A DNA stretch of 43,865 nt from an uncultured bacterium (GTDB lineage Bacteria; Patescibacteriota; Gracilibacteria; Absconditabacterales; Absconditicoccaceae): NCBI GenBank assembly GCA_947170225.1, contig CAMVSQ010000008.1, forward strand, positions 1 to 43,865, given 5' to 3'. Both the position numbers and the translations under genes were made by a program. Shown here piece by piece: positions 1 through 43,865 of the stretch (its first letter is position 1; the number at the start of each line of letters is the position of its first letter). The notes beneath the pieces are model-generated. The model made no database searches. It was given only the letters and a program-made list of their open reading frames with translations, and had not been told where the DNA came from.

Positions 1-182
1 TATAAAAATCAGGGTAAGATAAATGAAAAACTTTGCTAATTTACTTCTTTTTTTTGTCATTTTTGAAATTGAAAATAAAATTTGTATTTAGTAGATTAAG
101 TTTTTTTGTTTTATATTCAAGATGGAATTGATTTTATCTTTTATATCTGTATAATGAGGTGTGTAAAATAAAAAATAAAATC

Positions 183-305
183 ATGATGATATCGTTTGAA
201 GATTATCAAGATCTCTATGGATCTGTGGATGAGCTAGATTTGCCGTTTTATGCAAAAGAATATATAAACGGTGTTTTGTATGTTTATCCAGAATTAATCC
301 CTTAA
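183..305 (+). CDS. small acidic hypothetical protein (40 aa)
   Basis: The ORF opens with ATG ATG and closes with TAA directly at the left arm of a terminator hairpin, which supports a genuine short transcript. The product is acidic (many Asp, Glu and Tyr) with no membrane segment and no motif I recognise. Its glycines use GGA and GGT and it has no in-frame TGA, unlike most larger genes here. A possible weak upstream promoter lies in the AT-rich stretch before it. Function unknown; a chance ORF cannot be excluded. Confidence 0.4.
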   Translation: MMISFEDYQDLYGSVDELDLPFYAKEYINGVLYVYPELIP

Positions 306-331
306 GACTTCTATATTTAGAAGTCTTTTTT
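304..331. terminator. bidirectional rho-independent terminator
   Basis: A 10-bp perfect stem (304-313 with 318-327), 4-nt loop and a T run follow. It sits between the small plus-strand ORF and the 3' end of the minus-strand PP-loop gene, and overlaps both stop codons, so it can serve both convergent genes. Confidence 0.85.
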
Positions 332-1238
332 ATAAATATTTTATATTTAAATTTCAAAAATCTTTTAATTTTTGTACTTTCTCTCTATAAAAATCAATTA
401 TATCATTTTCATTAAATCAATCTTTTATGATTTTTATTATTGCTAGAGGTCAGCTTGTCTCTACTAAGCAAGCAATTTTGTATTGAGGATTGTCTTTCGT
501 TAATTCAAATAATTTCTCGTTGTCTGAATTGTCTCTTCACAAAATTGCAAATCATCGGTCAAAAATTTTTAGTCTTCAGTATTTTATTAGTTCTGTATCC
601 AAAGATAAAGTATTTTCTTTGAAGTTGTCAAAAAGAGATTTTAATTTTTCACTATATCATTGTTGAGTCAAAAGGCATCATCATCCTGGCATTTCAAATC
701 ATACAAGTCAAAAATCTTTTGCTAGCTGTAATTGTCTGTGTCTTCATCTTCAACTAATATCTAGTAATTTATTTCTATCGACTAATCATTTTTTTTCGTA
801 TTCTGTTTCTGGTAAAAGTTTGGCAGAAAGTGGTCTGAGGATTTCTTTACCAGAAATTTTATTTACTGATTTTAGTCAGCTGGAAGTTTGGCTCATGGGT
901 CTTTGTCCTAGTACTTCTCCAGATGCTAAAATATCAAATAATTCTTTTTTTGCGATTTCAAAGGCTGTTTTTATCATAAATCAGTGGCAGTCGATACATG
1001 GATTCATATTTTTTCCATATCAATATTTGGGATTTTTTAATATTTCAAGATGTTGGCTTGAAATATCAGCAATTTTTATTTTAATTCAATTTTGTTTGGC
1101 TAGAATTTCTGCTTTTTCTTTGCCAAAAAATGGTGTACAAAAAGTGAGTGCTGTACAGTCAATTCACTGAGATTCAAGTACTTTTAGTGCCAAAATACTA
1201 TCTAGTCATCATGAAAATAGGACGAGTGCTTTTGTCAT
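330..1238 (-). CDS. PP-loop ATPase, ThiI/MnmA-like tRNA thiolation family
   Basis: The 302-aa product starts MTKALVLFSGGLDSILALK, the SGGxDS PP-loop that binds ATP for adenylation of a tRNA uridine; both glycines are TGA. Further family hallmarks are KNPKYGYGKNMNPCIDCH (about 72-90, a CxxC pair), ASGEVLGQRPMSQ (about 108-120), LRPLSAKLLPE and a GGGCLLT segment near 205. These match the family of PP-loop proteins annotated as ThiI-like or tRNA thiouridylase-like, as known from archaea and anaerobic bacteria. The sulfur donor and target base cannot be told from sequence. The start was chosen as the first ATG before the PP-loop. It converges on the small ORF at 183 and shares its terminator. Confidence 0.85.
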
Positions 1239-1361
1239 TTTGGTTTGAATGATAAATTATTTGTTGTGATATTAATGAATTCTTTTTTAAAATCTATTGA
1301 AAATTATTTTGTTTGATGGTTTATATTCTATATTGACTTTTGTCTTTAAATATGTATAGTT

Positions 1362-2987
1362 GTGTTTGAGTTTATTTTTTTTGAATTATTCTTGGCTAGA
1401 GAAAGTTTTGAAAATAGTAAAGAAACTAGATGAATATTGCAGATATTGGATAATTTAAAGAAAATGGGATCAGAATATTTGTACAATATTTTTTCTCGTA
1501 AAGAAAAAAAAGATGAAATTATAGAACCAGAAGAAATTGTACAAAAACACACATATAAGTGGTTGTATAGTCATGCAAAATTAAAATTTTCTAGCAGATT
1601 TTTATCTTGAAATATTGATGATATTGTTTTGGAGGATATTGTTTCTAAATCGTGTGATGATTATTTTGATTTTATAAAAAAAATGATAAAAGAAGTAAAT
1701 GTACAGTATGCAACGAAACTTGGTGAAATATTGAAAACAAGAGATAATAAAAAAATATTTGAATATATTGAAAAAGTATATGTAGAAAATAAATTGCTTT
1801 TTTTTTATGCTTGGAAAACTTATTGTATTTCCGAGTTTGAAAAATCATTATTTAATGATGAAAATTTGGATATTGACCTTGAAATAAAAGAAAATATGAT
1901 AAATCAATTATTTGAAAAATATCCAAAAGCAAAAAAGCATATGTGAAATATTGGAATACAAAAGTGAAAACAGCTAAAATTGGATTTTGTAAAAATGGGT
2001 AAATATGCAATTAAACCCAAATTGGAAGATAAAATAATTGAAAATACAGCCTTTTTTATGGATTTGAGTTTGCAAGAATTATTTATTTTTGTTTGATTTG
2101 CCAAATTATTTTTGGAGAGTGAAAAAAATTTGGTGTATAAAGAGTATTTAAAATATTTTTATCAATTTTTGGAAAAAAAATTTAGAGATTCACACAACGA
2201 TATTTTAGAAAAAGAGGAAAGAAAGCAAAAGACACAAATTCAAAATTTGGAAAAAATTGAAAACAAAAAGAATGCAGAAGAAAAAATTGAAATATCAGAA
2301 ATTACGGTGGTAGAAAAAAATGAATTACCAGAAGAGATGGTCTTTGATTTGAAAGAATATTTTGGTGGCTATTTGGATGATGATTTGGAAAGATCTTTGA
2401 GAAATAGTAGAAAAATATATAAAACTAAATGGTTTGAGAAATTTTGAGTTGATCAAGCATTTTTTGAGATTTTGGATAAATATGGATTTTTGTGTGAAGA
2501 TGAGGAATTACAAGAAAATGTGGAAACTAAATCTGTGCAAATAACTCAAGAAGAATATTTTGAAGATAATAATATTGTTGAAGATGAAAGATTGGTGAAA
2601 TTGAAAGTTATGATTGAAAAAATTTCTAAAACTTATAATATTGCACAAAAAGTGGATCTTTATATCGAAGCTTTAAGTATTTTTTATGATATAGAAGATA
2701 AAAAGGGCTTGTGAGAAAAAATGTTTAACTCTATTAAATCTGATATCCGTATTTTGAAGTGAATTGAGTCTGTTTTGTATAAAATTTTAAATTGACAGAA
2801 AGAAGATATAAAGACATCTGGGGTGAGAAAAAGAAAAAGATACTTTAGGTTTGATGTGTGATACAATACTGGATATAGGATAGTATTGCAAGATCAAGAT
2901 ACCACAAATAGAAAAATAATTATAGATTTTGCTAAACATGATACATATTCAGATAATATTCAGTATTATTTGAAAAGTATTGATTAA
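1362..2987 (+). CDS. large acidic hypothetical protein
   Basis: One open frame of about 541 codons runs from just after a TAA at 1347 to TAA at 2985, broken by several TGA codons that would split it in the standard code. It is Lys/Glu/Asp/Phe-rich, with a charged, probably coiled-coil stretch around 2190-2300 and no signal peptide. Two segments resemble each other (around 1371-1430 and 2075-2170, both with an ELF-like hydrophobic start followed by charged helices), hinting at an internal repeat. I do not recognise a family. The start is uncertain: GTG 1362 is the longest choice, ATG 1464 the first ATG. A promoter-like TTGACT-N16-TATAGT at 1333-1360 would place transcription start inside the long form. 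It overlaps the next gene by 8 nt, suggesting translational coupling. Confidence 0.7.
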
Positions 2988-3462
2988 AAAAAGACAGTTT
3001 TGTTTTTGTATTACAATTTTAAATTTTGTTTTGATTTTTTGTTTCTTATCATTAACTTATAGTATATATTTGGTTTGTGTAAAAATTATATGGATTATTT
3101 TATACCATAATTTATACACTATGTATATAGTGTTGTCGTATATAGTTTCTAGTGTTTTGCTTTCTCTTTTTCATCTGGATTATGATATAAGATTTCAAGA
3201 AAATTTGTCGCAATCGTATACTGAAGAAGTGAATCATGATACAGAGTTAGATCTTGATGGTGAGAATGTGGATTTTGTTGGTATAAATAATTACAAAATA
3301 GTAAAAAACGATTTACCTCAAAAGACTGTTTTTGCGGATAGTAATCAGGATATAGATGTAAAAACAGTAGATTTTTTGGAAGAATATGAAGAATTGATAC
3401 TTTTTGATGATTTTGATTTGGAATATTGGGAAGATTTAGATGATTTTTTGGAAAATAGTTAG
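2980..3462 (+). CDS. membrane protein with acidic tail (unknown)
   Basis: This 160-aa ORF begins with TTG overlapping the stop of the preceding gene (TTGATTAA), a common coupling arrangement. An alternative ATG at 2938 in the same frame would add 14 residues. The N-terminal half holds two hydrophobic segments (about residues 8-30 and 42-62), leaving a strongly acidic C-terminal half rich in Asp and Glu. No family recognised. Position between the unknown 1362 gene and the SLH surface protein suggests a cell-envelope cluster, but that is inference from location only. Confidence 0.6.
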   Translation: MIKKRQFCFCITILNFVLIFCFLSLTYSIYLVCVKIIWIILYHNLYTMYIVLSYIVSSVLLSLFHLDYDIRFQENLSQSYTEEVNHDTELDLDGENVDFVGINNYKIVKNDLPQKTVFADSNQDIDVKTVDFLEEYEELILFDDFDLEYWEDLDDFLENS

Positions 3463-3472
3463 AAAGATTTTG

Positions 3473-3559
3473 ATGTTATTTGATCTTTCCAAGCAGATTT
3501 TCAAAATGTTTTTCTTTTTGTGTTATGGTATTGCTTTTGTTGTTTTTGTTGTCATATAA
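3473..3559 (+). other. signal-peptide-like ORF ended by TAA, upstream of and in frame with the SLH gene
   Basis: ATG 3473 opens a 28-codon frame with a basic start and a long hydrophobic run (MFFFLCYGIAFVVFVVI), ended by TAA at 3557. The same frame continues directly into the cysteine-rich SLH protein. The layout looks like a secretion signal separated from its mature protein by a nonsense codon, or by a sequencing or assembly error. Confidence 0.5.
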
Positions 3560-4549
3560 ATATCGATATGCAAAACTTTCCGCATATATTCTGCAGCAGT
3601 ATGTGATTGGACTTGTGATGAATGATATCATGAGGAAGATGATATTGCGTGATCTACAAATAAGATTTGTGTAAATAATGAAAAATTAGATTGAGTTGTT
3701 TGTACCCAACTAAATAAACCTGATAATTCTCACTTTAATATTACTACATGAGCATTAACATGGAGTTTTGATATAAATGATTATGTATGACAAACGTGTT
3801 CTTGGAGTTGTGATCAGTGATATGCTAGAACAAATAATGGTACTTGTGAAAAAATAAATAATTTGTGAGGTGGTGGATGATGAGGATGATGAACTGCTCC
3901 AAAAAAAGATGATTGTCCTAATTGAGATTTTTCACCAAGTTTTTATGATTGAATTTGTGGAGTTGAAGAAGAAATTTATGGTTGAAAGGTGGAAGAATGT
4001 TCTATAGAATGATCAACATATTCAAATGAAGAAAATGAAGCATATATGTATGCTTGTACAAATGATATTACTACAATTAGAAATATAGGAGATGCAAGAC
4101 TAAATGAATATATGACTAGAGCAGAAATGGCAAAATTTGTTTCACAATTTGCAGTGTCTGCATTGAAAAAGATTCCAAATACTGAAAAAGACTGTTCAGC
4201 ATTTGCAAATAGTATTTCATCGTATAATCAAGAGATGAAAGACTATATGGTAATGTCTTGTCAACTGTGACTTATGTGAATCCATACATCCAACTATACA
4301 GCTATAGATGATTTCATGCCAAATAAAACAGTATCTAGAGCTGAATTTGCTACAGTATTGTCTAGGATATTGTGGTGAAATAAATATGAATCATCTGATG
4401 AATCTGTATGGTATGTAAATAATTTAAATGCATTGAAAGAAAGTTGAATTATAACAAATACGGATCATACATTGATTGAATATAGATGAAATGTGATTTT
4501 GATGATATATAGATCGGCTAAAAATCATTGACTGATTTCGTCTGACTAA
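3560..4549 (+). CDS. cysteine-rich SLH-domain surface protein, N-terminus disrupted
   Basis: The open frame after TAA 3557 runs to TAA 4547 but has no good start codon at its head, so the true gene probably began at ATG 3473 or 3506. The mature part starts near AAVCDWTCDEGYH, followed by a second CSWSCDQGYA repeat: small Cys/Trp/Gly repeats like those in secreted proteins. Then comes a nine-glycine run written with GGT, GGA and TGA (around 3867-3893). S-layer homology domains follow, with TRAEMAKFVSQFA (about 4117) and SRAEFATVLSRIL (about 4335). SLH domains bind cell-wall polymers, so this is likely a surface-anchored protein. A terminator follows at once. If the TAA is real, the gene is a pseudogene unless it is bypassed. 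Confidence 0.65.
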
Positions 4550-4566
4550 AATGTAATATGTAAGAT

Positions 4567-4601
4567 AAAAAAGTCTTATTGTAAACGATAGGACTTTTTT
4601 T
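4567..4601 (+). terminator. rho-independent terminator after the SLH gene
   Basis: An inverted repeat AAAAAGTCTTAT / ATAGGACTTTTTT (one G-T pair) with an 8-nt loop is followed by a T run, 18 nt after the SLH stop codon. It also lies just past the end of the convergent flavoprotein gene. Confidence 0.8.
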
Positions 4602-4619
4602 GTAAGATAAATATTTTTT

Positions 4620-5735
4620 TTAAAAGTTTTGTCCACAGATTGCTCCACTACTCCATGCTCGTTGAAGATTAAATCATCAAGTTTTTCCTATGATATCCAA
4701 GCATTCTCAAATGAAAAAAAGATTTGCAACTTTTTTGCACTCAAAATTTGGTTTGATTTCATCCATGTCTACTCATCCACTGCTGACTTTTGCTTCTTCC
4801 AATGGTCTAAAATTTGTGATTTGGGTTATTATTTTTTGTTGTCATTCTGAGCATAGCACTGTGCTCGGCTCAAGCGAAGCGAGTCCCGTCTTCAGTGGGG
4901 TTAGCAGAGAAGAATCTAAAAATTTTTCAAGTTTTTTGGTCATTTCATTTGGAGTGATTTTGATATTAAATTTTCATTGTTTTTTAGTCATATATTCAGC
5001 GAGTCAGGCACTACAGTTGAAAATAGCTGGGCCAGATAATCATCGATGGGTAAACAAAATATTTCATTGATTTTCATAGATTGTTTTGTTTCAGTCTAGT
5101 ATTTCTACTTTTCAGCTAATGCTACTTCATGTAAGTGATGAAAAGTCAGTTTTGACCTCTAATCAACACAGCGCAGGAAAACTTGGAATGATTTTTAATC
5201 AAAATTGTTTTGCTATATCGATTCAAAAACTAGTTGCTCAGATTTGTGGATATGAAATTCATCATGTAGAAATCACTAAATTTTTGCACAAAAATTCACT
5301 TTGTTCCGTGGTGATTTTGAAAAAATCGTTTTCTTTTTTTACTTTTGTGATTGTGTGTCAAGTCTGGATTTCTGCATTATTCTCTTCACTTTTTTTAATC
5401 AAAAAATCTAATAATTCTTTTGATTTTCAGCTTTTTAGTATTACTCTGCCATTATCTTCAATATTGTATTTAATTCAATTTTCATCCAAATAATTCATGA
5501 AATCGTAGTTTGAGTATTTGTGAAAAACGGATGCTAGCATTTTTTTATTTTGTCAGAAATATCTGTCTGGGTCGATGTTTAAGTTTGTGAAATTACATCT
5601 TCATCATCCAGAAAGGAGAATTTTGTTTCATAGAGAGTTTTGTTTTTCTATGATTAATTTTTTGCTATTTTTTGAAGCATTTATCGAGCAAAAAAGTCCA
5701 CTGGCTCATCATCAGATGATTATTAAGTCGTACAT
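4620..5735 (-). CDS. BaiN/HI0933-type FAD-dependent oxidoreductase
   Basis: The 371-aa product begins MYDLIIIGGGASGLF, the FAD-binding dinucleotide fold (GGG all TGA), followed by KILLSGGGRCNFTN (about 40-53), VISTGGISYPQIG, a GLSGPAIFN segment and the C-terminal FIGECLDIIGKTGGFNL. These are signatures of the HI0933/YhiN/BaiN flavoprotein family. The position before AWSSG, normally Trp in NLQWAWSSG, is CGA, as is the residue before GLSGP in FTH-x-GLSGP. Residues about 273-298 (DSSLL...SEGQ) are foreign to the family and are encoded by a dispersed repeat inserted in frame. Physiological substrate unknown. The gene is convergent with the SLH gene. Confidence 0.9.
4841..4918. repeat. dispersed palindromic element inserted in frame in the flavoprotein gene
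   Basis: On the plus strand it starts GTCATTCTGAGC and ends near GAAGAATC, the arms shared with copies at 9676, 28445, 29868, 30065 and 32483. Between the arms are further GC-richer inverted segments (CACTGTGCTCGG, GCGAAGCGAG). Its length, 78 nt, is divisible by three, so the flavoprotein frame stays open; on the coding strand the right arm reads SEGQ with G=TGA. Confidence 0.8.
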
Positions 5736-5852
5736 ATTTGTATTAGTAATTGGAAATATTTGTGTATATGGTATGGTTTCTTTTTTTAAAATCAATATTT
5801 TATATTTGAAAAATGACTAAAATATAAGTTATTGTTTTGATCATTGTTTATA

Positions 5853-5880
5853 TTGAACTTTTGTTTATAATATTTATAAT
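5853..5880 (+). promoter_or_regulatory. sigma70-like promoter
   Basis: TTGAAC (5853-5858), 16-nt spacer, TATAAT (5875-5880), about 30 nt before the ATG at 5913. A second TATAAT overlaps at 5866-5871. Confidence 0.5.
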
Positions 5881-5912
5881 AAAACTATGTAGAACATATA
5901 AAAATAAAATTT

Positions 5913-6176
5913 ATGAAAAAATTTAATTGTGAATTAGTTGTATCGATCATAATGTTTGTATTTATGATCTTGTCTGTTGTGGCACTTTTTGTTTCTTTGA
6001 CATTTAGTGCCTTAAAAATATCTACAGTTGTTGATTTTCTGGCAATTGCTAGGTATTTATTGATTGGCTTTATGATCTGCATATTATTTGCTACAAAAAA
6101 ATCCCAGAGAAATTGATCTGGGATTTATTTGAAATTATTTAAGCTTTGCTGTAAACTTCGTTCTACTACTTTGTAG
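5913..6176 (+). CDS. small membrane protein, possible standard-code import
   Basis: ATG 5913 follows a good promoter. The first 67 codons encode a small protein with two hydrophobic helices (about residues 8-30 and 44-62) and no recognisable family. There is no internal TGA; its one internal glycine is GGC. The first TGA (6114) lies in the loop of a terminator hairpin, exactly where a standard-code gene would stop. In this organism's code the frame reads on through the hairpin to TAG at 6174 and adds 20 unlikely residues. Either the extension is rarely made because transcription stops first, or the gene was acquired from an organism using UGA as stop. Confidence 0.5.
6099..6130 (+). terminator. 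terminator hairpin containing the in-frame UGA
   Basis: AAATCCCAGA (6099-6108) pairs perfectly with TCTGGGATTT (6117-6126) across an 8-nt loop whose last three bases are the TGA of the upstream ORF. The T tail is short and interrupted. Confidence 0.7.
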
Positions 6177-6196
6177 CACGAGTTTCAGAATGACGA
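6155..6196. repeat. degenerate copy of the dispersed palindromic element
   Basis: ACTTCGTTC...AGTTTCAGAATGACG resembles the right arm of the dispersed element (CTTCGTTCAGAATGAC) with an insertion between its halves. It lies between the small membrane ORF and the trigger factor stop. Confidence 0.45.
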
Positions 6197-6200
6197 TGCT

Positions 6201-7403
6201 TTACAATCACATAACTTTTTCGTAAAGTTTCTTTTCTACATCCAAGTGTTCTCCTTTATTCCAATCAATATCTAATTCTAATTCTTTTGCTATTTGTTGT
6301 AAAATGAAGAATTTTTCCAAGCTATCTTGTGCGGCTTTTGATATATCTTCTACAAAAGCTTTTGCTTTTTCATCTCACAATTGTTGGAAATATTGTTTTA
6401 CTCCATTTTCTCATCCTAGTCTATCTTCCAAATTTTTGATTCTGGATTTAAATTCTTCGTGAATCAATGTTTGAGGGATTGTGATTGACATATTTTTTCA
6501 TCTAATGTCGTTGATGTACTCCTCTACTGATTTGATTAATTCGTTTTCATACTTTTGTCTTTCTATTTCTCATTTGATGTATGCTTTTAATTCTTTTTCG
6601 TTCTTTACATCTTTTTGATCTGGGAATAATTTTTGGATTTTTTCTTCTGTGAATTCTGGAAGAACTACTTTTTTGATGTCTTTGATTGTGATTTTAATTT
6701 TTTTTGCTTCTTTTTCTGATTTTCTCTTTTGGAATGTTGGTGGTAAATCTTTTTCTTTATAAGCTATTTCAAAGTCTTTCCCTTTTTCTTTTCAAATGAA
6801 TTGATCATAAAATTTAGCAAAATCTTTGTCTGTAAATTCTGGCTCTCATAGGTAAACTGTTCATTTTTCTATTTCGTTTCATTCTTTGTCCAAAAAACCT
6901 AATCCAATTTTTGAAACTGTGTCTTTTTGGATTTTGTCAGTATCTACATAATCTGCGTAATTTTTTTTCAGATTGGTCAAAGCATCATCTACTTCGGCAT
7001 CTGTTGCTTTTGATTCAATTTTTTTCATTTTATTTTTTTTCCATTTGTCGTCTTTGACTTCTACCTCTGGATAGATGTCTAATTTTACACTGATAGTCTT
7101 TTTTTCATCATCTTTGTTTAGATCATACGGCTCTCAGATAAATTTAATATCCTTATTTTCGTCCAAAATTGCTTTTAGTCATTCATTTATCAATTTTTCG
7201 TAAACTCACATTTCTATATATTCTGGATTGAGTTTTTCTTCTATGAGATGTTTTGGAGCATGTCATGCTCTAAATCATGGAACTTTTACATCTTTTCAAA
7301 AGATTTCGATCATTTGGTTTTTGGCATTTGATTTTTCGTCATCTGTGTATGTAACTTCGATTATGTAGTTACAGTTTGTTCATTTTTTTAATTTTTTTTC
7401 CAT
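6201..7403 (-). CDS. tig: trigger factor (ribosome-associated chaperone)
   Basis: The 400-aa product has the ribosome-binding N-domain with VPGFRAGHAPKHLIE (about 39-53), equivalent to the family's GFRxGxxP signature, written with TGA for Gly. A charged middle region and a helical C-terminal chaperone domain follow (NEKELKAYIKGEIERQKYE and onward). The peptidyl-prolyl isomerase domain between about 150 and 240 is divergent and insertion-rich. Length is a little under the usual 430-450 aa. It would bind nascent chains at the L23 exit site. It is transcribed divergently from the MATE gene; the shared 160-bp intergenic region must hold both promoters. Confidence 0.88.
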
Positions 7404-7502
7404 AACAAAAGATAATTGGGTAAAATATTGTGTGCATAAAGATTATTGAATTGATAATTTAATTCAAGAGAAAAAACTATTTTGCCAAATTTTGTATATA
7501 TT

Positions 7503-7533
7503 TTTTGTTTAGATTCTTTTTTGTTTAGATTCT
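7503..7533. repeat. 15-nt tandem direct repeat
   Basis: TTTTGTTTAGATTCT occurs twice (7503-7517, 7519-7533) in the divergent tig/MATE intergenic region, where it could overlap promoter elements. Function unknown. Confidence 0.6.
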
Positions 7534-7562
7534 CTTGATTTTGATAAATTAAACTTTAGACC

Positions 7563-8909
7563 ATGCAGACAGATATAAAACAACAATTACTAACCGAAAA
7601 ACCGACGAAACTATTGTTTAATCTTTCTATCCCTGCTATTATTGGGATGTTGGTTATTGGTTTATATTCATTGATGGATGGAATTTTTGCAGGAAACATT
7701 ATGTGACAAGTTGCTATGACCGCATGTAGTGTTGCGTTTCCACTGACTCTTTTAAATAATGGAGTTGCAGTTTTGCTATGAGTGGGATCGGCGTCGGTCC
7801 TTTCTCGTGCCATATGAAAATGAGATCAAAAAAAGATTGATTGAATAATGTGAAATCTAATATTTTGGGTCATTGTGTTTTCTTTGATTATTACCGTTGG
7901 TGGAATAATTTTTGCTCCACATTTTTTGTCAATGGTGGGTGCAACATGAGAGATTTTGGAATTGTGAGTTAGATATTTGAGAGTATTGTTATTAGAATCA
8001 TTGTTTGTAAACTTTATGCAGAGTGCAAATATGGTTATGCGTGGAGAGTGACTGATGAAAAAGGCGGTGTTGATTATGTGATGATGAGCGATACTAAACA
8101 TTATTTTGGATCCGATTTTTATGTATGCTATGTGAGAATATGTAATTGAATGAGCGGCTATTGCGACGATTATATCTCAAATAGTGCCAGCAGCGATTAC
8201 ATTGCATTATTTCTTGAAAAAGAGTAAAACAGTAAAAATCCACAAAATAGCACCAAACAAAGATATTTATCCAGAAGTATTTTCTGTATGAATCTCTGCT
8301 ATGCTTATGCAGGTATTGGCAATGGTAGCACAATCCCTATTGTATAAAATGGCGTTTAAATATTGATGAGATGCAGACTGAACACTAATGGCTGTGGCAT
8401 TGCGTGTATATGTATTTTCATTTATTCCGCTACGATGAATGAGCCAATGACTTCAACCAATAATCTGAACTAATTTTTGAGCAAAAAAATACGATAGAGT
8501 AAAACAGACGATGAAAGTATTTTTTGTATGATGAACTGTATTGGCAGCTTTAATTTGGATTCCAATGCTGGTTTTCCCAGGGCATATTTTGTCTCTTTTT
8601 TGAACAGAAGCAGAAATAATTCAAATGTGAGTAAATAATCTCAGAATTTGTTATTCAGCATTTATACTATACGGAATAATGATTATGATAATCACTTATT
8701 TCCAATCTATTTGAAATGGAAAAATAGCTGGAATAATGGTTATTCTCAGGCAATTGGTGCTATTTGTGCCAGCAGTTGTAATCTTGCCGATGATATTTGG
8801 AAAAATAGCTGTGTGGTTTGGTTTGCCGTTGGTAGATTTTATCGTTACTGTTATGTGATTACGACTGTTTGTAAAGTCTATTAAAAAATTGGATCAGCAA
8901 TTGATATAA
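7563..8909 (+). CDS. MATE family multidrug/toxin efflux transporter
   Basis: The 448-aa product has about 12 hydrophobic segments in two halves of six. Family signs are LLFNLSIPAIIGMLVIGLY at the start of helix 1, SLMDGIFAG just after, and in the second half GMSQGLQPIIGTNFGAKKYD, the typical MATE GxxQGxQPIxGxNxGA motif. MATE proteins export cationic compounds using Na+ or H+ gradients across the inner membrane. Many helix glycines are TGA, so the standard code would shatter the gene. The start is the first ATG. It sits 115 bp upstream of infB on the same strand. Confidence 0.9.
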
Positions 8910-9024
8910 AAAAATTTAATTTTAATTTCATTTTTACTTGAAATAGAAATAAATATTCGTACGATGAATTGGACAGGTTTTTCGTATTTTGAAAAATTAT
9001 TTATTTAGTCTTTTCTATTATCGT

Positions 9025-11577
9025 ATGCCTCGTATTGATGATGTAATAAAAGAATTGTGAGTTTCCAAGCAAACTTTTTCTAGATATTTTGAAAAAGTGA
9101 TGTGAAAGGAAATGACAGCAAAAGTTGCAACAGTTTCAGATGCAAATCTTGTAAAAATTAAAAAGCTTTTGGAAAAAAATGGGAAAATATCCAATGATTG
9201 AAAAACAAAGGCTGTAAAAGTTGCTTTGTCGTGAAAAGCTGAAAAAAAAGAATCAGCAAAATCTACAGCATTAAAGGCTGATGAATTATCTGGTGGATGA
9301 TTTTTGGCTGGACTTTGATTTTCTATGACTCCATCAGAACCAACTGTACCAGATGATGAAGACGAAGAAATCATAGATTTGACAGAAGATGAAGAAGCTG
9401 AAGTGCAAGCATATATCCAAAAAGAATTTGGGCATGAAGAAAAGAAAAATGATAACATTTGAGTTTCTTTTGAAGATTTGATACAGCATAGTGGTGGACC
9501 AGCACCAAAGCAAATTACATATGATAGGCCAAGGTACGACAAAAGTGAAAAATCTGCTTATGAAAGTAAATGAAAAGGTAAATGAAGATGAAAAGATAAA
9601 TATGAAAATAAACATCTTTGATGAAATGTAAGTTTTGGTGAAAATACCAGAAAATTTGTTGAAAAAACTCCATTAGATTCTTCACTTCGTTCAGAATGAC
9701 AAAATGTTCGTGATAATCCATATGTTGAAGAAGAACAAGCTCAGGAACAGTTGCAGATAGTTAGAAAGCCAAAAGTAGCGACAACTTCTGGTACATTGAA
9801 AAAGAAACAAGAAATAACAATTGATCAAAAAATTACTGTAAAAGAATTTTCTGAAAAAATGGGAGTTCCGTTGACAGAATTGATGAAAGTTTTGATGCAA
9901 AATAAATTGATGCTCTGAATCACTGCAAGTTTGGATTTTGATACAGCTTCGTTGATTGCAGCAGAGTTTGATGTGACTGTGAAACAAGAAGAAAATAAAC
10001 AATTGGATGTGGAAAGTTTTATCACATGAGACTTGCAATCTTTGCTTGATATGGACAAAGATGCTCAGCATTTGGAAGAAAGAGCCCCAGTTGTGACTGT
10101 GATGTGACATGTGGATCATGGAAAGACATCATTGCTAGATTACTTGAGAAAAACAAGTGTAGCAAACAAAGAAGCTTGATGAATTACCCAATGAATTTGA
10201 GCATCTGTAGTAGAATGCAACTGAAAAAAAATCACATTTATTGATACTCCTGGACATGAATTATTTACAGATTTGAGGGCTAGATGAGCAAAATTGACAA
10301 ATGTAGCTGTAATTGTGGTCGCTGCAGACGATAGTGTCATGCCTCAAACTGTGGAATCAATAAATCATGCAAAATCTGCTTGAGTTCCTATCATAATTGC
10401 TATTACAAAAATAGATAAACCAGGAAAAAATATTGAGCAAATCAAGACTGATTTGGCTGCAAATGGTATCACACCAGAAGATTGGGGAGGAGAAACTCCA
10501 ATTGTACCTATTTCAAGCCATACATGACAGTGAATTCCACAACTTTTGGAAGCGATTTTGTTGCAAGCGGAAATGCTTGAATTGAAATATAATCCTGATA
10601 GATCTGCTATCGGGGTTGTTTTGGATGCAAATAAAGATCCAAAACAATGAGTGGTAAGTAGTATCATTGTTTTGACTTGAACATTGAAAGTTTGAGATGT
10701 GATTGTTGCTTACAATACTTATGGTAGAGTGAGAAGAATGCAGGATTGGACTGGAAAATTGATTAGAGTGGCAAAATGATGAGAACCTGTGCAAATCCTT
10801 TGAATCACAGATTTGCCAGAAGCTGGTAGGATGATTGAAGTAGTGAAAAATGAAAAAGAAGCTGAACACAAAGTTTCTCTGATAAAACAGCAAGAATCAA
10901 ACAAAGATAATCAATCAGCAGTTCAAGATTTCATTTCCAAATTATCTGCAAATGCTGAAGAATGAGAAAAAACTGAATTGAGATTGATTTTGAAATCTGA
11001 TGGTTCAAGTAGTCTTTCTGCTTTGAAACAGGCTGTAGAGTGAGTAAAAGTACCAGAAAATGTAATCATGAAAGTAATTCACAGTGATGTATGATATTTT
11101 TCTGATTCTGATATTTCGCTGGCTCAGGCTTCAAAAGCATTGCTTTTGTGATTTAATATTGGAATAAATGCAACATTGAAGAAAAAAGCGGAGCAAATGA
11201 AAGTGGAGATAAAGAATTTTGATATTATATATGAACTTACAAATTATCTAACAGAATTGACACAATGAATGATAAAATATGAAGAAGTAGAAGTAGTAAT
11301 TTGAAAATTGAATGTATTGTGAATTTTCTATACGAAATGAAAAGAAATGACAGTATGATGAAAAGTACTTGAATGAAAAGCAAAAAATAAATGTAAATTT
11401 AGAATCATTAGATGAGATGAGGTAATTGCAAATTGAGAAATATTGTCATTGCACAAAAACAAAGATGAGGTAAAAGAAATAGTAGAATGAGATGAATGTG
11501 GAATGAAAGTAAAAGTTTGAAAAAAAATTGAGGAGTGAGATATTTTAGAATTCTGGGAAATGCAGGAGATAAAATAA
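9025..11577 (+). CDS. infB: translation initiation factor IF-2
   Basis: The 850-aa GTPase delivers initiator tRNA to the small subunit. It has an IF2 N-terminal helix domain, a long charged linker, a second N-domain ([19 protein letters not shown], near residue 271), then the G domain: G1 GHVDHGKTS (about 361, first Gly is TGA), G3 DTPGHE (about 406), G4 TKID. Domains II to IV follow. In the linker at residues 218-226, DSSLRSEGQ is encoded by a 25-nt copy of the dispersed repeat inserted in frame. pth follows after 21 nt. Start is ATG 9025, giving an N-terminus typical of IF2. Confidence 0.96.
9676..9700. repeat. single arm of the dispersed palindromic element inside infB
   Basis: The 25-nt sequence starts GATTCTTCACTTCG and ends TTCAGAATGAC, identical to the copy at 30065-30089 and to the right arm at 32528-32552. 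It is read D-S-S-L-R-S-E-G(TGA) in the variable IF2 linker. Confidence 0.85.
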
Positions 11578-11598
11578 TTAATAACTAATAAATTTTTG

Positions 11599-12138
11599 AT
11601 GAGACTAATAGTTTGACTTGGAAATCCATGAGAGCAATATAAAAATACCAGGCATAATATCTGATTTACTATGCTTGATGAGTTTGTAAATTCAAATAAT
11701 TTATGAAGTTTTTCTTATGATAATAAATATGGTTGAGAGGCCTTCACTACCCTGCTGGATTGAAATAAGGTTGTTTTTTTGAAACCTATGGAATTTATGA
11801 ATAAATCTGGATGACCCGTTTCTAAATTAGTAAATTTTTATAAAATTGAGCCAAAAGATATTTTAGTAATTCATGATGAGATTGATTTACCTGTTTGAAT
11901 TGTAAAATTGAAATTTTGATGATGATTAGCTGGTCATAACTGATTAAGAGATATTGCTTTGAAATTGTGAACTCAAGATTTTTGGAGAATTAGAGTTTGA
12001 GTTGATAGACCTGGTGACTCCTCTACTCAATCTGTTGCTGATTATGTTTTATGAAATTTTAGAAAAGAACAAATTGAAGCAGTTGAAGATAAATATTTGG
12101 ATATTGAAAAGTTTGTTTTTGAATTTTTGTGAAAGTAA
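11599..12138 (+). CDS. pth: peptidyl-tRNA hydrolase
   Basis: The 179-aa protein shows the Pth fold: MRLIVGLGNPGEQYKNTRHN at the N-terminus (catalytic His as the last residue quoted), FLKPMEFMNKSG (about 66-77), IHDEIDLP (catalytic Asp) and GGGLAGHNGLRDI (about 114-126). It recycles peptidyl-tRNA released prematurely from ribosomes. Nearly all the conserved glycines are TGA. It follows infB by 21 nt and ends at a strong terminator, so infB-pth is likely an operon. Confidence 0.95.
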
Positions 12139-12144
12139 TCTTTG

Positions 12145-12178
12145 AAAAAACTCGAGCGAATTTTACTCGAGTTAGTTT
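12145..12178. terminator. bidirectional terminator between pth and the 12181 gene
   Basis: AACTCGAG (12149-12156) pairs with CTCGAGTT (12166-12173), flanked by an A run on the left and a T-rich stretch on the right. It serves the convergent genes. Confidence 0.8.
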
Positions 12179-12180
12179 TG

Positions 12181-12594
12181 TTAAATTCCAAATGAAATTA
12201 GTGCTTCATTGCCATCAGTGGTGATCCACTGGATTTTGGCTGTTGTTTCGGGATCTTCTTCCCATTTTTTGTTATACCATCGTTTTTTGTAGACTGTGTA
12301 CCAGTTTTCAGCAATATACTTGGCAACAAAACCAAATATTTCTAGTGCATTTGTGGAGTAGATTTCGTCGATTTTGAGGCAAAATGTGAAATTGTCTATT
12401 GCTGTTCCTTTGATTGTAAATGTTTGAGTTGGTTTTTTGCAGTCTTGCAAAAGAGTTGTTGTATCATAGAAACGAATTTCGATTGATGGGAAATAATAAT
12501 GGTGATAAGCTTTCTTTTGAACCATACTCCTGAAGATTTCTACTTTTTGTGGAACACCATCTTGTGTTTGTTTTAATTCTATTTTTCTTTTCAT
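12181..12594 (-). CDS. hypothetical protein (137 aa)
   Basis: The frame is open from ATG 12594 to TAA 12181 with no in-frame TGA; its few glycines are GGN. The product starts MKRKIELKQTQDGVPQKVEI, has many aromatic residues and alternating hydrophobics suggesting a beta-rich soluble fold, and a C-terminal WITTDGNEALISFGI. No signal peptide or membrane segment. I do not recognise a family. It stands alone, convergent with pth and divergent from the DUF1015 gene. Confidence 0.7.
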   Translation of the reverse strand: MKRKIELKQTQDGVPQKVEIFRSMVQKKAYHHYYFPSIEIRFYDTTTLLQDCKKPTQTFTIKGTAIDNFTFCLKIDEIYSTNALEIFGFVAKYIAENWYTVYKKRWYNKKWEEDPETTAKIQWITTDGNEALISFGI

Positions 12595-12753
12595 AATGTG
12601 ATTTTTTTTTGTTAGTTGTTGCTTTGTTAGTTTTTATATTTATATTTTATTATAATTGTTTTTTTATTTATTGCAATAGATTTAATTTTAACTTGAATTA
12701 TTTTTTTATAAGAATACCATAAACTGTTAATTTTTAGTTATTAATTATTTGCC

Positions 12754-14106
12754 ATGCAAACATTTTTTGAATCATTATGAGTACAAATTCCAGAAATTTA
12801 TTTACCAAAAGATTGAGTAGATTTGACCAAGTGGGCTGTAGTTGCTTGTGATCAGTATACTTCACAACCAGATTATTGGGATGGAGTAAAGAATTTTGTT
12901 TGAGATGCTCCATCTACTCTCAAGCTAACATTTCCAGAAATTTATTTAAATGATGAAGACAAAGAAGAAAGGATTGCAAATATAAACAAAAATATGAAAA
13001 ACTATTTAGATCAATGAATTTTGGAAAATAAGGGAGTTTGATTTATTTATTTGGATAGACAGACATCACATGTAAGATCTAGAAAATGATTGATTATGGC
13101 TTTGGATCTGGAGAGATATGATTTTAGTAAATGATCTCAGACTTTGATTAGGGCTACTGAATGAACAATTATTGAAAGAATCCCACCTAGGATGAGAATT
13201 AGAGAAAATGCTATTTTTGAGTTGCCACATATTTTGGTTTTGATTGATGATCAAAAGAAACAAGTAATAGAGCCGTTGGCAAATAGGACTGATAAATTCA
13301 AAAAATTATATGATTTTGATATGATGATGGATTGAGGTCATATTACTGGATATCAAGTGACTGATGAAGAATCTATCAATGGAATTATTGCATGATTGAC
13401 TGCTTTGGCTGACAAAGAAGCATTTAAACAAAAATATGGAGTCGGAGATGATTTGTGAGTTTTGCTTTTTGCTATGTGAGATGGAAATCATTCGTTTGCT
13501 ACTGCAAAAGCAGTTTGGGAGACAAAGAAAAAAGAATTGTCTGAAGAAGAAAGAAAAAATCATCCTGCTAGGTTTGCTATCGTTGAGATTGAAAATGTAC
13601 ATGATAATGGAATAAATTTTGAGCCAATTCATAGAGTTTTGTTTAATGTAGATCATAATCATTTGTACAATGAAATGGTAAAATATTTTAAAAATATCTG
13701 ATCTGATGTAGAGATTCAGCATTTTGATTCCAAAGATGATTTAAAAGAAAACTTGCAAGAATCAAGTAAAGATGTACATTATTTTTGGTGAGCAAATGAT
13801 GATTGATATGATATAATTTGAATAAAAAATCCAAAATTAAATTTGGAGGTAGGAAATTTACAGGCTTTTTTGGATGAATATTTAAAAAATATTCCTGATG
13901 TAAGTATAGATTATGTGCATGGTGAGGATGTGACAGAAGAAATATGAAGAAAAAAATGAAATCAAGGATTTATGCTTCCAATCATGGATAAATCAGACTT
14001 TTTTAAAACTGTGGTTTTGGATGGAGCTTTGCCAAGAAAAACTTTTTCAATGTGAGAGGCTGAAGAAAAGAGATTTTATTTAGAAGCTAGGAAAATTGTG
14101 AAATAG
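12754..14106 (+). CDS. DUF1015 family protein
   Basis: The 450-aa product matches the DUF1015 layout: N-terminal VVACDQYTSQPDYW (about 29-42), a middle TLIRATEGTIIERIPPRM segment, then GDGNHSFATAKA (about 247), the family's most conserved block, here with GxGNHSF for the more common DGHHR. ENVHDNGINFEPIHR follows. The family is widespread in anaerobes and candidate phyla, sometimes called SerC-like; its biochemical role is not established. The gene is monocistronic, with a strong terminator nine bases after the stop. Confidence 0.85.
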
Positions 14107-14114
14107 TGTGATAT

Positions 14115-14150
14115 AAAAAAAGGTCTCGTATTTTTTGGAGACCTTTTTTT
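14115..14150 (+). terminator. rho-independent terminator
   Basis: AAAAAAAGGTCTC (14115-14127) pairs perfectly with GAGACCTTTTTTT (14138-14150). It ends the DUF1015 transcript and is convergent with the FNT gene. Confidence 0.9.
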
Positions 14151-14211
14151 GTTTTTATTGGAGTCAATATTTCAATCCAAATTGTCGATGATAGTTAGGT
14201 TGTTTATTATT

Positions 14212-15018
14212 TTATTTTTTGTAAATTAACCAATACATTAGTCCAACAAACACAATTCATCAGATGAGATTTCCAATTGTGACTGGTAGTAAATTATTTA
14301 TAAAAATATTTTTTATGGTTATTGAGGCTGTATTTATTGTTTCTGGAATTATGTTAAATATTTTTAGTAAATATGCAAATGGTAGATAAAACATATTTGC
14401 TATGGAATGCTCAAATCCAGCAGCAACAAATGCTGTGATTGGAAAGATAATTCATAAAATTTTGTCGCTGTTTCTTTTTCCGCTTCGTGCTAGCCGTACT
14501 CATAAGCATACCAAAATATTACACAATATTCATAGACAAATAGCTTGGATAAATCAGTGATTTAGTTTTTGTATTCAGATATTTGAAATTGTTTCGGTTA
14601 TAGCTGGATAGCCAAATAGGTGTCGTCATGCTAAATAACATAAACCAACTACTATCAAAGCTCAAATAAAATTTCAAAATCGTACTATTGTGAGATTTTT
14701 GATCATTTCGAGTCGAGATATTCTTTTATCCAATTTGGATATTATTAGTAATGAATTTCCTGTAAATAATTCGGCTCATGCAATCATGACCAAAACTAGT
14801 CACAAGGAAAAAGTGACCCCAGCGATTAGTTTTGTGATTCAAAATGGGATCGTTCAGCTTAATCATGAGATACTTGTGATGGAAAATACAGCTCCAAATG
14901 CAATAAACATACCAGCAAGGATACTTGAAAGTACTGTTTTTCAGATTTTATTTTTTGCTTTTTGTTCTCATATTAAACTGGCTTTTTGTGTAATTTCCAA
15001 AGGTGTTAGTGAAGACAT
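14212..15018 (-). CDS. formate/nitrite transporter (FNT) family channel
   Basis: The 268-aa protein has six hydrophobic helices and FNT hallmarks: AGMFIAFGAVFS (helix 1), AGAELFTGNSLL (about 83), FGNFIGALIV (about 118), CNILVCLGV (about 165) and AAGFEHSIANMFYLP (about 199), which matches the conserved GFEHSxANM filter region. These pentameric channels move formate, nitrite or hydrosulfide. At the FocA position normally Trp (AVWMSYSG) this gene has CGG, one of the clearest signs that CGG is not Arg here. It is the last gene of a likely minus-strand operon starting at dnaE, 34 nt after the esterase gene. Which anion it carries cannot be told. Confidence 0.92.
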
Positions 15019-15052
15019 TTTTGTATATTTTAAATTAAAATAATTAGTTGTT

Positions 15053-16390
15053 TTATTCGTTTTTCCAGAAATCGTACATCATTTCTGTAGCTCAACTTGG
15101 TCGCTCGTGTCATCATCATCCATAGTATTTGCAAAAAACTACATTTGCTCATGGTAAGCATTTTGTATATTTGACACAGTCCATTTCGTATGAATTTTTG
15201 TAAATTTCTGTCTCTTGGGAGCATTGATTTTGTTTTATGATTTTGTTGCGAATTGATTCTCATCATGCAAATCAGGCTAATGGATCAGATGGATTATGAA
15301 ATATTATTGCTGAAATTGGAGCTGAACATGTTGGGAAAGTCATTGGACTTCATCAAACAATTCAAATTCAGTGAATTTGTGCTCATCTAGCACATCATAG
15401 CATACTTGTAAATCGTCACCCAAGTGAATGTCAAACTACATAGACTTGTGATAAGTCTATACAATAATTTTGAGATATTTCTTTTAATATTTCATCAAAA
15501 AGTTTGTAATCTCTCAAGGCCGAAACTTTGTCTCATGGGTTCATTCGGTTTCTTTGTGGTCACTCCTCTGGCAGTCATGCTGGATAGATAATGATACTAT
15601 TTTTGTCTCATTCTTTTTCAATATTGTAGTATGAAAGTCAATTATAAGGACTTGTACGACCGTGAAATGCAAAAATCAATTTGGCTGGTCTGGACTGTGA
15701 ATATCTATTTCAAATCTTTGTGAGGAAATGCCTTTCTACTCAATCAATCATGATACTTGATGGAGCTGTTGAAGGTTGTTTTTTATTACATCATATAGAT
15801 GGATATCATGGTTGTTGGTTTCGATTTTCGGCTTGTCATTTGATTAAACTTATAGCCAAATGAGACATCATACCGCGAGTTAGTTGTTGTTCTGGATATA
15901 GAGAATATTTTGAAAAAATAGAATTTTCATCTGCAAAATTGAGATATTTTTCATACCAAAAATTAGATTCAATTTCTTTTGTATTTATATTAAATGATTC
16001 AATTCAGATTTTTAGTCATTCGACATATGACACATTTTTGTTTGGTTTAAATGTTCAGTCCGCATATCATTTGATTATTCATATATCCTTTGCTGTACAA
16101 ACAATATCGTGATATCGTTCTCATACTTTTACATCTGGAAAGCAGTCTTGTTTTCATTCGTCAATCTCTGTATGGGAAGCTAATAATATAATTTTTAGCA
16201 TTTCTGCACGAGTAATTCATTGATTTGGTTTAAATGTGCCGTCTGTGTATCATTTTACTATTCAGAGGTTTGCTAATTGTGTGATATCTGTTTCATATTG
16301 ATTTCAAGCGATATCATAAAATTGTGATGAAACTTTTCAATATGAAGTGAGGAAAATAATAGCAAATACAAGTATTATTCATTTTTTCAT
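15053..16390 (-). CDS. SLH-anchored secreted esterase (PHB depolymerase/feruloyl esterase-like)
   Basis: The 445-aa product has a signal peptide (MKKGIILVFAIIFLTSYG), then two clear S-layer homology repeats with GIVKGYTDGTFKPN (about 44) and GIIKGYADGTFKPN (about 103), plus a weaker third. An alpha/beta hydrolase domain follows: KLIFAFHGRT (oxyanion region, about 234), VVGHSLGG (nucleophile Ser, about 318), HNPSDP (Asp region) and GGGHExPSGAT (catalytic His), where x is CGA; the LpqC/PHB-esterase family has GGGHTWPG. Such enzymes cleave polyester or feruloyl esters. The fusion to SLH suggests a cell-surface hydrolase. Cysteines may form disulfides. It follows ligA by 23 nt. Confidence 0.9.
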
Positions 16391-16413
16391 TTTGATTTTT
16401 CTTTTTTATATCG

Positions 16414-18555
16414 CTAAAATAGCCCAATTTGAGTTGGTCATTTGGTTTCTATTTTTGGTTTTATTTCGTTTAAAAATTGAAAATTTTGTAGAATTTGATT
16501 TCGAGAATTGTAAATTTGTATGCCCAACTCCTCTGCTTTTGTGGCTTTATTTCCAGCATTTTCTCATATAAAGACAAAATTTGTATTTTTGGTAGGATTT
16601 GAGTCAAAAATATATCAATTTTTTTCCATTTGGGCGATAATTTCTAGCCTTGAAACTTCAAAACTTCAGGTGATACAAAAATGTTTGGCTCATTCACTAT
16701 ATGTTTTTGTTTCGTTGAAGCAGTTGAAATTTAATCATAAATCTTGTAATTTTTGTAATAATTCTTGATTGTTTTTTCGATAGTTTACTATTCAGTCTAC
16801 AATTTTTTCTCAAACTCAATAAATTCAAATCAAAAATTCTGGATTGGTTAGATATTGATTGATATCTTGTAATGTAGTTTTTTGAGTCAAATTTTTTGCG
16901 ATTCAGCTGTAAATATCTTTGGCTATCTTTTTTCATATTCATGGGATTCAAAGTCCGTTTAGTAGTCTCCAAAATTCTTTATTTTTTGATTCTTTTAGTT
17001 GTTTTTGGATTTCAGAAATTTTTTTGTCTGCAAATCATGGAAATCTGCGGACAATTCTCTGAGTATCAAAATCTAGTAATTTGTACAAATCAGCGATGTT
17101 TGATATAATATTGTGCTCTACCAAAATATCTACTATATTGCCTCCAACTCACTCAATATCCATACATTCGTTGCTAACAAATCGGATGATTTTTTCTTTG
17201 ATTTGTGCTGGGCAAGCTGGATTTTGGCAGTAATAGTGGATATCAATATTTGTGATTGGTCAGTGGCAACTTGGACAAAAAAGTGGTGCAGAGATGAGAC
17301 TTTCATCGGTCCTAGATTCTTTTATAACTCATGTGATGTATGGAATTACTTCCCCGCTCCTTTGAATTCGTACAAAATCGTTGAAATGGATATCTTTTTC
17401 TTTGATAAAATCAAAATTATGTAGAGAAACTCTGGAAATCGTCACTCATCATAGTTGGACTGGAGTTAAGTTTGCAACAGGAGTAATTATTCAAGTCCTT
17501 CATATTTGAAAATCTACCGATTCTATCTGTGTGCTGATTTGTTCTGCTGGAAATTTGTAGGCGATTCATCGTCTTGGGTGATGGGCGGTAGATCATAGTT
17601 TATCTCTGGTGTCTTGTCATATAATTTTGATCACGAGTCAATCAAAATCAATGTTTTCTTTTTCCAGAAGTTCTTTTGTTTTTGTATCATTGCAGAGATT
17701 CACCACATCATCTATTGAATCAAAAATTTTGAACCGTGGATATACTGGTAATCATAATTCATGTAGCGAATTAGTTATTTGCTGTTGTGAATATATTATT
17801 TCGTAGACACAGCATTGTAAATTTCTTTGTGCTGTGATGTTTGGATCAAGCTGTTTCAGACTTCATGAAGCCAAATTCCTTGTGTTTGCATAGGCTGTTT
17901 CTCATTTGGATTCTCTTTCTTTGTTTATTTTTTTCAATTCATCTTTTCAAATGAGAACTTCTCATCTAAACGAGCAAATTCATGGAATTTGAATTTTTAA
18001 TTTTTGTGGGATTGATTTGATTGTTTTTACATTTGCTGTCACATCTTCTCAAATATATCCGTCTCCTCTAGTAATTCACTGGATAAAATTTCAATCTTTG
18101 TAAATTAGTTCAATACTCAATCCATCAAATTTTGGTTCTACTAAAAATTGGAAATTTGGATCAAATCATTCTTTTTGAGCGATTTTTTGGGCTCTTTCTT
18201 GTCGTTCTAAAATATCGTTTGTATTGTAGCTATTTTCCAGAGACAAAAGCGGTGCCCTGTGTGTTCATTTTTTGAATCAATCTTGGATTTGGTTTACTAA
18301 TTTCTGTGTTGGAGAATTTCAGCTGATGATATATGGAAAATCTTGTTCAATTTTTTTCAGATATGCAAAAAGTTGGTCGTATTCAAAGTCTGAAATTATT
18401 GGCGCTGAGTCGATGTAGTAAAGATGATTGTGATCTCAGATACAGTCAATAAGATCTTGATAAATCTTTTTTATTTCTGCATCAGAAATTTTTGATGGTT
18501 CGGGATTGTTATGGATGTAGTTTTGTAGTTCTCTTGTTTGATCGATTAAGGTCAT
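16414..18555 (-). CDS. ligA: NAD-dependent DNA ligase
   Basis: The 713-aa protein contains the Ia domain (FEYDQLFAYLKKIEQDFP), the adenylation motif EPKFDGLSIEL with the AMP-accepting Lys (about 128), GITRGDGYIGEDVTAN, an OB domain with RSGEVIPYIT, a four-Cys zinc finger (CPSCH, then CQNPACPAQ), helix-hairpin-helix repeats and a C-terminal BRCT domain (FCITGSFEVSRLEIIAQ). It seals nicks in replication and repair. The family motif PRWAIAYKFPAE appears as PR-CGA-GIAYKFPAE, supporting CGA=Trp. Length is slightly above typical (about 670). It lies 82 nt after the sugar transferase and 23 nt before the esterase gene. Confidence 0.97.
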
Positions 18556-18637
18556 TGGTTTGGTTAAGAATTAAGATGAGGATTTTTTAATACATTTTTA
18601 CAAAAATTTTCTAGACTACGGCCACCGTCAAATGATT

Positions 18638-20002
18638 TTATTTCCCTTTAAAAACTACTTTGAATGTAGCTAAAATAACATACAAATCTAGGAATAAATT
18701 TCGATTTTTTATGTAGTATAAATCTAGTTTTGCTTCTTGGTCAAAGCTAAGTTTGTCTCTACCAAATATTTGAGCATATCAGGAAATTCATGGTTTGACA
18801 GAAAGCAATCTCTTTTGTCGCGTTTCATAATTTTTGATTTCTTCTAGTAGGTGTGGTCTTGGTCAGATGATGGACATGGTTCATACTAAAACGCAGAATA
18901 GTTGTGGTATTTCGTCCAATGATGATTTACGCAAAAATTTTCAAAATTTGGTGATTCTTGGATCGTTTTTGATTTTGAATAATGGACCTGATCTTTCGTT
19001 TTGTTTTAGTAAATCTTTTTTTAAATCTTCTGCATTTTGCACCATTGAACGGAATTTGATAAATGTGAATTCTTTTCCGTGTTTTCAGACTCTTTTTTGT
19101 CTAAAAAAGATTGGTCATTTGCTATCTAGTTTGATTAAAATTCAAATAATTATCATGATAGGAGATAGCAGAATTATTGCACAAAGGGATATTATTATGT
19201 CAAAAATCCTTTTTCGTACGATATTTCGTCCATCTATAGTGGAATATTTGTATTCCATAGCTACTAAATTTGATATATTTTCTGGTTTATAAACTACATC
19301 TTCCAAAAAATATCATTCAGTGATGTGGTAAAATCTAGTATTTGAAAATCTCAACTGCTCGATCATGTTTTCTAGATCTTTCTTGTTGAAAATTCATGCT
19401 GCGATGATGATTAGGTAATTTGTCAACTGTATATCTCATATGTCATCTAGTTGTGTAAATTCAGTTTTGTATGTCATATTTTTTTGAATTTTTTCTACTA
19501 TTTCATAACTTTCTGTCCCATTGTCTCATATTATCAAAATTTTGTTGTTTCAATTTTTATTTTTTTTGGCTTCAATTCTGTTTCGTATTTGGTCAAACAA
19601 CAGCATAATTACAAAAACGCTTATTGCTCATACGATTATGATAAATCTAGATAGTCAATATCTAAACAAAAACCCAGTTCAGAAATATGAAATGAAGGTG
19701 ATTGTGATTATTCGATATATCCAGACTTTTGTAAATGTTTGGAAATATTTTTGTACAGGTTTGTCTAATTCATACAGGTCTTTTAAAATTCATATTGCTA
19801 TAAATATCAATCCAGAAATTATGGCAAATAGCATGGTTTCATGGTAATTGATGGCTGGAATTGGTAATTGAAATCAAGGAATTAGGTCGGTATTTAAACG
19901 CAATCTGTATATTAGATAAAATACCAGCAAAATTATTCAAAAATGAAACAATGGTCTTAACATCCTAAATATGATGCTCTGATACCTTTCTTTGTAGTCC
20001 AT
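18638..20002 (-). CDS. polyprenyl glycosylphosphotransferase (bacterial sugar transferase)
   Basis: The 454-aa product has five likely N-terminal membrane helices, a central nucleotide-binding-like region and a C-terminal WbaP/EpsE-type catalytic domain: KRIFDIIISLCAIILL, then FRQKRVGKHGKEFTFIKFRS (the PIFFRQxRVGxxGxxF motif), RSGPLFKIKNDPRITKFGK, DEIPQLF and SVKPGISGYAQIFG. It would transfer a sugar-1-phosphate from a nucleotide sugar to undecaprenyl phosphate, starting surface polysaccharide synthesis. Three positions where the family prefers Trp (before NIV-x-KRIFD, before QKRLLSVKPG, and N-x-NLFLD) carry CGA. It follows the DHH gene by 25 nt. Confidence 0.93.
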
Positions 20003-20027
20003 GAGTAATTTTTATGGAGTAAAGTTG

Positions 20028-20990
20028 TTATTTCAACATTCAATTTATTTTTGTTATTACTTCATTTATAGTTGTTTCAAAATCTTTTTCAATTGATAGA
20101 GTGAATCCAGCTGCATGTATGTGTCATCCTCAACCAAAACTTTCTGCTATTTTTGAGATATCGGTATTTTTGGATCTCATAGAGCATTTTACCCAATTTC
20201 AATTTTTTCTAATTGTCATGATAATTTTTGGTCATCTAATTTCTTGGATTACGGTAAGTCAGTATCATGCTTGTTCATTGTCTACATTGTATTTTTGTAA
20301 TTCATCTATATCGTAATAAGAATACAAAATTTCTCAATCTTTTTTCATCCTTTCCAATAAAATTTTGAAAAAATTGATTGTTTCCATAGATTTGCTGTTT
20401 GTGAGGTTTTCGGTTATCAATTTTTTGTCTGCTCCAAATTTTATTAAGTTGAGTGCATTTGTAAATATTCTTTCATGATTTTCGTCAAAGCGGAAATTTC
20501 CAGAATCAGTAGTCAATCCTAGGTAAAAATATGTAGCAATTTGTGGGGTGATATACTGTTTTCGTATATCTTTTATTGTCTCAAATATGACTTCACAGCA
20601 ACTAGTTGCTGTAAAATCGACGATGGTCAATCGACTGTCATTTTGATTTTTGGTTTTGTGATGATCAAATACTACTATATTTTGTTTATCAAAATATTCT
20701 TTTTTTCATTGAGATATCTGTCCTATACGAGCAAGCTCGGAGCAGTCAACCAAAATGAGCAAATCATAATTTCAATAATCAAATTCTGATTTAATTTTTC
20801 ATATTTCTGGCAAAAATCCAAAAATTTTGCTTGGTTTGTTTGGTGCGACCAAAGATATATTTTTTCACATATTTTCTAGTAAAATTCACAATCATAGCAA
20901 ACTTCCTATAGCATCTCAGTCTGGATCTTCGTGGCAAAATATTGCTATTTTTTGTGATTGTTCTATCTTTTTTAGTATTTTATCTTTCAT
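20028..20990 (-). CDS. DHH family phosphoesterase (NrnA-like)
   Basis: The 320-aa protein carries the DHH motifs CHEDPDGDAIGSLLGL (about 19-34), LVDCSE (about 81), VFDHHKT (about 106-112) and TDSGNFRF, and the DHHA1 glycine motif GGGHIHAAGF (about 292). These coordinate two Mn2+ ions. Relatives are oligoribonucleases or pAp/c-di-NMP phosphodiesterases; the length fits NrnA. It starts 4 nt after the dnaE stop, so the two are almost certainly co-expressed, linking it with nucleic acid turnover. Exact substrate is not decided by sequence. Confidence 0.92.
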
Positions 20991-20994
20991 GTTT

Positions 20995-23970
20995 TTAGTT
21001 TTTTATCAGTAAAGTTTTGAGTTCGTCTAGTCATTCTTGAGAGACAGATTTTTCTATTATTCAGATTTTTATTTTTATATTTCATGGATAATTTGTCAGA
21101 ATTTCTTTTAGTTTATTCATCTCTCAAGTGGTGCTTGGGATGTTAAATTGATAAGTTTGTGTGTCTTGTCATTTTGAATTATCATTGTTGGTGTAAGTGT
21201 TGTTTTCTATTTCTTCTTTTTCTTCCAAATTTTCTTCAAAACTTTGTGGATGAGATTCTTCTTGTTCTGTGTTTATTTCTGCTTCTATATCCTCCACTTC
21301 GTTTAGGATGATATTTCATTCTTTTTCTTCTCAAATTTCCTCGAGTAATTCTTTTTTTACTTCTCAAAGTCTCAATCATTTGGCTTTGATTACTGTCATT
21401 TCTGGATTGTACAGCGATCAAGCATTTTTTATTAGAGTTTCACGATCTGTAATAATCATTTTGTCTATTTTTGGGTATTTTCACTGTTTAAATCATGATA
21501 TGACAACTAAATCAAATTTTTTGAAATCTAGCAATTCTTTCATAAAAAACTCTCTCTTTCAGGAAATATCTTCTATCTCTACAAAAAATCCTTTTTTCTT
21601 TGCTCTTTGGATATTGGAAATATATCCAGTTATCTTGTATGGTCATACATTTTTTTCTACATTTAGTCGGGACAAAAACATATTTTTTTTGAGATATGGG
21701 TATAGTCAATCAAGTAGGTGTCAAGAAATAAAGCTTTTGAATACTTCTTGCTCATACATTAAATTTTCTTGGAAATTTGTGGTAGATTTCTTTGTAAATG
21801 TAATTTGAGTTGTAGCCGTATCCATACCAAAAAGTCACATATTCATATTTTGAGATGATTTTGATCGTTCAATCAATGTATCGGTATTTAGTAGCAATGT
21901 GTTGCGATCATAAAATTTATCTAAACTTCCGGATTTGATAAGTCATTCCAGAGATTTTTTGTTTATGATTTTTGTACATCTTTTTAGAAAATCTTCCAAA
22001 GAATTATATTTTCATCATCTTTTTCTCTCTTGCTGGATAAATTCTCATACATCAAATCCAATTCCTTTTATTCACAAAAATCCCAATCTTATATTTCAGT
22101 CAATAGATGCTACATGAGTAAATGATTCATTTATGTCTGGTGGTAATACTTGGATTCAGTGGCATTGTGTTTCGTAGATGTATTTGCTCTGCTCTTCAGT
22201 ATCTTCTTCTACAGATCTGATCAAAGCCGCATAAAATTCTACAGGAAAATGTGTTTTGAGATATGCTGTCTGGTAGGCAATCCGTGCATAACAAACGGCA
22301 TGAGATTTGTTGAACGAATATGATGCAGCAGGTTCAATCATTTTTTCGTAGATAAATTTGGTGGTTTCTGGTTTATATCATCTAAATTCTTGTCATCTTT
22401 GTGTAAATTCTATCTTTAGTTTTTCTATAATTTCTTTTTTCTTTTTTCAGATTCATCTTCTCAAAAGATCTGCTTCTCAAAGAGAAAATCAAGCCATATT
22501 TTGTACCAAAAACATCAATTGCTCTTGGTAAATGGCTATTCAGTATGTGTCTCACATGATTGGAGACAGATCTTGTACCAATTTTTGTTCTTGCTCGTTT
22601 GCCACATCTTCTCAGTATAGTTTTGTCAGTGTGGCTCTTAATTCATCTTGCATATATTTTACTGGTTCTGTACCTGTTTTTCTGGCGATATAGCTTGGTA
22701 TAAATTCCATTGGTCATGGGCGGTACAAAGCATTCATAGCGACTAGATTGTCCAATTTTTCTGGTGCTAGCTGGATCAAATATCTCCTCATTCAGTTTGA
22801 TTCAAATTGAAATATTCAGCTAGTATCTCATTCTTTAAATACTGTGTCATAAGTGTCTTTGTCGGTAATATCTGGCTGAAAAGACATATTTTGGAAAAAT
22901 TTTTCAAACATTTTTGGTATTACTTTTCACTCTTTTTCGTATCTTTTTTTGATGATTTTGATACAATTTTTGATGATTGAAAGATTTCTCAATCCCAAAA
23001 AGTCCATCTTCAAAAGTCAAATTTTTTCCATAGTAGGTCAGTCGTACTGACTGACGATATCGGTTGTGTCTTCTTTTACATATTGCATGGGTGAATATGT
23101 GTCAACTTCTTCTGGAGCAATGATGATACCACAAGCATGTACTCCCAGCTGTCTCATGTTTCATTCCAATTGTTCGGAAAATTTTACTGCTTGTTTGATA
23201 CTATCGTCGTTGTCGTACATGGATTTCATTTCTTCGTTTCATTCAAGCTCTACGGCCACACTAATTGGAGTTTTTTCTGGTATTAAGCTAGAAAATTTGT
23301 TTGATTTGTCAAAAGGTACTCAAACGGCTCTGGCAGCATCTTTGAAAGCGGCTTTGGTGGCCATTTTCATAAATGTTCAGATGGAGCAAACATTTTGGGA
23401 TCAGTATTTTTCTCTGACATATCAAATTACTTTGTCTCTTTGTGTATCTTCAAAATCTATATCAAAATCTGGCATACTGATTCTGGCTGGGTTCAAAAAT
23501 CTTTCAAAAAGTAGTCCAAATGGCAATGGATCAATATCTGTAATCCCTACCAGCCAAGCTAAAATTGATCCAGCTCCAGATCATCTTCATGGTCATACCA
23601 TAATTTCGTTTTGTTTGGATCGATTTACATAGTCTGCCACGATCAAAAAGTATGTGTTAAATCACATTTGTTTGATTACTTTTAGTTCGTATTCTAGTCT
23701 GTTTATGTAGTCGGTAAGGGTAAATTCTTTGTCTGGGTATAATAATTTATCTTTGTTTTTTTCTATAAATTCTTTTTTGAATTTTGTGTAAGTTTCTAGT
23801 GTAAGTTCGTGAATTTCTGCTGGTGTGATTTCTTGGAGTTGTTTGTCAGTTTTTCATTTATCGGTAATTTTTACTAGATTGATAATAGTATCTAGGTCTC
23901 GTCAAAGATCAAATTTGTAATTTAATCAAGAATAAGCATTGTAGCGGAGTTCAAATTCAAAGATATCCAT
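20995..23970 (-). CDS. dnaE: DNA polymerase III alpha subunit lacking the PHP domain
   Basis: The 991-aa protein has the DnaE polymerase core: [39 protein letters not shown] (catalytic Asp pair), [12 protein letters not shown] (third catalytic Asp), [23 protein letters not shown] and [13 protein letters not shown], then an HhH region and an OB fold ([19 protein letters not shown]). The usual N-terminal PHP domain of about 270 residues is absent: ATG 23970 starts only about 65-70 residues before the LEYEL block. Upstream lie a repeat, a terminator and the unrelated pilin gene, so no split PHP fragment is visible. Several likely Trp positions (for example DYVN-x-SKQ) are CGA. It heads the long minus-strand gene run. 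Confidence 0.95.
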
Positions 23971-23994
23971 AGAAATTTTTACGGAGTAAAAATT

Positions 23995-24011
23995 TAGTCA
24001 CTAGTCACTAG
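23995..24011. repeat. AGTCACTAG tandem repeat
   Basis: TAGTCACTAGTCACTAG lies 24 nt upstream of dnaE. Related AGTCGCTAGTC-type sequences occur at 24672-24703 and 40126-40140, all between genes, so this is a second small dispersed repeat family in the window. Confidence 0.6.
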
Positions 24012-24075
24012 TTTCCTAAATTTTAATATAAGAATTTGTTTTTTTATTTCAAATTATAATCGGATCTTTTTTTAT

Positions 24076-24103
24076 AAAAAAAGACTCCAACTGGAGTCTT
24101 TTG
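24076..24103 (-). terminator. terminator of the pilin-like gene
   Basis: AAAAAGACTCCA pairs with TGGAGTCTTTT over a tiny loop. Read on the minus strand it is followed by a U-rich tail, 20 nt after the pilin-like stop codon. Confidence 0.85.
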
Positions 24104-24122
24104 TATGTTTATTTTTATTTAA

Positions 24123-24524
24123 CTATCCTGTTGTTACTCTATTGATTAGCCAAAACACTGCTGTGACAATCAACCATGATAATCAAATTACAACTAATCA
24201 TATAGCAGCTTGTTTCAAAATTGTAAATCATTTTTTGTATTTACCATCATCTCATGCAGCACTAACCATTTGGAATCATCATCGCAACAAGATTGCAAAT
24301 GCTATAGTTGCAAGGAAAAGAAGCATTAAATTTATAAATCTTTTTATTGTTGTAATCAATCTAGCTTCTGTTTGTCCGTCATCTGTTTGGTCTACTCAAA
24401 CGACACCAACGATTCAATCTGGAGTGGATGGAGTAAACTGTGCATTTACTAATCATACACCACTTGCTCAAACTAATCCGATAGCTCATAAACTAAATAA
24501 AGCTTTTTTAAATGTGTTTTTCAT
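24123..24524 (-). CDS. small membrane protein resembling T4SS-type/TrbC pilin
   Basis: The 133-aa product has a signal peptide ending near VNAQF (residue about 30), a short soluble linker, then two hydrophobic helices (about 63-82 and 103-130) separated by a charged stretch with AAGDDGKYKKGFTILKQA. This pattern (a glycine-rich GGFQMVSAAGD turn, a KYKKG loop, then a second helix) is typical of the TrbC/VirB2-like and 'T4SS pilin' families common in candidate phyla. Its role may be a surface filament or secretion pore. It is monocistronic, with its own promoter and terminator; no other secretion genes are nearby. Confidence 0.75.
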
Positions 24525-24564
24525 TTTTTTATTAAATTAGTAAATAAAAATAAATAATTACACT

Positions 24565-24595
24565 ATTATAATACATAAAAAAATTTAAAATGCAA
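24565..24595 (-). promoter_or_regulatory. possible promoter of the pilin-like gene
   Basis: On the minus strand a perfect TATAAT (24570-24565) lies about 40 nt upstream of the ATG. The best -35 candidate, TTGCAT (24595-24590), has a long 19-nt spacer. Confidence 0.4.
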
Positions 24596-24671
24596 ATTTT
24601 TTGATACTTTTTTTTGTAAAATATTGAAAATAGTGATTGACATATGAAAAAAGTTTGTAAAATAAGTCTTT

Positions 24672-24703
24672 TAGTCGCTAGTCATTAGATACTAGTCGCT
24701 AGT
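24672..24703. repeat. AGTCGCTAG repeat cluster
   Basis: TAGTCGCTAGTC and ACTAGTCGCTAGT flank a short spacer containing a related CATTAGATACTAG. The cluster lies between the pilin-like promoter region and the stop of the HicB-like gene. Confidence 0.6.
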
Positions 24704-24717
24704 TTTTGTTTGCAGAA

Positions 24718-25044
24718 TTATTGATTTATTGCAATGTTTCTGAGATATGATGATAAAGTTGAAAATCATTTTGCTTTTGCTATTTTATATATTTTTTCTT
24801 TTTCTTTTGAAGAAAGTCTAAATCTTATAAAATCAGATTTTTTTAGTTTGCTTTGTTCTTGGATTAAATTTGGGATAATTTGTAGTAATCATCATAGATC
24901 TTGTATCATATAGTCTTGGTCTAAATTTGCTTGTTCACAAAAAACATGAATTCATCATTCTTTACTGTATTCTGGCTCGGAACATTCAGAGATTATGATT
25001 GGTACTTTTTTACCATTGTAGTTTATATAAATTGTTTGATTCAT
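24718..25044 (-). CDS. HicB-like antitoxin with ribbon-helix-helix-like C-terminus
   Basis: The 108-aa product starts 2 nt after the HicA-like toxin stop. The N-terminal part (IIISECSEPEYSKEGGIHVF) resembles the degenerate RNase H-like fold of HicB, and the C-terminal FIRFRLSSKEKEKIYKIAKA followed by SSYLRNIA resembles a ribbon-helix-helix or MobC-like DNA-binding domain. In HicAB modules HicB neutralises HicA and represses the promoter. Toxin-first order is normal for hicAB. The call rests mainly on the partner gene; alone it would be a hypothetical RHH protein. Confidence 0.65.
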
Positions 25045-25046
25045 TT

Positions 25047-25289
25047 TTATTTAAATATTTTTAGGTAAAGTTTTTTGATGTTTATTTTGTATATTGGTAA
25101 GCAATCTTGATTGTGTATAGGCACGGTGGTAAATAACGAATGATCGTCTCATCGATAAATTATTTTATGACTTCATTCTGCTTCTCTGATTTCAAATCAT
25201 AGTGAAATTATCAATGATTCGATTTCTTTATATTTGAGTTTTCTAGGATCATTTAATAATTGTGCTAGTCTTTTTTCTTTTTTTGTCAT
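25047..25289 (-). CDS. HicA-like mRNA interferase toxin
   Basis: The 80-aa basic protein fits HicA: a start helix (KYKEIESLIISLGFEI), then EAEGSHKIIYRGDD with the catalytic GSH histidine (about residue 41), LFTTVPIHNQDCLPIYKI matching the family's VPxHxxxxLxxGTL segment, and a final helix. HicA cleaves mRNA independently of codon context. The GSH motif and length are right; the Leu-Pro in place of the usual turn is unusual. It is divergent from the Phd/YafQ-like module across a 139-bp intergenic region. Confidence 0.8.
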
Positions 25290-25316
25290 AGTTTTGTTTT
25301 TTATAAATGTGTCTAC

Positions 25317-25344
25317 ATTTTATATAAAGGAATACAAAAATCAA
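25317..25344 (-). promoter_or_regulatory. promoter of the HicAB-like operon
   Basis: On the minus strand TTGATT (25344-25339), a 16-nt spacer and TAAAAT (25322-25317) precede the toxin ATG at 25289 by about 28 nt. Confidence 0.5.
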
Positions 25345-25386
25345 GTTTTTATCAATTTTTCTTGAATTTATTTTTTATTTTTTTAT

Positions 25387-25401
25387 ACATATTTTATATG
25401 T
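25387..25401. promoter_or_regulatory. palindrome, possible operator for the Phd/YafQ-like module
   Basis: ACATATTTTATATGT is a perfect inverted repeat (ACATAT-TTT-ATATGT) 27 nt before the antitoxin ATG, in the position where toxin-antitoxin complexes usually autorepress. In AT-rich DNA such palindromes can also arise by chance. Confidence 0.4.
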
Positions 25402-25428
25402 GTTTATATTTTTAATGTCTTTATTAAA

Positions 25429-25683
25429 ATGACGACAGATCAGTTAATTTCTGTTAGTGAATTAAAAAATAATTATGTTTGAGTATTGAAATCATTGTCT
25501 TTTTGACCTAAATTTATTTTAAATGATAACAAAGCTGAAGCGGTTTTGTTGTCTACAGATGAATATAAACATATACAAAATTTGCTTAAAGTTAGAGATT
25601 GGGATGATGAAGTCGAAGATGCTTTAAAGCATTGAAAATCATATAATAATTTTGATGATTTACTTTCTGATTTAGATGATTAA
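25429..25683 (+). CDS. Phd/YefM-type antitoxin
   Basis: The 84-aa product has the Phd/YefM pattern: an N-terminal ISVSELKNNYVGVLK dimer/DNA-binding unit, a beta hairpin (GPKFILNDNKAEAVLLS), and an acidic C-terminal tail (DDLLSDLDD) that would wrap the toxin. In-frame TGA codons supply two of its glycines, so this module is adapted to the local code. Only 1 nt separates it from the toxin gene. Confidence 0.85.
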
Positions 25684-25684
25684 T

Positions 25685-25951
25685 ATGCTTGAAGTTCGTT
25701 ATTCTTCTAGGTTTAAAAAGCATTTTAAGGATTATAGATATAATTTAAAACTTGTTTCTAAACTTGAGAGATTTTTTGATCAGATTGTTTTTTGAAAATT
25801 GGATAAAAGTTGGAATGATCATCAATTATCGTGAGTGTTTTCTGATTATCGTGAAGTGCATTTATTCCCAAATATACTTCTAATTTATAAAATTTCATGA
25901 AATATTTGTCTCTTAGTCGATATTTGATCTCATTCTGATCTTTTTTGATAA
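25685..25951 (+). CDS. YafQ/RelE-type endoribonuclease toxin
   Basis: The 88-aa basic protein begins MLEVRYSSRFKKHFKDY, and continues with DHQLSGVFSDYREVHLFPN, LLIYKISGNICLLVDIGSHSDLF. This matches YafQ (HxLxGxxxxxREcHixPDLLLIYKI and the C-terminal GSHSDLF with the catalytic histidine). YafQ-like toxins cleave mRNA on the ribosome. It is paired with a Phd-type rather than DinJ-type antitoxin, a mix seen in other phyla. The stop is TAA after TGA(Gly); a standard-code reading would remove the last residue only. Confidence 0.88.
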
Positions 25952-26029
25952 CATATTTATTTAATTTTTCTTGAAAATTTTTGAGACATATATATAAGTA
26001 TATTTAAAGTTTTGCATTATTTTGGTGTT

Positions 26030-28441
26030 ATGAAAATATTTAATTTGAAAGAAAGGATATCTCAATGGCTGAAAGATAACAAAACTTTGGCGGATTTTGT
26101 ACAAAGGACAGAATTTGTGGTTTTTGTTATTTTTTGTTTTTTGTTTTTTGTGCTTATTGTGAGGCTGTTTTTTGTGCAGATCATCCATCATAGGAAATAT
26201 GAAGAAATACTAAATAGACAGCATGTGACACAATCATCACTGAAAGCCAACAGGTGAAATATCCTTGCTTATGACAAAGCTTGAAATGAAGTAAAACTGA
26301 CAGAAAATATATCTATGTACAATGTATATGTAGATCCAAAATATATTTGGGACAAGGATCTGTTTATTGATTTGATTACTCCTGTGGTTTACACTCATTT
26401 GTGTGAATTAAATTGAGTAAAAAAAGTGGACAAAGTATGATGTATAAAAAATATTGAAACATTTACAAATAGAGACATTTTGCCAAAAGCTCCAGAGTTT
26501 TTTTATATGTGAAGTGGTATAGTATCAGAATGATTTTATACTTATGATTGGTCTGGATATTATGAGCAGTATGACAATATTGTGGACAATTTTTCTACTG
26601 GAACAGCAGAAACTTTGATAAAAAATGCACTGGATAGGAAAGTCCAAATTTGAATAAAAGAACAAAATTATCTTTGATTTTTTTCAAATGAAGATTTTTT
26701 GGCAGATCTTTATAATTTGGAATTGCCTTGTGTAAATGTGATGTATGGAAACTATGTTTATATTGTACCATCAAAAGTAGTTAGTTTGTCAAAAGATATA
26801 GCAAAACTAAAAGCTTTGTTGAGTAAATATGGTTATTTAAATAGTTATTCAAATATTGATAAATATTTTTCCAAACAAGAAAATAGATATGTAAAATTGA
26901 TATCAAATGTAAATCCTGTAGTAGCTCAGATGGTAAAAGATTTGAAAACGGAGGAATATTCTACAAAAAGTAGCGACAATGTACCGATTTTGCATTGATT
27001 ATGATTGGAAACATTTACTACTAGATATTATCCTTATTGATCTTTTTTGTCAAATATTTTGTGATATGTGGACAAAAATGGGAAAGCTTATTATGGTGTG
27101 GAAGAATATTTTGATGAACAGCTTCGTGGACGCGATGGAAAGATAATTGGGCGTTCATCTGCTTGGATTGGATGAGTTTGAGCAAATGATTTTGAAATTG
27201 AAGATGTGGTAGATGGAGATGATGTGTATTTGACGATTGATATAGGTATACAAAAGGAAATAGAATGAATTGCACAAGAATGGCAGTCTTCTTTGAAAGC
27301 AGACTCAGTTTCAATTTTGGTTTATGATCCTATGAATTGACATATAAAAGCTTCGACATCCTACCCTACTTTTAATCCAAATGACTACAATGATGCTTAT
27401 ACTTTGAGACCTTTATCGATTGATGAGTTTTATTTGGTAGACAATGATACATATATTGATATACCAGTTTATATCAAAACTTGATGAGAAGCTAGGCCAG
27501 CAACTACATCTGAAAGAGTTGACCCAACTTTGTATAAATATATAATGAACAATATATTTTGACCGCAAGTGTTTGTGGACAAAAATATTGCATCATCGTA
27601 CGAGCCATGAAGTGTATTTAAATTGTTTACTGTAGCTATTGGTTTAGATTCGGATGAAATAAGTTTTTATGATTTTTACAATGATCCGTGAAAGGTAAAA
27701 GTTTGAGAATATACCATACAAAATGCTGACAACAAAAACTGTATGTGAGAAAAAACATTTATGAATGCTTTGGTTTATTCTTGCAATATAGGTATGGTGA
27801 GAATTGTACAAGCTGTATGAAAAAATAATTTTTATAATTATTTGCAGAAATTGGGATTTGGTGAATTGACAAATGTTGAACTAGCGGGAGAAGTAGCTGG
27901 ATCTATTGATTCTGTAAGTGTGGTTTCTATGGCTAGATTTTTAAACAATGCTTTTGGGCAGTGACTTTTGGCTACTCCTGTACAAATAGCAGCTGCTTAT
28001 TGATCATTGGTAAATGGATGATACTATATCAAACCTACTGTTTTGGCTGGATATTACGATTCTGAAGACAAAAATTATTATGCAAATAAATCTGAAATAG
28101 GAACACAAATTTTTAGACCAGAGACAGCAGAAGCTATCAAAGAAGCATTGTTTACTATCATGGAAGTAAATCCAGATTATATCAATATTGCTAGAGTACA
28201 GTGATATACTTTGGGTGGAAAGAGTTGAACATCGCAGATATCGTACAAATGAAAATATATGCAGTGAAATGGTTGGACAAACTGATCTTTTGTATGACTT
28301 GTGACAAAAGATGATCCAAAATATATTGTGGTGGTGCAAGTTCGTAGACCTAGAGCGACACTTTGGTGAGCACAAACTGCTGGAAAAGTATTTTCGGATG
28401 TGGCAAAATTTTTGTTGGGATATTCGTTTATAGAAAGTTAG
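26030..28441 (+). CDS. penicillin-binding protein (PBP2/FtsI class transpeptidase)
   Basis: The 803-aa protein has one N-terminal membrane helix (about 30-50, VVFVIFCFLFFVLIVRLFF), a PBP dimerisation region with KANRGNILAYD (the R-G-x-I/L motif) and a C-terminal transpeptidase domain. Catalytic motifs are SVFK (nucleophile Ser, about 528), SCN (about 583) and KSGT (about 730), with GFGELTNVELAGE between. It crosslinks peptidoglycan outside the membrane during elongation or division. Length exceeds typical FtsI (about 580) because of an expanded dimerisation domain of about 200 residues. A promoter-like TATATT lies upstream. No other wall genes adjoin it, so elongation and division roles cannot be separated. 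Confidence 0.93.
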
Positions 28442-28444
28442 CTT

Positions 28445-28526
28445 GTTATTCTGAGGAATAAAATGGCCGAAAAATCTTGTTGTCTTTTGTTGCTATATTA
28501 GATTCTTCGCTATCGCTCAGAATGAC
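28445..28526. repeat. dispersed palindromic element, intergenic
   Basis: The element begins GTTATTCTGAGG, has AAAATCTTG near its middle, and ends GATTCTTCGC...TCAGAATGAC. It lies 4 nt after the PBP stop, so it could also fold as a transcript-end hairpin. Confidence 0.8.
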
Positions 28527-28563
28527 GTTGATTGATATATCTTTTATTTTTTTTGTTTTCTCC

Positions 28564-29385
28564 ATGGAATTTATTAGATTGGTGGATTATGTGAAAGATT
28601 GAGAATTGTTTGAAAAAATTGATTGAGAATATGAACAAATTGTTTCAGATTTTGATTTTTGAAAATTAGGTTTGCCTGGATTTGTAAAAATAGAAAAGTT
28701 TTGTGATATAGAAAAAATAAATTTGAAAAAAAAGACATTGTTTATATTGGATAAATTGTTGATTGACAATATTTTTGAAATTTTGGAAAAAATGGAAAAA
28801 TTTGCAGTGATTGATATGAATTTTGGAATCACTTGATATGGAAAAAAAATCTGACATCAAAAAAAATCTATAAATGATTTGTTAAATTTGTGAATTGAAA
28901 TATTTGAACCATTTGATTTATTGGGATTTTTGCTAGAATTATCTGGAAATGATTGAAAAAAGTATTTTAGGATAACAAATTTGGATTTGCTAGAAGATAT
29001 TTCAAATGGAGAAAGGAAAAATCATATTTCATTGGCTTGATTTGGATTTGATTGATGAAACTTTTCCATAGTGACGACTTGATCTATGTTAGCAGAGATT
29101 GTGAGATTTGGAAATTTGCTGAAAGAGAATAATTTGGCTACACAAATTTTTGTCTTAAATAGGCTGGATAATCTGGATTTATCGAAATTTTGAAATAAAA
29201 AAAATTTGATCTTTGTAATTGACTGAAAATCTATGGATTATGAAAATTTTGTAAAAGATAGCTTATGAATTGAAGGATTGAAATTTATTAGTCCTGATTA
29301 TGAAAATATTTCTACAATTTTGGATGAATATATGCTGGAAAATGCAAAATTTTCAGCAGAAAATTTGTTTGATAAATTAGTTTAA
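28564..29385 (+). CDS. shortened transketolase-like protein (pyrimidine-binding and C-terminal domains)
   Basis: The 273-aa product resembles the second half of DXS/transketolase/E1-beta proteins. VIDMNFGITGYGKKIGHQKK with LGIEIFEPFDLLGFLLEL looks like the THQ...P-x-D region of the pyrimidine-binding domain, and GFGFDGGNFSIVTTGSMLAE with IFVLNRLDNLDLSKF looks like the transketolase C-terminal domain (GsM, then pLd). The diphosphate-binding domain is absent and the protein is far shorter than DXS (about 600 aa). It may be one half of a split enzyme or a non-catalytic relative. Similarity is by eye and weak. It precedes ybaB by 86 nt. Confidence 0.5.
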
Positions 29386-29471
29386 ATCAAAATTTGGATT
29401 TTACTTGAAAATTGATTCTTTATTTTTATATATGGTGTGTAATTATATTTTTATATTGTAATAATATTATT

Positions 29472-29852
29472 ATGTGATTTGGATGAAGTCTTTGAAAAAT
29501 TTGACAAATGAAGCAAGCCTATGACAAGTATAAAACTTTGAAAAAAAGCTTGGATAATTTAGTTATTAGAGCCAAAGAGTGAAAGTATATAAATGAAAAT
29601 GGAGAAGAAGAACTTGGAGCTATAGTAGTAGATATTGATGGAGAAATGAAATTGAAAAATATCAGCATAAAAGACACTAGATTGTTAGATCCAAGCAAAA
29701 AAACAGATTTGGAAAATTTGATTATGGCTACTTTTCAAAAAGCACAGACAAAGGCACAAGAAGTTGTAGCAGAAAAGACAAAAGATGTTTTGTGAGTAGA
29801 TCCAAATAATTTGTGAGCATTGGGAGATATGCTGGGAGGATTAGGTGGATAA
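29472..29852 (+). CDS. YbaB/EbfC family nucleoid-associated protein
   Basis: The 126-aa protein starts MGFGGSLGKIGQMKQAYDKY and has the family's central GAIVVDIDGEMKLKNISI strand pair, the L-D-P-SKKTDLENLI helix and a glycine-rich tail (DMLGGLGG). EbfC binds DNA as a dimer with tweezers-like helices. Here the N-terminal glycines are mostly TGA, so four of the first eleven codons would be stops in the standard code. It is followed by a dispersed repeat and two tRNA genes rather than the usual recR. Confidence 0.9.
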
Positions 29853-29867
29853 TTTTTTTTTATTTTT

Positions 29868-29953
29868 GTCATTCTGAGTGTAACGAAGAATCTTTTTGAA
29901 TTGTTTTTAAGATTCTTCACTGCATACAGCATAGCTGCATAAACTCAGAATGA
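29868..29953. repeat. dispersed palindromic element, full length
   Basis: This copy is the clearest palindrome: GTCATTCTGAG...GAAGAATC on the left and GATTCTTC...CTCAGAATGAC on the right, with CATAGCTGCATA-type inner inverted segments. It lies between ybaB and tRNA-Ser. Confidence 0.85.
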
Positions 29954-29960
29954 CATGGAT

Positions 29961-30048
29961 TGGAAGGTTGGCCGAGTGGTCGAAGGCGCATGTTTGGAGT
30001 ACATGTTTCCGCGTTAGCGGGACCAGGGTTCGAATCCCTGATCTTCCG
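29961..30048 (+). tRNA. tRNA-Ser(GGA)
   Basis: A class II tRNA of 88 nt. Acceptor GGAAGGT pairs with ATCTTCC; the anticodon stem CATGT/ACATG encloses loop TTGGAGT with anticodon GGA; the long variable arm is CCGC-GTTA-GCGG; the T arm is CAGGG-TTCGAAT-CCCTG. The 3' CCA is not encoded. Confidence 0.95.
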
Positions 30049-30064
30049 ATTTTGTTTTGTTTAA

Positions 30065-30089
30065 GATTCTTCACTTCGTTCAGAATGAC
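30065..30089. repeat. single arm of the dispersed element between two tRNA genes
   Basis: The sequence GATTCTTCACTTCG...TTCAGAATGAC is identical to the copy inside infB. Confidence 0.8.
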
Positions 30090-30095
30090 TTAAGT

Positions 30096-30183
30096 GGAAG
30101 ATTGGCCGAGTGGTTGAAGGCGCACGTCTCGAACACGTGTATTCGTTTAATACGGGTCTAGGGTTCAAATCCCTAATCTTCCG
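30096..30183 (+). tRNA. tRNA-Ser(CGA)
   Basis: An 88-nt class II tRNA with acceptor GGAAGAT/ATCTTCC, anticodon stem CACGT/ACGTG, loop CTCGAAC with anticodon CGA (reads UCG), and a long variable arm GTATT-CGTTT-AATAC. It is close kin to the tRNA 48 nt upstream, suggesting local duplication and anticodon divergence. Confidence 0.95.
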
Positions 30184-30212
30184 TATTTTTTATTATTGTG
30201 AAAAAATATTTT

Positions 30213-30767
30213 TTATATTCAAAATTCTTCAACGACTTTGCTGATTTGGTCGTTTAGCTCTTGCAATGTTCAGTTGTTTGTAAATATATGATCGGATAGT
30301 GCCATACATTTTGATAAATTTTGCTTTGTTGGATCTGTATTTTCCATCTCTCTTTGTTCGTTCATGATAAATTCGTCAAATGAGATATGGTCTGTTTCGC
30401 TTCATCTGAGTACTACTCTATCATATCTAATTTTTGGGTCTGCATCTACTGAAAACAGCAAAAATTTGTCTTTTCATTTTAGGGCTAATGCTTCTCATTC
30501 TGCTCTGATACTTTCTATGATACAATTTTTACCAGTTTCTTTCGCTTGTTTGTATAGCTCCTTTACTATGTATGATGGTCAGTATTTTGCTCTCAGATCG
30601 TTTGCTACTATGACCATACTGTCTCTATTTACTGTTAGTTGTCTTTTTTTGATTTCTTGGATCAAAAATTCTCTGACAGAAAAGTGAACGAATCATTTGT
30701 TTTTTACCAAATAATCTACGATTGTTCATTTTCCTGCTCAAAGTGTTCAAGTGATTCAGATGATCAT
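30213..30767 (-). CDS. P-loop nucleoside/nucleotide kinase-like protein
   Basis: The 184-aa product starts MIIGITGTLGAGKGTIVDYL, a Walker A (GxxGxGKG) like those in adenylate, CMP and dephospho-CoA kinases. Other features are FVHFSVREFLI (the 'S-x-R' start of an NMP-binding region), NCIIESIRAEGEALAL, and LLFSVDADPKIRYDRVVLR (the V-D-A-D-P-x-x-R-x-x-R signature of CoaE-like/AAA_18 kinases). Substrate is undecided; CoaE and dNMP kinase are both possible. It ends a minus-strand run beginning at sufC. Confidence 0.75.
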
Positions 30768-30816
30768 GATGATTAAGAATTAAAAATTAAAAATTAAGAA
30801 TTTTTTGGACTTTTTA

Positions 30817-30990
30817 TTACAGTTTGTCTATCTGTTTTTCTAGTTCATCAATATTTTCTTTCTCTTTGTCTTTTTCTTCCTTATGTTCTATGATTTTTAT
30901 TTCATATTGATGGATTTTTATTAAGCGAATTTTATCATTTTTTATGTGTTTTCTTTTTGAATTTTCGATAAATGTTTTATTGTCCGTCAT
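30817..30990 (-). CDS. small charged coiled-coil protein (57 aa)
   Basis: The ORF starts at ATG inside the last codons of the 30977 gene (14-nt overlap ATGACGGACAATAA), which suggests translational coupling. It is almost entirely Lys/Glu/Asp/Ile, with a heptad-like C-terminal half (EEKDKEKENIDELEKQIDKL), so probably a coiled coil. No known family. Confidence 0.55.
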   Translation of the reverse strand: MTDNKTFIENSKRKHIKNDKIRLIKIHQYEIKIIEHKEEKDKEKENIDELEKQIDKL

Positions 30991-31792
30991 TTTCTTTTGG
31001 TGTATAAATTTTAAAGCTTATTTTATATAATGGTTCTCAATTTCATTTTCACACTTCGTTGGTTGGCTCTATTTGTAGATTTCATATTAATCCGTATCAT
31101 TCTAATGTGCTATATGTTGTGAATTCATTTTTTTCTCAATCTTTTTCTTTTTGTATTATTGATTTCTCATATTCTCTTATTTTGGATTTTTTTCGTTCTG
31201 AGGCTTTTTTTTGGACTGCTAATATTACGCAACTTTCTCGACTCTCTTTGTATCAATATATTGTATCATATGTTGTAATTGTACTTTCTTCATAGTCATT
31301 TTTGTCTATGTTTGTTGGTATTACAAATTCTGTTGATATAAATCAACTTGTTTCGTTTCCATTTTTCAAATTATCTTTATTTGTGTTTAGATTTCATAAA
31401 ATATTTATATTATCCCCTGATAAACATCCTATTATTTTTTTGTAATTATTTTCTATATATTCTTCTGTTTCCTCTTTTTCTCTTGTTATAAATAAGATGT
31501 TTGTTATTATGTTTTCTAATGTTATTTTGTCTCAGTAAGTTTTTTCAAGATTTTCCATCATTTTTATAATTTGGTTTTCGTGATTGTGCTCTTCAATTAG
31601 TTTATTCAATTTTGCTCTGATGTCTTCTGGTATGTCATCTTGTGTCTCATTTGTTTTATTTCTTAATAGTCATTTTACCATTTTGTCAAAATTATTATTT
31701 TGTTCACTATAATCTTTTGACACTTCATAGTTGTCCAATCATCCTTGTTGTTCAACTATTTTTCTATTTTCATTTTCTTGATTTTCAATCAT
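30977..31792 (-). CDS. hypothetical protein (271 aa)
   Basis: The frame runs from ATG 31792 to TAA 30977 with several TGA codons. The product is hydrophilic and Asn/Lys/Glu-rich, with helical segments in the N-terminal half (PEDIRAKLNKLIEEHNHENQ) and a mixed region after residue 130, such as GFISTEFVIPTNIDKNDYEE. No signal peptide or membrane segment, and no family I recognise. It overlaps the following small ORF and follows the DUF456 gene by 52 nt. Confidence 0.65.
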
Positions 31793-31844
31793 TATATTTG
31801 TGAGGAATTAAATATATTTTAGTTGTTTGATTTTTCTTTCGAAT

Positions 31845-32948
31845 TTATTTTATATTGTTGTAATAAATGACAACAAAATTTCAATCACAATCCGATAATT
31901 CTGTTTTGTTTAGTCTTTCGTATTTTGTTGTTCATTCAAAGTATCGATTTCAATTTTCATCATTTTCTTCGGTTTCAAATTGTCATCGATTATCGTATCT
32001 ATAACATCAAACTAATTTTAACTTTCAGTTATTTTTCAATTTCATTTTTGAAATATATCAGTCTCCACTTCATCATCAGCAGGTATCAACTATGTTGATG
32101 AATAATTTTCATTTTTCTGTGACTACTGAAATGGGTTTATTGTTTATGTGACAGCTTCATTGGTCGTTGCTAGTATCTTTTACACTAAACCATTTAATCC
32201 AGTTTCCTCATGTGCTGTATGATGCTTTTGTATCTTCAAATTTTATTTTGTAATATTGTGCATGATTTATTACTTTAAATTGAGGTATATTGTAGTCTAT
32301 CTCCCTTATTTCTCGGTAATTTTGGGCAAGTTGGTCTTTGTTGTGGATTGAAAACCAAATCCTTGGTACAAAATAAATTGCAACTACAATTGTATAAATA
32401 AATTTTAACAAAATTCACCCCAAAAATCAAATAAATGATCAAAATGCGGCTTTTAGTGCCTTTTTATTGTTTATTGTTATTTGTCATTCTGAGGTTTTAG
32501 CCGAGGAATCTTTTTTTGTTTTTTTTAGATTCTTCACTTCGTTCAGAATGACTGGGTGTTTTTTTTGATACATTATTTCTCCTATATAAGCTCACAAAAA
32601 TGGTCATCCCAAAAGTCAGATTAGTCAAAATGGTCATATTACGATTCAAAAAATTGGCAAAACTATTACTCACACAATTAGTCAAATTGTACTTCATCTA
32701 GTTCATCGCTTTGTTCATCACATTTTTTTTGTTCAAATGATGGGGGTGATGTAGTCAATGGCTGTGACTATTACCATTACGATTCAAAGTATGACTAATT
32801 GTGATGTGGTGAAGCATTCTTTGTCGGCGATTTGTAGAGAAATTAGTGCCAAATAACTTAAAAGTGGTCATGGCAATATTGGTAAAAAATCACCTAGAAA
32901 TCCTAGGATTAGCAGGATGATTCATAGTATTATTAGTAGTCGTAGCAT
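31845..32948 (-). CDS. DUF456 membrane protein with in-frame repeat and long C-terminal extension
   Basis: The 367-aa product starts with hydrophobic helices and FLPILPGPLLSYLALISL, then GTKKMGGTK-x-GTRGSTIGLI and IGPFGLIGLLGGPFLGAYIGE, the glycine-rich DUF456 pattern; x is CGA where the family favours Trp or Tyr. The second half of the domain (KALKAAFGSFIGFLGGILLK) follows after residues about 133-156, encoded by a dispersed repeat (VILNEVKNL...DSSAKTSEGQ). After residue about 200 a soluble tail of about 165 residues, with Cys and Gly, is added; DUF456 proteins normally end near 160-170. Its function is unknown. It lies 45 nt after sufB. Confidence 0.8.
32483..32552. repeat. dispersed palindromic element inserted in frame in the DUF456 gene
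   Basis: Both arms are present: GTCATTCTGAGG...GAGGAATC on the left and GATTCTTCACTTCG...CAGAATGAC on the right, around a T-rich centre. It lies between the two conserved halves of the DUF456 domain, and the reading frame is kept through both arms. Confidence 0.85.
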
Positions 32949-32993
32949 GGTATAAGTTTAAGAATGAGTAAATTAAGAATGATATTCTAATTT

Positions 32994-34367
32994 TTATCAC
33001 ATTTCCATATCTATCAGAGTATTGAGTTCTCATGCATATTCAAGAGGCATTTTTTTTGTCACATCAGAAAAAAATCAATTGATTATCATACTTGTGGCCT
33101 TTTCTGTACTAATTCAGCGAGATGTGAGGTAAAATAGTTTGTGCTCGTCGATTTTTCCACTACTGGCTTCATGTGATATATGAGAATTTCAGTTATTTAC
33201 TATTATATTTGGTACGGTATCGCTCATAGAATCTCAATCAAGTAAAATAGCATCACATTGGGTATTGCTGATAGTATTTTCTGCACTTTCGCCAATTGTA
33301 ATCAATCATCTAAAAGTGGAGATTCATCATGTTTTGCAAATTGATTTGCTGACTATATTTGATGTTGTATTTTTTCAGATATGGATTACTTTGTTTCAAA
33401 TATCTTGATTTTGTCAGTTGCTAGCCACTACAATTCATAGCATATCTGTTTTGCTGTTGTCTCATTTTAGGATACTGCAGGGATAAAGCATTGTTGCTTT
33501 TGATCATAAGTTTCAGCTGATTCGCTCCATGTATGAATTTTCTCAAACTTCCGCTCTTTTTGTGTTTAGATTGTATGTGTTTGTAGATCGATTTTCTACT
33601 GATGAATATCTCATTTTTGCATTTTTTCACAAAAATATCTCTACAAGTCCTGCATGGATTGAAGATTTGTCATATTTTGGAGCTGAACATCATTCTATAT
33701 AGCTACATTCTGCATCATCGTCAACGATGATTAGTGTGTGTTCAAATTGTCATCCTGCATAAGTATTCATCCTGAAATATGCTTGAAGTGGTTCATCTGC
33801 TTTGACTCATTTTGGTACATAAATAAAAGTTCCACCGCTCCAAACTGCTCCGTGAAGTGCCGCAAATTTATGTTCATTTGGAGAGACCAAAGTCATGAAA
33901 TGATTTTTTATGATATCTCAATATTTTTGTAAAGCATTTGGCATATTTTCAAAAATTACTCCTTTTTCTGCTCGTTTTTCTTTTATTCTGTGATAAAAAT
34001 TTAAACTATCCATCTGTCATCCGGCTCATGCAAGATATTTTCTTTCTGCTTCTGGAATTCAAAGTCTATCAAATTTGTCTTTAATTTCTTGTGGTACATC
34101 TTCTCGATTTGTGGCATATCAAGTATTGTCTAAAGCAGGTTTTGCATACCAGACTATATCTTGTAGATTTAATCAGCTCAAATCTGGTCAATATTTTGGC
34201 ATAGGCAATTCGTTGTAGATTTTTAGACATTTCAGTCTATGCTGTAGCATTCGTTCTGGTTCTTTTTGATCCAGAGAAATTTGTCTAATCGTATCTTCGT
34301 TTAGCTTGTTTAAATATATATCGTATTTTATATTACTTGGTGTTTCAAGTGTAGATTTTAAGGTCAT
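32994..34367 (-). CDS. sufB: Fe-S cluster assembly scaffold SufB
   Basis: The 457-aa protein aligns by eye over its full length with SufB: LGIPEAERKYLAGAG (about 102), HGAVWSGGTFIYVPKGVK (about 172-189), SIHAGLVEIF, NLNTKRAEVGENS, IHIGKNTTSNIVSKSI, STFRGLITIGE, CDAILLDGDSMSDTVPN and FYLTSRGIS. It forms the SufBCD scaffold that builds Fe-S clusters. Residues 39, 88, 132, 260 and 282 are CGA and stand where SufB proteins have Trp (EPEWML, WEDVPEEI, KEEWEKQG, NWSNN, VEWIDGN). True arginines use AGA or CGC. sufC lies 61 nt upstream; no sufD, sufS or sufU gene is in the window. Confidence 0.97.
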
Positions 34368-34428
34368 GGGTTGTCTAGATCTTAAATTATTTATTTATGT
34401 GTATTTAAAATGATAATTATTTTTTAAA

Positions 34429-35136
34429 TTATTCTTTTTTGATTTTTTCAATTAGTGTTTTGTCTCCTGTCTCCTCTACTTTTCAATTTTTTAAAACATA
34501 AACTTGGTCAATATTTACATTGTTTATGATTTCAAAATGATGGGTAATAAAGATGAAACAGTTGTTTTTGTCGTTTAGTTGGTTGATCAGTTTAGATATG
34601 CTTTTGAAAGCATCTACATCTAGTCCACTATCTATTTCATCCAAAAATATGTATTTTGGTTTGAGGAGTTTGATTTGTAGTAATTCTATTTTTCTTTTTT
34701 CTCATCAGCTAAATCATACATTTAGGTCTCTTCGCAAAAATTCAGAATTTAATCAAATTTCGTCCATGTATGGGATTATGAAATTTTTGAATTTTAAAAA
34801 AGTTAAATTTTCTCAAGTGCTATTGTTGTATATCGTCCTAAGATATTCAAATAGTTTTATTCACTGGATTTCTGGTATATTTTGGAAAGCTAGAAATATT
34901 CCAAGTTTTGCTTTTTGATCTGGTGACATATCGTTGATTTCTTGTCAGTCTACAGTGATTTTTCAGTCTGTGATTTCATATTTTGGATGTCACATGACTG
35001 TGAGTGCAAGACTGGATTTTCCACTACCATTTTCTCCCAAAATACAGTAATTTTTTCATATTTGGAAACTTAAATTGACATTTTTTAAAATTGGTTTATC
35101 TTGTACATATGATGTGAGATTTTTTATTTCAAGCAT
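34429..35136 (-). CDS. sufC: Fe-S assembly ATPase SufC
   Basis: The 235-aa ABC ATPase has Walker A GENGSGKSS (about 34-42), the SufC-type signature FSGGEKRKIELLQ (Gly-Gly as TGA TGA), Walker B YIFLDEIDSGLDVDAF, and the switch histidine ITHHFEII. It energises SufB-containing scaffolds. The length is slightly below the usual 250 aa. It is the first gene of the sufC-sufB pair; divergence from the 35283 gene leaves a 146-bp promoter region. Confidence 0.96.
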
Positions 35137-35282
35137 TGATTTTTTTTGATTTACTAAAAACATTCACTTTTTTATTCTAATAAAGATGTTTTTTTTTTCA
35201 ATTGTATTTTGGTTGATTTTTGTGGCAATATCACTATAGTAGAATTTGTCAAGTTAGAAGTTAAACAAAAAATTATAATATT

Positions 35283-35678
35283 ATGGAGAATTATGTTTTT
35301 GAAAATCTTGTCATTTATTTCGTTCTATTGTTGCATTATCTGTATCAGTGGATGTTAGAAATTAAATTTGACAATCACAAAGCCCGTGGAATTTTGATAG
35401 CTCTTTGGGTTATGGCAATTGGACTAATACTTGGCTATCCTATCTATTTGGGTGGCTGGTATTTATTACTACTTATTTCGTCTTATGTTTTAATCATTGT
35501 TTCGTTCCTTTTGGAACCGGTAATTATTGAAAAAGGTTGGGCGAAATTCTTTTGGTCTCTCTGAGACCATTTTTTTAATTCTAAATTTTTTTGCTGGAAT
35601 TTTGTATTTGGATGTCTATTATGTTTATTGTTTACCTTTTTAGTTTATCTATGCAAAAAATTATTCTTTTGGAATTAA
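35283..35678 (+). CDS. polytopic membrane protein, possible standard-code import
   Basis: Codons 1-93 encode a membrane protein with about three helices (residues 8-24, 36-56, 60-80). All five internal glycines are GGN and there is no TGA until 35562, which lies in a terminator hairpin. Read with UGA=Gly, the frame continues to TAA 35676, adding a further hydrophobic stretch ([18 protein letters not shown]) that could be a fourth helix, and overlapping the AlkD start by 28 nt. Whether the short (standard-code) or long form is made is open. No family recognised. Confidence 0.6.
35553..35576 (+). terminator. terminator-like hairpin containing an in-frame UGA
   Basis: TGGTCTC pairs with GAGACCA over a 3-nt loop and is followed by seven Ts, a canonical terminator. 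The UGA at 35562-35564 straddles the loop and right arm. If active, it would stop transcription before the end of the code-25 ORF and leave alkD needing its own promoter. Confidence 0.75.
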
Positions 35679-36364
35679 ACAAATTAAAAAATCTAGAAAA
35701 AGCAAAAGTCCTTCCCAGATTTTTCAAAACTGGAAAATGAGAATATGGAGAATGAGATAAATTTTTGTGAATACCTGTTCCAGATTTGAAAATTTTGGCA
35801 AAGAAATATTTTTCAGATACTACTTTTGATGATGTTGATAAATTGGTAAAATCAGAATTTCATGAAGTTCGTGCAGTTTGATTTTTGATTTTATGCTATA
35901 AATATGAATTTGAAACTAAAAAGGAAAATTTTGATTTGCAAAAAGAGATTGTGGATTTTTACTTATCTCATTTGGAGTATGGAAATAATTGGGATTTAGT
36001 TGATTTAGTTTGCTACAAAATTTTGTGACACTATTTATTGGACAAAGATAGATCAATTTTGTATGAGCTTGTAAGAGATAAAAATTTGTGGAAGCAAAGA
36101 GTTTCAATTATTTCTACCATGATTTTTGTGAAAAGATGAGATTTTGGAGATGCTTTGAAAATATGTAAAATATTGTTAAATCACGAGCATGATTTGATAC
36201 ACAAAGCTGTAGGTCGGATTTTGAGAGAGATTTGAAAGAAAGATGAAAAAATTTTGAAAAATTTTTTGGATGAAAATTTGAATCAAATGAGTAGGACTAC
36301 TTTGAGATATGCGATAGAAAAATTTGATGAAAAGACTAGAAAATATTATTTGAATTTAAATTAA
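35651..36364 (+). CDS. AlkD-like DNA alkylation repair protein
   Basis: The 237-aa all-helical protein matches the AlkD/HEAT-like glycosylase family: KGEYGEGDKFLGIPVPDLK (about 29-47), [31 protein letters not shown] (the NWD motif with catalytic Asp), [17 protein letters not shown]-x-ILREIGKKD and the C-terminal [13 protein letters not shown]. The x, normally Trp in KAIGWALRE, is CGG. These enzymes excise bulky or cationic alkylated bases. The start ATG overlaps the 3' end of the preceding code-25 ORF. Confidence 0.92.
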
Positions 36365-36732
36365 TATTATTTATGTTTGTTTTTTTGTCGAAATATTTTT
36401 CTTTTTTTTGGGACGTTCCGCTCCCAAACCCTAGGGCCAATTTTGTCCAGAGTCACAAAAATTGGCAAAAAAGACTCTTGTTTGGCATGCCAATTTCAGC
36501 AAGTAATGTTCAGTATTCCATACAAGTATATTGAATACGAAGCTCACTCGCATAGGCTCGTTCGCTGTCATACGAATAAATATTTGCGGATTGACTTGAA
36601 TAGCTTGCAAGTGAAATTGCATGAGCCATATTTTGAGTGGTGAAAAATTTTTTATTCATTTTGAATGGCTTTTGTCTTGTTTTTTTTTGTGAAATTTGTA
36701 CTTTATAGTTGTTTATTATTTGAAATAAAATT
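36365..36732. other. GC-richer intergenic island with inverted repeats, no confident gene
   Basis: This 368-bp stretch is visibly less AT-rich than its surroundings between about 36410 and 36620. It holds several inverted repeats: TTTGGGA/TCCCAAA (around 36407-36428), GCCAATTTTGT/ACAAAAATTGGC (around 36434-36465), GTATTC/GAATAC (around 36515-36540) and the palindrome GGCATGCC. A plus-strand frame from about 36377 is open to TGA 36641 and on to TAG 36740, and a minus-strand frame is open too, but neither product looks like a protein I know. It could be a structured RNA, a decayed gene or acquired DNA. Confidence 0.4.
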
Positions 36733-37263
36733 ATGGATTTAGAGAAACTTTTTGGTAGTAAAACAAAAGTAGATATACTAAAATATTTATTGTTTAGGAG
36801 ACAATGAGTGTCTATGAGAGCTTTGGAATGAGAATTGGAATGGACTTTCCCAGCGATCAAAAAACAAGTGGATTCTTTGAAATCTGCTGGGATTTTGCAA
36901 GTAAATACTGATGGAAATGGTTGGTCCATCTCTATTGAACCATGAATTCATGATTTACTAAAGCAGATATTTTATTATTGATTGAAGCACAAACTTGTTG
37001 ATTTGTTTAATTCTTATGAATTTATGATTGATAAATATTTTTTTGGAAAAAGTTTTTGAATAAATTTGGATATGGATTTGGTTGTAATTTACAAAAACTT
37101 GGAAAAACCACAAATTGAAAAAATTAAAGAATCCATCAGTGATATTTTTAGATGATATTTTATTGAAGTGGTAAATGTTGTGTTTATGTCGAGTGATGAG
37201 CGAGATAAGCGTTATAGATTGGCAGATAGGTTTGTTTTGGATATTATGAGAAATAGCAAATAA
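36733..37263 (+). CDS. winged-helix regulator with nucleotidyltransferase-like C-terminus
   Basis: The 176-aa product starts MDLEKLFGSKTKVDILKYLL, a typical winged-helix opening, followed by ALEGELEWTFPAIKKQVDSL and SAGILQV (recognition helix and wing). After residue about 100, KSFGINLDMDLVVIYKN resembles a minimal nucleotidyltransferase fold with an Asp-x-Asp pair. Such fusions occur in archaea and candidate phyla as putative transcription regulators. DNA target unknown. It is followed by an AT-rich spacer and the Memo-like gene. Confidence 0.65.
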
Positions 37264-37290
37264 TTAAAAATTAATAATTAAAATTTAGTA

Positions 37291-38010
37291 ATGGTAGAAA
37301 AAGTTGAATCAAATAAAAAAATAGTATTTGATAATGATATAGTAATTTCTTCTGTAATGTTTGATACATGTGGGGCTGAAGAGTTATGATTTTTGCCGGA
37401 TATAAAAAAAAGGTGAAATGTTGCACTGATTCCGGCTTGACATCATCTTTATACTTGAAGATTGAAAGCTGCTTGATACAAATGGCTTACTGCCAAAACT
37501 TGAGCATTGTCGATAATTTTGCTATGAGAGTGAAAATGAATTTCGCTTTATACCAAGGAATTAAATTGTTTATGAAAAAAGTATATGCTTGATGATATTG
37601 AAAAAAGAAATTTTTGTACAGATTTTGGTGTAAAGTTGGCTGATGAATGGATAGAAAATTTTGATTATGAACTACCCTATCCTAGGATTTTGTGTGATTA
37701 TAAAAAAATATATATTTTTAAAATTTGAGAAAAAACACCAAAAAAAGATTTAAATAAAATTTTTGATTATTTGTATAAAATTTGAAATGTAGTTTTTGTT
37801 TCTGATTTACACTCTTGATTACCTATTGATGAATGTACAAAATTGGATGAAGAAACTGTAAATTGAAAAAAAGATTTGAAAGTATTTGATTGGTTTTTTT
37901 CTTTGGCTGAGAAAAAAAAGAAAAAAGCTAGATTTATCTGATATATGAATAGCTCCGATATGAATTGAAATATCAATAATACTACCTGATTTTGTACTAT
38001 GGTGTTTTAA
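37291..38010 (+). CDS. divergent Memo-like (AmmeMemoRadiSam B) family protein
   Basis: The 239-aa product shows IPAGHHLYTGRLKAAGYKWL (about 47-66), resembling the Memo motif PHAGYxYSG, followed by LSIILLGEGKG in the place of the usual vilGpnH, and VVFVSDLHSGLPIDECTKLD resembling SSDLSHYLPYxxA. Key metal-ligand histidines of Memo are partly missing or displaced, so the protein may have lost the canonical metal site. Memo relatives are dioxygenase-fold proteins of uncertain bacterial function. The call is by motif resemblance only. Confidence 0.55.
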
Positions 38011-38112
38011 TTTTGTGAAGATTTGATTTTTTTTTGAAAAATAACTTGAAATATAACTTGTAATATATAAACTGGACTTGACCAAATTTTTTATTATTGA
38101 AAAAATTTTAAG

Positions 38113-38295
38113 ATGATGAAATTTATTTATGACAGTGTTGATACTGTCAAATGATTAAAACATCCTACAAAAAAGCAATATATTTGATTGACTATTGCTA
38201 TATTTGCATTGGTAATATTTGCTTGATTGTATTTTGTTTTTGCTGATTTTGTGTTTACATCTGGTTATGAGTTGTTTTACAATTTAGCATCATAA
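38113..38295 (+). CDS. secE: preprotein translocase subunit SecE
   Basis: The 60-aa protein has a short amphipathic segment with KGLKHPTKKQY followed by a single membrane helix (about 27-48), the minimal SecE layout. Its position directly before nusG, as in most bacteria, confirms the call. SecE stabilises SecY in the membrane. Start is ATG 38113 or the adjacent ATG 38116. Confidence 0.88.
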
Positions 38296-38338
38296 ATATA
38301 ATTAAAAAAATTATTTTATATTTAAAATAAAAATAAAT

Positions 38339-38920
38339 ATGTCTCAAGATTCTAATGTGATTGAAATTAAAAAGCAGATTCAGGATGATCATTTTAGGTG
38401 GTATGTTTTGAGTGTAGTTTCTGGACAAGAGCAACTTGTAATTGACAATATGAAAGAAAGAGTCCAAAAACAGTGACTTGCTGATGATGTGGTAGATTAC
38501 CTTTCTCCTATTGTAAATGAATATTCTATGAAAAAGGGAGAAAAGGTTGTTAAACAAAAAAAGTTGTATCCTGGATATGTATTCTTTAAATCCAAGATGA
38601 ATGATAAAATATGGTATGTCATCAGAAATACACCATGAGTTAGACTTATTGTGTGAGCAGAGACTCGCCCAGTACCTCTTGAAGATTATGAATATGAAAA
38701 TATTATAAATCAAATAAAAAAATCTCAAGATAGATCTGAATTGAAAATACCTTACAAAGAGTGAGATGTAGTGTTACTAAAGACTTGAGACTTTAAATGA
38801 ATGAAATGAAGTATCAAAACTATTGATACAGAAAAATGAAATGTGATCGTAAATATTGAAATGCTTGGTAGGTTGACACCTGTCGTTATTGATGCAGATA
38901 AAATTGAATTGATGTGATAG
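38339..38920 (+). CDS. nusG: transcription termination/antitermination factor NusG
   Basis: The 193-aa product has the NGN domain with FRWYVLSVVSGQEQLVIDNM, KLYPGYVFFKSKM and RNTPGVRLIVGA, then the KOW domain with YKEGDVVLLKTGDFKGMKGS. It binds RNA polymerase and couples it to ribosomes or Rho. It follows secE by 43 nt. The stop is TAG after TGA(Gly). Confidence 0.96.
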
Positions 38921-38942
38921 ACTATTTATTAAATAAACAAAA

Positions 38943-39677
38943 ATGGATTTAAAATATAATACAGAATCTCAAACTGTTGTACGATCTACTATTGTTTTGT
39001 GTGTCTCATTTGCATTGGTTTATGTTGTACTATTTTATGTAAAATGAGATATCTTTAAATGATGAGTGGATGAGAATATAGAAACCAATTCATGATGATT
39101 GTCTGTCTCTGAAATTGGATGAGAACAAGATTATTTGATGAAACCTTTGTCGTGAGATACATTTGAAATAGTTGATGAAAATACTACTTGAGAAGTTATT
39201 TTGGAGACTTGACTGGAAATGTGAGATGACTTAGATGGTTTGCAAATTTCTGAAATAGATACATGAATTAGCGAGACTGTAGTTGGAGATTCCACAAGTT
39301 TGACTGAAATGATAGTATTGTCTTGAACAAAGACTTATTATTGAAGCTTGGATTTTGTGGATTTACTGTGAATATCGTACAAATATGCACTAAAAGATGA
39401 AAAATGAATTTATTATTTGAATATGGATGGTTATACTTATGACTTTTCGGATATTGCGAGGAAATTGTGATGAAATTTGTACATTATGAATACGGAAAGT
39501 GAGATTTTGGCTAATAAAATGTTTGGTGATAAGGTTACTTATATAAACATACCTGATTATGCGAACAAAAGGGTATTGATGTTGTTGGATGTCAATAATC
39601 AATCACGGTTGTTAGCTGTTGATTATTCGATTTATCATCAGGTAAAATCTTATTTACAATCTTTATTTATTTACTAG
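38943..39677 (+). CDS. membrane-anchored hypothetical protein inserted between nusG and rplK
   Basis: The 244-aa product has one N-terminal membrane helix (about 16-37) and a long Gly/Ser/Thr/Asp-rich linker with many TGA glycines, then a folded C-terminal part from about residue 125 (TYYGSLDFVDLLGISYKYAL). That part ends with NKRVLMLLDVNNQSRLLAV. The inside-to-outside topology suggests an extracytoplasmic C-domain. No family recognised. It starts 22 nt after nusG and ends 6 nt before rplK, so it must be co-transcribed with translation genes. Confidence 0.75.
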
Positions 39678-39683
39678 TTACAA

Positions 39684-40127
39684 ATGGCAAAAGTACAGAA
39701 CATTTTGAACCTAGAGATCGTAGCTGGAAAAGCTCAACCTGCACCTCCACTATGACCTATGCTTTGAGCAAATTGAGTAAACATTGGACAGTTTACAAAA
39801 GAGTTTAACGAAAAAACTCAAGAATTTATGCAGAAATTTGGTTGATTTGATGTAAAAGTAAAATGTAAATTGACAGTTTATGCAGACAGGACATTTTCTA
39901 TGGAATTATGAGCTCCTGTGACATCAAATTTGATCTTGTGGAAATTGAAACAAAAAAAATGATCATGAGAACCAAACAAAACTAAATTGCAATGAAAATT
40001 GACAAGAGCAGATTTGGAAGAAATCTATGAATTGAAAAAAGATGATCTAAATGCAAATTCTGTTGATGCTTGAATAAAAATCATTGCATGAACAGCAAAA
40101 AATATGTGAGTTGAAGTTGACTTATAG
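39684..40127 (+). CDS. rplK: 50S ribosomal protein L11
   Basis: The 147-aa protein has the L11 N-terminal thiopeptide-binding motif GKAQPAPPLGPMLGANGVNI (about 18-37), DVKVKCKLTVYADRTF, and the C-terminal rRNA-binding domain ending VDAGIKIIAGTAKNMGVEV. Conserved glycines in PPLGPMLGANG include TGA. It lies 6 nt after the membrane-anchored unknown gene and about 120 nt before rplA. Confidence 0.97.
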
Positions 40128-40140
40128 TCGCTAGTCGACT

Positions 40141-40184
40141 GTCTTTAGTCCCTAATGGATCATTGCAGATTGTAGACTAAAGAC
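40141..40184 (+). repeat. 10-bp stem hairpin between rplK and rplA
   Basis: GTCTTTAGTC (40141-40150) pairs perfectly with GACTAAAGAC (40175-40184). It follows an AGTCGCTAGTCGACT repeat (40126-40140) of the second dispersed family. It lacks a T tail, so it looks like a processing site or attenuator rather than a simple terminator. Confidence 0.65.
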
Positions 40185-40194
40185 TATTGATTTT

Positions 40195-40223
40195 GTGGGA
40201 GGGTTTATTCCTGTTATGACCAC
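40195..40223 (+). promoter_or_regulatory. L1 ribosomal protein leader (L1-binding site mimic)
   Basis: GTGGGAGG opens and TTATGACCAC closes a helix (GTGG/CCAC) with an asymmetric internal loop. It resembles the L1-stalk binding site in 23S rRNA helix 76 (GUGGGAG...UGAAAUACCAC). The element ends 25 nt before the rplA ATG, the expected place for autogenous control of rplA translation by L1. Called from motif memory only. Confidence 0.6.
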
Positions 40224-40248
40224 TTTTATACTATAAATTATTTAAAAA

Positions 40249-40935
40249 ATGAAACATGGAAAAAAGTATGTAGAGGCAGCTGGTTTGATTGAAAAATGAA
40301 AAGCTTATCCTCTAAATGAAGCTGTAGAATTGGTAAAAAAAACTTCAAATGTAAAATTTGATGCTACTGTGGAACTTGCTATAAAAACAAATGCAAATCC
40401 AAAGTACAATGATCAAATGTTGAGATGAACAACTATTTTACCTTTTGGTACTTGAAAAACTACAAAAGTAGCTGTTTTTGTATCAGACGATAAATTGGAT
40501 GAAGCAAAAAAATCTGGTGCAGATGTTTATGGATCAGCAGATCTTTTGACTAAAATCAAAGATTGAAATTTGGATTTTGATGTTTTGCTTACTACACCAG
40601 AATCTATAAGAGAATTAGCGCCTGCTGCTAAAATTTTGTGACCAAAGTGATTGATGCCAAGTCCAAAAGCTGGTACAGTTACAAATGATATTACAAGGAC
40701 AGTAGAAGAATTTAAAAAATGAAAAATTGAATATAAATTGGATAAAACTGGAAATGTGCATGTAGCAGTTTGAAAAGTATCTTTTGATGCAGATAAATTG
40801 GAATGAAACATTTCTGCAATATTGACAGCATTGGATGAAAACAAGCCTTCTGGAGTTAAATGAAAATTGGTAAAGAAAGTTGTAATTTCTTCTTCTATGT
40901 GACCTGGAGTATTGGTAGAATATGTAGGAAAATAA
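40249..40935 (+). CDS. rplA: 50S ribosomal protein L1
   Basis: The 228-aa product has the L1 pattern: YPLNEAVELVKKTSNVKFDA near the N-terminus, LRGTTILPFGTGKTTKVAVF, ILGPKGLMPSPKAGTVTND (the GPKGLMPNPKxGTVT block with Gly as TGA) and the C-terminal VVISSSMGPGV. It forms the mobile stalk near the E site and usually represses its own mRNA. rplJ and rplL do not follow; a terminator closes the operon. Confidence 0.97.
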
Positions 40936-40953
40936 TGATTCGAATCTAAAATA

Positions 40954-40990
40954 AAATCCTTCTTGATGAAATTCAGGAAGGATTTTTTTT
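40954..40990 (+). terminator. terminator of the secE-rplA operon
   Basis: A long stem (AAAATCCTTCTTGA with TTCAGGAAGGATTTT, one wobble) is followed by eight Ts. Confidence 0.9.
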
Positions 40991-41009
40991 GTTTTTTTTA
41001 TTTGTTGTG

Positions 41010-41924
41010 TTATAATTTTTTTTCCATTTTTTTTAGCATGATGTATCCTAGTATTATCGCTATAATTGTAAATACGAAATATGGTATTATTAGGACTGGC
41101 AAAATGCTATTTAGTGCTAAATTTATTCAAATGGAAACTAAATGATGGTTGATTATTCCGATTGTGAAAAATGTAAAGATGTATCAAACTATAAATCACA
41201 ATGTGATAGTAAAGACCAATGTAAGCAAAAATCATCAATTTGCATCTGTGTGTGTTGCTCATAGTAATTTTTTTACCTGAATTTCTTTGTAAAAATCAAA
41301 GAAGAAATGTTTTAATAAGTGCTGTGTAAATGTGATAATAATGACAGATAGCATAATGATGATAAATAGTGTAGTATTTTTTATTGTGCTAATTATTTCA
41401 ATTACTTTTAATGCTCTATTTTCTTGTTGCTGCAAAGTGGCTCACTTGTCTACATCTTTTACATTTAGTATGATATCTCTGTTTGCTACTATAATATCTT
41501 TCATGATTCAGTATTCTTTTTTGTTTTTAAACATTACATACAAAGTGGATGGTAATGTGTTTTCAATTCCAAATTTTTCAAAATTGTTTGTTATTTCGGG
41601 GATTTTTGTCTCTAAATAACTAAAGGCATCATTTTTTGATGAAAATTCCGATCTGATTCAGTGGTTTGCTAGTTGATCTTTTATGTTTATTATTTTTTTG
41701 TAAATTTCGTCTCAATTTTCTTGGTTCTCATCTTGGATATAAAAATACATTCAAATTTTGGATGTGATATTTTCGCTTATTTTATTTTCTTTTAGTAGTA
41801 GACCAGCAAAAATATTGAATATAAAAAACAAAAATCATATCAAAACTCATGTAAAAATGATGTTTTTTAATCAATTTTTTATTATGTTTTTTGTGTCTCG
41901 TCGCAATAAAGAATTTTTTTCCAT
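41010..41924 (-). CDS. ftsX: FtsX-like cell-division membrane protein
   Basis: The 304-aa product has the FtsX layout: a cytoplasmic N-terminus, a first helix (about 23-45), an extracellular domain of about 120 residues with SENITSKIGMYFYIQDENQ and LPSTLYVMFKNKKEYGIM, then three helices (about 178-196, 230-255, 268-292). It carries a KLLGAT(H)xD motif between helices 2 and 3, the coupling segment of FtsX. FtsX partners FtsE to control peptidoglycan hydrolases. ftsE is not adjacent in this window. It follows the TPR gene by 21 nt. Confidence 0.85.
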
Positions 41925-41945
41925 TTTATTTGGTGATAATATAAA

Positions 41946-42557
41946 TTATTTTGTTTGAATTCTGACAAACTCTTCAAAAAGGTTAATCTTTGAGTCGTAA
42001 TTTTCAATAGTTTTGTCTATCAATAGCAAATTGTCATGATGTTTATGATAGTATGAAATCATATTTTTTGCTTTATTGTAATTCCTCTCTAGTATATATA
42101 TTTCAATCAAATTGAAGATTACTTCTGCATCTTTGTTGTTTATTGAAAACGAATCTTTCAAAAAATTTAATCATTTTTCTCTGTTTCCATACCAATATTC
42201 ACACAAACCATAACATCTCAAAATTTCATGATTTTCTCAATTTGTGATCAAGAGTGCTTTTTGTAGATAATCTTTTGCAATTTTTCGATTGTTTTTTTCC
42301 ATTTCTAGGATTCATTTTACATATAATCATAGAGGATCTTCATTGTTTTTTTGTGAATTTAAAAAATCTATAGCTTTGCCAGCTTTTCAAATTTCTCATT
42401 TTCTGTATTGGATATCTGCTACTTGTAGCAGTGCATCTTCATTATTTGGATCGTCGATTAGGACACCATTTATGATCCTCATAGCTTCATCAAATTTTCA
42501 TAGATCTTTTAGTTCTTCTATTTCGTCCAATAATGTGTCTGGTATATACTTTATCAT
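41946..42557 (-). CDS. TPR-repeat protein
   Basis: The 203-aa protein is built of tetratricopeptide-like helical pairs: KFDEAMRIINGVLIDDPNNE (about 21-40), EDALLQVADIQYRKGEIGKA, ENHEILRCYGLCEYWYGNRE and KDAEVIFNLIEIYILERNYN, each with the small-large residue spacing of TPRs. No signal peptide or membrane helix, so likely a cytoplasmic scaffold. Proximity to ftsX and the HtrA-like protease suggests an envelope or division role, by location only. Confidence 0.85.
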
Positions 42558-42683
42558 TTCTTTCGGTTATTGATATAAAAAATTTTATATCTTTATATTA
42601 CACGATTTTTTGAAAAAAACAATTTTTTGATACATTTTTTGGATTTTACTACTTTACTTAATTAAAAAAATATATCAAATTTG

Positions 42684-43772
42684 TTATTTTCACACCAATT
42701 TTATTTGGATGTCTTTTTTGAAATTTCACTGTTGTATATTTAGGATGATGTCTTTTCACAGTCTATAATTGTATAATTCATACAAAAAATTGTTATATGT
42801 AATTGGATTGTTGTTTATTCATACAATTATATCGTTTTTTTGTAGTCCAACTTTTTGGGCACTTGATCAATCAATTATGTTTGTAATTTTGATTCAATTT
42901 TCATGATAGTCATATTCTATGCCTAGATATGGTCTGGAAATTTTGTTGTTTTCTTTAATTGAGTACAATGTATTTGTGATAAATTCTTGAGTCAATGGCA
43001 ATGAATATGATGCTCAATATTCAATATTGTCTATGGCTGTATTGATTCCTATTGTGTTTCAGTTTAGGTCAATTAGTGGTCATCAGCTAAATCATGGTTC
43101 TATAGCTGTACTTGATTTGATGAGTCATATGTAGGTATTTCCATTTTTTTGTTTCAATTTCTGATTTTTTGAGTTTATAATTCATATCTTTGTCCGTGTC
43201 TCTTGTGTTTGTATGTCATTTTTTATAGCAATAACTATATCTCAGATATTGGATTCGTAATCCATATTTGGAATTTTGGCTATAGCTAAACTTTCTTCGG
43301 GTTTGATTTTTATGATGGATATATCCAATTCGTCGTCATTTCGGATTTTATCTACTCAATATTCTTTTTTGTTTATTATTACGCTATATATTCATTGTTT
43401 GTCTTCTATGACATGTTTATTTGTCAATAAATATCAGTCAGAAGTTAGTACAATAGCATTTCATTCTTGGCTTTTTGTGGTTTCGATTTCAGACTCATCT
43501 TGTCAATCCTCTCAAACTACTTTGATTTTCTTTTTCATCATTATTGCTGCTGTACTATTTTTTTGTGTGTTTATTAAATTTGTGATTGCTGTTTGCAAAG
43601 ATAGGTTGTCACAATTTTTATTTTCGTTTGTAGTAATACTTATAAGTCCGTTGCTTTCTTTTCCCAAATTTTCTTGTATATTTTGTATTTGGAAATAAAA
43701 AACAAACAAAATTGCAGCTATTATAATAAATAATGTACATCTAATAGCTGTTTTTATTTTGGATTTTCTCAT
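42684..43772 (-). CDS. HtrA/DegP-like membrane-anchored serine protease with PDZ domain
   Basis: The 362-aa product has an N-terminal membrane helix (about 11-30), a trypsin-like domain with catalytic His120 (LLTNKHVIED), Asp150 (DELDISIIKI) and Ser229 (EPGFSGGPLI), and a C-terminal PDZ domain (RPYLGIEYDYHENGIKI, then SSAQKVGLQKNDIIVGINN). HtrA proteases degrade or refold misfolded envelope proteins. The Phe before the catalytic Ser replaces the usual Asn of GNSGGP. TGA 42690 near the end gives Gly before the final Lys. It heads the run htrA-TPR-ftsX. Confidence 0.9.
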
Positions 43773-43864
43773 TTGTATTTTTGAAATTTATGGTGTAAAA
43801 GGTATCTTTTTCATACTTCTATATATTTTCTGTAATTATTCAATGAGTTTTTAGAGAAATTTTG
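43754..43864 (-). CDS. 3' end of a gene running off the window (partial)
   Basis: On the minus strand one frame is open from the window edge to TAA 43754, overlapping the protease start by 19 nt. The visible C-terminus is basic and Lys/Tyr-rich (NNYRKYIEVGKRYLLHHKF). An overlap of this kind is typical of operons, but with only 36 residues visible no product can be named. Confidence 0.35.
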
Positions 43865-43865
43865 A

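Follow-up and report, generated by a model that had tools for sequence, protein, structure and literature searches.

We observed that the hairpin lying across the end of the small orphan ORF at position 5913 is, from its sequence, best read as the terminator of the converging trigger factor gene, tig, and as bidirectional at most. We assign a probability of about 0.7 to the joint reading in which the hairpin serves tig as intrinsic terminator, perhaps on both strands, ORF 5913 is native and not imported, and the TGA in the hairpin loop is coincidental. As to the ORF itself, we are undecided between a young, glycine-poor small membrane gene and a frame that is open by chance in a T-rich spacer. 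The stretch of DNA that was analysed (the window, 43,865 nucleotides) corresponds to contig C8 in an assembly of 952,577 bases, and 948 of the 953 kb of the assembly were examined as stretches. The features around the ORF are the following:

4620-5735, minus strand: gene for an HI0933-like flavoprotein, the divergent neighbour, with 28 TGA codons
5853-5880, plus strand: promoter-like site TTGAAC-16-TATAAT, a 10/12 match 32 nt upstream of the ATG
5913-6116, plus strand: orphan ORF of 67 codons in the standard-code reading, hydrophobic, with at least two membrane-type stretches by hydropathy
6099-6126, minus strand: putative terminator hairpin of tig, with the in-frame TGA 6114-6116 in its loop, the U-tract on the minus strand and a weaker plus-strand tail; possibly bidirectional
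6114-6176, plus strand: code-25 continuation of the ORF by frame reading, from Gly68 (6114-6116) to TAG 6174-6176, its end entering the dispersed repeat at 6162-6194
6201-7403, minus strand: trigger factor gene tig (Trigger_N E 1.3e-22, Trigger_C E 8.4e-12), with 16 TGA codons as glycine

The use of UGA as glycine in this genome was supported by three observations: a tRNA with the anticodon UCA (at C10:30895-30968; Gly in code 25), the lack of any match above cut-off when a prfB model was run against the genome, and TGA as the main glycine codon of native genes (64% of their Gly codons). The best prfB match scores 248 bits (cut-off 370), itself carries 9 TGA codons and is probably RF1. The genome also has SmpB (C12:27155-27595) and a tmRNA (C6:30236-30605, 78.8 bits), so trans-translation is available.

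The sequence facts of the original prediction were all verified. From the ATG at 5913 to the first in-frame TGA at 6114-6116 the ORF has 67 amino acids, no internal TGA and a single glycine, encoded by GGC, and the TGA forms the final three bases of the hairpin loop. It was also borne out that in the local code the frame traverses the hairpin; code 25 adds 20 residues and takes it to TAG 6174-6176 (87 amino acids in total). From a background of about 3.3% TGA per codon, simple arithmetic indicates that the first TGA of a frame open through the 28-nt hairpin falls inside it in roughly 1 case in 4.

The hairpin has 10 perfect pairs and an 8-nt loop at 6109-6116 (GAAATTGA), and extends to arms of 15 nt with one A.A mismatch (fold of -17.3 kcal/mol, z -4.8). 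It lies 74 nt downstream of the tig stop, and a run of seven T directly follows the stem on the minus strand (GGGATTTTTTTGTAGC), while the plus-strand tail (ATTTATTTGAAATT) is interrupted by A and G. A stable G+C hairpin beyond the stop and an immediate U-tract are thus both found on the tig strand, and since the uninterrupted T-run sits there, the hairpin would be a tig terminator first. We also compared native stops that have a T-tailed hairpin within 120 nt: 18 of the 22 precede the stem by 14-27 nt, and not one is within it. As native stops stay outside terminators, ORF 5913 does not simply have the layout of a normal gene with a UGA stop and a terminator, as had been claimed. Between tig and the hairpin, positions 6162-6194 form a dispersed repeat that recurs elsewhere in the genome, on C2 and C4, with 88-91% identity. 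A dispersed repeat at 4836-4915 (core GTCATTCTGA), with 111 copies in 948 kb, lies in frame within the HI0933-like gene; it adds about 20-25 residues that are absent from homologues, and recalls in-frame insertions of palindromic elements.

We evaluated how informative the lack of TGA is. TGA was absent from 7.8% of the 67-codon windows of native genes, from 45% where there was no more than one glycine, and from 4.6% of native membrane-like windows; this last share is low because such windows are usually glycine-rich, while ORF 5913 is glycine-poor. Since the product is glycine-poor, the absence of TGA is weak evidence, and a test for GGN-only glycine (one Gly, GGC, and no TGA) rests on a single residue.

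The coding signal of the ORF was intermediate between background and native membrane genes. A membrane-gene codon model gave it +2.3 bits, where native membrane windows score 14.3 (sd 7.6) and background -15.9 (sd 7.3); the code-25 extension gave -0.32 bits per codon, which is a non-coding score. When the 465-nt intergenic region was shuffled, an ATG ORF of this length arose 2.4% of the time under code 11 and 2.9% under code 25; there are hundreds of spacers in the genome. A T-rich strand accounts for the high hydropathy: it was reached by 10.8% of simulated stop-free frames, and 30% showed at least two membrane stretches. A promoter score of at least 10 was seen for 25% of native genes and 7% of random intergenic stretches. 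The missing Shine-Dalgarno sequence is uninformative, because such 4-mers precede just 3 of 382 native genes. On the opposite strand, an ORF of 65 amino acids (5885-6082), likewise free of TGA, overlaps ORF 5913 and is probably a shadow frame.

Homologues of the 67-residue product were not found among 49 genomes of the family, 380 sampled genomes of the phylum or the same genus (represented by one other species), where conserved homologues under purifying selection would mark a functional membrane protein gene. Scans of phages, plasmids, viral contigs and genome contigs, which for contigs detect close relatives only, gave no homologue either, in standard code or otherwise. Relatives gave weak matches of 24-40% identity (E 0.004-0.5), some of them with internal TAA, and these were dismissed as hydrophobic chance matches. 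Nothing significant was obtained with Pfam, PHROGs or NCBIfam; a match to phrog_11297 (E 0.018 over 20 residues) was discarded. In relatives tig has different neighbours, and an equivalent ORF next to it was not seen; an HI0933 search of the same-genus genome gave no match.

To place the ORF between foreign and native codon usage, we used a synonymous codon score trained on native genes and on 28 standard-code ORFs, with foreign windows scored leave-one-out. The foreign ORFs were chosen by eye for lacking TGA and, in most cases, carrying GGN. Some may in fact be native, but that would weaken the contrast and not produce it. With glycine included, ORF 5913 scored -3.0 bits; this falls at the 50th percentile among native windows without TGA, and every foreign 67-codon window scored higher. 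That total already contains the 3.6 bits towards foreign contributed by GGC (1.5% of native and 19% of foreign Gly codons); without glycine the score was -6.2 bits, and only 1.7% of foreign windows were lower. The ORF is short, so these statistics are limited in power, and a non-coding frame would score native-like too.

The original prediction had also suggested recent transfer from a standard-code donor. Here ORF 5913 would be an unrecoded gene recently gained from a standard-code bacterium and UGA 6114 its former stop. It is TGA-free with one GGC glycine, and its UGA lies in a hairpin as in several other ORFs of this genome. A scan for TGA-free frames near terminators did find TGA-free ORFs with GGN glycines sitting between code-25 genes, so standard-code ORFs are genuinely present, two of them with domain or family matches, and other foreign ORFs point to Bacteroidota. 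Three serve for comparison:

C7:15423-16472, minus strand: standard-code ORF for a protein with a T9SS sorting domain (PF18962, TIGR04183)
C3:68425-68817, minus strand: standard-code C-terminal part of GlsA, a lyso-glycine-lipid acyltransferase (NF053697, E 8.2e-31)
35283-35564 of the window, plus strand: membrane ORF of 93 amino acids with 6 GGN and no TGA glycines, its UGA (35562-35564) in a hairpin with a T7 tail

We take the T9SS sorting domain and GlsA both to point to Bacteroidota, and a donor search with the T9SS-domain protein gave no close relative. The GlsA ORF is a remnant whose N-terminal part is broken by stops and frame changes, with its UGA in the 5' arm of the terminator stem. 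The genes flanking these two ORFs use TGA heavily, so a wholly foreign contig is not the explanation; assembly chimeras could, as far as sequence alone can tell, still be their source. We counted ORFs of at least 60 codons whose last codon lies in a T-tailed hairpin or within the 40 nt preceding it: TGA ended 10 of them, and 16 control codons 0-7 each (mean 2.5). The UGA was inside the hairpin in the ORFs labelled C3:68817, C1:74802, 35283 of the window and C23:2676 in this count, and in C11:4778 by inspection. ORF 35283-35564 scored +19.6 bits towards foreign and is flanked by native code-25 genes (an ABC transporter ATPase and a DNA alkylation repair enzyme); it has no homologue in viral contigs or plasmids. 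A TGA-free ORF of 344 amino acids on C10 (11012-12046, plus strand), a candidate thymidylate synthase, lies in a stretch of 43% GC and possibly has a different donor. Genuinely imported genes that share this unusual layout thus seem to occur elsewhere in the genome, one within the window itself, and to this extent the idea of unrecoded transfer stands. For ORF 5913 itself it does not: its codon usage is that of the median native TGA-free window and below that of every standard-code-ORF window, its GC of 28% is near the 30% of the genome, no collection searched held a homologue, and the hairpin is accounted for by tig. We therefore consider transfer unsupported and unlikely for this ORF. Still more doubtful is a joint version in which ORF 5913 belongs to a group of unrecoded standard-code genes in this genome, at least some of Bacteroidota type, whose UGA stops lie within terminators and whose transcripts become non-stop mRNAs cleared by tmRNA.

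In the preferred reading, with a native ORF and a tig terminator, the transcript, its end and any translation are inferred. The hairpin would end the tig transcript on the minus strand, and perhaps plus-strand RNA too. Should the plus strand be transcribed, the RNA would begin near 5887 and reach the hairpin after about 250 nt, and the loop TGA, if translated, would be read as glycine. An RNA ending at the hairpin would have no in-frame UAA or UAG and would need tmRNA rescue, so a non-stop transcript, the other proposal of the original prediction, is possible for this frame; if RNA polymerase reads past the hairpin, UAG 6174 would end an 87-residue product. Terminators late in or just after the coding region are repressed by translating ribosomes in E. 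coli (PMC4824070), which would favour read-through if the frame is translated in a coupled way. That repression also speaks against a very improbable reading in which the ORF encodes a functional native small membrane protein, its mRNA ended before the stop as a regulatory device and trans-translation limiting its amount. The frame is open across the hairpin, SmpB and tmRNA are present and a promoter-like site lies upstream, all of which speaks for that reading; but neither the ORF nor its extension is conserved, the extension scores as non-coding and enters the dispersed repeat, and the plus-strand U-tract is poor. The spacing of about 250 nt between promoter-like site and hairpin, with the weak coding signal, would also suit a short RNA, non-coding or antisense, that converges on the 3' end of tig. 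We regard this as hardly likely at all, since Rfam gave no match across the window apart from two tRNAs and no conservation was seen.

ORF 5913 alone is of little importance. It led to standard-coded-looking ORFs that end in UGA at or inside hairpins in a bacterium where UGA is glycine, and ORF 35283-35564 illustrates such genes better. These ORFs make it testable whether a cell without RF2 reads through imported UGA-terminated genes, silences them or handles them by non-stop rescue; the idea has been raised for Vampirococcus (PMC8080830). If there is indeed an unrecoded set of genes, no RF2 and clearance by tmRNA, the genetic code would act as a filter on imported genes.

When we compared the locus with known systems, the neighbours of ORF 5913 resembled the code-25 genes of Gracilibacteria and Absconditabacteria (UGA = Gly) in using TGA as the main glycine codon, and the presence of a UCA-anticodon tRNA with no prfB found here is as reported for a gracilibacterium (PMC6851277). 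ORF 5913 differs in that its one glycine is GGC, and because of this it does not itself show code 25. Code-11-compatible phage genes in code-25 hosts likewise have no in-frame TGA, and cluster several different stop codons at gene ends (PMC10746230); ORF 5913, unlike these, has no TAA or TAG for 20 codons past its TGA and no phage homologue. The standard-code ORFs of the same genome (T9SS, GlsA and 35283-35564) are similar in that several have the UGA at or inside a terminator hairpin, but they combine foreign codon usage with multiple GGN glycines, and ORF 5913 has neither. As for bidirectional intrinsic terminators between convergent bacterial genes, the frame of ORF 5913 departs from them in having no stop before the stem and a plus-strand tail interrupted by A and G; it shares with them the A-run, hairpin and T-run between converging frames, a layout that several native convergent pairs in this genome also show.
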